Shown here piece after piece: positions 1-64,000 of a DNA stretch of 64,000 nt. This DNA comes from Bacteroidales bacterium (GTDB lineage Bacteria > Bacteroidota > Bacteroidia > Bacteroidales > F082). The stretch is taken from contig JAKSMU010000001.1 in the NCBI GenBank assembly GCA_024400455.1, positions 124,001 to 188,000 of the forward strand, read 5' to 3'. Under the pieces are notes generated by a model that saw only the letters and a list, made by a program, of their open reading frames with translations, was not told where the DNA came from and searched no databases. Both the position numbers and the translations under genes were made by a program. The number at the start of each line of letters is the position of its first letter. Within the stretch, counting starts at the first letter, position 1.

Positions 1-2496
1 GTTCCTGATGACTTCGGCTTTATCAACGAACTGTTGACCAAGAAGTCACTGCGTACCATCGTCGGTGACATGGTGAGACACGAAGGTACCGCTATCACCA
101 CCAAGTTCTTGGATGATATTAAGAATATGGGTTACCGCATGGCTTACAAGGGCGGCTTGTCATTCAATTTGGGCAATGTCCTTGTTCCTGCCATGAAGAG
201 CAACCTCATTGAAGAAGCTAATGCAAAGGCTTCGGAAATCCGTGAATACGAAAAGATGGGCTTCATGGGTCCTAACGAACGCTATAACCAGATCGTTGAC
301 CTTTGGACTGATGTCAATGCCAAGCTGACCAAGGAAGTGATGAACGTCCTTTCGAGCGATGACCAAGGCTTCAATCCTGTATACATGATGCTGCACTCTG
401 GTGCTCGTGGTTCTGAAGCTCAGGTTTCACAGCTCTGCGGTATGAGAGGTTTGATGGCTAAGCCTATGAAGGCAGGTTCTGGTGGTTCCGAAATTATCGA
501 AAACCCGATTCTTTCCAACTTCCAGGAAGGTCTGTCGGTTTTGGAATACTTCATTTCAACTCACGGTGCCCGTAAGGGTTTGGCCGATACCGCTTTGAAG
601 ACCGCTGACGCTGGTTACTTGACCCGTCGTCTGGTCGACGTCGCTCACGATGTCATCATCACCGAAAAGGACTGCGGCACATTGCGTGGCCTGACCGTTT
701 CACGCGGCGATGAAAAGAAAGAACCAGGAAAGCACTCCTTATTATATGATAGAATCTTGGGCCGTGTTGCCTTGCACGATGTCTTCCATCCACAAACCAA
801 CGAGCTTATCGTTGCCGGCGGTGAAGAAATCAACGAGGAACGTGCCGAAGCTATCGATGAATCACCATTGGAGAGCGTTGAAATCCGTTCCGTGCTGACT
901 TGCGAATCGAAGCGTGGCGTGTGCGCTAACTGCTATGGCCGTAACCTGTCATCCAGCAAGCTGGTGCAGAAGGGTGAAGCCGTGGGCGTTATCGCTGCCC
1001 AGTCAATCGGTGAACCTGGTACTCAGCTGACTCTGCGTACCTTCCACCAAGGTGGTAAGGCATCCAAGAATCTGGTCGCTTCAAGTGCCGAAGCCAAGTA
1101 CGACGGCTATCTTGAAATCGACGAATTGCGTTCAGTCAATGCTGAAAAGGATGGCCAGAAGTACCAAGTTGTCATCGGCCGTTCCGCTGAATTGAAACTG
1201 CACGACAGCAATACTGATGTCGTTCTGACGACTCTGAATATCCCATACGCTGCTAAGTTGTACTTTGCAAGCGGTGAAACCGTGAAGAAGGGCGACAAGC
1301 TGTTTGAATGGGATCCGTATAATGCTTCTATCGTTTCCGAATTTGCCGGTGAAATCCGCTTCCAGAATGTGGAAGAAGGCGTTACATTCCGTAAGGAAAC
1401 CATCGCTGAAACCGGATTTAACGAACGCGTTATCATTGAAGGTAAGAGAGGCGCCAAGAACCCGTTGATTGAGATTGTCGCAGATGGTGAAGTCGTTGCT
1501 TCATACGACCTTCCTGTCGATGCTCACGTTGTCGTCGAAGAAGGTGAAAAGATTAAGGCTGGTGACCAGCTCGTCCGTATTCCTCGTAATGTTTCGGGCG
1601 GTGGCGATATCACCGGCGGTCTGCCGCGTGTCCAGGAATTGTTCGAAGCCCGTAATCCTATTGACCCGGCTATCGTTTCCGAAATCGATGGTATCGTGAC
1701 TTTGGAAAAGAAACTGAAGCGTGGTAACCGTGAAGTCGTCGTTACAGCTAAGACTGGTGAACAGAAACGTTATCTGATTCCTACTTCAAAACAGATTTTG
1801 GCTCAGGAGAACGACTTTGTGAAAGCAGGTCAGCCGCTGTCGGAAGGTGCAATCACGCCTGCCAGCATCTTGGCAATCATGGGCCCAATGAAGGTTCAGG
1901 AATACATCGTCAACGAAGTTCAGAGCGTGTACCGTTCACAAGGTGTGACCATCAATGATAAGCACTTTGAAGTCATCGTCCGTCAGATGATGCGTAAGGT
2001 CGAAATCATTGACCCAGGTGATACCCGTTTCCTGCAAGGCGAACTCGTCAACAAACTGAAGTTCCAGGAAGAAAACGACGACATCTACGGCAAGTTCTTT
2101 GTCATCGATCCAGGTGCGTCAGAGAATATCCATGCTGGTCAGATCATTTCTTCAATGAAGTTGCGTGAAGAAACTTCAGCCTTGAAGCGTAAGGATTTGC
2201 AGTTGCCAGAAACAAGACCTGCAAACCCAGCTACCGCTACACAGGTGCTGCAAGGTATCACCCGCGCTGCTTTGGCTACAGATAGCTTCATTTCGGCTGC
2301 ATCCTTCCAGGAAACCACTAAGGTGCTGACCAATGCTGCCATCGCTGCTAAGTCGGATTCCCTGCTCGGCATGAAGGAAAATGTAATCGTTGGTCACAAG
2401 ATTCCTGCCGGTACAGGTTTGCGCGAATACGAAGACCTTATCGTCGGTTCACGTGAAGAATACGAAGAAAAGGTTGCTCCAACTTTGGAGGCTTAA
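1..2496 (+). CDS. rpoC: DNA-directed RNA polymerase subunit beta' (C-terminal part, 5' truncated by window)
   Basis: This is the catalytic beta' subunit of RNA polymerase. The reading frame is open from base 1, so the gene begins upstream of the window; 831 codons are present, roughly from the residue-600 region of a protein usually about 1,400 residues long. The four cysteines of the second zinc site are visible (nt 673, 901, 922 and 931). They are followed by the trigger-loop signature SIGEPGTQLTLRTFHQGG. The block GARKGLADTALKTA upstream belongs to the bridge-helix region. Codon choice is strongly biased to a few codons, as expected for a highly expressed gene. A terminator follows the stop directly. 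Identification is secure. Confidence 0.98.
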   Translation, partial: VPDDFGFINELLTKKSLRTIVGDMVRHEGTAITTKFLDDIKNMGYRMAYKGGLSFNLGNVLVPAMKSNLIEEANAKASEIREYEKMGFMGPNERYNQIVDLWTDVNAKLTKEVMNVLSSDDQGFNPVYMMLHSGARGSEAQVSQLCGMRGLMAKPMKAGSGGSEIIENPILSNFQEGLSVLEYFISTHGARKGLADTALKTADAGYLTRRLVDVAHDVIITEKDCGTLRGLTVSRGDEKKEPGKHSLLYDRILGRVALHDVFHPQTNELIVAGGEEINEERAEAIDESPLESVEIRSVLTCESKRGVCANCYGRNLSSSKLVQKGEAVGVIAAQSIGEPGTQLTLRTFHQGGKASKNLVASSAEAKYDGYLEIDELRSVNAEKDGQKYQVVIGRSAELKLHDSNTDVVLTTLNIPYAAKLYFASGETVKKGDKLFEWDPYNASIVSEFAGEIRFQNVEEGVTFRKETIAETGFNERVIIEGKRGAKNPLIEIVADGEVVASYDLPVDAHVVVEEGEKIKAGDQLVRIPRNVSGGGDITGGLPRVQELFEARNPIDPAIVSEIDGIVTLEKKLKRGNREVVVTAKTGEQKRYLIPTSKQILAQENDFVKAGQPLSEGAITPASILAIMGPMKVQEYIVNEVQSVYRSQGVTINDKHFEVIVRQMMRKVEIIDPGDTRFLQGELVNKLKFQEENDDIYGKFFVIDPGASENIHAGQIISSMKLREETSALKRKDLQLPETRPANPATATQVLQGITRAALATDSFISAASFQETTKVLTNAAIAAKSDSLLGMKENVIVGHKIPAGTGLREYEDLIVGSREEYEEKVAPTLEA

Positions 2497-2510
2497 TAAA
2501 GTAATTAACC

Positions 2511-2545
2511 AAAATGGGGACTGGCTTGCCAGCCCCCATTTTTTT
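2511..2545 (+). terminator. Intrinsic terminator after rpoC
   Basis: An inverted repeat (aaaatgggg ... ccccatttt with an inner ctgg/ccag arm) starts 15 bases after the rpoC stop and runs into a T tract. The DUF3467 gene begins 15 bases further on, so that gene may depend on partial read-through. Confidence 0.85.
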
Positions 2546-2559
2546 AAATCAAAATAAAT

Positions 2560-2865
2560 ATGGATAACAATCAGAAAAATCAGATTAACATTGAATTGAC
2601 AGACGAAATCGCTGAAGGTAAATATTCAAATTTGGCTATTATTACCCATTCTCCTACAGAGTTTATTCTGGATTTCGTCCAAATGATGCCAGGTTCACCA
2701 AAGGCGAAGGTGAGATCAAGAGTCATCATGACTCCTCAGCACGCTAAGCGTCTTTACAAGGCTTTGGCTGACAATCTCAGCAAATACGAAGCTCAGTTCG
2801 GCACCATCAAGGACGGCGGCGAAATGCCTCCATTTACCTTGAATGGACCAACTGCTCAGGCATAA
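2560..2865 (+). CDS. DUF3467 family protein
   Basis: A 101-residue protein of the DUF3467 family, which in Bacteroidota commonly sits just downstream of rpoC. Recognisable parts are the N-terminal INIELTDEIAEGKYSNLAII strand region, the central EFILDFVQMMPG, and the C-terminal helix after RVIMTPQHAKRLYKAL. No signal peptide or membrane segment is seen, so it is probably cytoplasmic. The function of the family is unknown to me; position next to rpoC suggests, but does not show, a link to transcription. Confidence 0.88.
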   Translation: MDNNQKNQINIELTDEIAEGKYSNLAIITHSPTEFILDFVQMMPGSPKAKVRSRVIMTPQHAKRLYKALADNLSKYEAQFGTIKDGGEMPPFTLNGPTAQA

Positions 2866-2887
2866 GTCGTATAATGCAATATTAATA

Positions 2888-2921
2888 GAAAAAGGTCGAA
2901 GCCATGGCTCCGACCTTTTTG
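2888..2921. terminator. Bidirectional terminator between DUF3467 and lemA
   Basis: The stem aaaaggtcg/cgacctttt with an inner agcc-at-ggct arm has A/T tracts on both sides. It lies between two converging genes and can serve both. Confidence 0.85.
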
Positions 2922-2945
2922 ATTTATATATTCCCAAAAGAATCC

Positions 2946-3521
2946 TTAAATGTGTGGCGCTTGATCGGCGTTTTCGCTTGCCTCAAAATAAGGGCGCTTT
3001 TCAAAACCGAACAAGCTGGCAATGATGCTGCTTGGGAATTGACGGACCCGTCGGTTATAGTCTTGCACTGTTTCGTTGAAGCGTTGTCTTTCGGTGAGAA
3101 TCCGGTTCTCGCAACCTTTCAGCTGAGCTTGAAGCGTTAGGTATTGTTCATTGGCTTTCAAATCGGGATAGTCTTCAATGCGGGCTGTCAATCTGCCAAG
3201 TGTGTTGGTCAGTTCGTCTTGAATGTTTTCAAAGTCCTGCAATTGCGCTTCCGTCATTTCGTCGGCAACAAGGGTGGTGGATGTCGCTTTGGCTCTGGCT
3301 TCGGTGACAGCAACCAAGGTGCCTTGTTCGAATTCGGAATATTCCTTTACCACGGCAACCAGATTCGGAATCAAGTCGGCACGCCTCTGGTACACGTTTT
3401 CAACCTGTCCCCACGCATTCGTCATGTTTTCCTGTGCGTTGACAAACTTGTTGTAGTTCGAAATGCCCCAAATCAGGATTATGGCGACAACGGCTATAAT
3501 GATGGTCCACGTCTTTTTCAT
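2946..3521 (-). CDS. lemA: LemA family membrane-anchored protein
   Basis: A 191-residue LemA-family protein. Residues about 4-22 form an N-terminal hydrophobic anchor (WTIIIAVVAIILIWG). The rest is the long helical domain typical of LemA, with the signature QRRADLIPNLVAVVK and a C-terminal FNETVQDYNRRVRQFP block. The family is thought to be exposed outside the membrane; its biochemical role is not established. The start lies 6 bases after the pyrI stop, so it is probably co-transcribed with pyrB and pyrI. This linkage is unexpected functionally and may reflect convenience of the operon only. Confidence 0.93.
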   Translation of the reverse strand: MKKTWTIIIAVVAIILIWGISNYNKFVNAQENMTNAWGQVENVYQRRADLIPNLVAVVKEYSEFEQGTLVAVTEARAKATSTTLVADEMTEAQLQDFENIQDELTNTLGRLTARIEDYPDLKANEQYLTLQAQLKGCENRILTERQRFNETVQDYNRRVRQFPSSIIASLFGFEKRPYFEASENADQAPHI

Positions 3522-3527
3522 GGCAGA

Positions 3528-3995
3528 TTAGATGAATTCCAACTTGTCTTCGGTGGTGTTCTTCTCGCAGTAGTGGCAGTGCAGTTTCACATGTCCGTCT
3601 TTGCCTTTCAGCACGACGAACTTGGTCGGGACATCATGCTCTTTGTTGGTGATGCAGTTCGGATTGGCGCATTTCACGATGTGCTCGATGCATTCAGGAA
3701 TTTCGACGGATTTCTTGCTGATGACTTCAAAATCCTTGATTTCGATTAAGGTGGCAGTTGGAGCGACAAGGGCTATCTTGTTGATTTCCTCGGCTTCGAA
3801 GAATTTGTCCGTGATTTTGATGATGCCTTTTGTGCCGTATTTCTTGCTCTCTAAGTTGGTGCCGAAATAGACAGGCTTGTCGATGGTCTCGAGACCTAAT
3901 ATCTTAATGACTTGAAACACCTTGTCGGCTGGAATATGGTCGATGACGGTTCCGTTTTCAATGGCTGAAACGACTAATTCTTTTCTTTTTTCCAT
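3528..3995 (-). CDS. pyrI: Aspartate carbamoyltransferase regulatory subunit
   Basis: The 155-residue regulatory chain of aspartate transcarbamoylase binds CTP/ATP and holds the catalytic trimers together. The C-terminal zinc site is complete: C109, C114, C140 and C143 in the CxxxxC...CxxC layout. The start is taken at the ATG at 3995 (MEKRKELVVSA); an in-frame upstream start at 4019 would read into repeat DNA. A repeat-filled gap of 131 bases separates it from pyrB, unusual for this pair. Its presence implies allosteric pyrimidine feedback in addition to the attenuator proposed upstream of pyrB. Confidence 0.95.
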   Translation of the reverse strand: MEKRKELVVSAIENGTVIDHIPADKVFQVIKILGLETIDKPVYFGTNLESKKYGTKGIIKITDKFFEAEEINKIALVAPTATLIEIKDFEVISKKSVEIPECIEHIVKCANPNCITNKEHDVPTKFVVLKGKDGHVKLHCHYCEKNTTEDKLEFI

Positions 3996-4126
3996 ATCGC
4001 GTTGTGATTTAAGATTCAAAGATTTAAGATTTAATGATTTAAGGGTTATCAGTTGTCAGTTTTCAGTTATCAGTAACATAATCATTTGAAAAACTGAAAA
4101 CCGTGAACCGAAAACTGAAAACCAAA
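3996..4126. repeat. Dispersed repeats filling the pyrB-pyrI gap
   Basis: The gap holds two repeat types. One is a run of near-copies of gatttaaga (4008-4042). The other is the octamer family ctgataac/ctgaaaac, present in both orientations: ttatcagttgtcagttttcag at 4047 onward, and actgaaaaccg...aaaactgaaaacc at 4090-4123. The opposed copies could fold into a long hairpin in the pyrBI mRNA. The same octamers recur at 30412-30451 and 63320-63375. Confidence 0.75.
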
Positions 4127-5047
4127 TTATTTAAGTCCAAGGATGGAGGCGATGAGAGCTTGACGTGCGTACACACCGTTTTGTGCCTGCTGGAAATAAT
4201 AGGCTTTCGGGTTAGCATCGACATCAACATGGATTTCGTTGACGCGTGGCAGTGGGTGCAGCACGCGGCAGTTTGGCTTCGAGTTGGCGAGCATGGCGTT
4301 ACGCAAGACATATGAATTCTTCACCTTTTCGTATTCTTCTGGATCAGGGAAGCGCTCGCGCTGGATACGGGTCATGTAGATGATGTCTGAATGAGGAATT
4401 GCGTCTTCCAATTCGGTGTATTGGTCGTATTTCAGGTTGGCGTCCTTGATATGTTGTTTCACGGTGCTCGGCAGTTTCAGTTCGTTAGGTGAAACGAGGT
4501 TGAATTTTGCATTGAAGTTGCACATAGCTTCGACGAGACTGTGAACGGTGCGGCCATATTTCAAGTCACCGACTAAAGTGATCTCAAGGTTTTCGAGTGT
4601 GCCTTGGGTCTTGCGGATGGAGTAGAGGTCGAGCATGCACTGGGTCGGGTGCTGGTTAGCGCCATCACCGGCATTGATAATCGGCACTTTGGAGACTTCT
4701 GAAGCGAAGCGGGCGGAACCTTCTATTGGGTTACGCATGACGATAAGGTCGGCATAGCTTGCCACCATGGTGATGGTGTCGGCCAATGACTCACCTTTCT
4801 GAATGCTTGTGCCAGCGGTGCTGCTGAAACCGATGACATTGCCGCCCAAAAGCTGGATGGCTGTCTCGAAACTGAGGCGTGTGCGCGTCGATGGCTCAAA
4901 GAAAAGCGAACCGATGATACGGCCGTTCAACAGATTCTGATGAGGGTTTTTCTCAAAGTCTTCAGCAATGTCCAGGACATGGCAGATTTCCTCCGGTGAG
5001 TAGTCGCTGATTGAAATCAGGCTGCGGTTTTTTAATGAAATTGACAT
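4127..5047 (-). CDS. pyrB: Aspartate carbamoyltransferase catalytic subunit
   Basis: This enzyme condenses carbamoyl phosphate with aspartate, the committed step of pyrimidine synthesis. The 306-residue length is normal. The carbamoyl-phosphate signature FEPSTRTR (residues 50-57), the [10 protein letters not shown] loop and the C-terminal HPLPRVNEI are all present. It is the first gene of pyrB-pyrI-lemA. Its start lies 27 bases after the T tract of a terminator hairpin that a short leader ORF overlaps, which suggests attenuation control (see the features at 5075-5104 and 5088-5192). Confidence 0.97.
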
Positions 5048-5074
5048 AATCGTATGTATTTGAATTGTTTTGGC

Positions 5075-5104
5075 AAAAAAAAGACGGTCAACAAATTGAC
5101 CGTC
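5075..5104 (-). terminator. Attenuator-like intrinsic terminator in the pyrB leader
   Basis: Read on the minus strand, a perfect 9-bp stem (gacggtcaa / ttgaccgtc, 4-base loop) is followed at once by eight T residues, and pyrB starts 27 bases later. It lies about 200 bases from the upstream trmH stop, so it fits a pyrB leader terminator better than a trmH terminator. Confidence 0.75.
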
Positions 5105-5192
5105 GATATGAAATAATAATGAAATTCAAGGTGATGGAACCAAAAGATCCCTTATTATTGAAATTGTCCGATAATTGAACTTTCTGTAACAT
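5088..5192 (-). CDS. Putative pyrBI leader peptide
   Basis: An ATG at 5192 opens a 34-codon frame that ends with TGA at 5090-5088. It runs through a U-rich stretch (nt 5105-5130, with three consecutive AUU codons) and through the 5' arm of the terminator hairpin, stopping just past the loop. This is the layout of the E. coli pyrBI leader: a translating ribosome close behind a slowed polymerase would cover the 5' arm and prevent termination when UTP is scarce. The peptide begins MLQKVQLSD and ends YRRSIC. No Shine-Dalgarno site is visible. The frame is short and its conservation is untested. Confidence 0.5.
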
Positions 5193-5199
5193 CAAAATG

Positions 5200-5207
5200 C
5201 AAAAATA
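5200..5207 (-). promoter_or_regulatory. Possible -7 box for the pyrB leader
   Basis: TATTTTTG on the minus strand matches the Bacteroidota -7 consensus and lies 7 bases before the leader ATG. I see no matching TTTG -33 element at the usual 19-22 base spacing, so this is tentative. The rest of 5208-5304 has no gene; a weak stem (5254-5261 with 5283-5290) may terminate trmH. Confidence 0.35.
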
Positions 5208-5304
5208 TACATTTTCTTGACATGATGCATCGTTTTTGAAAAAAAACATCTAGAATGCTTGAGAACTTGTTTGGAAATATCGCAAGCATTTGATTTACTT
5301 GTGT

Positions 5305-6042
5305 TTACCGTGACATTTGCGCCATAATGATAGCTGCAGCTATTGAAGCGTTGAGCGATTCGGTCAGGCTGCCTTCGGCGCGAGGAATGGTGATGGGGTG
5401 GGTGATAAGCGGCAGTATGTTTGGCCTGATGCCGTGCGATTCGCTGCCGATTACAATGATGCCTTCTGCTTTGTCTTGCATTTTGAACAGGTTTTTGCCA
5501 TCTAGCAAAGCTCCGAAAATGGCCTTGCCTTGGCTTTGGGATTTTGTCAGGAAGGCTTCCAAATCTGTTTCGATGATGTTCATCCTAAAAATGGATCCCA
5601 TTGTAGCTTGGATTACTTTGGGGTTCCAGAGCTCCACGCAATCTTCGCTGCACACGATGTTGCGGATGCCGAACCAGTCGGCGGTGCGGATGATGGTGCC
5701 CATGTTGCCCGGATTGCTGATGCCGTCTAAGGCCAACACCAAGGTTGCATTGCTGTCAATGGAAACCGTTTCGGGCTGGCGCACTACGGCTAGGATGCCT
5801 GGTGCGGTATCTTGTCCGGTCATTTGTTCCATCTGAACTTCAGTGGCAATTTCCACCTTATTTGAAGGGATGTCGTTTTCAGCACAATATTTTTCTGTGG
5901 CGAAAAGGCTGATGATTTCAAAGTCGCTATCTATCAGTTCGTTGACCATCTTGCGACCTTCGACGACGAAGAGTTGCTGCTCTTTCCGGTATTTCTGCTG
6001 CCTAAGTGCTGCAACAGATTTAATGGTGTTTTTCGTAATCAT
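5305..6042 (-). CDS. SpoU/TrmH-family RNA 2'-O-methyltransferase
   Basis: A 245-residue SPOUT methyltransferase of the TrmH/RlmB type, which methylates a ribose 2'-OH of rRNA or tRNA using S-adenosylmethionine. An N-terminal substrate-binding domain (about residues 1-95) precedes the knot fold. The three SpoU motifs are visible: ISNPGNMGTIIRTADWFG, then IVIGSESHGI, then the C-terminal IPRAEGSLTESLNAS. The exact target base cannot be assigned from sequence. It lies between the S6 operon and pyrB with its own spacing on both sides. Confidence 0.88.
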   Translation of the reverse strand: MITKNTIKSVAALRQQKYRKEQQLFVVEGRKMVNELIDSDFEIISLFATEKYCAENDIPSNKVEIATEVQMEQMTGQDTAPGILAVVRQPETVSIDSNATLVLALDGISNPGNMGTIIRTADWFGIRNIVCSEDCVELWNPKVIQATMGSIFRMNIIETDLEAFLTKSQSQGKAIFGALLDGKNLFKMQDKAEGIIVIGSESHGIRPNILPLITHPITIPRAEGSLTESLNASIAAAIIMAQMSR

Positions 6043-6054
6043 GATGTTGGGTAA

Positions 6055-6089
6055 TTGAAAAAGAAAGGCTGCCTCGCTGAGGCAGCCTT
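6055..6089 (-). terminator. Terminator of the rpsF-rpsR-rplI operon
   Basis: An 11-bp perfect stem (aaggctgcctc / gaggcagcctt, 3-base loop) is followed on the minus strand by a T-rich tail, 23 bases after the rplI stop. The trmH start codon follows within about 15 bases. Confidence 0.9.
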
Positions 6090-6111
6090 CTCTGTTGTTA
6101 TGATGCTATGC

Positions 6112-6561
6112 TTATTCAGCGTAAACTTCAAAGTTAACTTCGGCCTGAACGTCTTTGTGGAGTCTGACCTTAGCTTTGTAAGTGCCGATTTCCTTAATAG
6201 CGTCATCGCTGAGGACGATTTGCTTGCGGTCGATGTCGAGGTTGCAAGCTTCCTTGATGGCGTTAGCGATCTGCACATTGTTGACAGAACCATAAATCTT
6301 TCCGGTTTCAGAAGCCTTAGCAGGGATGCGAAGAGCAAGACCGTTGATGACGTTTGCTTTTTCTTGAGCTTCGTTTCTGACCTTTTCTTCTTTATGAGCC
6401 TGCTGGCGCATTTCTTCGGCCAAGATTTTGCGGTTTCTTTCGGTGGCCAGGATAGCCATGCCTTGAGGAATCAAAAAGTTACGAGCGTAACCTGGTTTAA
6501 CAGTTACGATGTCGTTCTTGTATCCTAAGTTGTTGATGTCTTGTTTCAGAATGATATCCAT
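6112..6561 (-). CDS. rplI: 50S ribosomal protein L9
   Basis: A normal-length (149-residue) L9. The N-terminal rRNA-binding domain starts MDIILKQDINNLGYKNDIV and contains the characteristic GYARNFLIPQG. A long connecting helix (about residues 50-75) leads to the C-terminal domain. It is the last gene of the rpsF-rpsR-rplI operon, 15 bases after rpsR. Confidence 0.97.
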   Translation of the reverse strand: MDIILKQDINNLGYKNDIVTVKPGYARNFLIPQGMAILATERNRKILAEEMRQQAHKEEKVRNEAQEKANVINGLALRIPAKASETGKIYGSVNNVQIANAIKEACNLDIDRKQIVLSDDAIKEIGTYKAKVRLHKDVQAEVNFEVYAE

Positions 6562-6576
6562 TACTTTTCCTCCTTA

Positions 6577-6852
6577 TTATTTCAAACAGTCAGCTACGAA
6601 TGGCATCAGGGCAAGGTGACGAGCACGCTTGATAGCCTGAGCGACTTTTCTTTGGTATTTTGTTGATGTGCCAGTGATGCGGCGTGGTAAAATCTTACCT
6701 TGTTCGTTCACAAACTTCAGCAAGAAATCGGCATCTTTGTAATCGATGTACTTGATGCGGTTCTTCTTGAAGCGGCAGTATTTCTTTCTTTTGGTATCGA
6801 CTGCGATAGGAGTCAAATATTTGATATCGTTGTTTGTGTTAACTTGTGCCAT
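6577..6852 (-). CDS. rpsR: 30S ribosomal protein S18
   Basis: A 91-residue S18, the partner of S6 on the 30S platform. The conserved C-terminal core includes [20 protein letters not shown] and YIDYKD before it; the N-terminus is a typical variable tail. It is the middle gene of the operon, 26 bases downstream of rpsF. Confidence 0.97.
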
Positions 6853-6878
6853 TTCTTTAGTGTTTTAAATGTTCAACA

Positions 6879-7232
6879 TTAGGCCTGAACTTCAGCGGCT
6901 TTTTCAGCAGCTTTCTGGCGTCTCTTTTCGTTGTAAGCAACAGCGTGCTTGTCGAGTTTCACGGTGAGGAAACGGAGAATGCGTTCGTCGCGCTTCAGTT
7001 CTGTTTCGAAATCGGCAATGACATTTCCTTCGGCTTTGAATTCAATCAATTGATAGAAGCCTGTTGATTTTTTCTGGATTGGGTAAGCGAGTTTGCGCAT
7101 GCCCCAGTTTTCTTCATGAACGATCTCTGCGCCAGCATTGGCCAGTTGATCTTCATACTTCTTTACCGCTTCCTTCATCTGTTCGTCAGATAAAACGGGA
7201 GTTACAATGAAAACGGTTTCGTACTGATTCAT
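6879..7232 (-). CDS. rpsF: 30S ribosomal protein S6
   Basis: A 117-residue S6 beginning [18 protein letters not shown]. It has the conserved [19 protein letters not shown] segment and ends in an Ala/Glu/Lys-rich tail. It is the first gene of the operon and is preceded by the best -33/-7 promoter in the window. Confidence 0.97.
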
Positions 7233-7288
7233 AATTACTTGATAGTTAATAATTTAATTTATTGTTGTTTGTGCTTTAATAGCGGGTG

Positions 7289-7319
7289 CAAAAATACGAC
7301 TTTTTTCTTAATACACAAT
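7289..7319 (-). promoter_or_regulatory. Promoter of rpsF operon (-33 ATTG, -7 TATTTTTG)
   Basis: On the minus strand, ATTG (7316-7319) is spaced 19 bases from TATTTTTG (7289-7296). Both elements and the spacing match the Bacteroidota primary sigma factor. The leader to rpsF would be about 50 bases. Confidence 0.75.
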
Positions 7320-7335
7320 AGTTTGCGCGAAATTT

Positions 7336-8475
7336 TTATTTGCTGTTCGTCAGCATTTCTTCCAGCATGAATTCCGCTGCTTTCCCGTTGCCGAAGATTT
7401 CGGGGAAATCGGTTGGTGGTGTAGTCTTGAATTGCTTCCAGCTGTCGAGGATGCGCTGTTTGTCGGCATCGGTCAAAACCGCTGAGCCGGTCTTCACGAT
7501 TTCCACCCATTCCGTTTCTGGGCGGAGGATGATGCAAGGTTTCTTGAAGAAATAGGATTCCTTCTGCACGCCGCCCGAGTCGGTCATGATGAGCATGGCG
7601 TTGCGTTCCAGTTCAATCATTTCGAGGAAAGAAACTGGCGGTATCAGCTTGATATTCTCGGAGTTGAAAAGTTTTTCTTGATTCTCTGCGCTGAGATTGG
7701 TTTTCAGTAATTTAGCCGTTCTTGGATGCAGGGGCAATACGACAACGGCTTCTTTTGAAACTTCAATGATTGATTCGAAAATGGCGGTCAAGCGTTGCGG
7801 CTGGTCGGTGTTGCTGTCGCGATGTATGGTTGAAAGCACAAACGGCTTGCCGCTTAAACCTAAACGATGGATGATATCGGTCTTCTCAGCAGATAAAGTG
7901 GAGAAGTACAGGCTGTTGTCGTACATGATGTCACCGCAGTGGTAGACTTTCGGATTGTCGATGGTGTAAGGACCTGCATTGTTCATCGGGAAGCCTTCGT
8001 GCTTCAGGTTTTCGTACCCGGCCAAAGTGGGCGAGAAGAGCAGGGTGGAGCAGTGGTCGCAAACGATTCGGTTGATTTCCTCGGGCATGCTTTTGTTGAA
8101 AGAGCGGAGCCCGGCCTCGATGTGGACAATTGGAACGTGGATTTTTGCAGCGGCAATGGCTCCGGCCAAAGTGGAATTGGTGTCGCCGTAAAGGACAATG
8201 TAATCAGGTTTTTCCTTGACAAGGATTTCCTCGATGCCTTCGGTCATGCGGGCGGTCTGCACGCCATGTGAGGCTGAACCGACATGCAGGTTGTAGTCAG
8301 GGTGCGGAATGCCCAATTCATCGAAAAAGACTTGCGACATGTTTTCGTCGTAGTGTTGTCCCGTGTGGACAATGATTTCCGTGATTTGGCCTGCAAAACG
8401 GTTTTTAATGGCGCGGCTTAATGCGGCAGCCTTGATGATTTGGGGGCGAGCCCCGATTATAGTAACTATCTTCAT
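7336..8475 (-). CDS. wecB: UDP-N-acetylglucosamine 2-epimerase (non-hydrolysing)
   Basis: This enzyme interconverts UDP-GlcNAc and UDP-ManNAc for surface polysaccharides. The 379-residue length is typical. The N-terminal MKIVTIIGARPQIIKAAAL, the HIEAGLRS loop and the DSGGVQKE active-site segment near residue 285 are present. I choose the ATG at 8475 over the upstream GTG at 8484 because it begins exactly at the conserved beta strand. It lies 18 bases after radC, so the two are probably co-transcribed. No other nucleotide-sugar gene is adjacent. Confidence 0.94.
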   Translation of the reverse strand: MKIVTIIGARPQIIKAAALSRAIKNRFAGQITEIIVHTGQHYDENMSQVFFDELGIPHPDYNLHVGSASHGVQTARMTEGIEEILVKEKPDYIVLYGDTNSTLAGAIAAAKIHVPIVHIEAGLRSFNKSMPEEINRIVCDHCSTLLFSPTLAGYENLKHEGFPMNNAGPYTIDNPKVYHCGDIMYDNSLYFSTLSAEKTDIIHRLGLSGKPFVLSTIHRDSNTDQPQRLTAIFESIIEVSKEAVVVLPLHPRTAKLLKTNLSAENQEKLFNSENIKLIPPVSFLEMIELERNAMLIMTDSGGVQKESYFFKKPCIILRPETEWVEIVKTGSAVLTDADKQRILDSWKQFKTTPPTDFPEIFGNGKAAEFMLEEMLTNSK

Positions 8476-8493
8476 GTTTTTCACTTTGTGCGA

Positions 8494-9195
8494 TTATTCT
8501 AATGTTCCGTTTTCAGCGAAACTGTAATATTTTTCTGCACCAACGATAATATGGTCCACAACGCTGATGTCAAGTAGTTTTCCGGCGGCTCTCAGTTTGT
8601 GTGTCAGGTTAAAGTCTTCTTGGCTTGGTCTGGGATTACCAGAAGGATGGTTGTGGCATAGAATGATGGCTGTTGCGTTGAGTGTCAGTGCTTTCTTGAA
8701 AATGATTTTCGGGTCGGCTATGGTGTTGGTGATGCCTCCAGTGCTGATGCACTCGATTTTCAATACCTGATTGCTTCGGTTGAGATACATAACGAGAAAA
8801 TGCTCCTGACCGAAATCTTCGATGTGTGGCAGGAAGTATTCGTAAGCATCTGCTGCATTGTTGACGGTGCTTTTGAGTGTGGCTTCTGCGCCACGGCGAC
8901 GTTTGCCGAGTTCCAAGGCAGCGGCTATGCTAATGGCTTTTGCTTCGCCAATGCCCTTGTGGGTCATCAGTTCGTCTAAGCTTAGGTTTGAAAGGTCAAT
9001 GAGGTTGTTGTCGACGCTGTCGAGGATTTCGCGTGCCAACTCGACCGCCGACATGGTGTTGTTGCCGGATCCGATGAGGATGGCAATGAGTTCGGCATTG
9101 CTTAAGGCGGTTTTGCCTTTGGCAATCATTTTTTCTCTGGGACGGTCGTCAGCCGCCCAATTTTTGATGGATTTCTTTTCGGAAATGTCTGTCAT
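8494..9195 (-). CDS. radC: RadC/JAB-domain protein
   Basis: A 233-residue RadC-family protein with an N-terminal helix-hairpin-helix region (about residues 60-85, MTHKGIGEAKAISIAAALELG) and a C-terminal JAMM metalloprotease-like domain carrying HNHPSGNPRPSQED. The historical link to DNA repair is doubtful; the biochemical role is unsettled. It precedes wecB in the same direction. The upstream sequence contains only a weak promoter-like TAATTTTA. Confidence 0.94.
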   Translation of the reverse strand: MTDISEKKSIKNWAADDRPREKMIAKGKTALSNAELIAILIGSGNNTMSAVELAREILDSVDNNLIDLSNLSLDELMTHKGIGEAKAISIAAALELGKRRRGAEATLKSTVNNAADAYEYFLPHIEDFGQEHFLVMYLNRSNQVLKIECISTGGITNTIADPKIIFKKALTLNATAIILCHNHPSGNPRPSQEDFNLTHKLRAAGKLLDISVVDHIIVGAEKYYSFAENGTLE

Positions 9196-9271
9196 TCTTT
9201 TTGTGGGTTAGTTTTGGGCGGTAAAATTAGTAAAAAAAGGAGGTCTATCAACGCAAATTTGTGGCGAAAAT

Positions 9272-9302
9272 AAAAAAACCTCCCCCGATAAATCAGGAGA
9301 GG
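9272..9302 (-). terminator. Terminator of rpsT
   Basis: On the minus strand, cctctcc pairs with ggggagg (one G-T pair, 10-base loop) and is followed by seven T residues. It lies 30 bases beyond the rpsT stop. Confidence 0.75.
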
Positions 9303-9331
9303 CTTCCAACATTATGATGAAAAAACTCTTA

Positions 9332-9586
9332 TTAAGCCAACTTTGCGGTATACTTCGTCAGTTTTGACTTCAGATTGGCAGCCTTGTTCTTGTGGATGAT
9401 ACCACGCTTGGCAACCTTGTCAATAATTGAGTACATCTTAGGCAGCTTGGTTTCTGCTTCAGACTTGTCGGTCAATGTTCTGAACTTTCTAACTTCGTTA
9501 CGCATGCTCTTAGCATAGTAGCGGTTGTGCAAACGTCTTTTTTCTGTCTGACGAATTCTCTTGAGTGACGATTTGTGATTTGCCAT
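9332..9586 (-). CDS. rpsT: 30S ribosomal protein S20
   Basis: An 84-residue, strongly basic S20 starting [21 protein letters not shown], with the expected three-helix pattern ending in NLKSKLTKY. It is a single-gene transcript with its own promoter box and terminator. Confidence 0.96.
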
Positions 9587-9624
9587 ATCTATTTTTACTT
9601 TTTGTTTCTTTCTTTATCGGGGTG

Positions 9625-9632
9625 CAAAATTA
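9625..9632 (-). promoter_or_regulatory. -7 box of rpsT
   Basis: TAATTTTG on the minus strand lies 38 bases before the rpsT start. A TTTG occurs upstream but at a short 15-base spacing, so the -33 element is not certain. Confidence 0.55.
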
Positions 9633-9710
9633 CAACTTTTATCTTTACAAACGCTTAAATTTTCAAATTTTTTAATCTTTCTGAATTGTGAAAATTTAAG
9701 TTGCTGATAA

Positions 9711-11003
9711 TCATACTATTATTCCTGTGAAGTTCATCTTGTCTTCGTCGTCGCAATGCTCGATTTCCGAAAGCCTTATATTAATAAAGGTGTTTCTTTC
9801 GGCATTAATGGCCTTGACTTGTATCGGAATGTAGTTCTCTCCGTAGCCTTTTGCGGTGCCTTTGGCATCGATACGCTCAATCAACATGCGTTGGGTGTGG
9901 CCTTGCATCATGCCGAAATAGCGGTTTTTATTCTCCAAAGAAATGGCACGCATGATCTCGCTGCGTTCGCTTTTGACTTTTTCCGGAACCTGATTGGGCA
10001 TGGTGGCGGCTTTGGTGCCGCTACGCACGGAATATTTAAAGGTGTGAATGTGGCTGAACCCGATTTCGCGTGCAAAGTCGCAACTTTCCTTGAAATCGGC
10101 ATCGGTCTCGCCAGGGAAACCTACGATGATGTCGGTCGTGATGTTGAAATCAGGGCGGAAGGCCTTGATTCTTTCGCACATTTCGCGGAATTGGGCGGCA
10201 GAGTAAAAACGGTGCATTTGCCGGAGCGTGTTTTCGCAGCCGCTTTGCAGGCAGATGTGCATGTGTGGTGCCAGTTTTTCGTGCTGGAAGAGTTCGAGGA
10301 AACGGTCGGAAAACTGGTCGGGTTCAATGGAAGAGACGCGCACGCGAAAATCACCATCGATGTCGAGAATGTTTTCAACGAGTTGCTCGAAATTGGTGTC
10401 TTCGTATTGATAACGTCCCATGTTGACTCCGGTCAGAACGATTTCCTTGAAGCCGTGGGCGACGACTTCCCGGATGTTGTGGTAGATTTCTTCCGCTGGA
10501 CGGCTGGTGCTGCGGCCTCTTACAGTCGGAATGATGCAGTAGGAGCAGTAGTTGTTGCAGCCGTCGTGAATCTTGATGAGACTGCGCGTGTGAAAAGTAT
10601 CGAAAGCTGGCTGATAACTGAAAAGGTCGCGGTCGTAGCCTTCGGGGTCACAAGCACCTTTTTGGAAATGGTCGTCAATGATGTTGAAAATGGCGGCTTT
10701 GCGTTCGTTGTCGATGACATAGTCGGCAATGCCCGATTGGAGCAGTTCTTCCTTGTAATTGTTGACCATGCATCCCGTGATGGCAATCAGTGCATCGGGG
10801 TTCTTGCGCCGTATCTGATGGATGGCCTGGCGGCATTTCTGGTCGCTTTGGTTGGTGACGGTGCAGGTGTTGACAATGAAGACATCGGCGCTTTCGCTGC
10901 TTTCGGCTATTTCGTAGCCGTTGGCCTTGAATCGCGATGCCAAAGCGTCAGTCTCAAACAGGTTGACGCGGCAGCCCAATGTCTTGAATGCAATCTTCGT
11001 CAT
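9711..11003 (-). CDS. mtaB: tRNA t6A37 methylthiotransferase MtaB
   Basis: This radical-SAM enzyme adds a methylthio group to N6-threonylcarbamoyladenosine-37 in tRNAs. The 430 residues comprise an N-terminal UPF0004 domain with GCRVN, NTCTVTNQSD and ITGCMV cysteines, a radical-SAM core with CNNYCSYCIIP (about residue 150), and a C-terminal TRAM domain. The GCRVNLFETDAL start is typical of MtaB rather than MiaB. Its ATG shares one base with the miaB stop (TAATG), which implies translational coupling. TsaE, which takes part in making the t6A substrate, is encoded at 58.5 kb. Confidence 0.93.
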   Translation of the reverse strand: MTKIAFKTLGCRVNLFETDALASRFKANGYEIAESSESADVFIVNTCTVTNQSDQKCRQAIHQIRRKNPDALIAITGCMVNNYKEELLQSGIADYVIDNERKAAIFNIIDDHFQKGACDPEGYDRDLFSYQPAFDTFHTRSLIKIHDGCNNYCSYCIIPTVRGRSTSRPAEEIYHNIREVVAHGFKEIVLTGVNMGRYQYEDTNFEQLVENILDIDGDFRVRVSSIEPDQFSDRFLELFQHEKLAPHMHICLQSGCENTLRQMHRFYSAAQFREMCERIKAFRPDFNITTDIIVGFPGETDADFKESCDFAREIGFSHIHTFKYSVRSGTKAATMPNQVPEKVKSERSEIMRAISLENKNRYFGMMQGHTQRMLIERIDAKGTAKGYGENYIPIQVKAINAERNTFINIRLSEIEHCDDEDKMNFTGIIV

Positions 11004-12385
11004 TATATCAGTTCTCCTTCAATGGAAAGTGGTGTGGCAGCTGTCACTTTCACCTTGACGATCTGGCCGATGAGGCTTTCGTCGTCGGAGGCGAAGCGGA
11101 TGACAATCTTGCCTTCGGTGTGACCGTTGAGGTAACCGCTCTTGCGGTCGTGGTCTTCAACAAGCATCTTTACGGTCGTGCCGACCAGACTTTCGTTGTA
11201 AACGAGGCTGTGTTTCATCAGTTCGTCGGTGAGGCGATGGTAACGCTCGCGCTTCACTTCCTTTGTGATGTCGTCGTCCCAGCCGGAGGCGACGGCGCCT
11301 TCACGCACGCTGTATTGGGCGATGTAAGCCATGTTGTATTTGAATTCTTCCATGGCTTTACGCGTGTTTTCAAATTCCTCTTCGCTCTCGTGGGTGAAGC
11401 CGACGATAATATCGGTGAAGATGGTTGCCGTTGGCAGTACCCGTCTGATAGTCTGAATGATGTGGCGATAAGTCTCCATATTGTGATGGCGGTTCATGCG
11501 TTGCAACATGACATCGTCGCCCGACTGAATCGGGATGTGAATCTGCTTGGCGAGGCAGTCATATTGCGCGATGACTTCGATGACTTCGTCGGTCATGTCG
11601 CGTGGATGCGGTGAAGTGAAATACACCCAAAACTCCTTGCCCGATGTCTTGCCGTATTCACCGACACGGCGCAGCAGTTCGGCGAAATTGATTTCTTCGC
11701 CATTCTTGTCAAGGCCGTAGGAATTGACATTCTGTCCCAACAGGGTGATGCGCTTGTAGTCTCTTTCCACGAGACTCTTCAGCTCGGCCAAAATGTCTTC
11801 GCTTGGGCGCGACACTTCGCGGCCTCGAGTGTAAGGCACGGCACAGTAAGTGCAGAACTTGTTGCAGCCGTTTTGAATTGGGATGAAAGCCTCGAAAGTT
11901 GATGCTTGGCAAGGCGTGATGGCCCAGAAAGGTTCCATGTTGGCCGAAGGGTTCACCTTGTCGTGCTTGTTGAACAGCGGCATTTGTGGCTGGACCACAG
12001 GCTGATACGGAATTTCTTCTCCCATTTTTAAGGATGCCGGCGTAACGATGCCATACTGACGAATCATGTCGGGAAAGTTTGGCAGTTCGTTCATTGGGAA
12101 GACCAAATCGAAAAGCTTGAGGAAACGCACACGGTCGGCGGGCAGAATGCACCCAGAAACAAAGGTGATGACATTTTGACGGTTTTTCATGGCGTTCCAT
12201 TTCTCGATGCGGCCATATACTTTGTCGATGCCTTTTTGCCGCACGGAACAAGCGATGACGCCTAAAATGGTGGCTTCGTCTTCATTGTCGGTCGGGACAA
12301 ATCCCATGCGGTGCAACACGGTGCGCACACGGCCTGTGTCGCTTTGGTTCATCTGGCAACCTAAAGGGAGAAGATAGTATTTCAT
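11003..12385 (-). CDS. miaB: tRNA i6A37 methylthiotransferase MiaB
   Basis: MiaB converts i6A37 to ms2i6A37 in tRNAs reading U-starting codons. The 460-residue protein carries GCQMNQSD, the IACSVRQKG segment, FVSGC, the radical-SAM CNKFCTYCAVPYTRGRE motif, and a TRAM domain at the end. In many MiaB proteins the second N-terminal cluster ligand is written NTC; here it reads IACS, still with cysteine. It is the first gene of a miaB-mtaB pair with a one-base overlap. Confidence 0.95.
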   Translation of the reverse strand: MKYYLLPLGCQMNQSDTGRVRTVLHRMGFVPTDNEDEATILGVIACSVRQKGIDKVYGRIEKWNAMKNRQNVITFVSGCILPADRVRFLKLFDLVFPMNELPNFPDMIRQYGIVTPASLKMGEEIPYQPVVQPQMPLFNKHDKVNPSANMEPFWAITPCQASTFEAFIPIQNGCNKFCTYCAVPYTRGREVSRPSEDILAELKSLVERDYKRITLLGQNVNSYGLDKNGEEINFAELLRRVGEYGKTSGKEFWVYFTSPHPRDMTDEVIEVIAQYDCLAKQIHIPIQSGDDVMLQRMNRHHNMETYRHIIQTIRRVLPTATIFTDIIVGFTHESEEEFENTRKAMEEFKYNMAYIAQYSVREGAVASGWDDDITKEVKRERYHRLTDELMKHSLVYNESLVGTTVKMLVEDHDRKSGYLNGHTEGKIVIRFASDDESLIGQIVKVKVTAATPLSIEGELI

Positions 12386-12408
12386 TGTGTGAGTTAAGTT
12401 TTGGGTTG

Positions 12409-12416
12409 CAAAAATA
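12409..12416 (-). promoter_or_regulatory. -7 box of miaB-mtaB
   Basis: TATTTTTG on the minus strand lies 23 bases before the miaB ATG, with a TTTTG about 23 bases upstream as a possible -33 element. Confidence 0.6.
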
Positions 12417-12483
12417 GGGAAAATTTTACTTTTGTGTCACAAAACGGCCTTCTCAATCGTCTTATAGGTGTAAAATCTCCAAG

Positions 12484-12603
12484 ATGGAATCCGAATTTGA
12501 AAAGACATATCGAAATTTTTATCCGAAACTTGGCGTCAAAATAATATCATCAAGGAATGATGAAAAAACAAAAGAGCCGCTCGAAGCGGCTCTTTTGGGT
12601 TAA
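12484..12603 (+). other. Short frame resembling the N-terminus of an ECF sigma factor (possible gene remnant)
   Basis: A 39-codon frame begins MESEFEKTYRNFYPKL, which resembles the first helix of Bacteroidota ECF sigma factors and LuxR-type regulators. It loses that likeness after residue 16 and runs through the opposite-strand terminator to a stop. There is no promoter box ahead of it. It may be the remnant of a deleted regulator, or chance. The surrounding interval 12417-12562 holds nothing else I can identify. Confidence 0.2.
12563..12592 (-). terminator. Terminator of the small lipoprotein gene
   Basis: A 7-bp GC-rich stem (gagccgc / gcggctc, extended by A-T pairs) has a T-rich tail on the minus strand. 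It lies 30 bases after the stop of the gene at 12623-13018. Confidence 0.85.
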
Positions 12604-12622
12604 TGTGTGAAATTTTGCTGAT

Positions 12623-13018
12623 TTATTGCTTCGTGTAAGTTCCATTCAGCGAGAATGAAGAGTTGCCATTGGTGATGTACAATGTGTTATTGTCTTCGGA
12701 AAGATGGAAGAAATGTGCTGATTGATCAGCTTCATTATCAGCGCCAAAGGTGAAATAATATGCGTCTGATGTTACGCTTTCCTTGACGGAATAAGGCTTG
12801 CTAATGGTTGTTCCATCTTCTGTTACAACATTCAAGATTGACTCGGTAAAGGTGAGGGTTGTGGTGCCCAATGAACCGCCCCAAATGCTGATTGTTTCGC
12901 CTGTCCATGTACCTACAAGATTTGGCAATTTTTCATCTTCAACTTTTTCCTTGTTGCAGGAAACGCATGCAGTCATGATAACGACGGCTGCTACTAAAAC
13001 TGTGAATATTTTCTTCAT
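12623..13018 (-). CDS. Small secreted lipoprotein, lipocalin-like
   Basis: A 131-residue protein with a signal peptide and a lipoprotein cysteine at 18 or 21 (TACVSC). The mature part starts with a charged linker and then LVGTWTGETISIWGG, with alternating beta-strand patterns such as TTLTFTESILNVV and YYFTFGADN. This resembles the short lipocalin-like lipoproteins frequent in Bacteroidales (the LxGTWxG start is typical), but I cannot assign a named family or ligand. It is a single-gene transcript with its own -7 box and terminator. Confidence 0.75.
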   Translation of the reverse strand: MKKIFTVLVAAVVIMTACVSCNKEKVEDEKLPNLVGTWTGETISIWGGSLGTTTLTFTESILNVVTEDGTTISKPYSVKESVTSDAYYFTFGADNEADQSAHFFHLSEDNNTLYITNGNSSFSLNGTYTKQ

Positions 13019-13041
13019 TTTAATGATGTTTTAATACTTTG

Positions 13042-13049
13042 CAAAAATA
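13042..13049 (-). promoter_or_regulatory. -7 box of the small lipoprotein gene
   Basis: TATTTTTG on the minus strand, 23 bases before the ATG at 13018. The -33 region would fall inside the 3' end of the ccsA-like gene; no TTTG is clear there. Confidence 0.5.
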
Positions 13050-13059
13050 TGGTTTTTTC

Positions 13060-14259
13060 TCATATGTAGCTGTGAAAACCGGTCAATAGGTAGTTCACGC
13101 CAAAATAGGCGAATAAGACAACAGCAAATGCTGCGATGCAGAAAATATGAAAGTTTTTGTTTTTCAAAAAGATAGATGATTTGTTTGCGAAAATGCCGAT
13201 ACCATAGACGAGTAATGTTATCAAGGCCCATGTTTCTTTTGGATCCCAACTCCAATAGGATCCCCATGCGGTTTTCGCCCAAATGGAACCTATGATGATG
13301 CCAATGGCTAAGCATATTATGCCAGGATACAGCATGATGGAATTGAAGTGTAAAAGTTTGTCGCTGGTTCTGGTATCTTTTGTGACAAGTCCGATGATTC
13401 CGTTTATTGCCATGATCATAAATATGGCGTATGAAATAATCGTGATGCTGACGTGGTAGGCCAAAAGGGGTGAGTCAAGCAGGCTGTTCAAAGCGGAAAT
13501 GCTTTTGTCGCAGCAAATGTTTGCCGCTAGTATTATGATTGCAATTATTGCATTGATAATTTGCGAAGTCTTGCTGTTCTTGTTTGCTATTACGTTGATT
13601 ATTAGTGTGCAAAGGGATAAAAACAGAATGATTTCATAATTGCTTGTTAAAGGGATGTGCTTCTCGATGATCCAACGGCATGCCATGTTTAGGGCGATGT
13701 AAAGGATAACAAAAATTGTCAAAATTGTATTTGCTGTTTTGCTTTCCTGCTTTTTCAAAAGACAAAACATGCTGATGCTGAAAGCGGAAACAAGAATTAT
13801 AAATAAAGCAAATTCATTCCCTTTACTATTATATTGGATGTCGGTTTTTGCGGCAAATTCAGTGGGTAAGGCATCTCCACCATTTTTTGTTTGAAATCGC
13901 TTTATTTTTTGCAGCGTTTCGTTCAGTTCATTGTAGTTTTCTTCTTCGGCAAGTTCTGATAGGTAAACGGTGACTTTTCTGATGAAAAGCTGTTCGTCTT
14001 CAGGAATTTGCATAGGTAATGGGTCGCTTTCGCAGAACCAAATAATATCTCCACAGACGTTTTCGGGAAATAACCGTTTGCCAGCAAGACTTTCAATGTC
14101 AGCATTTTCTTCAATGGCTCCAATGGCTCTGACTAATCCGTTGTCAAAGACATACAATTGTCGGATTATGCTTGTGGTTTCCTTGGGCAGTGGTTGACTC
14201 GCTTTTAGGAAACCGCAAAGGAAAATGAGGAAAAACGTGATATGGAGCCGAACTTTCAT
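13060..14259 (-). CDS. CcsA-type cytochrome c assembly protein
   Basis: A 399-residue membrane protein whose C-terminal half is a CcsA/CcmC-type haem-handling domain. The tryptophan-rich WGSYWSWDPKETW motif lies near residue 335, flanked by hydrophobic segments (about eight in residues 155-395) and by conserved histidines such as YHVS near 274. Residues 1-20 look like a signal sequence. Residues 21-150 form a soluble domain of unknown fold, probably outside the membrane. No ResB/Ccs1 partner lies nearby, and the usual Bacteroidota fusion is much longer. The -7 box sits only 4 bases before the ATG. Confidence 0.85.
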   Translation of the reverse strand: MKVRLHITFFLIFLCGFLKASQPLPKETTSIIRQLYVFDNGLVRAIGAIEENADIESLAGKRLFPENVCGDIIWFCESDPLPMQIPEDEQLFIRKVTVYLSELAEEENYNELNETLQKIKRFQTKNGGDALPTEFAAKTDIQYNSKGNEFALFIILVSAFSISMFCLLKKQESKTANTILTIFVILYIALNMACRWIIEKHIPLTSNYEIILFLSLCTLIINVIANKNSKTSQIINAIIAIIILAANICCDKSISALNSLLDSPLLAYHVSITIISYAIFMIMAINGIIGLVTKDTRTSDKLLHFNSIMLYPGIICLAIGIIIGSIWAKTAWGSYWSWDPKETWALITLLVYGIGIFANKSSIFLKNKNFHIFCIAAFAVVLFAYFGVNYLLTGFHSYI

Positions 14260-14263
14260 AATG

Positions 14264-14271
14264 CAAAAATA
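14264..14271 (-). promoter_or_regulatory. -7 box abutting the ccsA-like start codon
   Basis: TATTTTTG on the minus strand ends 4 bases before the ATG at 14259 and overlaps the T tract of the upstream terminator. If used, the mRNA would be leaderless or nearly so. Confidence 0.5.
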
Positions 14272-14302
14272 AAAAATAGGGCTGTTGAAAAGACAGCCCT
14301 AT
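14271..14302 (-). terminator. Terminator of the lpxK-PNP-lpxH-M20 operon
   Basis: A 10-bp perfect stem (atagggctgt / acagccctat, 7-base loop) is followed by a T-rich stretch on the minus strand, 22 bases after the M20 peptidase stop. Confidence 0.9.
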
Positions 14303-14324
14303 GTGAATTATGCTTGATAAAGCG

Positions 14325-15689
14325 TTAGATTTCGGCGAAATGCTGATAGAAAGCGATGATGGTCTCGATGCCTTTGTAGAAATGATCGAGGCGATAGTTT
14401 TCGTTTGGCGAGTGGATGGCATCTTCGCCAAGGCCGAAGCCCATCAGGATGGACTTGATGCCCAGCACCTGTTCGAATGCAGAGATAATCGGAATGCTGC
14501 CGCCTGAGCGCATCGGGATAGGCTGCTTGCCGTAGGTGTCCATGTAGGCTTGTTCGGCAGCTTTATAAGCCGGCAGGTCGATTGGGCAGCCATAGGCTTG
14601 TCCGCCGTGCAAGGGCGTAACCTTAACGGTGACATATTTCGGTGCATTCTTTTCAAGGTAATTCTTCACCAGTTTGGCAATCTTCTCGTGGTCTTGGTTA
14701 GGCACCAAACGGCATGAAAGTTTTGCGTAAGCCTTTGATGGCAAAACGGTCTTGCTGCCTTCGCCGGTGTAACCGCCCCACATGCCGCAGAGGTCGAAGG
14801 TCGGGCGCACGCCTACGCGCTCAATCTTGGTGTAGCCTTTTTCGCCGCGTAAAGCCTTCACGCCGAGGCTGTTCTTGTAAGCCTTTTCGTCATAAGGCGC
14901 CATGTTGAGCAACTGACGTTCACGGCGTGAGCAGTTGACGACATCGTCGTAGAAATGCGGGATGGTGATGTGGTTGTTCTTGTCCATGCATTTGGCAATC
15001 ATTTCGCACAAGGCGTTGAGCGGATTGGCAACGGAGCCGCCGAATAGACCTGAATGGAGGTCGGCATTCGGACCAGTGACTTCGATTTCCCAGTAGGCGA
15101 GACCTCTCAAACCTGTGGTGATGCTTGGAACGTCGGTGGCGATCATGCTGGTGTCGGATACCAAAATGATGTCGGCTTTGACGAGTTTCTTGTTGGTGAC
15201 AATCCATTTGGCGAGACTGCCCGAACCGATTTCTTCTTCGCCTTCGAGCATGAACTTCACATTGCAAGGCAAGGTGTTAGTTTTGACCATGGTCTCGAAA
15301 GCCTTGGCGTGCATGAACGACTGGCCTTTGTCGTCGTCGGCACCGCGTGCCCAAATCTTGCCGTCCTTGATGACGGGCTCAAAAGGATTGGTGTTCCAAA
15401 GCTCGATTGGGTCGACAGGCATGACATCATAGTGTCCGTAAACCAAAACGGTTTTCAGTTTCGGGTCGATGATCTTTTCGCCATAAACGATTGGATTGCC
15501 GTCGGTTGGCATCACTTCGGCCTTGTCGGCACCGGCTTTCAGAATGGCATCGCGCCAGTATTCGGCACAACGAATCATGTCAGGCTTGTGCGCTGATTCC
15601 GAACTGATTGAAGGGATTCTGATCAAGCCAAAAAGCTCATCCAAAAAGCGGTCTTTGTTGGCTTCAATGTATTGCTTTGTTTTTTCCAT
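14325..15689 (-). CDS. M20 family dipeptidase / metallopeptidase
   Basis: A 454-residue zinc peptidase of the M20 carnosinase-like branch that probably hydrolyses dipeptides in the cytoplasm; no signal peptide is seen. Metal-site motifs include VYGHYDVMPVDP (about residue 90), RGADDDKGQ, and EGEEEIGS near 150. A dimerisation lid occupies roughly residues 210-370, with ADLHSGLFGG at its start. RSGGSIPII near the end is typical. It lies 27 bases after lpxH and appears to close the lpxK operon. Confidence 0.92.
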   Translation of the reverse strand: MEKTKQYIEANKDRFLDELFGLIRIPSISSESAHKPDMIRCAEYWRDAILKAGADKAEVMPTDGNPIVYGEKIIDPKLKTVLVYGHYDVMPVDPIELWNTNPFEPVIKDGKIWARGADDDKGQSFMHAKAFETMVKTNTLPCNVKFMLEGEEEIGSGSLAKWIVTNKKLVKADIILVSDTSMIATDVPSITTGLRGLAYWEIEVTGPNADLHSGLFGGSVANPLNALCEMIAKCMDKNNHITIPHFYDDVVNCSRRERQLLNMAPYDEKAYKNSLGVKALRGEKGYTKIERVGVRPTFDLCGMWGGYTGEGSKTVLPSKAYAKLSCRLVPNQDHEKIAKLVKNYLEKNAPKYVTVKVTPLHGGQAYGCPIDLPAYKAAEQAYMDTYGKQPIPMRSGGSIPIISAFEQVLGIKSILMGFGLGEDAIHSPNENYRLDHFYKGIETIIAFYQHFAEI

Positions 15690-15716
15690 TGTGTGTTGTA
15701 TTTAAGATTGATAATT

Positions 15717-16463
15717 CTATTCAAAGTACTTCAATTCCACTTTCTCTCCGTCAAAGACGGCATAGCTGAAATCCCGAATCCAGTTGCCGACAATGGTAGT
15801 TTGGGCGTCGCCGGTTTGGTATTGCATGGGCTTGTGCTGATGACCGAAAATGAAGAAATCGATGCTCGGGTCAAGTTGGATTTGTTCCTGCGCATATTGG
15901 TAAAGGCGTGTCTTCTCTATATCGTCGTAATAACCACATTCCACTTCCTTGCGAAGTTTTTTCAACCGGTGGTTGTGCGACCACTTCAAGGCTAAACCGA
16001 TGCCAAGGTCTGGGTGCAACCATCTGAATAGGAATTGGTTGAATTTACATTCAAAGACTTTTTTCAGGAATTTATAGCCTTTGTCGCCCGGACCTCTGCC
16101 ATCGCCATGAACGAGGAAAAGTTTCTTGCCTTTGCGCATTATGGTTTCGGGTTCGCGATGCAACTGAATGCCAATTTCGTCACTCAGATAGCCGAATGAC
16201 CACAAATCGTGGTTGCCGATGAAAAGATGAACGGAAATTCCGTTGTCAACAAAGTCTGCCAATTTGCCTTGAAGTCTCACAAACCCCTTGGTGATCACGG
16301 TTTTGTATTCAAACCAGAAATCGAAAAGGTCGCCCATGAGGAAAAGTTCCTCGCAGTCGGGCTTGATGCTGTCGAGGAAACGCAGCAGTTTCTTTTCTCT
16401 CAACTGACTGTCTTCAATTGAGGGAACACCTAAATGGAAATCGCTGACAAAATAGATGGCCAT
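15717..16463 (-). CDS. lpxH: UDP-2,3-diacylglucosamine diphosphatase (LpxH-type)
   Basis: This metallophosphoesterase cleaves UDP-2,3-diacylglucosamine to lipid X in lipid A synthesis. The 248-residue protein shows the complete calcineurin-like set: SDFHLG (D8, H10), GDLFDFWFEY, GNHDLW, VHGDG and GHQHKP. Its ATG shares one base with the stop of the phosphorylase gene. Linkage to lpxK supports the lipid A role over a generic phosphatase. Confidence 0.93.
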   Translation of the reverse strand: MAIYFVSDFHLGVPSIEDSQLREKKLLRFLDSIKPDCEELFLMGDLFDFWFEYKTVITKGFVRLQGKLADFVDNGISVHLFIGNHDLWSFGYLSDEIGIQLHREPETIMRKGKKLFLVHGDGRGPGDKGYKFLKKVFECKFNQFLFRWLHPDLGIGLALKWSHNHRLKKLRKEVECGYYDDIEKTRLYQYAQEQIQLDPSIDFFIFGHQHKPMQYQTGDAQTTIVGNWIRDFSYAVFDGEKVELKYFE

Positions 16464-17290
16464 CAGAATTGGATTTCGTCGGAACGGCGGATGAGTTCAC
16501 TGATGATGGCAACGAGTTTCGGCTCGGCTTTCGCCACCGCGTTGATGACTTCTTCGTGTGTCACAACGCAATGCAGGTCCTTGCCGCCAAGGTCGGAGAT
16601 GACCGAAACGCCAAACACCGGCAAGTTGCATTGTTTGGCCACGATGGTTTCAGGCGTGGTCGACATGCCGACGCAATCGGCGCCAATGACCCGGTAATAA
16701 TAATATTCAGAGGGTGTTTCATACGATGGACCTGTGTCGGCAAGATAAACGCCATGCTGAACTTTGATGTTCAGTTTTTCGGCAATGTCGTCAGCCAGTT
16801 GCAGCAGTTTTTTGTTGTAGGCTTCGCCCATATCAGGGAATCGTGGTCCGATGCGGTCGTCATTTGTGCCGATTAGCGGATTAGGCAGCAGATTGATGTG
16901 GTCGGTGATGAACATAATGTCGCTGACATGGAAGTCTGGATTGACACCGCCAGAAGCATTTGATAGAATTATGAATCTGATTCCCAGATATTTGAGAACT
17001 CGAATCGGAAAAGTGACTTGTGCCGTAGTGTAGCCTTCGTAGTAATGGAAACGGCCTTGCATGGCAACCACTTTGTGACCGCCAATGCTTCCGAAAAGCA
17101 ACTTGCTGTTGTGCCCCTTGACGGTCGAAACCGGAAATCCTGGAATGTCTTCGTAGGCAATTTCATGTTGAACATCAATGCCATCGGCCAAACCGCCTAA
17201 TCCTGAACCTAAAACAATGCCGATTTCAGGCTTGAATCCTTGTGTGTTTTCGTTGATGAAATCAACGGTTTTGAGTATTTCTTCTAACAT
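16463..17290 (-). CDS. Purine nucleoside phosphorylase (trimeric type)
   Basis: A 275-residue phosphorylase that splits purine nucleosides with phosphate. The phosphate loop GSGLGGLAD (near residue 28), GRFHYYEGY, SNASGG, the SYETP segment and GMSTTPE are intact. At the position where the human enzyme has ITN (Asn243, a base-specificity residue) the sequence reads ISD, so the base preference may be broader than hypoxanthine/guanine; that is inference. The gene overlaps the end of lpxK by 29 bases and touches lpxH, so it sits inside the lipid A operon. Confidence 0.93.
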   Translation of the reverse strand: MLEEILKTVDFINENTQGFKPEIGIVLGSGLGGLADGIDVQHEIAYEDIPGFPVSTVKGHNSKLLFGSIGGHKVVAMQGRFHYYEGYTTAQVTFPIRVLKYLGIRFIILSNASGGVNPDFHVSDIMFITDHINLLPNPLIGTNDDRIGPRFPDMGEAYNKKLLQLADDIAEKLNIKVQHGVYLADTGPSYETPSEYYYYRVIGADCVGMSTTPETIVAKQCNLPVFGVSVISDLGGKDLHCVVTHEEVINAVAKAEPKLVAIISELIRRSDEIQF

Positions 17291-18311
17291 AAGTGTCTAT
17301 TTCTGAGTTAAATGCCTCTTCCTGATGAAAACGCACTTCAATAGGTAACGCAAATATCGGAAGATTATTGAATTGACAAAGATATGAATTTTTCATCAAA
17401 CGCGAGGCATCTTTTTCGGTTGTGACGATAATGGCATTTTGCTTGCCGAATGTTTCGAAAGTCTTGACGATTTTCTCCACGTCGCCTGCGCTGAAATTGT
17501 GATGGTCGCTGAAAATGAGTTCCTTGACTTCTGAAAAACGGTTTCTGATTTCTTCAATGAAAGGCGCTGGTTTGGCAATGCCGCAAAGGGTAAGTGCGCA
17601 AATCGCGTCATTTAAATTGATGGATTTTGCCTTTTCATTCAGCGGGGTAAGCGCTCCGTATGTCATGTAGGAAGAGAAAACCTTTTGGTTGTCAGTGAAT
17701 CTTAGTCTCGATTTGAGCCTTTCAAATTCATTGCCTGATAGTTTTTCTGGCGCTTTTGTAACGACAATAATATCAGCGCGTTTGGAGGCGCTTCTGATAT
17801 CGCGCAAGGTGCCTGCGGGAAGGAGGAAATCTTCCGAATAGAGGCAATTGTAGTCAGTGAGCAAAATGTTCAGTCCGGCTTGAATCTTTCGGTGCTGAAA
17901 AGCGTCGTCCAACAAAATGATTTCGGGCGGATTTGTTTGATTTATAAGTTTTTGAATGCCATCAACGCGGTCTTCGTCAACGGCAACCTGAATGTCGTTG
18001 AATTTGCGGAAATACTGATACGGTTCATCGCCAATGGCTTCGTAATTTGATGATTCGTCTGCCAAAACGAATCCTTTTGTCTTTCTGCCATAGCCGCGGC
18101 TGAGTGTGGCAACATGGAATTGGCCTTTTAATAAATTAATAAGGTATTCCGTCGTAGGCGTTTTTCCTGTTCCGCCGAGGCAAAGATTGCCGATGCAAAT
18201 GACGGGAAAATCAAATTGTTTTGCCTTAAAAATCCCCCAATCGTATAATTTGTGCCTGATTTTCAGCACAATATGGTAAATTAACGATATGGGAAGCAGT
18301 ATTTTTCGCAT
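17262..18311 (-). CDS. lpxK: Tetraacyldisaccharide 4'-kinase
   Basis: LpxK phosphorylates the 4' position of the lipid A disaccharide at the inner membrane. An N-terminal hydrophobic helix precedes the P-loop GNLCLGGTGKTP (about residues 44-55), then LSRGYGRKTKG and LLDDAFQHRK. The ATG at 18311 (MRKILLP) is preferred; the in-frame TTG at 18323 lies within the -7 box. Length (349 residues) is normal. It is the first gene of lpxK-PNP-lpxH-M20, divergent from the Nif3-like gene. Confidence 0.94.
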   Translation of the reverse strand: MRKILLPISLIYHIVLKIRHKLYDWGIFKAKQFDFPVICIGNLCLGGTGKTPTTEYLINLLKGQFHVATLSRGYGRKTKGFVLADESSNYEAIGDEPYQYFRKFNDIQVAVDEDRVDGIQKLINQTNPPEIILLDDAFQHRKIQAGLNILLTDYNCLYSEDFLLPAGTLRDIRSASKRADIIVVTKAPEKLSGNEFERLKSRLRFTDNQKVFSSYMTYGALTPLNEKAKSINLNDAICALTLCGIAKPAPFIEEIRNRFSEVKELIFSDHHNFSAGDVEKIVKTFETFGKQNAIIVTTEKDASRLMKNSYLCQFNNLPIFALPIEVRFHQEEAFNSEIDTYVRRNTQNR

Positions 18312-18320
18312 ATTGAATGG

Positions 18321-18328
18321 CAAATTTA
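18321..18328 (-). promoter_or_regulatory. -7 box of the lpxK operon
   Basis: TAAATTTG on the minus strand, 9 bases before the lpxK ATG. It fixes the start choice and predicts a very short leader. The -33 element is unclear. Confidence 0.55.
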
Positions 18329-18366
18329 GATAAAAACTGTAATTTTACACCCGAAAATTTAATTTT

Positions 18367-19473
18367 ATGACCGTAAAAGAAATATTATCCTGTCTCACGC
18401 GGGTTGCGCCTTTAAGTTGGCAGGAAAATTATGACAACGCTGGCCTTCAGGTCGGCGACGAAAATGCCGAGGTGTCGAAGGCATTGATTGCCCTGGATGT
18501 CACCGAAGCTTTGGTTGATGAAGCTATTGCCAAATCATGTAATCTCATTGTCAGTCATCATCCTTTGATTTTTAAAGGCTTGAAACGCTTGACGCCTAAA
18601 AGTCCCATCGAGCGTGCCGTGATGAAGGCGATAAAAAATGACATTACCATCATATCCATGCATACCAATTTGGATAACAGCTATTTAGGCGTAAACTGCC
18701 GTTTGGGTGAAATGCTTGGCTTGAAAAACCTGCATGTCCTGCAACCGATGAATGGCCGTTTGATGAAACTGGTCGTTTTTTCTCCTGCCGATTATGCTGA
18801 AAAAGTGCGCTCGGCCATATTTGAGGCTGGTGCGGGTTGCATTGGCAATTACGATTCATGCAGTTTCAATGCTGCCGGACTAGGCAGTTTCAGGGCAGGG
18901 GAGGAGGCTCATCCTTTTGTTGGCGAACAAGGGGAACTGCATTTCGAAGATGAAGTCAGAATCGAAACCATTGTGCCTGACCATTTGCTGAACCGCGTGA
19001 TTTCAGCTATGTTGAAGGTGCATCCTTACGAAGAGGTTGCATACGATGTCTATCAGTTGCAGAATGATTCCCCTTTGGTGGGTTCGGGCATGATTGGCGA
19101 ATTCGAAAACGAAATGCCGGAAATGGACTTCCTGGACCTTGTCAGCGAAACCATCGGAACGCCTTGCCTGCGCCATTCAGCATTGACAGGCGGAATGATA
19201 AAGCGTGTTGCGCTTTGTGGCGGTGCGGGTTCTTTCCTTTTGGGTGATGCCAAATCCGCTCAAGCCGATGCTTTCTTGTCAGCCGACATGAAATATCATG
19301 AGTTTTTCGAGCCAGATGGCGATATTTTGCTTGTTGATGGTGGACATTTTGAGACGGAACAATTTACAAAGGAATTAATTAGGGATTTAATTAAGAAAAA
19401 TTTTTCTACCTTTGCAGCCGAAATTGCTGAAACAAATACGAATTCAGTTCATTATTTTGTAAAGACTAAGTAA
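18367..19473 (+). CDS. Nif3-like dinuclear metal centre protein
   Basis: A 368-residue protein of the NIF3/YbgI (DUF34) family, often annotated as GTP cyclohydrolase 1 type 2, although its reaction is unsettled. Metal ligands appear as VSHHPLIF (near residue 65), HTNLDN (near 98), and the C-terminal DGGHFETE. The length shows that it has the middle insert domain (about residues 125-230) found in the longer forms. It ends one base before the next gene, so the two form an operon, as often seen in Bacteroidota. Confidence 0.9.
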   Translation: MTVKEILSCLTRVAPLSWQENYDNAGLQVGDENAEVSKALIALDVTEALVDEAIAKSCNLIVSHHPLIFKGLKRLTPKSPIERAVMKAIKNDITIISMHTNLDNSYLGVNCRLGEMLGLKNLHVLQPMNGRLMKLVVFSPADYAEKVRSAIFEAGAGCIGNYDSCSFNAAGLGSFRAGEEAHPFVGEQGELHFEDEVRIETIVPDHLLNRVISAMLKVHPYEEVAYDVYQLQNDSPLVGSGMIGEFENEMPEMDFLDLVSETIGTPCLRHSALTGGMIKRVALCGGAGSFLLGDAKSAQADAFLSADMKYHEFFEPDGDILLVDGGHFETEQFTKELIRDLIKKNFSTFAAEIAETNTNSVHYFVKTK

Positions 19474-19474
19474 A

Positions 19475-20266
19475 ATGGCAGATAAAGAAGAAAAGAAAGT
19501 AGCTCAAAATCAGGCTGATGAGTCTGTTGAGGTTAGCGTTGAACAGAAACTTGTCGCCTTGTATACCTTGCAGCAGGTTGACAAGAAAATAGATGAAATC
19601 AGGGCTTACAGAGGCAACCTTCCTCTTGAAATTCAGGATTTGGAAGACGAAATTGCTGGTCTTGAAACGCGTATCGCTAATTTTAAGGACGAAAGTAAGA
19701 AATATCAGAAAGATGTTGCTGATTACAAGATAAAAATCAAGGAAACGGAAGCCCTTGTCAAAAAGTATGAGGATCAGCAGAATAATGTCAGAAATAATCG
19801 TGAATATGATTCCTTGACAAAGGAAATCGAATTTCAGAAATTGGATATTCAGCTTTCTGAAAAGCGCATCCGTGAGGCTGAAGCAAAGGATAAAGAGGTG
19901 GCTGGTAAAATCGAACTGGCTAAGGTCCGTCTCGCCGAACGCATGTCTATCCTTGACGAGAAGAAGCAAGAGCTTCAGGCTGTTACAGAAGGTACTGAAA
20001 AAGATGAAGAACTGTTGCTGCAGCGTTCAACGGAATGTGAAAAGATGGTTGAAGAGCGTCTTTTGGTGGCTTACAAGCGCATCCGTAAGAATGCACGCAA
20101 TGGTCTGGCAGTTGTCGGCATTGCTCGTGATGCTTGCGGTGGCTGCTTCAATAAGATTCCGCCACAACACCAGCTGGATATCTGCACGCACAAAAAAATC
20201 ATCGTTTGCGAATATTGCGGTCGTATCCTTGTCGACAAAGGCATTATTGATCAATACGCTGAATAA
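19475..20266 (+). CDS. Coiled-coil C4 zinc-ribbon protein (zf-RING_7 / DUF164 type)
   Basis: A 263-residue protein. Residues about 25-200 are a long antiparallel coiled coil with LEDEIAGLETRIANF and KDKEVAGKIELA repeats. A C-terminal zinc ribbon follows (CGGCFNKIPP ... CEYCGRI, four cysteines). The family, including chlamydial CT398, has been linked to sigma-54 and to other partners but has no settled function. It is cytoplasmic and co-transcribed with the Nif3-like gene. Confidence 0.9.
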   Translation: MADKEEKKVAQNQADESVEVSVEQKLVALYTLQQVDKKIDEIRAYRGNLPLEIQDLEDEIAGLETRIANFKDESKKYQKDVADYKIKIKETEALVKKYEDQQNNVRNNREYDSLTKEIEFQKLDIQLSEKRIREAEAKDKEVAGKIELAKVRLAERMSILDEKKQELQAVTEGTEKDEELLLQRSTECEKMVEERLLVAYKRIRKNARNGLAVVGIARDACGGCFNKIPPQHQLDICTHKKIIVCEYCGRILVDKGIIDQYAE

Positions 20267-20287
20267 TTGATTTTATCCTATTAAAAA

Positions 20288-20315
20288 ACAAGAGGCTCCA
20301 ATCGGAGCCTCTTGT
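20288..20315. terminator. Bidirectional terminator between zinc-ribbon gene and porin gene
   Basis: A 12-bp perfect stem (acaagaggctcc / ggagcctcttgt, loop aatc) has T tracts on both strands. It separates two converging genes. Confidence 0.92.
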
Positions 20316-20337
20316 TTTTTTGTGCCTGGTTGCCTTG

Positions 20338-21798
20338 TCAGAACTTAATCTTCATCGTGACGACGAAGGCGCTCCTGTTAAGGCTTTGATGAATGGGTTC
20401 AAGGCCTTCATAGGCGTAAAGAAAGTATTGCTGTTTGCAATGGCTGAACTCGTAAGCGAAATCGAATTGAACGTCTTCGTCAGCCTGAATGCCGATGCCG
20501 CATGTGGCTTTCTTCACGCTGCCGTTTCCGTCGCCAAATTTGTACGGACTGCCGTAGTAGGCGCAGCCACCTCTCAAATAAACGTTTTTATACTGCCATT
20601 CGGTTCCGATTCTCAAATTCAAGGTGCGGCCGAATGTGTCATGTATTTCGCGGTTGACCGAGGCGTAGTCGTAATCCTCGCAGTCAAACTTTGATTTTGC
20701 GAAGTTCACCATCTCAGCGTCGAAGGCAATGAGGCCGCGGTGCTTGATGATGAAAGCCATGCTGCCAATCAGTTTTTGAGGGGAAATCAGGTCGTATTCG
20801 TAATTGGAAACCCTGGAGATGATGTCGTAATGGCTGTTGTAATAATCATTTGGCTTGTAGCTTGCATCAGTAATTGTCTTCCATGATTCGTCGAAAGAAT
20901 AGATGGTAGGCGTGTGATACGAAAAACCAAAGCGTATCCCATTGGTCAAGTAGTAAATGGCTCCGACTTTCAAGTTGAATCCGGTGGCATTCGAACTGAT
21001 GTCTTCGGTGAAATCAAATGATCTGAAATTTGTCTCAGGTGATTCGCCAACCGTATATTCTGTGTGTTTTTTTGTTCCGGTCCTTTTGATGTGGTTGAAA
21101 CCTACGCTTGCACCAAGGAAAAACCTGTCGTTGAAATTGGCGCTATAGGCAAATGTCCATTCCTCGGAACGCCCTTTGAATGACTTGGATTGCTCCTGCT
21201 GTATTTCGCCTTGCGGGACGGGTGAGGTAAAGTAGCCGTCTTCGTCAATGTCAAGAAGGTAGGTCTCGTAAGCGGGAAACAGCGTGAACGGGAAATCGTA
21301 TTGGAAATCATTAGGATTGTAATCGTCAGGGATTTGGCTGAGAAAATTGTCCATTAGTGAACTGGATGTGTTGAACCCCGAGGCAAATGTCTGGCTGTTG
21401 AAGTCGTTGGTGCGTGTCAACCCGATGCCGAATTGTGTGAAGCGGAGCGCGCCATAATTGCTTCTTTGTCTTGTTGCTACTAATCCTAGGTTTGGAATGT
21501 TCATGCCTACTTTGTGGTTGCTGTTTCCATAGCTGCCGTAATAGGTTGAATTGCTGAAATTGTCAGTTAGTCCGGTGCTCATGGTCAATTCGCTGCTGCG
21601 GTAAACGCCCATGCTTCCAGGATTGATGCACATGGCGGTCATGTCGGCGCCAACGGCACCTAAGGCTCCGCCTAGGGCCATTGATTTTGCTGTGCCTTGG
21701 TAGAAGGTCTGGGAAAATTGCCTTGCATCTTCGCTGCCTTGACCAATGACAGAAAGTGTAGATGCTAATGCCAGTATTAATAATAATGTGTTCTTCAT
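20338..21798 (-). CDS. FadL/OmpP1-like outer-membrane transport protein
   Basis: A 486-residue outer-membrane beta-barrel of the OmpP1/FadL/TodX group, probably for uptake of hydrophobic compounds. It has a signal peptide (about residues 1-20). Next comes the conserved hatch region (QFSQTFYQGTAKSMALGGALGAVGADMTA, residues about 27-55). Amphipathic strands follow through to a C-terminal phenylalanine, as needed for barrel insertion. Bacteroidota homologues are sometimes called hemin receptors without evidence. Its ATG is only 6 bases from a large hairpin that contains a perfect -7 box. Confidence 0.85.
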   Translation of the reverse strand: MKNTLLLILALASTLSVIGQGSEDARQFSQTFYQGTAKSMALGGALGAVGADMTAMCINPGSMGVYRSSELTMSTGLTDNFSNSTYYGSYGNSNHKVGMNIPNLGLVATRQRSNYGALRFTQFGIGLTRTNDFNSQTFASGFNTSSSLMDNFLSQIPDDYNPNDFQYDFPFTLFPAYETYLLDIDEDGYFTSPVPQGEIQQEQSKSFKGRSEEWTFAYSANFNDRFFLGASVGFNHIKRTGTKKHTEYTVGESPETNFRSFDFTEDISSNATGFNLKVGAIYYLTNGIRFGFSYHTPTIYSFDESWKTITDASYKPNDYYNSHYDIISRVSNYEYDLISPQKLIGSMAFIIKHRGLIAFDAEMVNFAKSKFDCEDYDYASVNREIHDTFGRTLNLRIGTEWQYKNVYLRGGCAYYGSPYKFGDGNGSVKKATCGIGIQADEDVQFDFAYEFSHCKQQYFLYAYEGLEPIHQSLNRSAFVVTMKIKF

Positions 21799-21804
21799 AA
21801 TGTG

Positions 21805-21840
21805 AAAAGACTACCCTTGCGGGTGCAAAGGTAGTCTTTT
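21805..21840 (-). terminator. Hairpin between the His/Ser-rich lipoprotein and porin genes
   Basis: The stem aaaagactacc/ggtagtctttt has an inner ttgc-gggt-gcaa arm and T residues on the minus side. It lies 34 bases after the upstream stop. The same bases contain a promoter box for the porin gene. Confidence 0.75.
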
Positions 21841-21859
21841 ATCGGTTATTTTTATCAAT
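21826..21859 (-). promoter_or_regulatory. Promoter of porin gene inside terminator hairpin
   Basis: On the minus strand, TACCTTTG (21826-21833) matches the -7 consensus, with ATTG (21856-21859) 22 bases upstream. The -7 box forms part of the hairpin stem and loop. The predicted leader is about 20 bases. Confidence 0.55.
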
Positions 21860-21874
21860 TGGTGCAAACTATTA

Positions 21875-23179
21875 TCATCTTCTGCCGCCGCTGCTGTGAC
21901 CACCGCCGCTGCTGTGGCTTGAGCTTGAACTGTGGCTGCCGCCGCTATAGCTGGAACCTGAGCTACGGCTTCCTCCGCTATAACTTGAGCCTGAGCTGCG
22001 ACTGCTGCTGTGGCTCGAACTTGAGCTTGAACTTCTGCCAGAGTAGGAAGAACCTCTTGATGTGCTGCCGCTGTTGTAGCCGCTATTCGATGAACGGCTG
22101 CTGCCGGAGCGATAAGAACCGCTTGATGAAGAACGGCTGCTGCCGGAGTTTTGTGGGCGTACATATTCTGAACTTGAGCGTGATGGACGGCTGCTGTTAG
22201 GTGAGGTATACGACTGACGGTTGTTTCCGGTGGTGCTGGTGCTTGGGCGTGCGTTACTTCCGCTTTGTGCAGGGCGGGCAGATGCTGATGGACGTGAACT
22301 TGATGCTCCTGCTGAAGGGCGGGCAGTTGTCCCGACGCGACCTGAAGTGCCTGCTGTTGGACGGGTTGAACCATTCACTGTTGGACGGCTTGAAGTGCCA
22401 CTCGCTGTTGGACGGCTTGCTGTCGGACGACCTGATACGCCTGCTTGGGTTCTGCCGACAGGCTGCTGGGCACGGCTGCTTAACGAACCAGGGGTGTTGT
22501 TGCTGCCATGGCGTACGCTTGCCACGTAGTCGCTCATGCCTCCGCCACCATGATGTGGGTGATATGGGTCGTAGTGGTGGTGGTGATGATGATGATGGTG
22601 GTAATATGGATGATACCATCCGTAGTCATACCAACCCCATGAGTAGTATGGACGGTGCCAGTAGTAAGGGTAATACCAGTCCCAATAGAATGGGCTGTAG
22701 AATGGATCGTAGTAGAAGGAGAAGTATGGACGATAGGACCAACCCCATGGGTCGTAATCGTTGATATAAATATAGGTGTTTCCTCCTCCAGTGTAATAGT
22801 CATCGTAGTAATCCAGTTGGGTGGACGATGTCGATGATGAACCGAAACGCTTGATGCGTGCTGCGAAATCAGCATCGTAGTAGGTTTCAGTGGTAGTGTA
22901 AACCACACCATTGGTGTCGGTTACGGTTTCGGTGGTCTGATAGACCGGGTCGGCATCCGAAACGTAGTTTTTGCTGTCGGAATAGTACTTCTGATAGTCG
23001 TATTCCGAATTCTTGCTGATGCTTGAATTGACGTAAGACCCATTGCCCGAACTGACTAACTTGCCGTTATCAGTGTTGTAGGGCGAGTAATAAACGTCGT
23101 CTTGCACGAGGTTTTTCTTCCCTGAGCAGCTCGCTAAAACGAGTATTGCAAGCACTGGAATTAATCTGTAGATTTTCAT
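21875..23179 (-). CDS. Low-complexity surface lipoprotein, His tract and Ser/Arg-rich tail
   Basis: I do not recognise this 434-residue protein. It has a signal peptide with lipobox LASC (C18). Residues about 20-120 are Ser/Tyr/Asp-rich. Residues 122-192 are dense in Tyr, Trp and Pro (for example YYDPFYSPFYWDWYYPYYW), followed by nine consecutive histidines (194-202) and HPHHGGGG. From about 225 to the end it is Ser/Arg/Thr/Pro/Gly-rich, first with RPTAS-like repeats, then SSxSR and SGGSHSS repeats. The tail carries a net positive charge. It is probably a disordered envelope protein; metal or polysaccharide binding is possible but unproven. Confidence 0.8.
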   Translation of the reverse strand: MKIYRLIPVLAILVLASCSGKKNLVQDDVYYSPYNTDNGKLVSSGNGSYVNSSISKNSEYDYQKYYSDSKNYVSDADPVYQTTETVTDTNGVVYTTTETYYDADFAARIKRFGSSSTSSTQLDYYDDYYTGGGNTYIYINDYDPWGWSYRPYFSFYYDPFYSPFYWDWYYPYYWHRPYYSWGWYDYGWYHPYYHHHHHHHHHYDPYHPHHGGGGMSDYVASVRHGSNNTPGSLSSRAQQPVGRTQAGVSGRPTASRPTASGTSSRPTVNGSTRPTAGTSGRVGTTARPSAGASSSRPSASARPAQSGSNARPSTSTTGNNRQSYTSPNSSRPSRSSSEYVRPQNSGSSRSSSSGSYRSGSSRSSNSGYNSGSTSRGSSYSGRSSSSSSSHSSSRSSGSSYSGGSRSSGSSYSGGSHSSSSSHSSGGGHSSGGRR

Positions 23180-23214
23180 TTTATTGACTTTTATTATTGT
23201 TACCTATATTTTAT

Positions 23215-23222
23215 TACTTTTG
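23215..23222 (+). promoter_or_regulatory. -7 box of proS
   Basis: TACTTTTG, 43 bases before the proS ATG. A TTG occurs upstream, but not at the usual spacing. Confidence 0.5.
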
Positions 23223-23265
23223 CAGTCGCAAATCTAAGCAAAAATAATACAAATACTATACCAAA

Positions 23266-24738
23266 ATGGCAAAAGAATTAACGACTCGCGAAGAAAATTA
23301 TTCGCAATGGTACAATGACCTCGTGGTCAAGGCTGATTTGGCTGAACAATCGGCCGTCAGAGGCTGCATGGTAATCAAACCTTATGGCTATGCTATATGG
23401 GAATTCATGCACGATGCTCTCGACAAGATGTTCAAGGAAACAGGACATGTCAATGCTTATTTCCCGTTGTTTATCCCGAAGAGTTTCTTCAGCCGTGAAG
23501 CTGATCACGTTGAAGGATTCGCCAAGGAATGTGCTGTGGTGACTCACCACCGCCTGATGAACGACCCCAATGGTAATGGCGTTGTGGTTGACCCTTCGGC
23601 TAAGCTGGAAGAGGAACTGATTGTCCGCCCGACTTCAGAAACCATCATTTGGGACACTTATCGTAACTGGATTAAGAGTTACCGCGACCTGCCGATTCTT
23701 TGCAACCAGTGGGCTAACGTGGTGCGTTGGGAAATGCGTACCCGCCTGTTCCTCCGTACGGCTGAATTCTTGTGGCAAGAAGGTCACACTGCTCACGCCA
23801 CTATGGAAGAAGCTGAAATCGAAGCAAAGAAGATGCTGGGCGTTTACACTGAGTTCGCTGAAAAATGGCTGGCAATTCCTGTTTATCAGGGCGTTAAGTC
23901 GGCAAACGAGCGTTTCGCTGGTGCTTTGAATACCTATTGCATCGAAGCCATGATGCAGGATGGCAAGGCATTGCAGGCTGGTACATCTCACTTCCTGGGA
24001 CAGAATTTTGCTAAGGCATTTGATGTGAAATTCCTCAACAAGGAAAACAAACTTGAATATGTTTGGGCTACATCGTGGGGCGTTTCAACCCGTTTGATGG
24101 GTGCACTCATCATGTCGCACTCCGATGACGATGGTCTCGTGTTGCCTCCAAAAATCGCTCCTATTCAAGTCGTTATCGTTCCGATTTACAAGACCGACGA
24201 AGAACGCGAAAAGGTCAATAGCCGTTGCCTCGAGATCAAGGCTCAGCTGGAAGCCAAAGGTTTGCGCGTGAAGTACGACGACCGCGATACCCAGAAGCCT
24301 GGTTTCAAGTTCCACGAGTGGGAACTGAAGGGCGTTCCGGTCCGTTTGGCTGTTGGTCCTCGCGATGTTGAAAACGGCACCGTCGAATTGGCTCGCCGCG
24401 ACACCATGACTAAGGAATCGGTCGCTTTCGCAGGCATCGATGCTCATGTCGTCGAACTGATGGATGTCATCCAAAGCAATCTCTATCAGAAGGCTTTGAC
24501 TTATCGCAATGAACACACTGTCGATGTCAACACTTGGGATGAATTCAAGACTCAGATTGAAAAGGGTGGCTTCGTCCATGCTTTCTGGGATGGCACTACG
24601 GAAACCGAACTGAAAATCAAGGAAGAAACCAAGGCTACCTTGCGTTTCATTCCGTTGGATGTCAAGGAAGAAGAAGGTGTTGATGTGTATTCTGGCAAAC
24701 CAGCCAAGATGCGTGTCTATTTCGCTAAGGCTTATTAA
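23266..24738 (+). CDS. proS: Prolyl-tRNA synthetase (archaeal/eukaryotic-like type)
   Basis: A class II synthetase that charges tRNA-Pro. Its 490-residue length, start ([20 protein letters not shown]) and lack of an editing INS domain place it in the short archaeal-type ProS usual in Bacteroidales. Motif 2 lies around [21 protein letters not shown], cut here as [15 protein letters not shown] near residue 155. Motif 3 lies near [20 protein letters not shown]. An anticodon-binding domain and a C-terminal zinc-binding-like domain follow. Codon bias is strong, like rpoC. It is a single gene. Confidence 0.96.
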
Positions 24739-24758
24739 GTCTTGAAGCAAATAAAACA

Positions 24759-24790
24759 AAAATCCGCTTGAGCAATCAGGCGGATTTTTT
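24759..24790. terminator. Bidirectional terminator after proS
   Basis: The stem aaaatccgc/gcggatttt is followed by T residues on the plus strand, with a T-rich flank on the minus strand. It serves proS and the converging DUF2807 gene. Confidence 0.85.
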
Positions 24791-24826
24791 TGTTGCGTTG
24801 TTCCCATCTGTCACTCGTCATCAGTC

Positions 24827-25621
24827 TTATTCTAACCGAATGACTTGCCCGTCGCCGTTGATGTATTTTTCAATGTATGGATGTCCTTTGTAATACACGT
24901 TGCCGATGGTATTGATCCAAACGGTGAGTTTTGTCCTGGCCCATACGTATGCGTCGTTTGTAGTGTTTGATTGCACCCTGACGAAATTGGAATGAAGTTC
25001 TTCGGCATGGACAACACCGTAACTTCGGAGCAAATGTTCCGAATAACTGCTTTTGCCTCTCAAGGTCACGCAGGATGTCCCGTTGGAAAACAGGTCTCTG
25101 ATGACATCGCAGTCAAAGGTGAGGTCTATGTCTCCGCATCCTTCGGTAACGGCTAAAACGAACTCCGTAGTTTTGAGGATTGTGGAATCGTTTCCCATAA
25201 TGTCTTGTAGTGTGTCCATGCTGGCAAAGCCTTTTATGGTGTCTCTACAGATCAAATCGCCTATCGAAGCATATTCGATTCTTCGGAGACTGTCGAAATA
25301 CACCTTCATGTTGCATTCGTAATCGTAACTGCGCAGCCAGTTGAGCGAATTTTCGTTTCGGATGATGAGCGTGTCGCCAGTGACTTCAGTCGTGATTCTG
25401 TCAATCAGGTTTTCGGGACAAGTGATTTCGATGTGCTGGCGGTTGCTTTGTATCAGCTCAACATTGATGTTGTTATACATGCACACGACATGATAGGGTT
25501 GCTCGGGAATCCTGTCTTGGGTCACGGGCTCACCGTTGGTGAAGATTTCCTCGAATTTGCTGCATGAGCCTAAGGTCAGGCTAACGAGGGAAAATAGGAG
25601 AACGATGATGATTCTTTTCAT
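24827..25621 (-). CDS. DUF2807 lipoprotein
   Basis: A 264-residue lipoprotein (lipobox LGSC, C20) with the DUF2807 head domain, a right-handed parallel beta structure common in Bacteroidota envelope proteins. Visible features are VVCMYNNINVELIQSN near the start of the domain, NLIDRITTEVTGDTLIIRNE, and repeated short beta-turn units such as GDLICRDTIKG and GCGDIDLTFDC. The function is unknown. Its start overlaps the end of the PagL-like gene by 41 bases, so the two are co-transcribed and perhaps translationally coupled. Confidence 0.88.
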   Translation of the reverse strand: MKRIIIVLLFSLVSLTLGSCSKFEEIFTNGEPVTQDRIPEQPYHVVCMYNNINVELIQSNRQHIEITCPENLIDRITTEVTGDTLIIRNENSLNWLRSYDYECNMKVYFDSLRRIEYASIGDLICRDTIKGFASMDTLQDIMGNDSTILKTTEFVLAVTEGCGDIDLTFDCDVIRDLFSNGTSCVTLRGKSSYSEHLLRSYGVVHAEELHSNFVRVQSNTTNDAYVWARTKLTVWINTIGNVYYKGHPYIEKYINGDGQVIRLE

Positions 25622-26816
25622 GATGTGGCAGATAATAATTGTGGTTGAAATGATAACCTATGCCGAAACTGAGGAAGTCGGCCTTGATGTCGTATGTTGT
25701 GAAAGCCAGCGTAGCATACATGTTGTCGTAGAAGTAATAGCGGACGGCCAGTTTTTCGTAGAATCTTAGGAAAAGGGCGGTTGGGTCTTGAAGGTTTTTG
25801 TTGACGAAATGGAAATCGTCGATGCGGCGGCCGAAATTGAACATGAAACTCACGCGGTCGAGCATCATCTCGTAGGAAACCAGGAAGCCTACTTTCATGA
25901 AATAGTATTCCTTGTCCCAATCGGGATTCAGCGCTTTGCCAGAGTTGTCTTTCACCAATTCAATCCCAACGCCGAGGCGGTCTCGCTCGTTAAGTTGGAA
26001 CATGAAATTGCTGGCCAAATCGTGAATGTAGTAGAAATTGTGTGTCCCGTATTGCTGCGACAAGTCCTTGTAACCTAAGGTGTATTGGATGTCGGTGACA
26101 AAGTGCTGCTTGCCGTCGAATTCAAAGAGGTATAGTTTTGGGAGCAACCGCTTGTCGATGAGTTTTTTAGGTTCTTTTAGGTACCATGAAAAGCCGGTGG
26201 CGCCGCTGAAAATGTTGATGCCCATGTTGGGTGTCATGGTTGAGCCGTTCGAGAAGTGCGTCAGGCCAAATGAGGTGACCCAGCGCAGACGGTCGGTGAT
26301 ACGCTGTCGGTATTCAAACGAAAGGTTGATGGCTGCGTTTACATGCGAGCCGATGGCGTAATTGTGATAGTTTTCTTTCGGGTCGAATTTGTTGGTGAGG
26401 TAGGAGAGGCCAACGCCCAACTTGAAACCCAGTTTGTGGTTTTCGTCAGGAATGATGGGGAAGTTGATGAAAGGGTAGAGGGCGAACACTTGTCCCAATT
26501 CGTCCATGTGCTCGTGGTTGCCAAACTGCGAATGGTAAAAGGTGAGGCCAATGGAAGGGTAGTTGTGTATCACTTCCCACCGGTGCTGACCATAAGTGTT
26601 GCGGTGCAGCGAAAACTCAAACGAAGGGGCGTGCTCGCTGTAACGCCCTAAGGCTGAGTGATATTGGTCGTTTTGAAAATAGAGGTAACCATAGTGCATC
26701 CGCGCTTCGATTTCATAATTGGTGTTGTTGGTTTGTGCTTGGATTTTGCCGATGCAAAGGAACAAACCTGCCAAAAGGAGTGCGCTGAACTTGATATGTT
26801 GCCGTGCGTTTTTCAT
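25581..26816 (-). CDS. PagL-like lipid A 3-O-deacylase (acyloxyacyl hydrolase family)
   Basis: A 411-residue outer-membrane protein related to PagL, which removes a 3-O acyl chain from lipid A. After a signal peptide (residues 1-27 from the ATG at 26816) it has alternating beta-strand patterns and the catalytic-type motif LTHFSNGS (near residue 200), matching the His-Ser pair of PagL. It is over twice the length of Pseudomonas PagL, the extra part being further strands at the C-terminal side. I chose 26816 because the longer start at 26843 overlaps the -7 box. Enzymatic activity is inferred only. Confidence 0.8.
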   Translation of the reverse strand: MKNARQHIKFSALLLAGLFLCIGKIQAQTNNTNYEIEARMHYGYLYFQNDQYHSALGRYSEHAPSFEFSLHRNTYGQHRWEVIHNYPSIGLTFYHSQFGNHEHMDELGQVFALYPFINFPIIPDENHKLGFKLGVGLSYLTNKFDPKENYHNYAIGSHVNAAINLSFEYRQRITDRLRWVTSFGLTHFSNGSTMTPNMGINIFSGATGFSWYLKEPKKLIDKRLLPKLYLFEFDGKQHFVTDIQYTLGYKDLSQQYGTHNFYYIHDLASNFMFQLNERDRLGVGIELVKDNSGKALNPDWDKEYYFMKVGFLVSYEMMLDRVSFMFNFGRRIDDFHFVNKNLQDPTALFLRFYEKLAVRYYFYDNMYATLAFTTYDIKADFLSFGIGYHFNHNYYLPHHEKNHHRSPIFPR

Positions 26817-26824
26817 TGGAGCAG

Positions 26825-26832
26825 CAAAAATA
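26825..26832 (-). promoter_or_regulatory. -7 box of PagL-like/DUF2807 operon
   Basis: TATTTTTG on the minus strand, 8 bases before the ATG at 26816. It predicts a leader of only a few bases. Confidence 0.55.
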
Positions 26833-26919
26833 CGAAAAATCATTATATGGTTTTCCTTTTCTTTTCCTTGAAGTCGCCGCTGTTTTGAAATAAGTTCTGT
26901 TTTAAAAAATTATTTTCCG

Positions 26920-26927
26920 TACCTTTG
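26920..26927 (+). promoter_or_regulatory. -7 box of the O-acetylation operon
   Basis: TACCTTTG, 13 bases before the ATG at 26941. The -33 element is not clear. Confidence 0.55.
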
Positions 26928-26940
26928 CAAAAATTTTCTG

Positions 26941-28344
26941 ATGCGCAGGACGAAACTGATATTGTTTGTTTTGACATGCTTACTGCTGTTCTTTTCTCCT
27001 TTGCAGAAGCAATTTCACCTTGTGCGGTTTAGGCCGCTGAAAGGCGTTGTGGAGGAAAAAGCCATGCCTAAACTGACCTTTGCAGCTTATCGCGATGGCT
27101 CTTTCCAGTCGGGGACGGAACAGCATATCAAGCAGCAATTTGGTGGCCGAGAACCTCTGATTCGCCTGTATAATCAGTATCTGTGGGATTTTTACGGAAA
27201 AACCAATGCGACGAAGTGGCAAATCGCAATGGGAAAGGAAGGCTGGATGTATGAGCCATGGTTTGTGGAGGATTATTTTCAAGGCGGAACCTACCGTCAT
27301 TCGTGCGATTCGCTGCAGTTGGTGCAGCAGTTCGAGGAAGAGGCATTCCGAATCTTTCAGTTGCAGCACATCCTGGAATCTTGCGGCACGCATCTTCTGG
27401 TTTGTCTCTTGCCGGGTAAGGATTTGATTTATCCTGAATATCTTCCTGAAAATGTGAAGTATACAAAGAGAAAAATTATCTCAGCCCGTGACTATTTTGG
27501 CCCGAAATTCAAAGAATTGGGCGTCAATCATGTGGATGTTGAGCAGTGGTTCCTTCAGATGAAGGATACGGCCGGATTTTCGCTCTTTCCTCAAACAGGA
27601 ACGCACTGGACCAATATTGCGTCGCTTTATGTTGCTGATAGCGTTATCCGATATATGGAGGAACTGAGCGATATGAATATCAGTAATTTGAAAATTGGAC
27701 CGGCTTATTACGATAAAACCCGTGACCCTGACGATGATTTGGAAAGCCTTATGAATCTGGCGCGTCCGTTGCGTCAGAATTACAACCAATATGCTGATGT
27801 GGTGACCGACGGTGACACGACGGCTGTCAAGCCGAAAATCATTGTCATCGGCGATTCGTTTTTCTGGAATATCGCCAATCAGGTGCCTATGGACGAAGTC
27901 TTTTCCGCAGCGCCATATTGGTATTACAACAGTACGATTTATTTTGATGATGCAAATCACTCGACGAAAGATATCGATGTGCTTAGGGAATTGATTTCGG
28001 CAGATTTTGTGATCCTTTCGTACTGCTCGTTGCAACAGTATGTCATGAGCAATGGCTTCTCGAAAAACGCCTTGATGAAAATCTGCTACGATTCGGCAGA
28101 GGTTGCACAAAAAAGGCAAGGCCTTGCCGACTACATCAGAAGCGATGAACAATGGTTTGCCAAGGTAGAGGATAAGGCGAATGAAAATGGATGTTCGGTT
28201 GATGCGACCTTATATTCTGAGGCAGAGCATCTTATTGATGTAGAATGGGAAAAATTCTTTCCGGAATTGTGCGACAGCGTGCCGCAAAAGCGGTCTTCGG
28301 CATTTTTGCAGCTATTGGAAAAAATAAAAATAGCTTATAGGTAA
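26941..28344 (+). CDS. AlgJ/AlgX/DltD-like SGNH O-acetylation protein
   Basis: A 467-residue protein with one N-terminal membrane anchor (about residues 5-22) and a periplasmic SGNH-like domain of the AlgX/AlgJ family. Signatures are FGGREPLIRLYNQ, MGKEGWMY, TGTHWTN (near residue 220), and the GDSFFWN nucleophile block (near 302). Such proteins move acetyl groups onto exported polysaccharide together with an MBOAT protein, which is encoded immediately downstream (11-base gap). The polysaccharide acted on is unknown; no glycosyltransferases lie beside it. Confidence 0.88.
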   Translation: MRRTKLILFVLTCLLLFFSPLQKQFHLVRFRPLKGVVEEKAMPKLTFAAYRDGSFQSGTEQHIKQQFGGREPLIRLYNQYLWDFYGKTNATKWQIAMGKEGWMYEPWFVEDYFQGGTYRHSCDSLQLVQQFEEEAFRIFQLQHILESCGTHLLVCLLPGKDLIYPEYLPENVKYTKRKIISARDYFGPKFKELGVNHVDVEQWFLQMKDTAGFSLFPQTGTHWTNIASLYVADSVIRYMEELSDMNISNLKIGPAYYDKTRDPDDDLESLMNLARPLRQNYNQYADVVTDGDTTAVKPKIIVIGDSFFWNIANQVPMDEVFSAAPYWYYNSTIYFDDANHSTKDIDVLRELISADFVILSYCSLQQYVMSNGFSKNALMKICYDSAEVAQKRQGLADYIRSDEQWFAKVEDKANENGCSVDATLYSEAEHLIDVEWEKFFPELCDSVPQKRSSAFLQLLEKIKIAYR

Positions 28345-28355
28345 AATTGTAGCGT

Positions 28356-29825
28356 ATGGTATTCAGCAGTAATGTTTTTCTGTTATATTTCATGCCGTTT
28401 TTCTTTTTGGCATATTTCCTAACTCCAAGGAAATACAGGAACTATACCTTGCTGTTGGCATCGCTTGTGTTCTATGCCTACGGCGCGCCCGATTTCATCA
28501 TTCAGCTGGTGGCTTCTACGGTTGCCAATTTCTTTTTGGTGAAATGGATGTGCCGTGTCGAAAAGCCGGCCGGAAAAAAATTGCTTTGCGCGCTTTCGAT
28601 ACTGATAAGCCTCGGACTGTTACTTTATTATAAATATGGCAATTTCATGATGGAGAACTTGAATGCCATGCTGGGCTTTGCCGGCAAGTCGGCTTTGACT
28701 TGGTCGCGCATTTTGCTCCCGATTGGCATCTCGTTCTTCTCTTTCCAAAGCATTACCTACACTTTGGATGTGTACCGTGGCATCAACAAACCGCTTGAGA
28801 AACTCTCCGATTTCGTGCTCTACATCATGATGTTCCCGCAGCTGATTGCCGGCCCGATTGTGCGCTATTGCGATGTCGCTGAGCAGATTAGGAATCGCCA
28901 GACTACTATGGACGATCGCCTTCAAGGGTTCTATCGTTTCGTGATAGGCTTGTGCAAAAAAGTTCTGATTGCCGATGTCATTGGCGCACAGGTCGATGCG
29001 GTGCTGGGGCCTTCCAATTTCGCACTTCTCGATGCGGCGCAGCTGAGCGACATTGCTTCGCGTATTGCTTCGCTCGACACGGGCATGGCCTGGATTGTCG
29101 CCATAGCCTACACTTTCCAGATTTATTTCGACTTCGCCGGCTATTCCGATATGGCCATTGGCTTGGGCCGCATCATGGGCTTCCTCTTCCCCGAAAATTT
29201 CGATAATCCATATGTCTCGGCATCCATCACAGAGTTTTGGCGCCGTTGGCACATGACCTTAGGCAGTTTCATTAAGAATTACCTTTACATTCCTTTGGGT
29301 GGTAACCGTGTGAAGCACAAGTCGCGCATGTATTTCAATCTGTGGCTTTGCTTCCTGATTTCGGGCCTTTGGCATGGAGCTTCATGGAATTTCATCGTTT
29401 GGGGGGCGTTGCATGGCGTCTTCATTTGTGCCGATAAGCTGTTCTTAACCAAGGTGATGAAAAAGTTAGGCCGTGTTCCTTCCGTCATCTGCACATTCCT
29501 GACCGTGTGCATCATTTGGGTGTTTTTCCGTGTTGAAAGCCTTGAGCTTGCCTGGTCTTTCATCCAGCGCATGTTTGCATTCGAGTTCGTCCCAATCAGT
29601 TTCGCCGAAAACAACCAGTTGTTTGTCACGATGCTTGTGGCCGCCTTCTTCTCGTTCTTCACCCTGTCGAAATTCGGCTTAAAGGTCCAGGAAAAAGTCT
29701 ATTCCTCGGATTTCTCCGATAAGAAACATATCATTGCTTGGTGCCTGGCGGCTTTTGCGTTTGTTTTTTGTCTAGCAGCGCTGAATGCCACCGATTTCAG
29801 CCCGTTTATTTATTTCAGGTTCTAA
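28356..29825 (+). CDS. MBOAT family O-acyltransferase (AlgI-like)
   Basis: A 489-residue multi-pass membrane protein of the AlgI/DltB family that carries acetyl groups across the inner membrane for polysaccharide O-acetylation. It begins MVFSSNVFLLYFMPFFFLAY. The RRWHMTLGSFIKNYLYIPLG block (first conserved His) lies near residue 300, and the catalytic-type SGLWHGASWNFIVWG near 345. About ten hydrophobic segments are present. It is paired with the upstream AlgJ-like gene. Confidence 0.93.
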   Translation: MVFSSNVFLLYFMPFFFLAYFLTPRKYRNYTLLLASLVFYAYGAPDFIIQLVASTVANFFLVKWMCRVEKPAGKKLLCALSILISLGLLLYYKYGNFMMENLNAMLGFAGKSALTWSRILLPIGISFFSFQSITYTLDVYRGINKPLEKLSDFVLYIMMFPQLIAGPIVRYCDVAEQIRNRQTTMDDRLQGFYRFVIGLCKKVLIADVIGAQVDAVLGPSNFALLDAAQLSDIASRIASLDTGMAWIVAIAYTFQIYFDFAGYSDMAIGLGRIMGFLFPENFDNPYVSASITEFWRRWHMTLGSFIKNYLYIPLGGNRVKHKSRMYFNLWLCFLISGLWHGASWNFIVWGALHGVFICADKLFLTKVMKKLGRVPSVICTFLTVCIIWVFFRVESLELAWSFIQRMFAFEFVPISFAENNQLFVTMLVAAFFSFFTLSKFGLKVQEKVYSSDFSDKKHIIAWCLAAFAFVFCLAALNATDFSPFIYFRF

Positions 29826-29826
29826 T

Positions 29827-30672
29827 ATGAATAAAGAAGATTTTGATAGAAAGATACAAGCCTTCGAGCGTTTGCTCAACATTGTTGACGAAGTCAGGGC
29901 AAAGTGCCCTTGGGACAGCATTCAGACCATCGAAAGCATCCGCCACCTGACCATTGAAGAGACCTACGAACTGAGCGAAGCCATCCTCGCCAACGACCTT
30001 CAGGATGTGAAAAAGGAACTCGGCGACCTAATGCTTCACATTGCCTTGTATTCGAAAATGGCCGATGAGCAAGGTGCTTTCGACATCGCCGATGTACTCA
30101 ATGGCATTTCCGAAAAGATGATTGTCCGTCATCCGCATATCTTTGGCAGTGAGCATGTTGAGAACGCCAATCAGGTGTCGCAGAACTGGGAGAAAATCAA
30201 GTTGGAGAAGGAACACAACCGCAGCGTTTTGGGTGGCGTGCCCGAAGGATTGCCGGCCTTGCTGAAGGCCTACCGTATGCAGCAGAAAGCCGCAGGCGTG
30301 GGCTTCGAGTGGACTGATGCCGAAGGTGCCTGGCAAGCCGTTGAGGAGGAAAAACTTGAATTTTTGGAGGAACTGAAAGCAAAAAACGAGGTTCTGAACC
30401 CGAAGGGTGAAGAACCGAAAACTGATAACCGGGAACTGATAACCGAAAACCTGGAAAATGAATTCGGCGACCTGCTGTTTGCATTAATCAATTATGGCAG
30501 GATGCAAGGCATCAATGCCGAGGACGCTCTGGACAAGACCAACCGCAAGTTCCGCCGCCGTTTCAATTACGTGGAACAGAAAGCCCGCGAAAAAGGCATT
30601 GGCATACAAAACCTCAGCCCTGAAGAAATGATTGCTTTCTGGGACGAGACAAAAGCCTTGGAAAACAAGTGA
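29827..30672 (+). CDS. mazG: Nucleoside triphosphate pyrophosphohydrolase MazG with repeat-derived insert
   Basis: MazG hydrolyses nucleoside triphosphates to monophosphates and pyrophosphate (house-cleaning, alarmone control). The 281-residue protein has two MazG domains: the first with CPWDSIQT, EETYELSEAI and KKELGDLMLH (residues 27-70), the second with EEEKLEFLEEL and NEFGDLLFALINYGR (173-225). Between the second domain's two metal-ligand helices lies a linker of residues about 186-210 that is encoded by octamer repeat DNA found elsewhere only between genes. The start (ATG 29827) follows the AlgI-like stop by one base, giving tight coupling. Confidence 0.93.
   Translation: MNKEDFDRKIQAFERLLNIVDEVRAKCPWDSIQTIESIRHLTIEETYELSEAILANDLQDVKKELGDLMLHIALYSKMADEQGAFDIADVLNGISEKMIVRHPHIFGSEHVENANQVSQNWEKIKLEKEHNRSVLGGVPEGLPALLKAYRMQQKAAGVGFEWTDAEGAWQAVEEEKLEFLEELKAKNEVLNPKGEEPKTDNRELITENLENEFGDLLFALINYGRMQGINAEDALDKTNRKFRRRFNYVEQKAREKGIGIQNLSPEEMIAFWDETKALENK
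30412..30451 (+). repeat. Octamer repeat (ctgataac/ccgaaaac family) within mazG
   Basis: A 40-base run of gaaccgaaaactgataacc-type units lies in frame inside mazG. It matches the intergenic repeats at 4047-4123 and 63320-63375 and encodes EPKTDNRELITEN. Confidence 0.75.
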
Positions 30673-30683
30673 ACGGGCGTGAA

Positions 30684-30869
30684 ACACAAATTACCACAAA
30701 TGATTCATTAATTCCGCCAAGGCGGGAGAAAGTAAATGTGGAGTGAATTTCCGAGTAAATTATGAGTAAATTTCTTTTCTTGCGCCAGCCATCTGTGGAA
30801 TTCAATGCGCTTGCGCATCCAAAAATTTAATCTGTGTAAAATCAGCGTCATCAGCGTAATCTGCGGTTT
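30684..30869. repeat. Interspersed repeat copy A (aatctgcggtt family)
   Basis: This fills most of the 283-base gap after mazG. It starts acacaaattaccacaaatga, contains a tgcgc-ttg-cgca palindrome (about 30805-30818), and ends with tandem atcagcgt(a/c)atc units and ctgcggttt. Compared with copy B it carries about 60 extra bases including ccgccaaggcggg. No gene is seen in 30673-30955. Confidence 0.7.
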
Positions 30870-30955
30870 AAAAAATCCAAATCGTAGTTGTCAGAAAACA
30901 TTAATCCATTAATGAATAATTATCGGTAATTAGCGTTTGCAGACCTCAATTTCAA

Positions 30956-32722
30956 TCATTTAACGACAGCTATCCGTTCAATGGCTTTCCCTCGTCTGGT
31001 TTCTATTTCCATTAGGTAAATCGAAGCTCCCATGTCGCCTGTTTCAATTTGAATGTGGTTGCTGCCATCGCCTTGCCACGAAAGGATGTTTTGACCTAAC
31101 ATGTTGTAAATCTTGATTTCTTGGATGCCTTCGCCATCAATGTTTATCATGCTGTTGGCGGGGTTGGGATAGATGCTGACCAGCTCGCCGTTTTGCTCGT
31201 CAAGGTCAAAATACGTTGCGTTAAGTGTAAGTGTACTTTCCGAAAGACATCCGTCGTTCTCTATGATTACCGTTAAGGTTGCGCTATGCGGTGTGGTTAC
31301 TATGACTTGGCAACTTGCACCATGGGGACGAAGTATCCATTGGTCGTTGTCGATGAGCCAAATTACTGAAGTGTAAGGCTGTGAAATGGAATCGAAATGA
31401 TAGTTGTAGATGCCTGTAACCAAATCCGTTGCGGCATAAACCTGAGTCTGCCCTTCAATGGAGGAGCTTGGCGTCGGGATGATGTTCAGGTTGAGCATAA
31501 CGGTGGAATCGCAGCCGTGCTGGTTTTTGAACGACTGGAAATATATTCCCGATTCAGAATACAGAATGCCGTTCCAAACGTAGCTGTTGCAGATGCTGAC
31601 TCTGAAACTGCTGTCTGAACTTGGCAATTCCGAAAGGACAAGGGTTTCGGTGCTGTCGCAAACGGTGACGGCGTTGAAATGGTGGGTGAATGTGCCGGCC
31701 CCGTTATATGGCGTGCCATGGAAATAATAAGGTTCGTTGTCGCAATGGCAGTCGCTAATGGTGTCGGCAGCCAGTGTGTTTTCCTTGAAAAGGTGTAGGT
31801 TCAGGGTCGTAAAGCAGTCGGCGGTGCCTATGGTTCGGTTGAAAAGGGTTTCGCCGCTTTCTTGCGTCTGGCTGGCCGTGAGGTTGAAACCGTAATTTTT
31901 GTAAGGCTCGCCAACGCAGATTGTGTCGTAAAGCTCAATGTCGCCCGATGGGTTGACGATGATGATTTGGTCGGTGGAGTTCGAGCAGCCGAAATCGGTG
32001 AAAGCCGTGATGGAGTAGGTGGTCGTGGTGGCCGGCGAAACATTGATGATGGCGGTCGTGTCGCCCGTGTTCCATTGGTAATGGAGGGTGGAGTCGATGA
32101 GAACCAGGGCTCCATAATCGAAGTCGCGAATGGCGCGGACGGCACAATCGGTGTTGTCTTTGTTCAAGTTGTAGTAGTGACCGCCGTGTCCGTCGGCATT
32201 GAAACGGACGCACCATGCGGTGAGCGAGTCGTTCTCGGTGCTGCTCCAGTAATTGTGTCTGGGCAAAAGGGCCGAGCCGCCGTTTTCAATGAGTTTACCT
32301 TCAATCAAGGCCATGTTGCTGACCAAAGTCCTGAGTTGTCCGGCGGCGGGCAGGTACCATCCGTGGACGAAGTCGGTTTTGCCGGCAGCATATTGGTTGC
32401 TGTTGCCTTGAAACTGTCTGATTTTTCTTGTACATTCATAACCATCACGTTCCAGAAGCAGGGCCTGAAAGAAATTGGTGTTTTTGTTCGGCAAATTGGG
32501 AATATCGTCGCTGGTGCCCCATGCGCAGCCTGCCGAGGCATCGTTTAAGGCGACCATCCAGCCTCCGTAGCCCAAAGGGTCGACATAGAAAACGACGCCT
32601 TTGCTGCCGTCCTCGTTGATGATGATGTCGCCGATTTTGTAAGTCTGAGCCTTTGCCGTGAGGGTGACGACAATGAATAAAAGCCCCACGAAAAGGCGTA
32701 TGTGTTTCTTTATCGTGTCCAT
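30956..32722 (-). CDS. T9SS-secreted protein with N-terminal DUF1566-like domain
   Basis: A 588-residue exported protein. From the ATG at 32722 it has a signal peptide (1-25), a DUF1566-like domain (28-201, with VHGWYLPAAGQL and NYWSSTEND), then PKD/Ig-like segments with repeated cysteine pairs such as DTICVGEPY, and a C-terminal type A T9SS sorting domain (about 514-588, starting SIYPNPANSMINIDGEG, ending IERIAVVK). Frames reading further upstream overlap the next gene and are not real. It is probably cell-surface anchored; function unknown. It lies 11 bases after a related gene. Confidence 0.85.
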   Translation of the reverse strand: MDTIKKHIRLFVGLLFIVVTLTAKAQTYKIGDIIINEDGSKGVVFYVDPLGYGGWMVALNDASAGCAWGTSDDIPNLPNKNTNFFQALLLERDGYECTRKIRQFQGNSNQYAAGKTDFVHGWYLPAAGQLRTLVSNMALIEGKLIENGGSALLPRHNYWSSTENDSLTAWCVRFNADGHGGHYYNLNKDNTDCAVRAIRDFDYGALVLIDSTLHYQWNTGDTTAIINVSPATTTTYSITAFTDFGCSNSTDQIIIVNPSGDIELYDTICVGEPYKNYGFNLTASQTQESGETLFNRTIGTADCFTTLNLHLFKENTLAADTISDCHCDNEPYYFHGTPYNGAGTFTHHFNAVTVCDSTETLVLSELPSSDSSFRVSICNSYVWNGILYSESGIYFQSFKNQHGCDSTVMLNLNIIPTPSSSIEGQTQVYAATDLVTGIYNYHFDSISQPYTSVIWLIDNDQWILRPHGASCQVIVTTPHSATLTVIIENDGCLSESTLTLNATYFDLDEQNGELVSIYPNPANSMINIDGEGIQEIKIYNMLGQNILSWQGDGSNHIQIETGDMGASIYLMEIETRRGKAIERIAVVK

Positions 32723-32733
32723 GTCTTTGTCTT

Positions 32734-34065
32734 TTAAAAGTCGATTACGCTGCGTACACGGCAATTGTCGTTTGTGTAGTATTTGTCGGCGGTATCGGTG
32801 AGGCCGGTGCTGTTGAGGTACCAGGCATCTCTTGTTGAGTTGGGCGACGACGACCATAGCCACCAGATGCCATCCATCGTGAATTTCACGCCTCCGGTTT
32901 TGTCGATGCTTTGGTTGATTTCGGGCAGGCAGCCGTAAAGGATAACCAGTTGCCCTATGGAAGGCAGATACCAGCCGTCGACGAATCTTGGAACGAAGGC
33001 CGCAGGATAGAAGTCGGAACTGCTGAAATCCCTGATGGCTTGCGTGTGCTGCTTGCCGTTGAAGTCGTTGATGGCATCGGCATATTCGGCAACATTTTCC
33101 AATCCGGGAATGTCTACCCGTTCGGTGCTCCATTTTATGCCGTAGCCTTGGTTGATGAGGTTTACCGCCCAGCCGTGTTGTCCGGTTGAATCGACATAAA
33201 AGATGATGCCTTTGACAACCTTGTTGATGACGGGCCAGTGTTTTGCCTTTACTATGGTGTCGCCTTCGCACAAAATGTCGCCAATGCCAATTTGTGGCGG
33301 AATGGAAATCCCGTTAGGAATGATGGTGGCGTTTTCGCTGACGGCATAAATGGTGGCATCTTCGCCTTCGCAAAGGACGGGCGTTTCCACATAGGTGTCG
33401 ATGTCGGGCGTGCGCACCACGCAAAGGTTCATCTCGCGTATGCTGTCGCAGCCGTAAATGTTGGTCTGGTAGTCGGTGAAGGTGAAAACGCCAACGGAAT
33501 CCTGACATCCGATGTCGAAGCCGTCCAAATGATAGTCTTCGCCACAGCAGATGGTGTCGTAGTAGGGATGAATGTCAAGAAATTTCGGATTGACTGTAAG
33601 TTGCAGGACAAGGTCGCCCATGTCGCGGCAAAATTCGGCATCGATGAGTGTTGCCGTATAAGTGAAAGTGCCCACTTGGTTGTTGCGTTCGATGTGAAAG
33701 TATTTGCTGACGAGAGGCTCTCCAAGGCACACCGTGTCATAAATGATTTGGTGGGTTGAAGGCAGGTTTTCGTTGATGCAGACATGAGCATAATAGGTGT
33801 GCGGATTGCCATCGGGCGAAACGGTCTCACATTCTGCATTGAAGGACGAGTAGGTGAGGAATGGCGAAGTGCTTTGGGTGCTTCCGCTGTTCCAATGGTA
33901 GGACAATTGGTCGTAAGGTGCTCTTAGCGAGATTAAGCCTTCCACACAGTAGTCAAGCGTGAGTCGTTCGGCTCTTTCAGGCTCACCTTCGGATGTTTGA
34001 GCCGGTGCAACACACCAAGGCAGCAATAAGAGAAGGATGGTATTTAATAATCTGATTAGTACCAT
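32734..34065 (-). CDS. Secreted protein with C-terminal DUF1566-like domain, no T9SS tail
   Basis: A 443-residue protein with a signal peptide (residues 1-23) followed by Ig/PKD-like segments (YDTVCLGEPL, YDTICCGEDYHLDGF, NIYGCDSIREMNLCV). It ends in a DUF1566-like domain (about 265-443: GIIFYVDSTGQHGWAVNL, FVDGWYLPSIGQL, WWLWSSSPNS, CRVRSVIDF). This is the reverse of the domain order in its downstream neighbour, and no sorting domain is present, so it is predicted to stop in the periplasm or to leave by another route. Function unknown. Confidence 0.8.
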   Translation of the reverse strand: MVLIRLLNTILLLLLPWCVAPAQTSEGEPERAERLTLDYCVEGLISLRAPYDQLSYHWNSGSTQSTSPFLTYSSFNAECETVSPDGNPHTYYAHVCINENLPSTHQIIYDTVCLGEPLVSKYFHIERNNQVGTFTYTATLIDAEFCRDMGDLVLQLTVNPKFLDIHPYYDTICCGEDYHLDGFDIGCQDSVGVFTFTDYQTNIYGCDSIREMNLCVVRTPDIDTYVETPVLCEGEDATIYAVSENATIIPNGISIPPQIGIGDILCEGDTIVKAKHWPVINKVVKGIIFYVDSTGQHGWAVNLINQGYGIKWSTERVDIPGLENVAEYADAINDFNGKQHTQAIRDFSSSDFYPAAFVPRFVDGWYLPSIGQLVILYGCLPEINQSIDKTGGVKFTMDGIWWLWSSSPNSTRDAWYLNSTGLTDTADKYYTNDNCRVRSVIDF

Positions 34066-34093
34066 AATATGTTGTTTTTTGCAATTTATGGCG

Positions 34094-34101
34094 CAAATAT
34101 A
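34094..34101 (-). promoter_or_regulatory. -7 box of the DUF1566 pair
   Basis: TATATTTG on the minus strand, 28 bases before the ATG at 34065. A TTTG about 22 bases upstream lies within the edge of repeat copy B. Confidence 0.6.
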
Positions 34102-34120
34102 TTAAAATTGTGCGTAAAAA

Positions 34121-34285
34121 ACACAAATTACCGCAAATGAATCAATAATTTCTTGCGCCAGCCATCTATGAAATTCAATGCGCGGTTCCTGAGCTTAGGT
34201 TGCTGAGCATGTCGAAGTATCGAAGGATGCGCATCCCAAAATTCAATCTGCGTAAAATCAGCGTAATCTGCGTAATCTGCGGTTC
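34121..34285. repeat. Interspersed repeat copy B with a nested insert
   Basis: Same start (acacaaattaccgcaaatga) and same end (tctgcgtaatctgcggttc) as copy A. The tgcgc/gcgca palindrome is split by 43 extra bases (34184-34226, ggttcctgagctt ... gtcgaagtatcgaagg). Confidence 0.7.
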
Positions 34286-34331
34286 AAAAACCTCTGCGGC
34301 AATCAGCGGAATCAGCGGGAGAAAAACACAG

Positions 34332-34475
34332 TGTCAATCAACTGCGCAAGGCGCATCCGAAAATTCAATCAGCGTAAAATCAGTGTCATCAGCGAAATCT
34401 GCGGTTCTGAAAATAACAATTCCTTTAATCCGTAGTTATCTAAAAATCAGCGCAATCTGCGCAATCTGCGGCTTC
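34332..34475. repeat. Interspersed repeat copy C and a 3' fragment
   Basis: 34332-34407 is a shorter copy (gcgcaaggcgcatcc, then aatcagcgtaaaatcagtgt, then ctgcggttc). 34442-34475 is a further fragment made only of atcagcgcaatctgcg units. Together with copy B they fill the 530-base gap 34066-34595, which holds no convincing gene. Confidence 0.65.
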
Positions 34476-34534
34476 AAAATATCACCTCCATCAAAAAAAT
34501 CCGCCAAATTTCTTTCCAATCTAAATTCTATTCT

Positions 34535-34542
34535 TATATTTG
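34535..34542 (+). promoter_or_regulatory. -7 box of the 620-residue secreted protein gene
   Basis: TATATTTG, 53 bases before the ATG at 34596. A TTTC at 22-base spacing is the only -33 candidate. Confidence 0.5.
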
Positions 34543-34595
34543 CAGCCAAATACTCAAATCAAACAATTTTATTTATTAACTAAATCCTAATCACA

Positions 34596-36458
34596 ATGAA
34601 AAAAGTTTCTTTACTTTTGGCAACGGCTGTCCTCGCTTGTGGCAGCCTGTTCGCACAGGAACCGGAAGTCCTCATCGGTGATGACTTCGAAAAGTACACT
34701 CCAGGTAACAAGATTGCCGTTGAAGCTGCTGCAGCTGGCAACGACTGGTGGACAACCTGGACAAGCCATCCAGGTAGCAACGAAGATGGCGTTGTCGCTG
34801 AATTTCAAGGTACAAAATGCGGCCATTTAACCTACAACAACGACCAGGTCCTTCTCCTTGGTAACGAAGAAAACGGTATTTACGACCTCGAATTCGACAT
34901 CCTTGTTCCTCAGGGCAAGAACGGTTATTTCAACATTCTGCACAACTTCGCCGGTGGTGCAAGCACATGGGCTATGCAGTGCTACCTCCACATGACCAAT
35001 GATGGCCAGAACTCAACTCAGAATCCGGGTCACGGCACCATCCACGCTGGTTCAAACAGCACCGCTGACGTTCCTTGCGTTTACGATGCTTGGATGCACT
35101 TCCGCCTCCATGTCGACACCGACAACGATGTGGCTGAATACTACTACACCGCTCCAGGCGAATCAGAAATTCTCGTCTGCACATGGCAGTGGAGCTTGGA
35201 CAGCTTCGGTGAAAACACCGTTGGCCGTACCCTCTCCGCTATGGACTTCTATCCTCCAGAGAATGCCGCTACATCAGAATACTATCTTGATAACTTCACC
35301 TATACAAAGGTTAGCGGCGAATCAGCTCCAGTCTTGAGTGTTGACGCTGACGAATTCTACTTCGAAATCGAAGAAGACGACATGGCTTCAGAAACCCTCA
35401 CCATCAGCAACACAGGTAACTCAATTGGCGACTACATTGCTTACATCGACTTCGGCGAAGGCCAAGGCGGTTCTGCTTCACAGCAAATTTACTACGATGT
35501 TGAACCTAACTTCGAAACTGGTGACAACATTTCATTGGTTGGCCTCACCATTGAAGAACCTGAACTGATTGAAGTTGGTGCTGTGTTCAGCGCTAACTCA
35601 TACGCTGGTGCTGTCATGGGCACCAAGATCACCAAGGCTCAATACCTCATCTGCGAATCTTCATCAGGTGGCAATGGCATCGAACCTAACACTCCTCTCA
35701 CATTCCGCATCTATGGTCAAGGCCTCTATGGTCAGCCAGGCGCAGTGCTTGCTGAAAAGGTTCTGCCTTACAACCAGATTGTCAACAACGAATGGAACAC
35801 CGTTACTTTCGATACCCCAGTTGACCTGACCGGTTACAATGTCTGGGCTACCGTTGAATACACTCAGGCTGTCGACGGTTATGCTATGTGCTTCGATGGC
35901 AGCACAGCAGTTCCTGGTGGCGACATGTATCGTACCAAGGGCGGCGGCGCTTTCAACTCAGCTTCAGCTAACTTCTCATCAGACTATGGTAACTTCCATA
36001 TCCGCATCACCTGCCAAGGCACACCTGTCCCTGCAACATGGGCTACCATCAACAAGGCTGACGGTTCAATGATGGCTGGCGCAGAAGATGAAATCACTTT
36101 GACTGTCAACTCAATCGGTCTCAGCAATGGCGATGTCTACAATGCTACCCTCATCATCAACAGCAACGACCCAGAAACTCCTGTGTTTGAACTTCCTATC
36201 ACCCTTCAGGTTGGTGACAATGCTGTTGTTGAAAACTCAAGCGTTTACAACATCTATCCTAACCCAACAACATCAAAGGTCACCATCGATGGCGAAAACA
36301 TCAACAGCGTGGCTATCTATAATGTTGCTGGTCAGTTGGTCCGCGTTCAGAAGCTCACTTCTAACGTCCTCGATATGAATGTTGAAGCAGGTGTCTACTT
36401 CCTCAACATCATCGACAACAATGGCAACAGCACTGTTCAGCGCGTTGTCGTTGAATAA
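34596..36458 (+). CDS. T9SS-secreted protein, probably highly expressed
   Basis: A 620-residue exported protein with a signal peptide (1-20). Next is a beta-sandwich-like region, residues about 22-245, with DDFEKYTPG at its start and DNFTYTKVSG at its end (a layout seen in concanavalin-like domains). A choice-of-anchor/Ig-like stretch (250-540) includes TLTISNTGNS and a second DLTGYNVWATVEY segment. A T9SS type A sorting domain closes it (about 546-620, YNIYPNPTTSKVTIDGEN, ending VQRVVVE). Codon use is strongly biased (aac, ttc, gaa, ggt/ggc), like rpoC and proS and unlike its neighbours. The substrate or ligand is unknown. Confidence 0.85.
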   Translation: MKKVSLLLATAVLACGSLFAQEPEVLIGDDFEKYTPGNKIAVEAAAAGNDWWTTWTSHPGSNEDGVVAEFQGTKCGHLTYNNDQVLLLGNEENGIYDLEFDILVPQGKNGYFNILHNFAGGASTWAMQCYLHMTNDGQNSTQNPGHGTIHAGSNSTADVPCVYDAWMHFRLHVDTDNDVAEYYYTAPGESEILVCTWQWSLDSFGENTVGRTLSAMDFYPPENAATSEYYLDNFTYTKVSGESAPVLSVDADEFYFEIEEDDMASETLTISNTGNSIGDYIAYIDFGEGQGGSASQQIYYDVEPNFETGDNISLVGLTIEEPELIEVGAVFSANSYAGAVMGTKITKAQYLICESSSGGNGIEPNTPLTFRIYGQGLYGQPGAVLAEKVLPYNQIVNNEWNTVTFDTPVDLTGYNVWATVEYTQAVDGYAMCFDGSTAVPGGDMYRTKGGGAFNSASANFSSDYGNFHIRITCQGTPVPATWATINKADGSMMAGAEDEITLTVNSIGLSNGDVYNATLIINSNDPETPVFELPITLQVGDNAVVENSSVYNIYPNPTTSKVTIDGENINSVAIYNVAGQLVRVQKLTSNVLDMNVEAGVYFLNIIDNNGNSTVQRVVVE

Positions 36459-36490
36459 TCCTGAAACGTAATAACGTAAATCAGATACGA

Positions 36491-36522
36491 AAGCGGGGCG
36501 CAAATTGCGCTCCGCTTTTTTT
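36491..36522 (+). terminator. Terminator of the 620-residue protein gene
   Basis: A 12-bp stem (aagcggggcgca / tgcgctccgctt, one G-T pair, 3-base loop) is followed by a T tract. Confidence 0.92.
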
Positions 36523-36587
36523 GTGGCTTAAACACAAGGTGACAATGTTGCTCATCAATCTGTCCAATCCGTAGTTATTCAAAAATG

Positions 36588-36617
36588 TTGCATATCGCAA
36601 ATTATTCCCTATATTTG
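36588..36617 (+). promoter_or_regulatory. Promoter of the 36642 lipoprotein gene
   Basis: TTG (36588-36590) is spaced 19 bases from TATATTTG (36610-36617), a good match to the Bacteroidota promoter. The ATG follows 24 bases later. Confidence 0.65.
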
Positions 36618-36641
36618 CCGCGAATTTAATTGACTTTGCTT

Positions 36642-37664
36642 ATGCGTCACATATCAAATCTCTCATTTATTTTCTTTTTTTCGTTCCTCGTTTCGTGCAG
36701 CACCGATGTCGATTTGTTTGCCGATTACAAGGAAGTCCCTGTGGTTTACGGCCTTTTAGATGCCGATGCCGACACCAATTTCATTCTCATCAAGCGTGCT
36801 TTTTTGTCGGAAGACAATCCCATGCAGTATATCAGTGTCCCCGATTCGACCAGTTATCCGGGCCGTTTGGATGTGCGCCTAGTGGAATATGATAATGGCG
36901 AGAAATTGCGTGAGATTATTCTCGACACGATTACAAAGTATAATAAGGAGCCAGGTGCTTTCCCGAATCCGAAGCAAAAGATGTACTATACGGTAGAGCC
37001 GCTTCAACGGAATACTGCTTCTCATGAATACAGTTATCAGCTGCTTGCTGTCATTAAGGGCGAGACGCTAAAGGTGAAAACGAAGATGGTTGGCGGCGAT
37101 GGCTTTGAGATTTGGAGCCGTTCGGCAAATTTCTCGGTGATTCCTGATAATACGTATCCCAAAAGGCTTTTCTTCTATCCGGCTCAAAATGGTGCGCTTT
37201 ATCAGCTTGGCGTAAGTTTCACATTCCGTGAACAGCGTGGCGAAGGTAACGATTCGGTGCCGCGTACCATGTATTGGGATTTGGGTATGAATCGCATTGA
37301 AGACCTTTGGCTGAATTCCGATGGCTTGTATCAGGTGAATTATGCTTGGGGAACGTTTTATATGAATCTTAGGGAGTTTTTGGGTGCCGATACTGTTGCG
37401 CCTGGCGTCAAGCGTTTTATTGGCGATTGGCCCATTACTTTCTATATTTGTGCCGGAGGCCGCGAAATGGAGGATTATCTTGTGATAAATGGGGTAACGG
37501 GGGGTGAGGTGCAAACCCAACTTGACTATAGCCCTATCGAAGGCGGAGTGGGCTTGTTCTCATCGCGTTGCTACAGGACGCAGAGAGCTCGCTTGGCAGG
37601 AACAACTGTGCCCGAATTGATAGATTTAAATTGGGGCTTCAAGTTCTCGGGCGGCGATTGGTGA
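36642..37664 (+). CDS. Lipoprotein of unknown function (DUF4249-like)
   Basis: A 340-residue lipoprotein with a signal peptide and lipobox LVSC (C19). The mature start STDVDLFADYKEVPVVYGLLD, with a following strand ILIKRAFL, resembles the N-terminus of DUF4249-type lipoproteins, but the overall match is from memory and weak. The ATG at 36642 is chosen over the TTG at 36630 on the promoter position. It ends KFSGGDW. Repeat DNA lies beyond the stop. No partner gene is adjacent. Confidence 0.7.
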   Translation: MRHISNLSFIFFFSFLVSCSTDVDLFADYKEVPVVYGLLDADADTNFILIKRAFLSEDNPMQYISVPDSTSYPGRLDVRLVEYDNGEKLREIILDTITKYNKEPGAFPNPKQKMYYTVEPLQRNTASHEYSYQLLAVIKGETLKVKTKMVGGDGFEIWSRSANFSVIPDNTYPKRLFFYPAQNGALYQLGVSFTFREQRGEGNDSVPRTMYWDLGMNRIEDLWLNSDGLYQVNYAWGTFYMNLREFLGADTVAPGVKRFIGDWPITFYICAGGREMEDYLVINGVTGGEVQTQLDYSPIEGGVGLFSSRCYRTQRARLAGTTVPELIDLNWGFKFSGGDW

Positions 37665-37670
37665 TTTTTT

Positions 37671-37759
37671 CGCGCCAACTAATCCGTGTCAATTTATGCG
37701 CTCGCGCATTAAAAATTAAATCTGTGTAAAATCAGTGTAATCTGTGAAATCTGCGGTTC
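37671..37759. repeat. Interspersed repeat copy D
   Basis: A 5'-truncated copy beginning cgcgccaact, with the atgcgc-tc-gcgcat palindrome and the tail aaatctgtgtaaaatcagtg ... ctgcggttc. It lies between the lipoprotein gene and argS. Confidence 0.65.
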
Positions 37760-37824
37760 TGAAAAAAATCATCATCTCCAGTCAAAATCTTAATCCAAAT
37801 AAGTGCTAATTCCCAATAATTTAC

Positions 37825-37832
37825 TAATTTTG
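37825..37832 (+). promoter_or_regulatory. -7 box of argS
   Basis: TAATTTTG, 54 bases before the argS ATG; no clear -33 element. Confidence 0.45.
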
Positions 37833-37886
37833 ACCGCTAAAAGCATTTAAAAGAATTTGTTTTTTATAATTTGAAATCAGATAGTT

Positions 37887-39701
37887 ATGTTAGAAGAAGT
37901 TTTAAGACAGTTGTTCATAAAGTCGTTCAAGAACTTATACAATCAGGAAGCACCTGTCCAGCAGGTTAATTTCCAGAAAACCCGCCCTGAATTTGAAGGC
38001 GATCTGACCATCGTGGTGTTCCCGTTTTTGAAATTGGCAGGCCGTAAACCTGAACAATTGGCCGACGAAATGGGTGCCGAGATGATGAAGGAGTCCGCCA
38101 TGATTGCCAAATACAACGTGGTGAAAGGTTTCTTGAACATCTTGATTTCAGATAATTATTGGCTCTCGTTCTTTGCTGAAAATCACGATAAGGAAATGTT
38201 TGGCCGCAAGGAAATCAGCGGCAAGCCTGTCGTGGTGGAATATTCTTCACCAAACACCAACAAACCTTTGCATTTGGGCCATATCCGCAACAACCTTTTG
38301 GGTTGGAGCGTCTCCGAAATCATGAAGGCTAATGGTCAGAATGTGGTGCGCGTCAATCTGGTGAACGACCGTGGCATTCACATCTGCAAGAGCATGTTGG
38401 CCTGGAAACGCTGGGGCAATGGCTGTACGCCTGAATCGACAGGCAAGAAGGGCGACCATCTGATCGGCGATTTCTATGTCATGTTCGACAAGGAGTTTAA
38501 GAAAGAGGTGAAGGCGCTGCTGCCCGAAAATTTCGACCAACTTGATGAAAAGGCGCAGGAAGAAGCCAAAGCCAAGGCAGAAGCCGCATCTCCATTGATG
38601 CAGGAAGCCCGCGAAATGCTGCGCAAATGGGAAGCCAACGACCCTGAAGTGCGCCAGCTTTGGGAGATGATGAACCAGTGGGTCTACGACGGTTTCGATG
38701 TTACCTATAAGAGATTGGGCGTGAGCTTTGAAAAGATTTACTACGAATCACAGACTTATCTTTTAGGTAAATCATTGGTGCAGGAAGGTCTTGAAAAAGG
38801 CGTGTTGTATCGTCGTGACGATAACTCGGTTTGGTGCGATTTGCGCGATGAAGGCCTTGATGAAAAACTGTTGCTTCGTCGCGATGGAACCTCGGTTTAT
38901 ATGACGCAGGATTTAGGTACGGCACAACTTCGTGTGAAGGAATATGACCCTGAAAAACTGATTTATGTTGTCGGCAACGAGCAAATCTATCACTTTGATG
39001 TGTTGAAGCGCGTTCTGGTGCGTTTGGGCCGTGAGTGGGGCAATGCCATTGAGCATCTTTCCTACGGCATGGTGGAACTGCCGAACGGCAAGATGAAATC
39101 GCGCGAAGGTACGGTCGTCGATGCTGACGATTTGATGGACGAAATGGTGGCAACGGCGAAATCCGTTTCCGAAGAACTCGGCAAGGCTAAGGACTTGTCG
39201 CCAGAAGATGCTGACAAGCTCTATCACACCATCGGCTTGGGCGCCTTGAAGTATTTCATCCTGAAGGTTGACCCGAAGAAGACCATGCTCTTCAATCCGG
39301 CTGAATCCATTGACTTTAACGGCAATACTGGTCCGTTTGTGCAATATACCCATGCTCGTATCTGCTCGGTCTTGCGTAAGGCGGAAGAAATGGGCGTCAA
39401 ACTCGATAAGGAAGTGAAGATGAAAGACTTGCAGCCAAAGGAAAAGGAAATCATCGTGATGATGTACGGCTGGCCGTTGGTCTTGAACCAGGCGGCAGAA
39501 AACCGCAGCCCTGCCATGATTGCCAACTTCATCTTCGACTTGGCCAAGGAATTCAACCAGTTCTATCAGGATTGCCCGATTTTGAAAGAATCAGCCGATG
39601 TGGAGCGTCGTCAGTTCCGTCTGCAGATTTGCGACATGGTGGCCGCCCTGCTGAGAAATGCTTCTGAATTGTTGGGAATCGGAATGCCGAACAGAATGTA
39701 A
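37887..39701 (+). CDS. argS: Arginyl-tRNA synthetase
   Basis: A class I synthetase of 604 residues. The N-terminal additional domain (about 1-105) precedes the HIGH motif, seen as HLGHIRNN (near residue 131) after SSPNTNKP. The catalytic core contains YMTQDLGTA and VGNEQIYHFDVLK. KMKSREGTVV takes the KMSKS place. The C-terminal DALR anticodon-binding domain ends LLGIGMPNRM. The ATG lies immediately ahead of the conserved domain. Confidence 0.97.
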   Translation: MLEEVLRQLFIKSFKNLYNQEAPVQQVNFQKTRPEFEGDLTIVVFPFLKLAGRKPEQLADEMGAEMMKESAMIAKYNVVKGFLNILISDNYWLSFFAENHDKEMFGRKEISGKPVVVEYSSPNTNKPLHLGHIRNNLLGWSVSEIMKANGQNVVRVNLVNDRGIHICKSMLAWKRWGNGCTPESTGKKGDHLIGDFYVMFDKEFKKEVKALLPENFDQLDEKAQEEAKAKAEAASPLMQEAREMLRKWEANDPEVRQLWEMMNQWVYDGFDVTYKRLGVSFEKIYYESQTYLLGKSLVQEGLEKGVLYRRDDNSVWCDLRDEGLDEKLLLRRDGTSVYMTQDLGTAQLRVKEYDPEKLIYVVGNEQIYHFDVLKRVLVRLGREWGNAIEHLSYGMVELPNGKMKSREGTVVDADDLMDEMVATAKSVSEELGKAKDLSPEDADKLYHTIGLGALKYFILKVDPKKTMLFNPAESIDFNGNTGPFVQYTHARICSVLRKAEEMGVKLDKEVKMKDLQPKEKEIIVMMYGWPLVLNQAAENRSPAMIANFIFDLAKEFNQFYQDCPILKESADVERRQFRLQICDMVAALLRNASELLGIGMPNRM

Positions 39702-39707
39702 TCTTGT

Positions 39708-39759
39708 AGAGACGCGCGTCATTCCTGCGAAGGCAGGAATCTCGCGTCTCTGATTTTTT
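39708..39759 (+). terminator. argS terminator built around a palindromic repeat
   Basis: An outer stem agagacgcg/cgcgtctct encloses the palindrome attcctgc-gaag-gcaggaat, and six T residues follow. The inner part is a relative of the attcccgc palindromes at 59009 and 59446. Confidence 0.8.
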
Positions 39760-39773
39760 AAATCATCAATTCA

Positions 39774-40484
39774 ATGAATGTCTTTTATATCCCAGATGCG
39801 GTTGAGGGTCTGAACACCCTTTCGGAGGACGAATCCAAGCATTGCGTCAAGGTGTTGCGCATGACCGAAGGCGAACGCTTCTGTGTGACCAACGGCAAGG
39901 GATTTCTATTTGATGCTGAACTGGTAGAGGCTTTGCCGAAACGTGCTTCCGTCAATTTGACCAACCAGCGCAAAGGCTATGACCATTGGAGTTTCAATTT
40001 GGAGATTGCCATTGCACCGACCAAACTGAACGAGCGCATGGAGTGGTTTCTGGAAAAGGCAACTGAAATCGGCATCGACAGAGTCAGACTGTTCACTTCC
40101 TACCATTCGGAGCGTCGTGCAGCCAATGTGGAGCGTTTCGAAAAGGTGATGGTGTCGGCCATGAAGCAATCCATCAAGTCGCGATTGCCGATTGTCGAGG
40201 ATATTGTGCCGTTTGACAAACTCGTCAAGCAGCCTTTTGAGGGACAGAAATTCATTGCCTGGATTGATGACGATGTTACTGAAAAACTGTGCGACTTATA
40301 TAATAAAGGAGAAAACGTGTTGGTCCTGATTGGTCCGGAAGGCGATTTCAGTCCAGAGGAAGTGGCATTGGCCAAGGAAAACGGCTTTGTTCCATGCAGT
40401 TTGGGTGATGCCAGATTGCGAACGGAAACGGCAGCCTTGGTTTCCTGCCATACGATTCAACTGATAAATCAAATGAAATCATGA
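39774..40484 (+). CDS. rsmE: 16S rRNA (uracil-1498-N3)-methyltransferase
   Basis: A 236-residue SPOUT enzyme that methylates U1498 of 16S rRNA. It has an N-terminal PUA-like domain (1-75: DESKHCVKVLRMTEGE) and a C-terminal knot domain with RMEWFLEKATEIGID, the SERR segment, LIGPEGDFSPEE (near residue 187) and the SLGDARLRTETAAL knot. Its stop overlaps the next start by four bases (ATGA). Confidence 0.95.
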   Translation: MNVFYIPDAVEGLNTLSEDESKHCVKVLRMTEGERFCVTNGKGFLFDAELVEALPKRASVNLTNQRKGYDHWSFNLEIAIAPTKLNERMEWFLEKATEIGIDRVRLFTSYHSERRAANVERFEKVMVSAMKQSIKSRLPIVEDIVPFDKLVKQPFEGQKFIAWIDDDVTEKLCDLYNKGENVLVLIGPEGDFSPEEVALAKENGFVPCSLGDARLRTETAALVSCHTIQLINQMKS

Positions 40485-41137
40485 TGCGAAACAAATTGTT
40501 GATTGTCATATTGTTGTCGATGTTTTCGGTTTCTGTCTCCGCTCAGCAACTCAACATCGCTTTGTTGAAATACCGTGGCGGTGGCGACTGGTACGGCAAC
40601 CCGACTTCAATGCCTAATCTGGTGCGTTTCTGCAATCAGGAAATCGGTACCGACATCAATCCCGAAGTGCCGACGGTTGAGCCATCCAGCCCTGACATTT
40701 TCAATTATCCTTACGTTTATATGACGGGTCATGGCAATGTGGTTTTCGATGCCGTTGAAGCGCAAAATCTGCGTAACTATCTGATTGGCGGTGGTTTCCT
40801 GCACATTGATGATAACTACGGCATTCGTCAATACATTGAACCGCAGATGAAAAAGGTGTTCCCTGAACTGGATTTTGTGGAGTTGCCTTATTCGCATGAG
40901 ATTTTCAAGGAACCTTATAGTTTCCCGAATGGTTTGCCCAAAATTCACGAGCACGACAACAAGGCACCACAACTGTTTGGCTTGATTTACGATGGCCGTC
41001 TGGTGTGCATCTTCACCTACGAATGTGACCTTGGCGATGGTTGGGAAGACCAGCGTGTTCACCACGATTCGCAGGAAACGCGTGAAAAGGCCTTGAAAAT
41101 GGGTGCCAATATTTTGAGATATGTTTTTACGAAATAA
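40481..41137 (+). CDS. Secreted DUF4159 protein
   Basis: A 218-residue protein with a signal peptide (1-21) and a DUF4159 domain. The latter shows LLKYRGGGDWYGNPTSM, the YMTGHGNVVF strand, and NYLIGGGFLHIDDNYGI. The fold resembles glutamine-amidotransferase-like ThuA proteins, but no catalytic role can be read. It is coupled to rsmE by a four-base overlap; the following zinc-ribbon gene is 24 bases away. Confidence 0.88.
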   Translation: MMRNKLLIVILLSMFSVSVSAQQLNIALLKYRGGGDWYGNPTSMPNLVRFCNQEIGTDINPEVPTVEPSSPDIFNYPYVYMTGHGNVVFDAVEAQNLRNYLIGGGFLHIDDNYGIRQYIEPQMKKVFPELDFVELPYSHEIFKEPYSFPNGLPKIHEHDNKAPQLFGLIYDGRLVCIFTYECDLGDGWEDQRVHHDSQETREKALKMGANILRYVFTK

Positions 41138-41161
41138 TTGAATTTAAAATAATTACTGACT

Positions 41162-41527
41162 ATGGAAGAACAAAGGAAATGCTTGTATTGCGGTGAGCCG
41201 ATTTTAGGCCGCTTGGATAAGAAATTTTGCTGCGACTCGTGCCGCAATAGTTACAACTACGAAAAGAATCACCAACAGACCAATCTGGTCAGGAATATCA
41301 ATGCTATTCTTTCGAGAAACTACAACATTCTGAAGGAACTGAATCCAAAGGGAAAGTCATTTGTCAGTAAACAGCAGCTGGATGAAAAAGGCTTTGATTT
41401 CAAGTATTTCACGCATATCTATACCACGAAGGCAGGAGCAATGTACCGCTTTGTCTACGACCAGGGCTATGTGCCGAAAGACAATGATCCTGACCACTAT
41501 GTGCTGGTGCAGAATGCTGATGTGTAA
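41162..41527 (+). CDS. Small zinc-ribbon protein of unknown function
   Basis: A 121-residue cytoplasmic protein. Residues 7-27 form a C-x2-C-x12-C-x3-C zinc-binding knuckle (CLYC ... CCDSC) like that in DUF2116-type proteins. Residues 30-121 are a small alpha/beta domain with KSFVSKQQLDEKGF and YVLVQNADV. I know similar proteins in Bacteroidales but no function. Probably in an operon with rsmE and DUF4159. Confidence 0.8.
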   Translation: MEEQRKCLYCGEPILGRLDKKFCCDSCRNSYNYEKNHQQTNLVRNINAILSRNYNILKELNPKGKSFVSKQQLDEKGFDFKYFTHIYTTKAGAMYRFVYDQGYVPKDNDPDHYVLVQNADV

Positions 41528-41560
41528 TCATTTAATTGACAACTTTAAAATTATCGCGAT

Positions 41561-43855
41561 ATGAAAAAAACACTATTTCTTTTAGCTTTGGCAATTCTTG
41601 GATTCGGTACATTGAATGCCAAACCTGTTGATGTGGCTGTTGCCAAATCATTGGGAATCAAGTTTATGAATTGCAATACTGTAGTCAAGTCGGATAAGGC
41701 ACAGCTCGTTTATACGGCTCAGACGGATAGGGGAGAAGCCTGTTTCTATGTTTTCGGCTTGCAACCGAAAGGTTTTGTCATCGTTTCGGCTGACGACCGT
41801 GCCAAACCTATTTTGGCTTATTCTACGGAAAGCAACTTCACACCAAATCAGATTGAAGGTGGCTTGATGACTTTTTTCGATAACTATAAGGCCGGTTTCG
41901 CCCAAATGTTCGCTAACAACGAAGAGCGTACCGAACAGGCTGTTGCTGACTGGATGCGTTTGGCCGAAACGGGTAAAATCAATTGCGAAAAGATTGACCG
42001 TAGCGTGGAACCGCTCATGGCTTCCATTTGGAATCAGACTGACTTATACAATTTTATGGCTCCAGAAGACCCTAACAGTGCTTTCAGCGGTCACTGCAAA
42101 TCGGGCTGTGTGGCCAATGCCATGAGTCAGGTTATGCGTTATTGGGAATGGCCCCGCCATGGTGTCGGCTCGCATGGCTATGATGCATCGTCGTATTATG
42201 GCGATTATGGTTGGCAGGAAGCCAATTTTGCCGAAGCAACCTATCGTTTCGAACTGATGCCCGATTTTCTGGATTTCGTCAGTCCGGAGGCAGAAGTCGA
42301 TGCTGTCGCCTTGTTGGAATATCATGCCGGTGTCAGCGTCGATATGGGCTATGGCGCTTCGGCAAGCGGTGCCTATTCGGAAGATGTGCCTAATGCCTTT
42401 CAATCCTATTTCCGTTATAGCTCTGAAATGCAGCTGAATTATGAGTATTACGGCAATCAGTCGACTTGGGAAAATACGCTTCGCGATAATCTTGATGCAG
42501 GCATGCCTTTGTATTATGCTTCGAGTGGTCCCGATGGCGGTCATGCGTATGTCATGGATGGCTACGACGACAACAATATGTTTCACATGAATTGGGGGTG
42601 GGCTGGTTTCGACAATGGCTATTACGCCATTGATGGATTTTATTTGACTTATTACTCTTTCCCATGGTATCATTGTGCTATTTTCAATTTGCACCCTGAT
42701 GAGGAATACTATAATGCGCCCAAGGCAGTGGAAAACCTGAACACGTATGTCAATTTCTTTGAGTTTGCTGCCATTGAGTTCGACCCGGTGTTTGAGACCC
42801 TGAATGGTGAAACATTAAACTCGATTGATACTATCGTTGTGATGCGTGATGATGTGATTATTGAACGCTTAGTGAATGTTACCGACCAGCATGTTATGAT
42901 TGGGATGGATGGACTGCCGGAGGAAGGCACCTATTATTATTCGGTGTATGCGAAAAATGGAGATATCATGAGTAAGGTGGTTCGTGACACGCTTGTGCTT
43001 AACCATGGTAGTTACTATAAATTCGACCTCCATGATACCCATGATGATGGTTGGGATATGTCGTTCGTGGCCGTCTTGAATGAAGATGGGAAGGTCATGG
43101 GCCGTGCAGGTCTGATGAATGGAGGTCAAGACGAGGTCATTATGCCTGTGCCTTGTAATAAAGACTTGACACTTTTCTGGACCTACGATAATGCTTGTTA
43201 TTCACACGGAACAGTTGACCAGTGCTCGTTTGAGGTGTATGACGAATCTGACAATCTCTTGTTTGAATCACCGGAAGTTCTTACGGTAGGACCGCTCCAT
43301 TCTATGTATGAGCCGTGCTATAATCCAGGTCCTGAATACATTACAGCTGAATATGTGTATGAGAACGATGTTTGCGGTGTGTTGGTGTCGTGGGCTGGAA
43401 TATATTCGACATACGAGTTGTTGCGCTATGATGATCCTAACGGAGAACCGACTGCGCAATTTGTATTTTGGGATGGTGAGAATAGCTACTTTGACGAAGA
43501 GGAACCAGGATCATATTTCTATCGCGTCCGTTATTTCTATCCGCCTGGCAGTTGGTATGGCCATTCTGATTATGCTCCCAACCTCAATGACCCGAGCATC
43601 GATTATGCAATGGCTGTGGTGACTTCTGTGAATGAGAACCAATCAATGGTAGGTTTTTATCCGAATCCAGTTTCTGATGTTTTGAATATCAATGGTGAGA
43701 TTGATAATGTAATTGTCTTCAATGCTCTTGGACAAAGAGTTTATGAGGGCGAAGAGACAAGCATTAGCACGAAAACTTGGAATGATGGCGTTTATTTCCT
43801 TCAAATCGCTTTGCCGAATGGTGAAGTGCTGACAAGGAAGGTGCTGAAAAAATGA
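41561..43855 (+). CDS. C10 family (streptopain-like) cysteine protease with T9SS tail
   Basis: A 764-residue secreted protease. The signal peptide (1-20) is followed by a Spi-type propeptide (about 21-145, with GFVIVSADDR). The C10 domain opens with ASIWNQTDLYN. It has the nucleophile C183 in KSGCVANAMSQVMRYW, the catalytic His328 in GGHAYVMDGY, and FHMNWGWAGFDNGYY after it. Residues about 390-685 are Ig-like modules, and the T9SS sorting domain (about 690-764: FYPNPVSDVLNING) ends TRKVLKK. The layout resembles interpain/PrpA-type proteases of oral Bacteroidales. Probably activated outside the cell. Confidence 0.9.
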   Translation: MKKTLFLLALAILGFGTLNAKPVDVAVAKSLGIKFMNCNTVVKSDKAQLVYTAQTDRGEACFYVFGLQPKGFVIVSADDRAKPILAYSTESNFTPNQIEGGLMTFFDNYKAGFAQMFANNEERTEQAVADWMRLAETGKINCEKIDRSVEPLMASIWNQTDLYNFMAPEDPNSAFSGHCKSGCVANAMSQVMRYWEWPRHGVGSHGYDASSYYGDYGWQEANFAEATYRFELMPDFLDFVSPEAEVDAVALLEYHAGVSVDMGYGASASGAYSEDVPNAFQSYFRYSSEMQLNYEYYGNQSTWENTLRDNLDAGMPLYYASSGPDGGHAYVMDGYDDNNMFHMNWGWAGFDNGYYAIDGFYLTYYSFPWYHCAIFNLHPDEEYYNAPKAVENLNTYVNFFEFAAIEFDPVFETLNGETLNSIDTIVVMRDDVIIERLVNVTDQHVMIGMDGLPEEGTYYYSVYAKNGDIMSKVVRDTLVLNHGSYYKFDLHDTHDDGWDMSFVAVLNEDGKVMGRAGLMNGGQDEVIMPVPCNKDLTLFWTYDNACYSHGTVDQCSFEVYDESDNLLFESPEVLTVGPLHSMYEPCYNPGPEYITAEYVYENDVCGVLVSWAGIYSTYELLRYDDPNGEPTAQFVFWDGENSYFDEEEPGSYFYRVRYFYPPGSWYGHSDYAPNLNDPSIDYAMAVVTSVNENQSMVGFYPNPVSDVLNINGEIDNVIVFNALGQRVYEGEETSISTKTWNDGVYFLQIALPNGEVLTRKVLKK

Positions 43856-43878
43856 ATATCCTGAATGGGTAAACTGAT

Positions 43879-43910
43879 AAGGCTGAAGGCAGCTTGCCTT
43901 TGGCCTTTTT
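43879..43910 (+). terminator. Terminator of the C10 protease gene
   Basis: An imperfect stem aaggctgaaggca / tgcctttggcctt is followed by five T residues, overlapping the recN stop on the other strand. Confidence 0.75.
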
Positions 43911-45561
43911 AATTTAATAAGACCTCAGCAGCCTTAATGGCTTCAGGTGTGATCTTGTCGTTGCTGAGCATCTTGGCGATTTCCGTAATGCGTTCTTCGG
44001 CTTGCAAAGTCTTAATGTTCGATTTGGTCTTTTCTCCGTTGTTGTCTTTGAAAATGAAGAAATGATGCAAGGCTTTGCTGGCCACTTGCGGCAGGTGCGT
44101 GATGGCAATCAGTTGCAAGGAATGTCCCATCTGTTGCATGATGCTGCCGATTTTTGCGGCCACTTCGCCTGAAACGCCTGTGTCGATTTCATCGAAAATG
44201 AGCGTCGGGATGTAGTTGTATTGCGAGACCACGCTCTTGATGGAAAGCATGAGCCTCGACAATTCGCCGCCCGAAGCAACACGTTCAATGTCGTTGACTG
44301 CTATGCCTTTGTTGGCAGAGAAAAGGAAGCGGATTTCATCGGTTCCGTTGGCGTTGAATGTGTCTGTTGACTCCACGGCAATCTTGAAAACAGCATGTGG
44401 CATGGCTAATTGCCTGACTAAATCCGTGACTCGGTTCTCAAAATCGGTTGAGGCCTTTTGCCGCAAAGTGTGAAGACTATCGGCTAATCTTTTAAGCTCT
44501 TTTTCGCTGGTTCGCAGTGCTTTTTCTGCTTTGGCAATTTCCTGATCGATGTTTTCGTAGGCGTTGACTTTCTCTGACAACTCGTTTTTGAAACGTATCA
44601 GTTCATCGAAATCGCTGATGCGGTGTTTCATCATGAGACGGTTGAGCAGATCGAGGCGTTCTTGAAGGGTTTGCAGTTGCTCTTCGTCAAATTGGGTGTC
44701 GCCTTCCATCCGGTCAAGGTCGTAGGCAATGTCTTTCAGCTCGATTTTCAGGCTTTCGATACGTTCGCTCATGCCTTGTGTGGCGGGCAGTAATTGTTCC
44801 AGTCGGCTGAGCGAATTCGATAAGTCGCTGATTTGCGGCAGAATGGCGGTCTCCGAATTCTCCAATAAAGCATTGGCGCCGACCAATAAATTCTTGATTT
44901 CCTCGGAGTTTTCCATCACTTGAAGCGTTTGCTCTATTTCGGCAAATTCGCCTTCCTTGAGCTGCGCCTTTTCAAGTTCTTCGTATTGGAATTTGAGGAA
45001 ATCGTTTTCAGCGGCATTTTTTTCCGCCATGTCTTTCAGTTCCTGCAACTTCCGTTTGCAGGCATTGAATTCGGAATATTTTGATTTATAAAATGCTAAA
45101 GTTTCTTGGTCTTGCGCGATTTCATCCAAAAGCCGCAACTGGAAGTTGGCATCGGTGAGTAGGAGAGAGTCGTGTTGCGAGTGGATGTCGACAAGCAGGC
45201 TCCCGATTTCTTTCATCGTCTGCAAAGAAACGGGGGTGTCGTTGATGAAAGCACGCGTTTTTTTCGTAGGACTCAGTTCCCTGCGGAAAATGCATTCCGT
45301 TTCAAAATCGAGTTCGTTTTCTTCAAAAAGCGGTTTGAGCGAGTCGTCATTCAATGAAAATGATGCTTCCACAACGCATTTCGTGTCCTTGTCGTAAAGC
45401 ACATTGGTGTCGGCACGGTCACCGAGTACGAATCCCAAAGCGCCTAAGAGGATTGATTTTCCGGCGCCCGTTTCACCTGTGATGACACTGAACCCTTCGC
45501 TGAAATCAACGGAAAGGCTTTCGATAAGGGCATAGTTGCTGATGTGAAGCTGCTCTAGCAT
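43909..45561 (-). CDS. recN: DNA repair protein RecN
   Basis: A 550-residue SMC-like ATPase of recombinational repair. The Walker A GETGAGKSILLGALG lies at about residue 30. Coiled-coil arms occupy about 150-390. The ABC signature VASGGELSRLMLSIK and Walker B TLIFDEIDTGVSGEVA are close to the C-terminus, with the ITHLPQVAS His switch. The start codon MLEQLHISNYALIE is standard. It lies 6 bases after DUF4835. Confidence 0.96.
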   Translation of the reverse strand: MLEQLHISNYALIESLSVDFSEGFSVITGETGAGKSILLGALGFVLGDRADTNVLYDKDTKCVVEASFSLNDDSLKPLFEENELDFETECIFRRELSPTKKTRAFINDTPVSLQTMKEIGSLLVDIHSQHDSLLLTDANFQLRLLDEIAQDQETLAFYKSKYSEFNACKRKLQELKDMAEKNAAENDFLKFQYEELEKAQLKEGEFAEIEQTLQVMENSEEIKNLLVGANALLENSETAILPQISDLSNSLSRLEQLLPATQGMSERIESLKIELKDIAYDLDRMEGDTQFDEEQLQTLQERLDLLNRLMMKHRISDFDELIRFKNELSEKVNAYENIDQEIAKAEKALRTSEKELKRLADSLHTLRQKASTDFENRVTDLVRQLAMPHAVFKIAVESTDTFNANGTDEIRFLFSANKGIAVNDIERVASGGELSRLMLSIKSVVSQYNYIPTLIFDEIDTGVSGEVAAKIGSIMQQMGHSLQLIAITHLPQVASKALHHFFIFKDNNGEKTKSNIKTLQAEERITEIAKMLSNDKITPEAIKAAEVLLN

Positions 45562-45567
45562 ATTGGC

Positions 45568-46485
45568 TTAGTACTTGCCGTTGTTTTGCAGTATGGCATC
45601 GTAAGCGGTGGCTTGCGATGGGTCTATTTCCTTCAGGATGTTGGCGACGCGAGTCTTTTCCTGCTGGCTGCCTTGCGAATACACGTTGATGATTTCATCG
45701 CGCTTGGTGTCCAAAATTACTTGCAGGTAATAGCAAGTCGGATAGGTCGCATGAATGGTCTGCAGGTATTCCAATGACTTGGTGATGGCAGCGCGTCCCT
45801 CTTCAGGTTTTTCCGACATGACATCTAATCCAAGACGGTGGTATTCGTAAAGGAACTGACGCAGAGGCCGATACACGCTGTTGGTCACATTTTCGCACAG
45901 CCAGTAGCGGTTTTGACGGTTCTTGGTGGAGACCCAACCGGCTTCATCGGTGTTTTGAGCCATGTTGACAATGTTTTCTGCGATTTTATAGAAGTTTTCA
46001 CCGCCATAAAGCGAGAAAGTGTCGAATTCGTAACCAAGGAACATGTAAATGTAGAAACCGATGGTGGCGGTAAGGTCGGAATTGAAGGAGGTGGTGCTGA
46101 AGTCCAGCGCTTCGCCGTCCATGTAACTGAAAAGGAAATGCGAATCGATGTTGTTGAAAATCGTCGTGGTATAGGTGGCTTTGTAAGTCGGTCTTCTCAG
46201 CACCATGTTGATGTCACCCGAAAAGTTGTTGTCGGTTCTTTCCTTGATGTTGATGGCGATGCTGCACTCAATCTTTTCGTTGGTCTTGAAATTGATGTCG
46301 GTCCAACGGGTGTTGTTGATGAACTCGTACAACGCAGTCTGTAGGCTTTCAAAGACGGTTTTGTCAGTTCCCGCAATTTGATTTGAGTTGATGCGTACGT
46401 CGCATTTAATCTCTTGTGCCTTAACGGATTGGATGGCAAACAAGCCAACAAAAAGTATGACGAATCTGATAAGTCTTGTCTTCAT
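45568..46485 (-). CDS. DUF4835 family secreted protein
   Basis: A 305-residue protein of DUF4835, a Bacteroidota family usually next to recN. A signal peptide covers residues 1-23 from the ATG at 46485 (the ATG at 46512 overlaps the -7 box). Conserved blocks include FESLQTALYEFINNTRWT, SQDINMVLRRP-like GDINMVLRRPTYKAT, and DTFSLYGGENFYKIAENI. It is periplasmic or in the outer membrane; function unknown. Confidence 0.9.
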   Translation of the reverse strand: MKTRLIRFVILFVGLFAIQSVKAQEIKCDVRINSNQIAGTDKTVFESLQTALYEFINNTRWTDINFKTNEKIECSIAINIKERTDNNFSGDINMVLRRPTYKATYTTTIFNNIDSHFLFSYMDGEALDFSTTSFNSDLTATIGFYIYMFLGYEFDTFSLYGGENFYKIAENIVNMAQNTDEAGWVSTKNRQNRYWLCENVTNSVYRPLRQFLYEYHRLGLDVMSEKPEEGRAAITKSLEYLQTIHATYPTCYYLQVILDTKRDEIINVYSQGSQQEKTRVANILKEIDPSQATAYDAILQNNGKY

Positions 46486-46509
46486 TTTGAAATGGTTTGA
46501 ATGAAAACG

Positions 46510-46517
46510 CAAATATA
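46510..46517 (-). promoter_or_regulatory. -7 box of DUF4835-recN
   Basis: TATATTTG on the minus strand, 24 bases before the ATG at 46485; no clear -33 element. The presence of a terminator at 46563-46594 makes an independent promoter here sensible. Confidence 0.5.
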
Positions 46518-46562
46518 GGATTTTTCTTGTGTAATGATACTCTTTTATTAGGTAAAAATAAA

Positions 46563-46594
46563 AAGCACCGTCATGATTTCCAATGGCGGTGCTT
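46563..46594 (-). terminator. Terminator of bamD-omega transcript
   Basis: The stem aagcaccg/cggtgctt, with an inner cat/atg extension, is followed on the minus strand by a T-rich tail, 24 bases after the omega stop. It splits the otherwise continuous bamD-to-recN block. Confidence 0.8.
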
Positions 46595-46617
46595 CATTTT
46601 AGTTTATCAGAAGTGAC

Positions 46618-46956
46618 TTAGAATTCGTCCTGAACTTCTTTGTGTGGATTGCGGAAATAAATTTCATCGTGCAGGAATTCGTGAACGGCAATCAAAGTTG
46701 GTTTCGGAAGGCGTTCGTAGAATTTTGCGATTTCAATCTGTTCCCTGTTTTCAAACACTTCTTCCAGACTGTCGTTGGTGTTGGTTGAGAACTCTCCTAT
46801 CTTTTTGGTGAGTTCTTCTTTCATTTCGGAAGCAATCTGGTCAGCTCTTTTCGACATGATGGCAACGGTCTCGTAGATGTTGCCTGTTCCACGATAGAAC
46901 TGGTCTTTCTGACGGGTGACAACCGTCGTTTCGGTTTTAATCTTTCTGAAATCCAT
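46618..46956 (-). CDS. rpoZ: RNA polymerase Rpb6/omega subunit
   Basis: A 112-residue protein of the Bacteroidota-type omega/Rpb6 family that helps RNA polymerase assemble. The segment RGTGNIYETVAIMSKRADQI (residues about 22-42) is the omega-like core with the usual ARA/SKR pattern. The C-terminal FYERLPKPTLIAVHEFLHDEI is characteristic of the Bacteroidota version. It lies 8 bases after bamD. Confidence 0.88.
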   Translation of the reverse strand: MDFRKIKTETTVVTRQKDQFYRGTGNIYETVAIMSKRADQIASEMKEELTKKIGEFSTNTNDSLEEVFENREQIEIAKFYERLPKPTLIAVHEFLHDEIYFRNPHKEVQDEF

Positions 46957-46964
46957 TGTATATT

Positions 46965-47765
46965 TTATTGTATGTTTTCTAATTTCTTTCTTGCTTTTTC
47001 TGAGATGCCTTCCAACTGCTTGAGGTACTTGCTTTCCGGATAAAGATACGAAAGTGTGTTGTATCTCTCGATGCAGGCCTCGTAGCGTTCGCGTTGTTTT
47101 GATTCGATGCTGTTTTCGGCATAGTCAAAATAGGTCTTGGCCATGTCGTAAAGAATCTCTTCGCGGTGTTTGGTGTTCGGGAAGTTCTTCAGCAGGTTTT
47201 CAAATGCGGTGATGGCGGCATTGTAACTTTCCATTTTGTAGAAAAGCTGGCACATGTTGTAGTCTTTCTCTTCCAATTTGTCGTTGAGGTTTTCCAACAG
47301 TTGCTTGGCGCGGTCGAGACTGTCGCTTTCCGGGTATCTTTCGGTGAACGACTTCAGTTGCTTGATGGCCTTGTGTGTGCTGGTTTGGTCAAGACTTGAG
47401 ACGGGAGAGACCAGGTAGCTGCAATAGGCGTCCATGAAAGCGGCTTTTTCTGCATCAACGGAGAATGGGTAGGTTTGCACGAATTTGTTGTAATAATAGG
47501 ATGCAATGTCATAATCGTTTTGCAGATAGTAGCATTGAGCCGTGAGGAAGGTGATGTCTTCGCCTTTTGGCGTGTTACGGAACGATGCTTGCAGCAGGTC
47601 GAAAAGCTGAAGGGCTCGGTTGTAATCATGCCTGTCGTAAAAATCCTTTGCCATCTCGTATTTCATTTCACTGTCCGTGCTCTTGATGATGCGGGTGAAT
47701 TGATTGCAGGATGTGCAAACGATTGTGCATAAAAAAACCAATATCAGGAGTCTATTTTTCAACAT
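46965..47765 (-). CDS. bamD: Outer-membrane assembly lipoprotein BamD
   Basis: A 266-residue lipoprotein (signal peptide with C20 in VCTSC) made of TPR helices, the BamD component of the barrel-assembly machine. It contains YEMAKDFYDRHDYNRALQLF, FLTAQCYYLQNDYDIASYYY and CEERYPESD-like TERYPESDSL units. The first ATG is the only one compatible with the signal sequence, although it lies just 5 bases after a -7 box. It is followed by rpoZ in the same transcript. Confidence 0.93.
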   Translation of the reverse strand: MLKNRLLILVFLCTIVCTSCNQFTRIIKSTDSEMKYEMAKDFYDRHDYNRALQLFDLLQASFRNTPKGEDITFLTAQCYYLQNDYDIASYYYNKFVQTYPFSVDAEKAAFMDAYCSYLVSPVSSLDQTSTHKAIKQLKSFTERYPESDSLDRAKQLLENLNDKLEEKDYNMCQLFYKMESYNAAITAFENLLKNFPNTKHREEILYDMAKTYFDYAENSIESKQRERYEACIERYNTLSYLYPESKYLKQLEGISEKARKKLENIQ

Positions 47766-47770
47766 GGCTG

Positions 47771-47778
47771 CAAAATTA
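47771..47778 (-). promoter_or_regulatory. -7 box abutting the bamD start codon
   Basis: TAATTTTG on the minus strand ends 5 bases before the bamD ATG, predicting a leaderless or nearly leaderless mRNA. Confidence 0.5.
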
Positions 47779-47828
47779 TACTTTTTTATCGTATGCGTAA
47801 CGGAAATTTTCTGCTTTTATTTTAAAAA

Positions 47829-47864
47829 CAGGAAAATCTCCCCGAAATGAGGAGATTTTTCTGT
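47829..47864 (-). terminator. Terminator of the first M14 carboxypeptidase gene
   Basis: The stem aaaatctcc/ggagatttt is extended by acag/ctgt arms and has a T-rich tail on the minus strand. It lies between the M14 gene and bamD. Confidence 0.85.
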
Positions 47865-47898
47865 TGAGAATGATATTGTCTGTTGCAAAATGACGCTT

Positions 47899-50169
47899 TT
47901 ATTCAACAACAATCTTCTGAATCGAAGATGCGGTTTCGTTGGAAAGTCTCAGGAAATAAACGCCTTTTTGTAAGTTTTGGGCATCGATTTCCGCTTTTCC
48001 GTTGAGAATTTTGCCAGAAATGATTTCCTGACCGAGACTATTATATAAGGTGTAATTCACATTGTTTTCGCAAGCAATGGTAAAAATGCCTTTTGCCGGA
48101 TTAGGGTAAACCGAAACGTTTTGCAAAGTGTTTTCGTTGATGCCAAGGCCGGGAATGCAGCTGATTTGTGCCGTCCAGCCCGTACCATCCTGTAATCCGT
48201 CGGAAATGAAGCGGAAAGTCAGCGCGCCTTCGGGATTCGTTGCGGTAACGGTGCCCGGACCGTGATTGCCAGAATAGCTGCCAATCAGTGGCGCATCGAG
48301 GCTTGTGCCATCGTAAACGTAGATTTTGTCGTAATTGGCCTCGGTTTTGAAGTTGATGAAATCGATTTCAAGTCTGGCGTTTTCCGAGCTTGGCAAAAAG
48401 GTCATCGTGTAGTCCTCGCCATTTTGGTATGGATTTTCCGCCCCGCCTGAGTCGTAGAAAATGGCGTTGCAGGTGCTGATGGTGCCGTTGTGCATCAGGT
48501 AGGCTTCTGTAACGGTGATGTAAGCGTGTTTCGTGATGCTATCGCTTTGTCCGTCGGCATTGGTGACGGTTAAGGTGACATCGTAATCGCCTGGTTCGCT
48601 GTAATATATTCCTGTTGGATTTTGCTCATTCGAGAAACTCGGTGTGCCGCCTTCGAACTGCCATTCCCAACTTGTGAGGTTGGCTCCCCAAGTCAAGTCG
48701 GTGAAGTCGATGCCTTGTCCGATGGCGACATTGGTCTGATTGGCTTCGAAATTCGGAATGATGTTTTCGCCTGCAAGCAGTTTTATGTCTTGAATGACGG
48801 TTTCGTGGTCATTTACTGAGAGTGTGACGGTCTTTGGGTGATAGCCGTTGGCTGAATAAGTTACCTGATAGGTCCCGCCTTTTATGGGACGATGGTAGTC
48901 GCCAACTTCGTGTGAAGTGACGGATGATCCGTGGTGGTCGTGGCCTTCGATGGTAATTGTTGCTCCGACAATAGGCTGTCCCGTAAGGCTGTCAGTGACA
49001 GTGCCGTGAATGCCATAAAGGACTTCTTCAAGATAGGTTATGATGCTGTTGTGGTTGTAGTTCCAATATGTGGGCATCATGCTGCTGCTGGGCATCCAGG
49101 CCATTGAACATTCGATGGTCACTTCGCGACATTCCTGATAGTAATTCATGTAATCCTGTCGTCCGCCTGCCACCGGATACCATTCCACGCCATGAATAAT
49201 ACCATCGTGAAATCCGTCCATATAGCTTGTGTCCCACTCATGGCAAAGGTCGGCATATTCACGGCTCACCAACTGCCACCAGGCATCATCGGCAGTGAGT
49301 GGATGGTAGTTGTCCCAAGGGTAATTCACCACTTCGTTGCCACCGTGAAAAGTGGCAGCCATGGTAAACTTATATTCATCAGCAAGTTGCATCATCAGCA
49401 GCGTTTCTTCTTGATAGGGGTTGGCATCAGGATGAGGGCCGTCGACGAAATCGGGATAATTTCGGTTGAGGTTGACATTATTTCCGTTGTTTCTGGTTGC
49501 ACCAGACACGGTGTTGTCGCCACCATGGTAAGTGCCGTCAGGATTTGTGCAAGGACAAATGAATAAATCTATGTTGTTGATTATGTTAAGAATGTGGTCT
49601 TCATTGCTGGTGCAGAGTTCGTCGAGGAAACGCAACATGAGCATCATGCCTGTCACTTCGTCGCCGTGTATGGTCGAGGTGTAGAGAAATTTCGGCTTGC
49701 CTTCCGGTTGGCCGTTGTTGATGCGGCAAAATATGAGCTTGTGGCCGCTTTGCAAAGTGCCGAGTTCAAAATAGGTGCAGCGGTCGGGGTGCTCGGTGGC
49801 AAAGTTCTGCATCATGGAAGCGTATTGGCCGTAAGTAGGGTAGGTGTCCCAATCGTAGGTGCCGCGTCCATTCCACATTTTCACTTCGTTCTGCATCGAT
49901 GGAGGCAGAAGCAGATTCGGTTGGTAGCCAAGTTTCAACAAATTGTCGTATTGCTTCTGGTTGGCATAACAAATGATGTTTCCTTCCTCAACTTTAGTAA
50001 CGGAACAAATGCTGTTGATGAATTGAATTTCAGAACCTTGCTTAGCGTTGAGACTGAAAAAATATTCGCCTCGCTCACGCATCATGGTCTGAAGGTCCTG
50101 TTGCGCAAAGAGGTTTCCGCTGATGAGGATTAGAATGAATAGTTGTGTGATGAGACGATTGATTTTCAT
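47899..50169 (-). CDS. M14 zinc carboxypeptidase with CUB-like and T9SS domains (paralogue 1)
   Basis: A 756-residue secreted metallocarboxypeptidase. From the ATG at 50169 it has a signal peptide (1-22), a prodomain (to about 105), and the M14 catalytic domain (about 108-385). Zinc ligands are H168 and E171 (TIHGDEVTG) and H275 (FHGGNE); substrate-binding R236 lies in NLNRNYPD, and catalytic E353 in EVTIECS. A carboxypeptidase-regulatory-like domain (388-455), a PKD domain (462-545), a CUB-like domain (555-670) and a T9SS tail (SVYPNPAKGIFTIACEN ... QKIVVE) follow. It probably trims peptides outside the cell. Confidence 0.9.
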   Translation of the reverse strand: MKINRLITQLFILILISGNLFAQQDLQTMMRERGEYFFSLNAKQGSEIQFINSICSVTKVEEGNIICYANQKQYDNLLKLGYQPNLLLPPSMQNEVKMWNGRGTYDWDTYPTYGQYASMMQNFATEHPDRCTYFELGTLQSGHKLIFCRINNGQPEGKPKFLYTSTIHGDEVTGMMLMLRFLDELCTSNEDHILNIINNIDLFICPCTNPDGTYHGGDNTVSGATRNNGNNVNLNRNYPDFVDGPHPDANPYQEETLLMMQLADEYKFTMAATFHGGNEVVNYPWDNYHPLTADDAWWQLVSREYADLCHEWDTSYMDGFHDGIIHGVEWYPVAGGRQDYMNYYQECREVTIECSMAWMPSSSMMPTYWNYNHNSIITYLEEVLYGIHGTVTDSLTGQPIVGATITIEGHDHHGSSVTSHEVGDYHRPIKGGTYQVTYSANGYHPKTVTLSVNDHETVIQDIKLLAGENIIPNFEANQTNVAIGQGIDFTDLTWGANLTSWEWQFEGGTPSFSNEQNPTGIYYSEPGDYDVTLTVTNADGQSDSITKHAYITVTEAYLMHNGTISTCNAIFYDSGGAENPYQNGEDYTMTFLPSSENARLEIDFINFKTEANYDKIYVYDGTSLDAPLIGSYSGNHGPGTVTATNPEGALTFRFISDGLQDGTGWTAQISCIPGLGINENTLQNVSVYPNPAKGIFTIACENNVNYTLYNSLGQEIISGKILNGKAEIDAQNLQKGVYFLRLSNETASSIQKIVVE

Positions 50170-50189
50170 TTTGTTATGCTTTTTTAAAG

Positions 50190-50228
50190 GGAAAAGGAAC
50201 CCCAAATTTATGCAGGGATTCCTTTTCC
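50190..50228 (-). terminator. Terminator of the second M14 gene
   Basis: The stem ggaaaaggaa/ttccttttcc has a GC extension, but the downstream T run on the minus strand is weak (ccctttaaaaaa), so some read-through into paralogue 1 is likely. Confidence 0.6.
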
Positions 50229-50244
50229 GTGGTTTAATGTGTTT

Positions 50245-52764
50245 TTATTCAATGACAATCTTCTGAACCGAAGATGCGGTTTCGTTGGAAAGTCTCAGGA
50301 AATAAACGCCTTTCTGCAAGTTCTGGGCATTGATTTCGGTTTCTCCGCCGAGGATTTCTCCTGAAAGGATTTCTTGACCGAGACTATTATATAAGGTGTA
50401 ATCTGCATCGTTTTCGCAAGCAATGGTGAAATTGCCTTTTGTTGGGTTCGGGTAAATCGAAACATGCTGCAAGGTGTTTTCGTTGATGCCAAGGTCGCGA
50501 ATCTCAATGGTGATTTCACCTTCAACTGTGCTGACGCCGTCGCTGACGGTTACCTTGTAAGTGGTTGGCAGTTCAGGCGTTGCAATTGGTTCGGCAATAA
50601 ATGGGTCGCTGAGGCTTTCGGCTGGTTCCCACGAATAGGTGTATTCGCCGCTGCCGCCTTGGGCGATGGCAATCAATTGACTGCTTTCGCCTACGTTGAT
50701 GACTTCCGGGTCGGCTTTGACAGTGAGTGTCAAAGGCTCGTCAAAAGTGCATGTGACTTGTGCAATCCAACCGCTTGAAGTTTGAGAGTAATCTGATGTG
50801 AATTGGAAGGTGATGGCCCCTTCTGGATTGGTTGCCAGAATGGTTTCAGGACCATGGTTGCCAGAATAATTGCCAATTTGTGTTGCATTAGTAGTTGTCC
50901 CATCGTACACATACAGTTTGTCATAACCAGCTTCGGTGCTGAAGTCTAAGAAAGTGATCTTTAATTTGGCATTCGGATTGCCGGGCATGAATGTCAATGT
51001 GTAGTTTTCGTTGCTACTGTAATTCCCGCTTACGCTACCTGAATCATAGAAGAGCGCATTGCATGTCGTGACAGTGCCGTTATGCATCAGATAGGCTTCG
51101 GTGACTTTAATGTAGTTGTGTTTCGTGATGCTTTGTGTTTGACCATCTGAGTTAGTAACAGTCAGTGTGACATCGTATGTGCCAACTTCACTATAGGTGA
51201 TATCCGTTGGATTTTGGTAAAAAGAGGTGCTTGGCATTCCGCCTTCGAATTGCCATTCCCAGCTGACGAGGTCGGCACCCCATGTCTTGTCGATGAAATT
51301 GGTGCTGCCGTTCAACGAAACGTTTAAGTTTGTGGCTTCAAAGTCAGGGATGAGGCCTTCGCCTGCACGTAACTGAACGTCTTGAATGAGGGTCTCGTGG
51401 TCGGCAAGACTGAGCGTGTAGGTCTTTGGAAAATAACCGTTGGCAGAATAAGTTACGATGTATGTGCCGCCTTTGATTGGACGGTGATAGTAACCAGCTT
51501 CATGTGTGGAGACGGTTGAGCCATGGTGATCGTGGCCTTCGATGGTGATGGTTGCACCTTCAATTGGCAAGCCGGTAACGCTGTCGGTGACGACACCGTG
51601 GATGCCATACAATGCTTCGTGCATGAATGTCAGCATGGCTTCCTTGTTGTAGTTCCAAAAATTAGGCAGTTGGCTTGCGCTTGGTGTCTTGTCGTTGGAA
51701 CATTCGATGGTCACTTCACGACATTCCTGATAATAGTTCATGTAATCCTGGCGGCTGCCTGTGATGGTGTACCAGGCATAGCCGTTGGTGATGCCGTCGT
51801 CAAAACTGCTCATATAGTTTTGGTTGACTTCGTGGGTGAGGTCGGCATATTCGTGGCAGACGAATCTCCACCAATCGTCATCGGCGCAAATTGGCTGGTA
51901 GGTGTCCCAAGGGAAGTTCATGACTTCCGAACCGCCATGGTAGTTCGCACCGATTGTGAAATGGTATTCTTCGGCCAAATCCATCATCCATTGGGCTTCG
52001 TTTTCGTAATGGCTGGCACCGTCAGGGTGAGGGCCGTCGTCAAAGTCTGGGAAATGGCGGTTGAGGTCAACGTAATTGGCGTTGTAACGGGTTGCGCCAC
52101 TCACGCTGTTGTTGCCGCCGTGATAGGTGCCGTCAGGGTTGGTGTCGGGACTGACGAAGATATCCAAATTGTCCATCAAAAACTTGACTTCGTCATCGTT
52201 TGAAGTCAACAGATAGTCGATGAGGCGGAGTTGCATGATCATGCCAGTGACTTCGTCGCCGTGCATGGTGGAGGTCATCAGTACGCGCGGCTTGCCGGTG
52301 GTTTCGCCATTGTTGAGGCGGCAAACCATGAGCTTGCGGCCGCTGCTCAAGGTGCCTAATTCCATATAGGTGCATTGGCCGGGGTAATCGGCTGCAAACT
52401 GCTGCATCATGGCCTCGTATTGTGGATAGGTCAAATACGAATCCCATTCGTAGGTGCCACGGCTGTTCCACATTTCGACTTCATTCTGCATCGATGGAGG
52501 CAAGAGCAAAGTGGGCTGGTAGCCGTGCTTCAAAAGGTTGTCGAATTGTTTTTGGCTGGCATAGCAAATGACGTTGTTGCCGTCGATTTGGTCAACGGAG
52601 CAAAGGCTATTGATGGTTTGGACTTCGCTAAGTTGCTGAACGTTAAGGCTGAAATAGTACTCGCCGCGTTCAAGCATGAGTTTGCTCAGGTCTTTTTGGG
52701 CATAAAGGTTGCCGCCCATAGCGACTGCGACCAAAAGCAAGGTGAAAAATCGTAAAAATTTCAT
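50245..52764 (-). CDS. M14 zinc carboxypeptidase with extra Ig-like domain and T9SS tail (paralogue 2)
   Basis: An 839-residue close paralogue of the gene downstream, with the same domain order and active site: H168, E171 (TMHGDEVTG), the third ligand in NYHGGSE near 276, NLNRHFPD, and EVTIECS. Relative to paralogue 1 it has about 80 additional residues between the CUB-like domain and the sorting domain (VKADPEVINVGESSQLIA ... STVEGEITIEI), an Ig/PKD-like module. The T9SS tail is nearly identical. It starts 4 bases after the dapA stop, so it is probably transcribed with dapA. Confidence 0.9.
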   Translation of the reverse strand: MKFLRFFTLLLVAVAMGGNLYAQKDLSKLMLERGEYYFSLNVQQLSEVQTINSLCSVDQIDGNNVICYASQKQFDNLLKHGYQPTLLLPPSMQNEVEMWNSRGTYEWDSYLTYPQYEAMMQQFAADYPGQCTYMELGTLSSGRKLMVCRLNNGETTGKPRVLMTSTMHGDEVTGMIMQLRLIDYLLTSNDDEVKFLMDNLDIFVSPDTNPDGTYHGGNNSVSGATRYNANYVDLNRHFPDFDDGPHPDGASHYENEAQWMMDLAEEYHFTIGANYHGGSEVMNFPWDTYQPICADDDWWRFVCHEYADLTHEVNQNYMSSFDDGITNGYAWYTITGSRQDYMNYYQECREVTIECSNDKTPSASQLPNFWNYNKEAMLTFMHEALYGIHGVVTDSVTGLPIEGATITIEGHDHHGSTVSTHEAGYYHRPIKGGTYIVTYSANGYFPKTYTLSLADHETLIQDVQLRAGEGLIPDFEATNLNVSLNGSTNFIDKTWGADLVSWEWQFEGGMPSTSFYQNPTDITYSEVGTYDVTLTVTNSDGQTQSITKHNYIKVTEAYLMHNGTVTTCNALFYDSGSVSGNYSSNENYTLTFMPGNPNAKLKITFLDFSTEAGYDKLYVYDGTTTNATQIGNYSGNHGPETILATNPEGAITFQFTSDYSQTSSGWIAQVTCTFDEPLTLTVKADPEVINVGESSQLIAIAQGGSGEYTYSWEPAESLSDPFIAEPIATPELPTTYKVTVSDGVSTVEGEITIEIRDLGINENTLQHVSIYPNPTKGNFTIACENDADYTLYNSLGQEILSGEILGGETEINAQNLQKGVYFLRLSNETASSVQKIVIE

Positions 52765-52768
52765 TGTA

Positions 52769-53659
52769 TTAGAGTTTTGATAAATTGTTTTCGTATTCGT
52801 TGATGATGTCCTGTTCTACTTTTTCGCAGACTGGAACGAGTGGCAGACGCAAGACGTTTTCGCAAAGTCCCATGCGTTGCATCAGACATTTGATACCTGA
52901 AGGATTGCCATCAGCAAAGATTAACTGATTCATTTTCAGCATGCCGAAGTGCAATCGGAGAGCTTCTGCTGTGTTGCCTTCCTTTTGTGCGTGCATCATT
53001 TGTGAGAAGGGTTTAGTATAGGCGTTAGCAGCCACAGAAATCACGCCTTGAGCGCCTAAAGCCATCATTGGTTGCGTGATGCCGTCGTCGCCCGAAATGA
53101 CATCGAAATCAGCTGGCTTGTCGCGCAATATCTCCATGATTTGCTGCAAGTTGCCTGATGCTTCCTTAACGGCAATAATGTTGGGGTGCTTGGCTAATTC
53201 AACGCAAGTGGCGGCTTGCAGGTTGACGCCAACACGGCCAGGAACGTTGTAAAGCACCACGGGAACGGGACTTGCATCAGCAATGGCTTCGAAATGCGCC
53301 TTCATGCCGCGCTGGTTAGGCTTGTTGTAAAATGGAACGACACTCAGAATGCCCGAAATGCCAGTGAAATCCTGAGCTTTAATGGCATCAATGACGGCTT
53401 GCGTATTGTTGCCGCCCATGCCCAAAAGTATAGGAAGTCGGTTGCGGTTAGCGTCAAGTACGGTTTTTATTACCAAATTCTTTTCTTCGGCAGAAAGGGT
53501 AGGGGCTTCGGAGGTCGTGCCCAGGACGACCAAAAAGTCGGCACCATTGTCGATGACATGATTGACAATCTTTACTAGTGAATCGGTGTTGACGGAATGG
53601 TCTGTATGGAAGGGAGTTATGAGGGCAATGCCCGTGCCTTTGAATGGATTGTTTTTCAT
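52769..53659 (-). CDS. dapA: 4-hydroxy-tetrahydrodipicolinate synthase
   Basis: DapA condenses pyruvate with aspartate semialdehyde, the first step specific to lysine and diaminopimelate synthesis. The 296-residue TIM barrel shows GTTSEAPTLS (residues 46-55), VVLYNVPGRVGVNL with the catalytic tyrosine, and the Schiff-base lysine in IAVKEASGN (near 166). It lies 10 bases after the DUF6913-like gene. Confidence 0.96.
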   Translation of the reverse strand: MKNNPFKGTGIALITPFHTDHSVNTDSLVKIVNHVIDNGADFLVVLGTTSEAPTLSAEEKNLVIKTVLDANRNRLPILLGMGGNNTQAVIDAIKAQDFTGISGILSVVPFYNKPNQRGMKAHFEAIADASPVPVVLYNVPGRVGVNLQAATCVELAKHPNIIAVKEASGNLQQIMEILRDKPADFDVISGDDGITQPMMALGAQGVISVAANAYTKPFSQMMHAQKEGNTAEALRLHFGMLKMNQLIFADGNPSGIKCLMQRMGLCENVLRLPLVPVCEKVEQDIINEYENNLSKL

Positions 53660-53669
53660 TGTAAATAAG

Positions 53670-54215
53670 TTATTTTGGATTGCCGGCCAAAGCCATCAGG
53701 TAGTTGTGCAGGACATGAATGTTTGAAACGGGGTCGGCATTTTTGCTGTTTTCAATTACCAAGTCGTAAATCTTGATGTGTTCGCTTTGTCTGAAACTGA
53801 CTCTGAAATCAGTTTTGGGCAAAATGCAAAGGTAATCGCTTATGTCAGTGAGATTTGTCGCCATATTGACAATCATGTTCGATGACGGCAGTTTTTTCAG
53901 GTAATCGTGTTTTTCGGGCTTCAAAACGCTCATGAAACCGAAGTCTTTGGGCGTGATTTCATTGTATAAGTCGCTTTGCAGCATGTCGTCCGACATTTGG
54001 TCGCAAAGGATGATGAAGCCGCAGCGGTTGGCGCCGAACAGACCTTTCACGGTGTTTTCAATATTCTTTAAAACGGTCTTATCCCTTTCTTCAAGAATAA
54101 TGATGATTGAACTAACTTTCAGCATATTAGGAAGTTTCACCGGGTCTTTAATCTCGGTGAAATGTTCCAGCGCCTTATGCAATGCTCTGTATCTGATTTT
54201 GTTAATCAAGTTCAT
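53670..54215 (-). CDS. DUF6913-like protein
   Basis: A 181-residue protein that in Bacteroidota commonly precedes dapA; I recall it as DUF6913 but cannot verify. It has no signal peptide. Features are SSIIIILEERDKTVLKNIENTVKGLFG, cut here as IIIILEERDKTVLKNIE (near residue 36), then FGFMSVLKPEKHDYLKKLP, NMATNLTDISDYLCILPK and a basic C-terminus. Function unknown. Its ATG lies 4 bases after a -7 box. Confidence 0.7.
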   Translation of the reverse strand: MNLINKIRYRALHKALEHFTEIKDPVKLPNMLKVSSIIIILEERDKTVLKNIENTVKGLFGANRCGFIILCDQMSDDMLQSDLYNEITPKDFGFMSVLKPEKHDYLKKLPSSNMIVNMATNLTDISDYLCILPKTDFRVSFRQSEHIKIYDLVIENSKNADPVSNIHVLHNYLMALAGNPK

Positions 54216-54219
54216 GCCG

Positions 54220-54227
54220 CAAATTTA
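54220..54227 (-). promoter_or_regulatory. -7 box abutting the DUF6913-like start codon
   Basis: TAAATTTG on the minus strand ends 4 bases before the ATG at 54215, the third such case in the window. Confidence 0.5.
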
Positions 54228-54269
54228 TGGTTTTTTTATAAATAGGTGCAATATTTATCTTAAAAACAT

Positions 54270-54277
54270 TATTTTTG
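54270..54277 (+). promoter_or_regulatory. -7 box of the MBL-fold hydrolase gene
   Basis: TATTTTTG, 40 bases before the ATG at 54318; no clear -33 element. Confidence 0.5.
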
Positions 54278-54317
54278 CTGAATAATTGTGCAAAAAAGCA
54301 CTTTTGAATTATTTTTT

Positions 54318-55088
54318 ATGTCGATGCTTATTACGGTTTTAGGAAGCGGAACTTCGCAAGGCGTACCGGTCATTGGCTGCCAGTGCCCTGTGTGCCAGTC
54401 AAATGACCCACGCGACAAACGTTTGCGTACTTCTATTTTGATTCAGACGGAGCAAGTGACCGTGGCGGTTGATGCAGGCCCCGATTTTCGTCAGCAAATG
54501 TTGCGTGAAGGCGTAAATCGCCTTGATGCCGTGCTGATTACGCACGAGCATAAGGACCATATCGGCGGTTTGGACGATTTGCGGCCTTTTATTTTCCGAC
54601 AGGAGAAACCTATGGTTTTGTATGTCTCTGATGAGGCTTTGCCTGAGGTGAAACGTGAATATTCATACGCTTTTGAAGCGCATCCCTATCCTGGTGCGCC
54701 GACCTACGACATCCGCAAACTTGACGAAACTCCTTTCGATTTAGGTGACTTGCATATTGAGCCGATTCGTTTGAAACACTTTACTTTGACGTGTTACGGC
54801 TTCCGCATCGGAAAGTTTGCCTACGTTACTGATTTGAGCGAGATTCCCGAAGGAATTGTTGAGCGCTTGCAAGGCGTTGATTACTTGATTATTGAGGCTT
54901 TGCAAAAGAAAAAACACTATTCGCATATCACATTGGAAGAGGCCATTGCTGTGGCAAAAAGAATCAATCCGAAACGGACTTGGTTTACGCATTGCAGCCA
55001 CAGTATGGGACGTTATGTGGATGTTTGCCGCGAGTTGCCAGAGGGTATGTCGCTTGCCTTTGACGGAATGAAATTTATGGTAGAATAA
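54318..55088 (+). CDS. MBL-fold metallohydrolase (PhnP-like)
   Basis: A 256-residue metallo-beta-lactamase-fold hydrolase of the PhnP/YycJ type. It has the start LITVLGSGTSQGVPVIGC, a cysteine knuckle CQCPVC near residue 20, the HxHxDH metal motif THEHKDHIGG (near 76), YVTDLSEIP and a C-terminal THCSHSMG. Such enzymes act as phosphodiesterases; the substrate is not determined. I start at MSMLITVLG (54318); ATG 54324 is an equally possible start. The upstream in-frame ATG at 54288 would add a non-conserved tail. Confidence 0.88.
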   Translation: MSMLITVLGSGTSQGVPVIGCQCPVCQSNDPRDKRLRTSILIQTEQVTVAVDAGPDFRQQMLREGVNRLDAVLITHEHKDHIGGLDDLRPFIFRQEKPMVLYVSDEALPEVKREYSYAFEAHPYPGAPTYDIRKLDETPFDLGDLHIEPIRLKHFTLTCYGFRIGKFAYVTDLSEIPEGIVERLQGVDYLIIEALQKKKHYSHITLEEAIAVAKRINPKRTWFTHCSHSMGRYVDVCRELPEGMSLAFDGMKFMVE

Positions 55089-55135
55089 TTTGCATTGTTC
55101 TGAAATTTGGCTTTTATTTGCAAAAATTTACGACT

Positions 55136-55591
55136 ATGAAATCAACAATTGCCCAACATTTAATCAAGGTCGCTGACCTGAATCATCATGAAACTTTCTT
55201 TGCCGGACGTTGCGCCGAATGGCTGATTGAAAGTTCGTATTTTGCTATCAATCAATATCTTGATACGAAAAATGTAGTGCTGCTTGTCCAGCATGGCATC
55301 AATTTCCGTTTCCCGATGTTTGTCGGCGAAATCGTTACTTTCGAAAGTAAGGTCGTCAGTGCTGGCAGAAGCACGGTTACGGTCTATACCAAAGTCTACA
55401 AGAGCAACGACCCCGACACGATTTGTGCTTACGGCTATTGCACTTTCTCGCATTTGGATTCTAACCATCAGTCGCGCCCTCACGGCTTGGTGATTACGCC
55501 TGAAACCGAAGAGGAAGTCGCTTTGCAGCAGGAAGCCAACGAAATCGTTATGGAATCGTTGAAACGCGCCAGCCGCAATAGAAGATACTAA
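55136..55591 (+). CDS. Acyl-CoA thioesterase (hotdog fold, YciA-like)
   Basis: A 151-residue single-hotdog thioesterase that probably hydrolyses acyl-CoA. It shows DLNHHETFFAGRCAEWLIESS (cut as HHETFFAGRCAEWL, residues about 16-29), NFRFPMFVGEIV with the conserved Phe-Pro turn, and STVTVYTKVY. The ATG at 55136 starts the conserved part. Its stop overlaps the stop of the convergent HD gene by four bases. Confidence 0.87.
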   Translation: MKSTIAQHLIKVADLNHHETFFAGRCAEWLIESSYFAINQYLDTKNVVLLVQHGINFRFPMFVGEIVTFESKVVSAGRSTVTVYTKVYKSNDPDTICAYGYCTFSHLDSNHQSRPHGLVITPETEEEVALQQEANEIVMESLKRASRNRRY

Positions 55592-56826
55592 ATTATCTCT
55601 TTCGGGTAGCAGATAAAGTGTTTTACGACAGGTTGCGAAAGCACTGAGATGTTCAGTTGGTCGGAGGCCTCGCTGATGTCTTTCAGTGTGCCGTCTTTGT
55701 ACAGGATGTTGATGGCGGATTTCTTCGGGTGATAAGCGTGATTCGATGAAATGCCTTGCAAGAGCAGGAAGTCAGCGTCTTCAAGCGACCAATTGTATAA
55801 AGCTGCTATTTTACGTCGCTTCTCATCTACATAGTCTTCGTTGAAAGCGGAGTCTTTCATCTCTATCTTGAAAAGGTGTCTGTTTATCAGCCTGTTGCTT
55901 AGCTCCGATAAAACTGGGTCCTTGTCGTAACACCACATTTTCACGGCTGTCATTACATCGTAGTCGTCCAATTTGCAGAACTGGTCGAGAGCAAAATCCT
56001 TGTCTTTAAAGTCGTTGAAATCGCATTGATTCTTAAGGAAGAAGGATAGGGCTGGCGTGGCGGGCAAGTCGCGTTCCTGGCTGAGCATCTTGGCACGTTT
56101 CAGGATTTTCATCAAGGTGTATTCTGCGCTGAGCACGGTCTTGTGCATGTAGACCTGCCAGTACATGATGCGTCGCGAGACGATGAAACTCTCGACGGAA
56201 TAAATGCCTTTCGCTTCGATGGCAAGTTCGTTGCCGACCACCTCAAGCATTTCCAACAAACGTTCCGCATTAATGCTGCCTTCGGCTACACCGGTGAAGA
56301 AACTGTCGCGTTTCAGATAGTCGATTCGGTCAACGTCCAACTGACTGGATATGAGTTTGCTGAGGAACTTTTTTTCGTAGTTGTCGGTGAAGATGTCGAT
56401 GGCTAAATCAAGTTTTCCATCATGCAAGACGTTGAATTTTTTCATGATTTCCAGCGAAATCTCTTCATGCGTGATGCCTTTCACGATGCTGTTTTCCAAG
56501 GTGTGTGAAAAGGGACCATGACCGCAGTCATGCAGCAGAATGGCAAGCGATGCCGCTTCAAGTTCCTGGTCGGTGATTTCGTAACCTTTGGCGCGTAAAA
56601 TCTGAATGGCACGGCGCATGAGGTGCATGGCGCCCAAACTGTGTGCATAACGCGTGTGGTTGGCGCTTGGATAGACCATATTGGTCATGCTGACTTGCTT
56701 GATTCTTCTAAGGCGTTGAAAATAAGGGTGCTCGATGATGTCGAAATGCAATTCGTCAGGAATGCTGATGAAACCGTGAACTGGATCGTTGATGATTTTC
56801 TTCTTGTTGGATGTGTCGTCTGCCAT
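55588..56826 (-). CDS. HD-domain phosphohydrolase
   Basis: A 412-residue metal-dependent phosphohydrolase of the HD superfamily (dGTPase-related, widespread in Bacteroidota). The N-terminal INDPVHGFISIP is family-typical. Metal ligands are H in ANHTRYAHSLG (near residue 56), the HD pair in LLHDCGHGPFSH (near 104), and the distal D in LDVDRIDYLKRDSFF (near 165). No signal peptide. Substrate unknown. The ATG at 56826 follows the -7 box by 18 bases. Confidence 0.9.
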   Translation of the reverse strand: MADDTSNKKKIINDPVHGFISIPDELHFDIIEHPYFQRLRRIKQVSMTNMVYPSANHTRYAHSLGAMHLMRRAIQILRAKGYEITDQELEAASLAILLHDCGHGPFSHTLENSIVKGITHEEISLEIMKKFNVLHDGKLDLAIDIFTDNYEKKFLSKLISSQLDVDRIDYLKRDSFFTGVAEGSINAERLLEMLEVVGNELAIEAKGIYSVESFIVSRRIMYWQVYMHKTVLSAEYTLMKILKRAKMLSQERDLPATPALSFFLKNQCDFNDFKDKDFALDQFCKLDDYDVMTAVKMWCYDKDPVLSELSNRLINRHLFKIEMKDSAFNEDYVDEKRRKIAALYNWSLEDADFLLLQGISSNHAYHPKKSAINILYKDGTLKDISEASDQLNISVLSQPVVKHFICYPKEII

Positions 56827-56844
56827 GATGATAAAATTTCGCTG

Positions 56845-56852
56845 CAAAGATA
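56845..56852 (-). promoter_or_regulatory. -7 box of the HD phosphohydrolase gene
   Basis: TATCTTTG on the minus strand, divergent from the porX promoter 22 bases away. Confidence 0.5.
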
Positions 56853-56873
56853 GTAAGAATCAGCATTTAATCT

Positions 56874-56881
56874 TATTTTTG
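56874..56881 (+). promoter_or_regulatory. -7 box of porX
   Basis: TATTTTTG, 55 bases before the porX ATG, back to back with the HD-gene box; no clear -33 element. Confidence 0.5.
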
Positions 56882-56936
56882 CGTTGTCAAATAACAAAAA
56901 CGTAGATGTTCCGTTATTTGGATAAATACTTTTGAA

Positions 56937-58493
56937 ATGGAAAAAACAACGATTCTTTGGGCTGACGATGAAATTGAACTTCTGAAGCCCCATATCATGT
57001 TCTTGGAACAGAAAGGTTATGAAGTGGTTACAGCCAACAACGGCTCCGATGCTATCGATTTGGTGCGTGAACAGCATTTTGATATTGTGTTTTTGGATGA
57101 GCAGATGCCTGGCATTTCTGGCATTGAGGCTTTGGAAGTCATTAAGCGCGACTATCCGAACCTCCCTGTCGTGATGATTACGAAGAGCGAGGAGGAACGC
57201 ATCATGGAAGATGCAATCGGTTCGAACATAGCCGATTATCTGATTAAGCCAGTCAATCCGAACCAGATACTGCTGTCGCTGAAACGTAATCTGGAAAACC
57301 GCAAGTTGCGTGAAGAGAAGACTTCAATGGGTTATCAGCAGGAATTCCGCAAAATCAGCATGGACTTGAATAACAACCTCGATTTCAACGAGTGGATTGA
57401 TGTCTACAAAAACCTTGTGCGTTGGGAACTGGATTTGCAAAAATCGACGGATGAAGGCATCAAAGGCATCCTCGCTGACCAAAAGCAAGAGGCCAACAAT
57501 ATTTTCACGCGTTATGTGCAGCGTAATTACATCGATTGGATTCAAGGCAAATCGGAGAAGCCAGTCATGTCGCATACGGTGGTCCGCGATAAGGTTTTGC
57601 CTCGCATTACAGATGATGATAAACCATTGTTTCTCATTGTGATAGATAATCTTCGCTACGACCAGTGGAAAGCCATTCAGCCGATGATTGAACGTTATTT
57701 CCATGTCGAATCGGATGATGTGTATTACAGTATTCTGCCGACCACGACGCAATATGCGCGCAATTCATTGTTTGCTGGTTTGATGCCGCTCGAAATCCGT
57801 CGCCGCTATCCGAAATGGTGGGTCGATGAAGAAGACGAAGGCACGAAGAATCAATATGAAGCAGAGTTGTTGGGCGAGCAATTGAAGCGTTTCGGCAAGA
57901 ACATTAAATGCTCATATAATAAGGTGCTGAATTTGCAGGCGGGCAAGAAACTCTACGACCAGATGTCGAATCTGATGCAGAACAAGTTGAATGTCATCGT
58001 CTACAATTTCGTCGATATGCTTTCGCATGCGCGCACCGAAATGGAAATCATCCGCGAACTGGCCGACGATGAGGAAGCCTATCGCTCGCTGATGGTCTCG
58101 TGGTTCGAACATTCAAGTCTGTTTGACATGATGCGTTTTATTGCCGAAAAGAAATGCGACATGATTATCACCACCGACCACGGCTCCAATTACGTGAAGA
58201 ATCCTGTGAAGGTGTTGGGCGATAGGGAAGTGAACACCAACCTGCGCTATAAATACGGCAAGAATCTGAAATACAATCCGAAGGAAGTGTTTGAGGTTCG
58301 CGATCCTGAAAAGATTTTCCTGCCGCGCATCAATCTGAGCACGTCGTATATTTTTGCCGGTTCCAACGACTTTTTCGCCTATCCGAACAACTTCAACTAT
58401 TATGTCAGTTATTACCGCAACACCTTCCAGCATGGCGGCATCTCGATGAGCGAAATGTTGATTCCGGTGACATATTTGAAGCCGAAAATGTAA
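56937..58493 (+). CDS. porX: T9SS response regulator PorX (receiver plus PglZ phosphatase domain)
   Basis: PorX is the response regulator controlling type IX secretion genes, acting with PorY and the ECF sigma factor SigP in Porphyromonas. The 518-residue protein has an N-terminal CheY-like receiver (acidic D10-D11, phospho-acceptor D54 in VFLDEQMPG, T82, K104) and a large C-terminal PglZ/alkaline-phosphatase-like domain. The latter shows the metal motif LIVIDNLRYDQW, the SILPTTTQYARNSLF nucleophile region and ITTDHGSNYV near 400. All key residues are intact. It fits the T9SS tails found on four proteins here. The tsaE gene follows. Confidence 0.93.
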   Translation: MEKTTILWADDEIELLKPHIMFLEQKGYEVVTANNGSDAIDLVREQHFDIVFLDEQMPGISGIEALEVIKRDYPNLPVVMITKSEEERIMEDAIGSNIADYLIKPVNPNQILLSLKRNLENRKLREEKTSMGYQQEFRKISMDLNNNLDFNEWIDVYKNLVRWELDLQKSTDEGIKGILADQKQEANNIFTRYVQRNYIDWIQGKSEKPVMSHTVVRDKVLPRITDDDKPLFLIVIDNLRYDQWKAIQPMIERYFHVESDDVYYSILPTTTQYARNSLFAGLMPLEIRRRYPKWWVDEEDEGTKNQYEAELLGEQLKRFGKNIKCSYNKVLNLQAGKKLYDQMSNLMQNKLNVIVYNFVDMLSHARTEMEIIRELADDEEAYRSLMVSWFEHSSLFDMMRFIAEKKCDMIITTDHGSNYVKNPVKVLGDREVNTNLRYKYGKNLKYNPKEVFEVRDPEKIFLPRINLSTSYIFAGSNDFFAYPNNFNYYVSYYRNTFQHGGISMSEMLIPVTYLKPKM

Positions 58494-58500
58494 AATTTCC

Positions 58501-58508
58501 TAATTTTG
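58501..58508 (+). promoter_or_regulatory. -7 box of tsaE
   Basis: TAATTTTG lies only 7 bases beyond the porX stop and 18 before the tsaE ATG, arguing for tsaE's own promoter. Confidence 0.5.
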
Positions 58509-58526
58509 CCGCAAATATCTTCAATC

Positions 58527-58961
58527 ATGTTGCAAAAGGAATTTGAAATCAATAGTGTGGAGGAGCTCTCGCAAGTCTCTGAATATCTGCTGGGTTTGCG
58601 TGAGGAATCCGACATCATCGCTTTTTATGGACCGATGGGAGCAGGGAAAACGACCCTCATCAAGAATTTGTGCCACCGTATGGGTGTCACCGATGAGGTC
58701 AACAGCCCGACATTCGCCATTGTGAATGAGTATGTTACAATGGAAGCCGAATCGGTGTATCATTTTGATTTCTATCGTATTAAGAAGTTGGAAGAGGTCT
58801 ACGACATCGGTTATGAAAACTACTTTTATAGCGGCAATCTCTGTCTGCTTGAGTGGCCGGAGATGATCGAGCCTCTGATGCCTGAAAGGTTCATCCGTGT
58901 CGACATTGCCTTGGGCAATACTGACGATAGTCGAAGGATTGTGGTTTCAGTGGAAGAATGA
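58527..58961 (+). CDS. tsaE: tRNA threonylcarbamoyladenosine biosynthesis ATPase TsaE
   Basis: A 144-residue P-loop ATPase required with TsaB, TsaC and TsaD to make t6A37 in tRNA. It has Walker A GPMGAGKTTLIKNL (near residue 35), the switch-like NSPTFAIVNEY and HFDFYRIKKLEEVYDIG, and a C-terminal LCLLEWPEM. The ATG at 58527 is chosen because the upstream TTG at 58506 falls within the -7 box. Confidence 0.94.
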   Translation: MLQKEFEINSVEELSQVSEYLLGLREESDIIAFYGPMGAGKTTLIKNLCHRMGVTDEVNSPTFAIVNEYVTMEAESVYHFDFYRIKKLEEVYDIGYENYFYSGNLCLLEWPEMIEPLMPERFIRVDIALGNTDDSRRIVVSVEE

Positions 58962-59008
58962 TTGCCGTGGCAATTTCATGTTGAAAGACAAAACAAAAGT
59001 GGGGAATC

Positions 59009-59034
59009 GTCATTCCCGCGAAAGCGGGAATCTC
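59009..59034. repeat. Palindromic repeat, left copy
   Basis: gtc + attcccgc-gaaa-gcgggaat + ctc. It lies 43 bases before the GIY-YIG gene. Confidence 0.75.
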
Positions 59035-59076
59035 TCGTGCCTTAGGACAAAACTATAACGAATTGATACTTGGTGA

Positions 59077-59424
59077 ATGGATAAAAAGGGATATGTTTAC
59101 ATATTGTCAAACAAGAATAAAACAACACTCTATGTAGGTGTTACTTCAGATTTGTGCCGAAGAATTGCAGAGCATAAGCTTCATTTAAATAAAGGCTTCT
59201 CTGATAAATATAATACGGAATTATTGCTCTATTATGAGAGTTTTGATTTGGTTGTGGAGGCTATCGCAAGAGAAAAACAATTAAAGAAATGGAATAGGGA
59301 ATGGAAAAATGAGTTGATTTCTGAGTTTAATCCAGATTGGGCTGATTTGTCGGAAAACATAGGTGTTGACGATGCTTTTTTAAAATCGATAAAAGATGCA
59401 TTTGATTCAGGAGTGCTTTGGTGA
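59077..59424 (+). CDS. GIY-YIG domain protein (YhbQ/UPF0213-like)
   Basis: A 115-residue single-domain GIY-YIG protein. The motif pair appears as GYVYILSN (residues 5-12) and LYVGVTSDL (18-26), with R28 after it, EHK for the HIS-type segment, and a conserved acidic residue in EAIAREKQLKKWNREWK. The end FNPDWADLSE is typical of these small proteins. It is not UvrC, which is far longer. Inverted copies of an attcccgc palindrome bracket it, and its base composition is A/T-richer than its neighbours, which suggests horizontal transfer. DNA cleavage is likely but untested. Confidence 0.88.
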   Translation: MDKKGYVYILSNKNKTTLYVGVTSDLCRRIAEHKLHLNKGFSDKYNTELLLYYESFDLVVEAIAREKQLKKWNREWKNELISEFNPDWADLSENIGVDDAFLKSIKDAFDSGVLW

Positions 59425-59445
59425 GGTGTGTCGTGTAGAGGGGAA

Positions 59446-59469
59446 GATTCCCGCGTGCGCGGGAATGAC
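59446..59469. repeat. Palindromic repeat, right copy (inverted)
   Basis: g + attcccgcg-tg-cgcgggaat + gac. Its asymmetric flanks (gtc outside, c inside) are in the opposite orientation to the left copy, so the GIY-YIG gene is framed by inverted ends. Confidence 0.75.
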
Positions 59470-59526
59470 GCTTCGCTGGAAAAGCGTCTGAATGTGTAGA
59501 GAAGAAAGTTTATAAATACATTGGAT

Positions 59527-60513
59527 ATGAAAACCCCAATAAATAATTACTCGTCCGTCTTCATTCTGACGGACGAAAACATTGCGCCATTTTGGTTGCC
59601 CGAAGTGTGCGAATGGCTGCATTGTCCTGATGCAATAGAAATCATCATCAAGCCAGGCGAACAGCAAAAGAACCTCCAAACGATTCAAGAGATTTGGAAT
59701 AAATTGTTGAAAGACAATGCCGACCGTCATTCACTGCTCGTCAATTTAGGCGGTGGTGTGATCTCCGACATGGGCGGTTTTGCGGCATCGTGCTTCAAGC
59801 GAGGCATTGATTTCATCAACATTCCGACCACATTGCTGTCCATGGTCGATGCTTCAATTGGTGGAAAAACCGGCATCGATTTCGGCGGCTATAAAAATCA
59901 GATAGGCGTGTTCGCCGAAGCAAAAGATGTGCTGGTGAATCCGGTGTTTCTCAGTACTTTACCAAAACGTGAAACCCTTTCCGGACTTGCCGAAATGCTG
60001 AAATATGGCTTCGTCGCCGATTCCGATTTGTTGCAAGTCGGTTTGGATAATTATCAGTCGTATATCAGTCGTGCTGCTGAAATCAAGAAAACGATTGTGG
60101 CGGAAGATCCGTTTGAGCAAGGAAGGCGCAAGATTCTGAATTTTGGACATACGATTGGTCATGCCGTTGAAAGCTATTGCCTTACAAAAGGAAATCCTTT
60201 GTTGCATGGCGAGGCGGTAGCCATTGGAATGTGGTGTGCCTTGTGGCTTTCGGTACATGAATTTGGACTTGATACATCGGTTTTGCAGGACTTTGAAAGC
60301 AAGTTACCTATGCTGCTTGACGAGGCGCAATTTGTCGTCGATGAGCAGGGAGTTCCCGAAATCATGGAAAAACTGGTTCACGACAAAAAGACGCAAAATG
60401 GGAAACCGCAATTCGTGTTGCTTGAAACTGTAGGGGAACCGGTCGTTGATGTTGAAGTTGAGCCTGATATGATTTGTGAGTCCTTGTTGCAATTCCGAAA
60501 TTTGCTTTTCTGA
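59527..60513 (+). CDS. aroB: 3-dehydroquinate synthase
   Basis: AroB cyclises DAHP to 3-dehydroquinate in the shikimate pathway. The 328-residue protein shows the NAD-binding NLGGGVISDMGGFAA (near residue 76), RGIDFINIPTTLLSMVDASIGGKTGID (cut as PTTLLSMVDASIGGKTG), GLAEMLKYGF, and zinc ligands in HTIGHAVES and LLHGEAVAIGMW. The ATG at 59527 is chosen over the TTG at 59521. Its stop overlaps the aroA start by one base. Confidence 0.95.
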   Translation: MKTPINNYSSVFILTDENIAPFWLPEVCEWLHCPDAIEIIIKPGEQQKNLQTIQEIWNKLLKDNADRHSLLVNLGGGVISDMGGFAASCFKRGIDFINIPTTLLSMVDASIGGKTGIDFGGYKNQIGVFAEAKDVLVNPVFLSTLPKRETLSGLAEMLKYGFVADSDLLQVGLDNYQSYISRAAEIKKTIVAEDPFEQGRRKILNFGHTIGHAVESYCLTKGNPLLHGEAVAIGMWCALWLSVHEFGLDTSVLQDFESKLPMLLDEAQFVVDEQGVPEIMEKLVHDKKTQNGKPQFVLLETVGEPVVDVEVEPDMICESLLQFRNLLF

Positions 60514-61775
60514 TGGGAGAAATTGACACCCATAATGCCCTCGCAATTTCGTTTCCTTTCGAAGAAAAAGTGCTGAAAGGTAGCATGACCCTTCCGCTCA
60601 GCAAAAGCGAAAGCAACCGTGCCTTGATGATTGCGGAATATGGTGGTTTTTTGTCGTCAATATTACAGATATCGGATTCGAATGATACGATTGTGTTGAA
60701 TAATATTCTGCAGAACATTGACTGTAGGAATACGGAAATCAATTGTGAGGATGCGGGCACCGTGGCGCGATTTCTGATGACTTTTTTGGCGTGCCGAAAA
60801 GGAACATGGCTTTTGACCGGTACAAACCGTCTTTGCCAGCGCCCGATGGGCGATTTGGTAGATGCCTTGCGGCATTTGGGCGCTTCGGTTGATTGGCTTG
60901 AAAAGGAAGGTTGCTTGCCTGTGAAAATTTTAGGCGTTGATATTCAGGGAGATGAAGTCGTCCTTAATGTCGAAAAAAGCAGTCAGTTTGCTTCGTCTTT
61001 ACTTTTGGCGGCACCGATGTGGCCAAAGGGTTTGAAACTGCATTTGGAAGGTAATCTGAATTCGCTCCCTTATATTGACATGACGCTAGCCATGATGCAG
61101 AAAGCAGGGGCAAAATGTCAACGGACTGGCAGTTATGTCAAGGTTGATTATTCTCCATATCAAAGTGTAAAACAGAGTGTTACGTCAGATTGGAGTGCAG
61201 CTTCTTATTGGTTCGAAATGGCGACTTTGAGCGATGATTGCGATTTGTTGCTCGAGAATTTGTCGTTTGATTCGCTTCAAGGCGACGCCATCATTGCCGA
61301 AATGATGCGTCCTTTGGGCGTTGCCGCAACTGAAGAAGAAAATGGCATTCGTTTGAAAAAAGGACCGATGAATCCAGAGAAACTCGTTTTCGATTTTTCC
61401 AATACGCCTGACTTGTTTCCTGCTGTCGTGGCTGCATGTGCCGGATTGAAACTGAAAGCCCGTTTCCGGGGAGTTAAAAATCTGGCTTTGAAAGAGTCGG
61501 ACAGGGTAGGGGCGATGGCGGAAGAATTGCAAAAAACAGGAGCTGTTTTGTCTCGCATTTCAGATGATGAAGTTTTGCTGACTTCGTCGGAAAAACATCA
61601 AGTACCAAGTTTGCATCCTGTAGTTTTTAACTCTCATAACGACCATAGAGTTGCGATGGCCTTGGCTCCTTTGGCTTTGACAATTGGAGAAACATATATC
61701 AAGAATCCGCAGGTTGTTGAAAAATCTTATCCTGCTTTCTGGCATGAAGTAGGAAAACTCTTCGACGTGCGTTGA
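60513..61775 (+). CDS. aroA: 3-phosphoshikimate 1-carboxyvinyltransferase
   Basis: EPSP synthase joins shikimate-3-phosphate with PEP. The 420-residue protein contains LPLSKSESNRALMIAEYGG (residues about 28-46, with S-K-S-E-S-N-R binding the substrates), EDAGTVARFL, LTGTNRLCQRPMGDLVDAL, ALKESDRVGAMAEELQKTG and the C-terminal NSHNDHRVAMALA. It is translationally coupled to aroB (TGATG overlap). 61776-61877 holds no gene. Confidence 0.95.
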   Translation: MGEIDTHNALAISFPFEEKVLKGSMTLPLSKSESNRALMIAEYGGFLSSILQISDSNDTIVLNNILQNIDCRNTEINCEDAGTVARFLMTFLACRKGTWLLTGTNRLCQRPMGDLVDALRHLGASVDWLEKEGCLPVKILGVDIQGDEVVLNVEKSSQFASSLLLAAPMWPKGLKLHLEGNLNSLPYIDMTLAMMQKAGAKCQRTGSYVKVDYSPYQSVKQSVTSDWSAASYWFEMATLSDDCDLLLENLSFDSLQGDAIIAEMMRPLGVAATEEENGIRLKKGPMNPEKLVFDFSNTPDLFPAVVAACAGLKLKARFRGVKNLALKESDRVGAMAEELQKTGAVLSRISDDEVLLTSSEKHQVPSLHPVVFNSHNDHRVAMALAPLALTIGETYIKNPQVVEKSYPAFWHEVGKLFDVR

Positions 61776-61877
61776 TTTTCGTGATGCAATTTGTTTGAAA
61801 AATTGTAAATATAGGTCTGCTTTGACATATAATGCTTGCAAAATGCATTTATTTTATATTTATATTAAATAAAAATC

Positions 61878-61885
61878 TATTTTTG
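61878..61885 (+). promoter_or_regulatory. -7 box of the LutA-like gene
   Basis: TATTTTTG, 23 bases before the ATG at 61909, within very A/T-rich DNA; no clear -33 element. Confidence 0.55.
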
Positions 61886-61908
61886 CATGTTTTTAGCAAT
61901 AAGAAAAA

Positions 61909-62631
61909 ATGACAGTAGACTTATTCGTTCCATGTTTTATCGACCAGTTTCATCCCGAAGTGGCTTTGGCGACTGTCAAGGTCTTGCGCAAGGCGGGTGT
62001 TGATGTCGAATATAATCCCAATCAGACATGCTGTGGGCGTTTTGCCTATCATGCTGGTTTTATTGAGGATGCAAAGGCTTTGGGCGATAAGTTCATGGAC
62101 GATTTTTCGAATGATCGGCCTGTAGTGTCTCCAACTGCTTCATGCGTGCATTTTATCAGAAAACACTATCCGGAGTTGTATTATAATACTTCCAATCATT
62201 TGAATTTCAAACGCTTGGTTGGTAATGTCTATGAGTTGACGGATTTCCTTGTCAATGTCTTGCATTACGATGATTTCGGCGCTGAGTTTCCTTATAAAGT
62301 GACTTACCATGATAGCTGTTCCGCTTTGCGCGGCATGGGTTTGGGCAAGGAAGCGCGTCAATTGCTTTCGAAAGTGCAAGGGCTCGAGTTGGTTGAGATG
62401 AAACAGACGGATATGTGTTGTGGAAGTGATTTGTCTTTCTCTTTGAACCATGAGGCGATTTCCTTAGGAATGGCGAACCATAAGGTGAACAACGCGTTGA
62501 ACACTGGGGCGGAATATATTGTTTCTACGGACATGTCGTGCCTTTCGCACCAAAAATCTTATATTGATAGCGAGGAGCTGCCGATTAAGGTGATTCATAT
62601 TGCCGAGGTGTTGGCGTCAGGGTGGGAGTAG
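61909..62631 (+). CDS. lutA: LutA/YkgE-like cysteine-rich (CCG) protein
   Basis: A 240-residue protein with two CCG domains, matching LutA, the subunit of the iron-sulphur L-lactate oxidation complex LutABC. Visible clusters are LFVPCFIDQFHP (C9), NQTCCGRFAYHAG, PTASCVHFIRKHYPEL, VTYHDSCSALRGMG and TDMCCGSDLSFSL, then MSCLSHQ. No lutB or lutC lies downstream within the window, where sugar genes follow instead. It has its own -7 box. Confidence 0.85.
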   Translation: MTVDLFVPCFIDQFHPEVALATVKVLRKAGVDVEYNPNQTCCGRFAYHAGFIEDAKALGDKFMDDFSNDRPVVSPTASCVHFIRKHYPELYYNTSNHLNFKRLVGNVYELTDFLVNVLHYDDFGAEFPYKVTYHDSCSALRGMGLGKEARQLLSKVQGLELVEMKQTDMCCGSDLSFSLNHEAISLGMANHKVNNALNTGAEYIVSTDMSCLSHQKSYIDSEELPIKVIHIAEVLASGWE

Positions 62632-62680
62632 AGACGCGTACGTCTGATGAATGTTAAATCTGAAAAATTAAATTTTATAT

Positions 62681-63244
62681 ATGGAAAAAGATTATTTCGT
62701 GCACGAAAGCAGTTATGTCGATGATAATGTGAGCATTGGCAAAGGAACGAAGATATGGCATTTTTGCCATGTGCAGTCTGGAGCCGTGATCGGCGAACGC
62801 TGTTCTTTGGGCCAAAATGTCAATGTGGGCAACAATGTGAAAATTGGCAATGGCGTGCGTGTGCAGAATAATGTATCTATTTATGAAGGCGTTGAAATTG
62901 AGGATAATGTGTTCTGCGGACCGAGTTGCGTTTTCACGAATGTGACGACACCACGCGCCCATTTCCCCGTTCATGGCGTATATGCAAAAACCGTAATCGG
63001 CGAGGGCGCTTCTTTGGGAGCAAATTGCACGGTGGTTTGTGGCCATAATGTAGGCAAAAGTGCCTTGATAGCTGCCGGTGCAGTGGTTACAAAGGATGTG
63101 AAGCCCTATGCGCTGATGGCAGGCGTTCCGGCCCGTCAAATTGGCTGGGTGTGCGAGTGCGGCAAGCGCCTCGACGCTTCGCTGAAATGCGAGTGCGGCC
63201 GTTGCTATGCTGAAGAAAACGGAATGCTGAAGAAAGTGATTTGA
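62681..63244 (+). CDS. Hexapeptide-repeat N-acetyltransferase (WlbB/WbpD-like)
   Basis: A 187-residue left-handed beta-helix acetyltransferase. Residues about 8-150 are hexapeptide repeats ([20 protein letters not shown] with IG-type turns, then [16 protein letters not shown]). The loop [15 protein letters not shown] and [20 protein letters not shown] follow. The tail [19 protein letters not shown] looks like a small zinc knuckle, as in WbpD homologues. These acetylate the 3-amino group of UDP-linked 2-acetamido-3-amino sugars. The DegT-type aminotransferase that would supply that amino group follows it. Confidence 0.87.
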
Positions 63245-63386
63245 GTGGAAAGTTTTAAAGTGGAAAGTTTTAAAGTGGAAAGTTTTAAAGTGGGAAGTTT
63301 TAAAGTGGAAAGTTGAGACTTGAAAACCGATAACTGATAACTGAAAACTGAAAACCGATAACTGATAACTGAAAAAATACAAAACG
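63245..63386. repeat. 15-bp tandem repeat followed by octamer repeats
   Basis: Unit gtggaaagttttaaa occurs 4.7 times in tandem (63245-63314), with one G variant in the fourth copy. Then 63321-63375 consists of ctgataac/ctgaaaac/ccgataac units, the same family as at 4047-4123 and inside mazG. It starts at the base after the acetyltransferase stop and ends 11 bases before the next ATG. Confidence 0.85.
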
Positions 63387-64000
63387 ATGCAATTCAGAGA
63401 TTTAAAAACACAATATACAGTCCTGAAGGACGAAATGGACAAGGCGATTCTTGATGTGGTGGCTTCGAGTGCTTATGTCATGGGTCCGAAAGTCAAGGAA
63501 ATGGAACAGGCTTTTGCCGAATACACGGGCATGAAGCACTGCATAGCTTGCAACAGCGGAACTGATGCCTTGCTGCTCGCATTGATGGCTTGGGATGTGA
63601 AACCGGGCGATGCTGTCTTTGTCCCGAGTTTCACTTTCTTTGCTTCGGCAGAGGTGATTGCAAATATTGGTGCAACACCGGTCTTTGTCGATGTCAATGA
63701 GGATACTTTCAATATCGATGCCGCAGATTTGGAACGCAAGATAGAACAGACTGTCAAAGCTGGTAAATTGCATCCGAAAGCAGTCGTCGCAGTTGATTTA
63801 TTCGGTCTCCCTGCTGATTTCAAAGCGGTTAGGAAGATTGCTGACAAATATAACCTTTTCGTTTTGGAAGATGGCGCGCAAGGTTTTGGCGGCCGCATTG
63901 GCGAACAAAAAGCCTGCACTTTTGGCGACATCGCCACGACTTCGTTCTTCCCAGCAAAACCTGTCGGCTGCTATGGTGATGGTGGTGCCATTTTCACCAA
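63387..64000 (+). CDS. DegT/DnrJ/EryC1/StrS family aminotransferase (3' truncated by window)
   Basis: The first 204 codons of a PLP-dependent sugar aminotransferase; the frame is open to the window end. It begins MQFRDLKTQYTVLKDEMDKA, then CIACNSGTDALLLALMAWDV (cofactor-binding), VPSFTFFASAEVIANIGATP, LEDGAQGFGG and the PLP lysine in FFPAKPVGCYGDGG. It is closest in pattern to WbpE/WlbC-type enzymes that make UDP-3-amino sugars, which fits the preceding acetyltransferase. Confidence 0.92.
   Translation, partial: MQFRDLKTQYTVLKDEMDKAILDVVASSAYVMGPKVKEMEQAFAEYTGMKHCIACNSGTDALLLALMAWDVKPGDAVFVPSFTFFASAEVIANIGATPVFVDVNEDTFNIDAADLERKIEQTVKAGKLHPKAVVAVDLFGLPADFKAVRKIADKYNLFVLEDGAQGFGGRIGEQKACTFGDIATTSFFPAKPVGCYGDGGAIFT

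Follow-up and report, generated by a model that had tools for sequence, protein, structure and literature searches.

A conserved leader frame and terminator ahead of pyrB suggest ribosome-gated attenuation of pyrBI in a group of Bacteroidales

The pyrB locus and its leader

The window analyzed here is a stretch of 64,000 nucleotides from a Bacteroidales bacterium that resembles Candidatus Limimorpha and has a genome of 2.9 Mb. Its PyrB is 99% identical to that of Candidatus Limimorpha equi (L031), the closest named record among those listed. The genes and leader elements with which we are concerned are the following.

5305-6042, minus strand: methyltransferase gene, upstream of pyrB and co-directional with it
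5200..5207, minus strand: -7 promoter box TATTTTTG, of the TAnnTTTG type of Bacteroidota, assigned from sequence and genus conservation
5167..5196, minus strand: P1, a 5' hairpin with arms at 5196-5190 and 5173-5167 that encloses the start codon of the leader
5088..5192, minus strand: leader frame of 34 codons plus TGA (5090-5088), assigned from frame conservation
5136..5151, minus strand: P2, hairpin GGGATC-TTTT-GGTTCC, 31 nt ahead of the terminator, -7.0 kcal/mol
5105..5135, minus strand: U-rich stretch between P2 and the terminator
5075..5104, minus strand: predicted intrinsic terminator (attenuator) with a perfect 9-bp stem, a 4-nt UUUG loop and U8
4127..5047, minus strand: pyrB, aspartate carbamoyltransferase catalytic chain (TIGR00670, 369.5 bits, above the NCBIfam cut-off)
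3528..3995, minus strand: pyrI, aspartate carbamoyltransferase regulatory chain, downstream of pyrB (TIGR00240, 153.9 bits, above the NCBIfam cut-off)

The methyltransferase gene, whose best NCBIfam match is RlmB (100.4 bits, below the cut-off of 160.15), is separated from pyrB by a gap of 257 nt. A first-pass annotation of the window had reported a leader ORF, a terminator hairpin with U8 and a spacing of 27 nt to pyrB in this gap, and all of these are present on the minus strand. The terminator hairpin occupies 5104-5083 (-12.4 kcal/mol) and is followed by U8 at 5082-5075; the end of U8 lies 27 nt, and the hairpin 35 nt, ahead of the pyrB ATG (5047). The leader ATG (5192-5190) is found 7 nt behind the -7 box and 88 nt from the terminator stem, and the leader TGA sits in the 3' arm of the terminator. 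In a flavobacterium, the -7 box has been placed at -12 to -5 (PMC9723704). Taking the box of the window at the same place, we predict a transcription start near 5195, approximately 3 nt ahead of the AUG; a 5' UTR of 3 nt would leave no room for a Shine-Dalgarno site. P1 is weak in the window, with three G-U pairs, an energy of -1.2 kcal/mol and a fold z of -0.25. P2 is a possible pause hairpin, and the last 30 nt ahead of the terminator are 50% U.

Conservation of the leader frame within the genus

The window taken alone proves little, because in 31% of dinucleotide shuffles (p 0.31) a frame likewise stays open up to a point 15 nt ahead of the stem. This single-sequence result would suit a constitutively leaky terminator, crossed by a frame that is a by-product of chance. 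Such an explanation is opposed by the conservation of the frame across lineages, documented below, and we regard it as highly improbable.

The genus set was drawn from 107 loci, of which 27 were unusable (26 not oriented to the coding strand or lacking a recognised start, and L073 cut) and 15 were identical; together with the window, this gave 66 distinct sequences. Ten of these were left unscored: L050 (contig end), L072 (gene-end terminator), L124 (wrongly anchored), L084 and L014 (leader and terminator present, but missing the energy or distance cut-off), and L043, L057, L113, L059 and L060 (no terminator). In every one of the 56 scored leaders, the box is followed by the ATG after exactly 7 nt. 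No stop interrupts the leader frame ahead of the terminator stem in 55 of the 56, compared with 1 and 30 of 56 for the other two frames, and the sole exception, L068, stops 11 nt short of the stem. After clustering at 75% identity (13 clusters), the three frames are open in 13, 0 and 6 of 13, respectively. Since the lengths from ATG to stem take all three phases (20, 18 and 8 of 46 genus leaders), the frame stayed open while shifting against the terminator. By these counts, conservation of the leader frame across relatives exceeds chance. Alignment of the pyrB upstream regions of relatives had been recommended as a check on the leader; when the alignment was run, the frame proved to be conserved together with the hairpin. 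The opposite pattern, a hairpin conserved without its frame, was looked for in the same relatives and was not seen.

The position of the stop codon varies. Among the 56 genus leaders, the stop falls in the hairpin in 7, between the U tract and pyrB in 27 and 11 nt short of the stem in 1, and 21 frames run on into pyrB; a frequent stop is a TAA that begins 7 nt ahead of the pyrB ATG. A stop just past the loop, as described in the first-pass annotation, is thus correct for the window and does not hold as a conserved trait, given the 7 of 56 leaders that stop in the hairpin. The conserved arrangement, as read from the aligned leaders, is a frame that reaches or passes the hairpin rather than one that stops in the loop.

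Synonymous bias had also been suggested as a mark of the leader frame, and we observed no more than a weak excess: 30% of single-change codons are synonymous versus 23% expected, as counted over 162 pairs that are not independent. Codon positions 1, 2 and 3 carry 602, 794 and 701 changes, without a third-position excess. Because the peptide is poorly kept and the synonymous excess is slight, selection seems to act on the openness of the frame and not on the peptide, as a pyrBI-type mechanism would predict. In the comparison, openness, start position and terminator are kept. A conserved peptide as the selected object was also considered and was set aside, peptide conservation being weak.

Searched with a covariance model of this leader type (R1), 30 of 40 genus genomes yielded a total of 31 matches, two of which lie in one genome with two pyrB copies, and the other 10 genomes yielded none. 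Thirty of the matches stand just ahead of a listed pyrB, and the remaining one is in G088, which has no listed pyrB. Among these 40 genomes, we saw no wider regulon of the R1 leader type at other genes. Since 30 of the 31 matches directly precede pyrB, the leader type goes with the pyrimidine gene.

Several genus sequences depart from the common arrangement. Three of the five without a terminator (L043, L057 and L113) have no leader altogether, and the other two (L059 and L060) keep only P1 and the start, so that P1 and the leader ATG stand without a terminator just before pyrB. The retention of P1 and ATG in these two sequences hints that P1 has a role apart from attenuation. In L014, leader and terminator are intact and the hairpin lies 126-105 nt before pyrB, about 65 nt farther than in close relatives, as if a stretch had been inserted between terminator and pyrB. 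Outside the counts, we inspected 21 named loci from beyond the genus (L089-L110, L096 excepted), and by eye no leader was seen in most of L092-L110.

Occurrence of the leader in the family, order and class

Each of the 14 other family genera that were scored has the leader as well. The family sample comprised 40 loci from 14 of the 15 other genera, genus g7 being outside the sample. L158, which meets a contig end, and L162, in which no start was located, were unscored, and 37 of the 38 scored loci pass the automatic rule. L167, for which the rule gives a stop at -16, had a wrong box assigned and runs through when anchored by hand. The family ATG is found 6-31 nt behind the box; the near-leaderless start is therefore a trait of the genus and some others, and not of the whole family.

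The order was sampled with 98 of 108 non-genus hits, one per family, and two further loci, for a total of 100. A called terminator lies no more than 70 nt from pyrB in 35 of these loci; 64 are without one, and 1 is without a start. The 35 loci divide into 19 in which the terminator stands behind a long upstream frame without a box-ATG pair, 4 more without such a pair (L235, L246, L247 and L255), and 12 that were scored. By the automatic rule, 11 of the 12 scored leaders reach the stem or stop at most 15 nt from it, L209 being the one that fails; inspection by eye adds L238. Most Bacteroidales families sampled are without such a leader. Two order families were sampled more densely, and 9 of their 14 loci could be placed. 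All nine have, by eye, a leader frame that ends at, in or beyond the hairpin, and their peptides are recognisably related within each family. All scored leaders except L209 end no more than 27 nt from the stem or beyond.

We also compared frames by lineage, using 16 family rows and 14 order rows. The window, a single representative of each of 14 genera (that of g13, L167, anchored by hand) and L144, a second pyrB copy of one genome, make up the family rows. The 14 order rows were picked by eye among printed frames, where the automatic rule gives 11 of 12; they include L235, L238, L247 and L255, which the rule does not give, and leave out L209 (fails the rule), L244 (passes) and L246 (no pair). 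All 16 family rows and all 14 order rows have an open leader frame, with the other frames open in 1 and 6 of 16 and in 1 and 4 of 14, respectively. The 30 open rows of 30 compare with 8.8 expected, a nominal tail P of 1.4e-18 for rows that share ancestry. As far as can be judged from these genomes, the succession of promoter box, nearby ATG, open frame, terminator and pyrB is conserved in the genus and the family and recurs in other families.

At the 19 order loci with a long upstream frame (L171-L174, L178, L179, L182-L184, L190, L196, L197, L201, L203, L206, L212, L215, L233 and L252), the terminator starts 6-16 nt behind the first base of that frame's stop codon, and pyrB follows 14-58 nt after the hairpin. 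These stops fall inside the ribosome-blocking distance of the terminator, and the leader's function may be served by the upstream gene in these loci.

Terminators placed right behind a long upstream frame, as they precede pyrB in 19 of 100 other loci, raise the question of whether the hairpin in the window terminates the methyltransferase gene, with the pyrB promoter lying behind the hairpin. The co-directional orientation of the upstream gene (5305-6042) would agree with this. However, the 27 nt behind the U tract contain no TAnnTTTG, and the conserved box stands ahead of the hairpin. In the absence of a promoter box behind the hairpin, an ordinary gene-end terminator was rejected, and we find this explanation scarcely credible.

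For the class, PyrB as query at E <= 1e-50 proved too stringent (7 of 159), and TIGR00670 was used in its place (75 of 80). The class search supplied 29 loci (L286-L314, two of them from the order); 17 were placed, none of these with a called terminator, and 12 were not placed.

Hairpins and the U-rich gap across relatives

Pairing was assessed on alignment A1, which holds 43 of the 56 scored genus leaders. For P1, 94.4% of cells are paired, and 2 of the 7 pairs have both of their sides changed. For the terminator, 95.3% of cells are paired in the seven pairs counted, likewise with both-side changes at two pairs. None of 500 shuffles reaches the covariation score over the 43 leaders, a score that relatedness can also produce; 35 of 500 reach the number of doubly changed pairs and 92 of 500 the number of pair types, and two of the five pairing measures do not clearly beat shuffles. 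The 5' stretch has a fold z below -1 in 13 of 16 family rows and in 2 of 14 order rows (L202 and L238). Beyond the family, P1 is mostly absent and the frame is retained.

A hairpin in the place of P2 is found in 46 of the 56 genus leaders and in none of the 10 short leaders. In 40 leaders it lies 20-33 nt before the terminator and in 6 (L027, L030, L052, L054, L056 and L058) at 46 nt. The stems differ between subclades and occupy a similar place; both these counts and this likeness of place were taken without a shuffle control. On alignment A1, 82.6% and 74.4% of P2 cells are paired. Across the 30 lineage rows, the P2 region has a mean fold z of -0.57, slightly better than shuffles, with 12 rows below -1, and it is weak in several lineages.

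In the window and in the genus, the gap before the terminator is rich in U. The last 24 nt before the terminator are 51% U, 7% G and 21% A in the 46 full-length genus leaders. Over the lineage rows, the U fraction is on average 0.36 in the last 30 nt versus 0.28 before (Wilcoxon P 2e-4 for the 26 rows longer than 50 nt). This enrichment is not universal, as 8 of the 30 rows (L144, L146, L167, L168, L238, L247, L250 and L266) have less than 28% U in the last 30 nt. On the evidence of the alignments, the genus keeps P1, P2 and the U-rich gap in addition to the elements shared more widely.

These elements bear on the question of which signal the leader reads. A ribosome-gated attenuator could sense how the first ribosome loads, reflecting growth rate or translation capacity and not UTP, in which case the U-rich stretch would be no more than A/T-rich coding sequence. 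That proposal draws on the constant spacing of 7 nt from box to AUG (56 of 56 genus leaders), on the position of this AUG within a 5' hairpin, on the lineages in which U enrichment is absent, and on the short leaders that have neither P2 nor a long gap. It is harder to reconcile with a leader type tied to pyrB (30 of 31 covariance matches) and with the composition of the critical 24 nt, for which genus leaders have 51% U against 21% A, and we consider it unlikely.

Known regulators and alternative structures

PyrR attenuation controls pyr operons in other bacteria and, like the leader described here, acts ahead of pyr genes. Unlike in those bacteria, no PyrR match was found in Bacteroidales: 119 of 119 genomes gave none at E <= 1e-15, and 19 leader-bearing genomes, that of the window included, gave none at E <= 1e-6. 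With the same query, 6 of 6 genomes from other orders were matched at 2e-54 or better, each beside pyrB. Given this lack of PyrR matches, PyrR control is unlikely in the Bacteroidales group, and the leader may stand in PyrR's place in part of the order. In other Bacteroidia orders, a PyrR-like end was seen by eye directly ahead of pyrB in 12 of 16 placed loci. PyrR-like loci with no called terminator before pyrB are L289, L291, L293, L294, L296, L298, L300-L303, L309 and L312.

We next consider structures that might compete with the terminator. Pairing of an antiterminator with the terminator 5' arm shows no excess over shuffles (mean z +0.32 in the 30 rows, +1.06 in the window); z falls below -1 in 3 of the 30 rows, with L166 at -2.91. 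The lack of an antiterminator trend favors direct cover by the ribosome over a trp-type switch. A leader attenuator of the trp or his type was rejected for the window on its z of +1.06 and on the absence, by eye, of a run of codons for a single amino acid in its peptide. Known cis-regulatory RNAs of Rfam were likewise rejected, with none at the gathering cut-off in the window; between 5040 and 5260 there were sub-threshold hits only, the best being L20_leader at 23.8 bits against a cut-off of 58.7.

An RNA-binding protein or an unrecognised riboswitch might nonetheless act on P1 or P2, with the frame as a passenger, and the paired changes in P1 and the recurrence of P2 at a similar place with unlike stems are what such a regulator could produce. 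On the other side are the Rfam hits at the leader, all of them sub-threshold, the missing PyrR match, the lack of any general mutually exclusive pairing with the terminator, and the retention of the frame outside the family, where P1 is mostly missing. Taken together, these observations make control of this kind very unlikely.

Proposed mechanism and comparison with known systems

The first-pass annotation had likened the arrangement ahead of pyrB to that of E. coli pyrBI, and this likeness is supported by the conserved frame and terminator in relatives. We think it probable that the leader is a pyrBI-type attenuator, in which translation of the leader would decide read-through and low UTP is the predicted signal. 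When UTP is plentiful, the polymerase would cross the U-rich gap fast and outrun the first ribosome, the hairpin would fold, and transcription would end at approximately 5075-5082. When UTP is scarce, the polymerase would slow in the U-rich gap, perhaps aided by P2, and the ribosome would catch up and cover the 5' arm of the terminator, so that pyrBI would be transcribed. P1 could tune the speed at which the first ribosome loads on a message with about 3 nt ahead of the AUG.

The E. coli pyrL-pyrBI system is UTP-sensitive and coupled to translation (PMC10135430, PMC5021804). In this system, abundant UTP brings fast transcription and termination and scarce UTP brings slowing and rescue by the ribosome, on a 49% U-requiring template (PMC10135430). 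The hairpin may be dispensable for the pyrL pause (PMC9291695). By analogy, this UTP reading fits the Bacteroidales leader, which would serve the same target pathway. The two leaders share a frame that runs into or through a terminator ahead of pyrB, the same pyrBI genes, a hairpin and a U-rich gap before the terminator, and the lack of an antiterminator trend. In the MG1655 record, the distance from the pyrL ATG to the stem is 88 nt, equal to that in the window; a hairpin picked by eye lies 38 nt before the terminator, and the last 30 nt are 40% U. The pyrL stop codon begins 6 nt ahead of the pyrB ATG, whereas the frame of the window stops in the hairpin. The Bacteroidales leader also differs from pyrL in its predicted 3-nt 5' UTR, its Bacteroidota promoter and the placing of its start codon in a 5' hairpin, and its peptide gave no BLASTP alignment with E. 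coli PyrL at E <= 100. We propose that the Bacteroidales leader works like pyrL, and do not imply descent from it.

The distances involved may be compared with those of ribosome-repressed terminators. In E. coli constructs, a stop codon 5 bp from the terminator cuts termination from approximately 90% to below 10%, and full termination returns beyond 27 nt between stop and terminator (PMC4824070). In these constructs, as proposed for the pyrB leader, the hairpin is blocked by a ribosome standing no more than about 27 nt away; unlike the leader, the constructs are synthetic and, as described in that report, carry no nutrient switch (PMC4824070).

Attenuation in Bacteroidota and its implications

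Amino-acid leader attenuators of Bacteroidota use codon runs and antiterminators, and Bacteroid-trp comprises a leader peptide ahead of a biosynthetic operon. The Bacteroid-trp motif (RF01692) is listed in PMC2864571, and leader-peptide attenuators have been reported at amino-acid operons of Flavobacterium psychrophilum (PMC9723704). The latter resemble the pyrB leader in placing a leader peptide before a biosynthetic operon in the same phylum; the amino-acid attenuators of Bacteroidota differ in the operons that they serve, and the pyrB leader has neither a codon run (by eye) nor an antiterminator trend. The first-pass annotation named no earlier description of the pyrBI arrangement in Bacteroidota. 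Attenuation by leader peptides as such is on record in the phylum for amino-acid operons (PMC9723704), and no leader attenuator of a Bacteroidota pyrimidine operon was found in the literature searched, which excludes most subscription papers. In B. thetaiotaomicron, long 5' UTRs carry sORFs reminiscent of leader peptides, and approximately 3.7% of 5' UTRs are shorter than 10 nt, making near-leaderless initiation rare (PMC7366714). In the leader described here, near-leaderless initiation would be built into a switch.

We tentatively extend the proposal to a general design, a possibility about which we remain doubtful, in which Bacteroidales, where no PyrR was found, run pyrBI by ribosome-gated termination. 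Either leaders, which look different from one another across most families, or the end of the preceding gene would bring a ribosome within a few nt of the pyrB terminator, and the Limimorpha genus would do so from a start on nearly leaderless RNA, with the AUG in a 5' hairpin. If true, the start in the Limimorpha genus would put close coupling of transcription and translation to a built-in test, in a phylum whose translation begins without Shine-Dalgarno sites. The proposed attenuator itself would provide a natural, repeatedly kept reporter for ribosomes that closely follow RNA polymerase. To our knowledge, whether ribosomes follow RNA polymerase closely is unsettled for Bacteroidota. The proposed attenuator would also offer an answer to how pyrimidine synthesis is controlled in part of a major gut order without detectable PyrR, and it would suggest that the pyrBI solution arose again or far predates enteric bacteria.

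Other features of the locus

Two further features were seen on either side of the leader. The gap between pyrB and pyrI contains, at 4020-4126, a repetitive stretch that by eye is partly self-complementary (cagttttc.../...gaaaactg). At 6064-6090 of the minus strand, a strong hairpin of 12 pairs with a T run lies behind the frame 6112-6561, which we take to resemble ribosomal protein L9.
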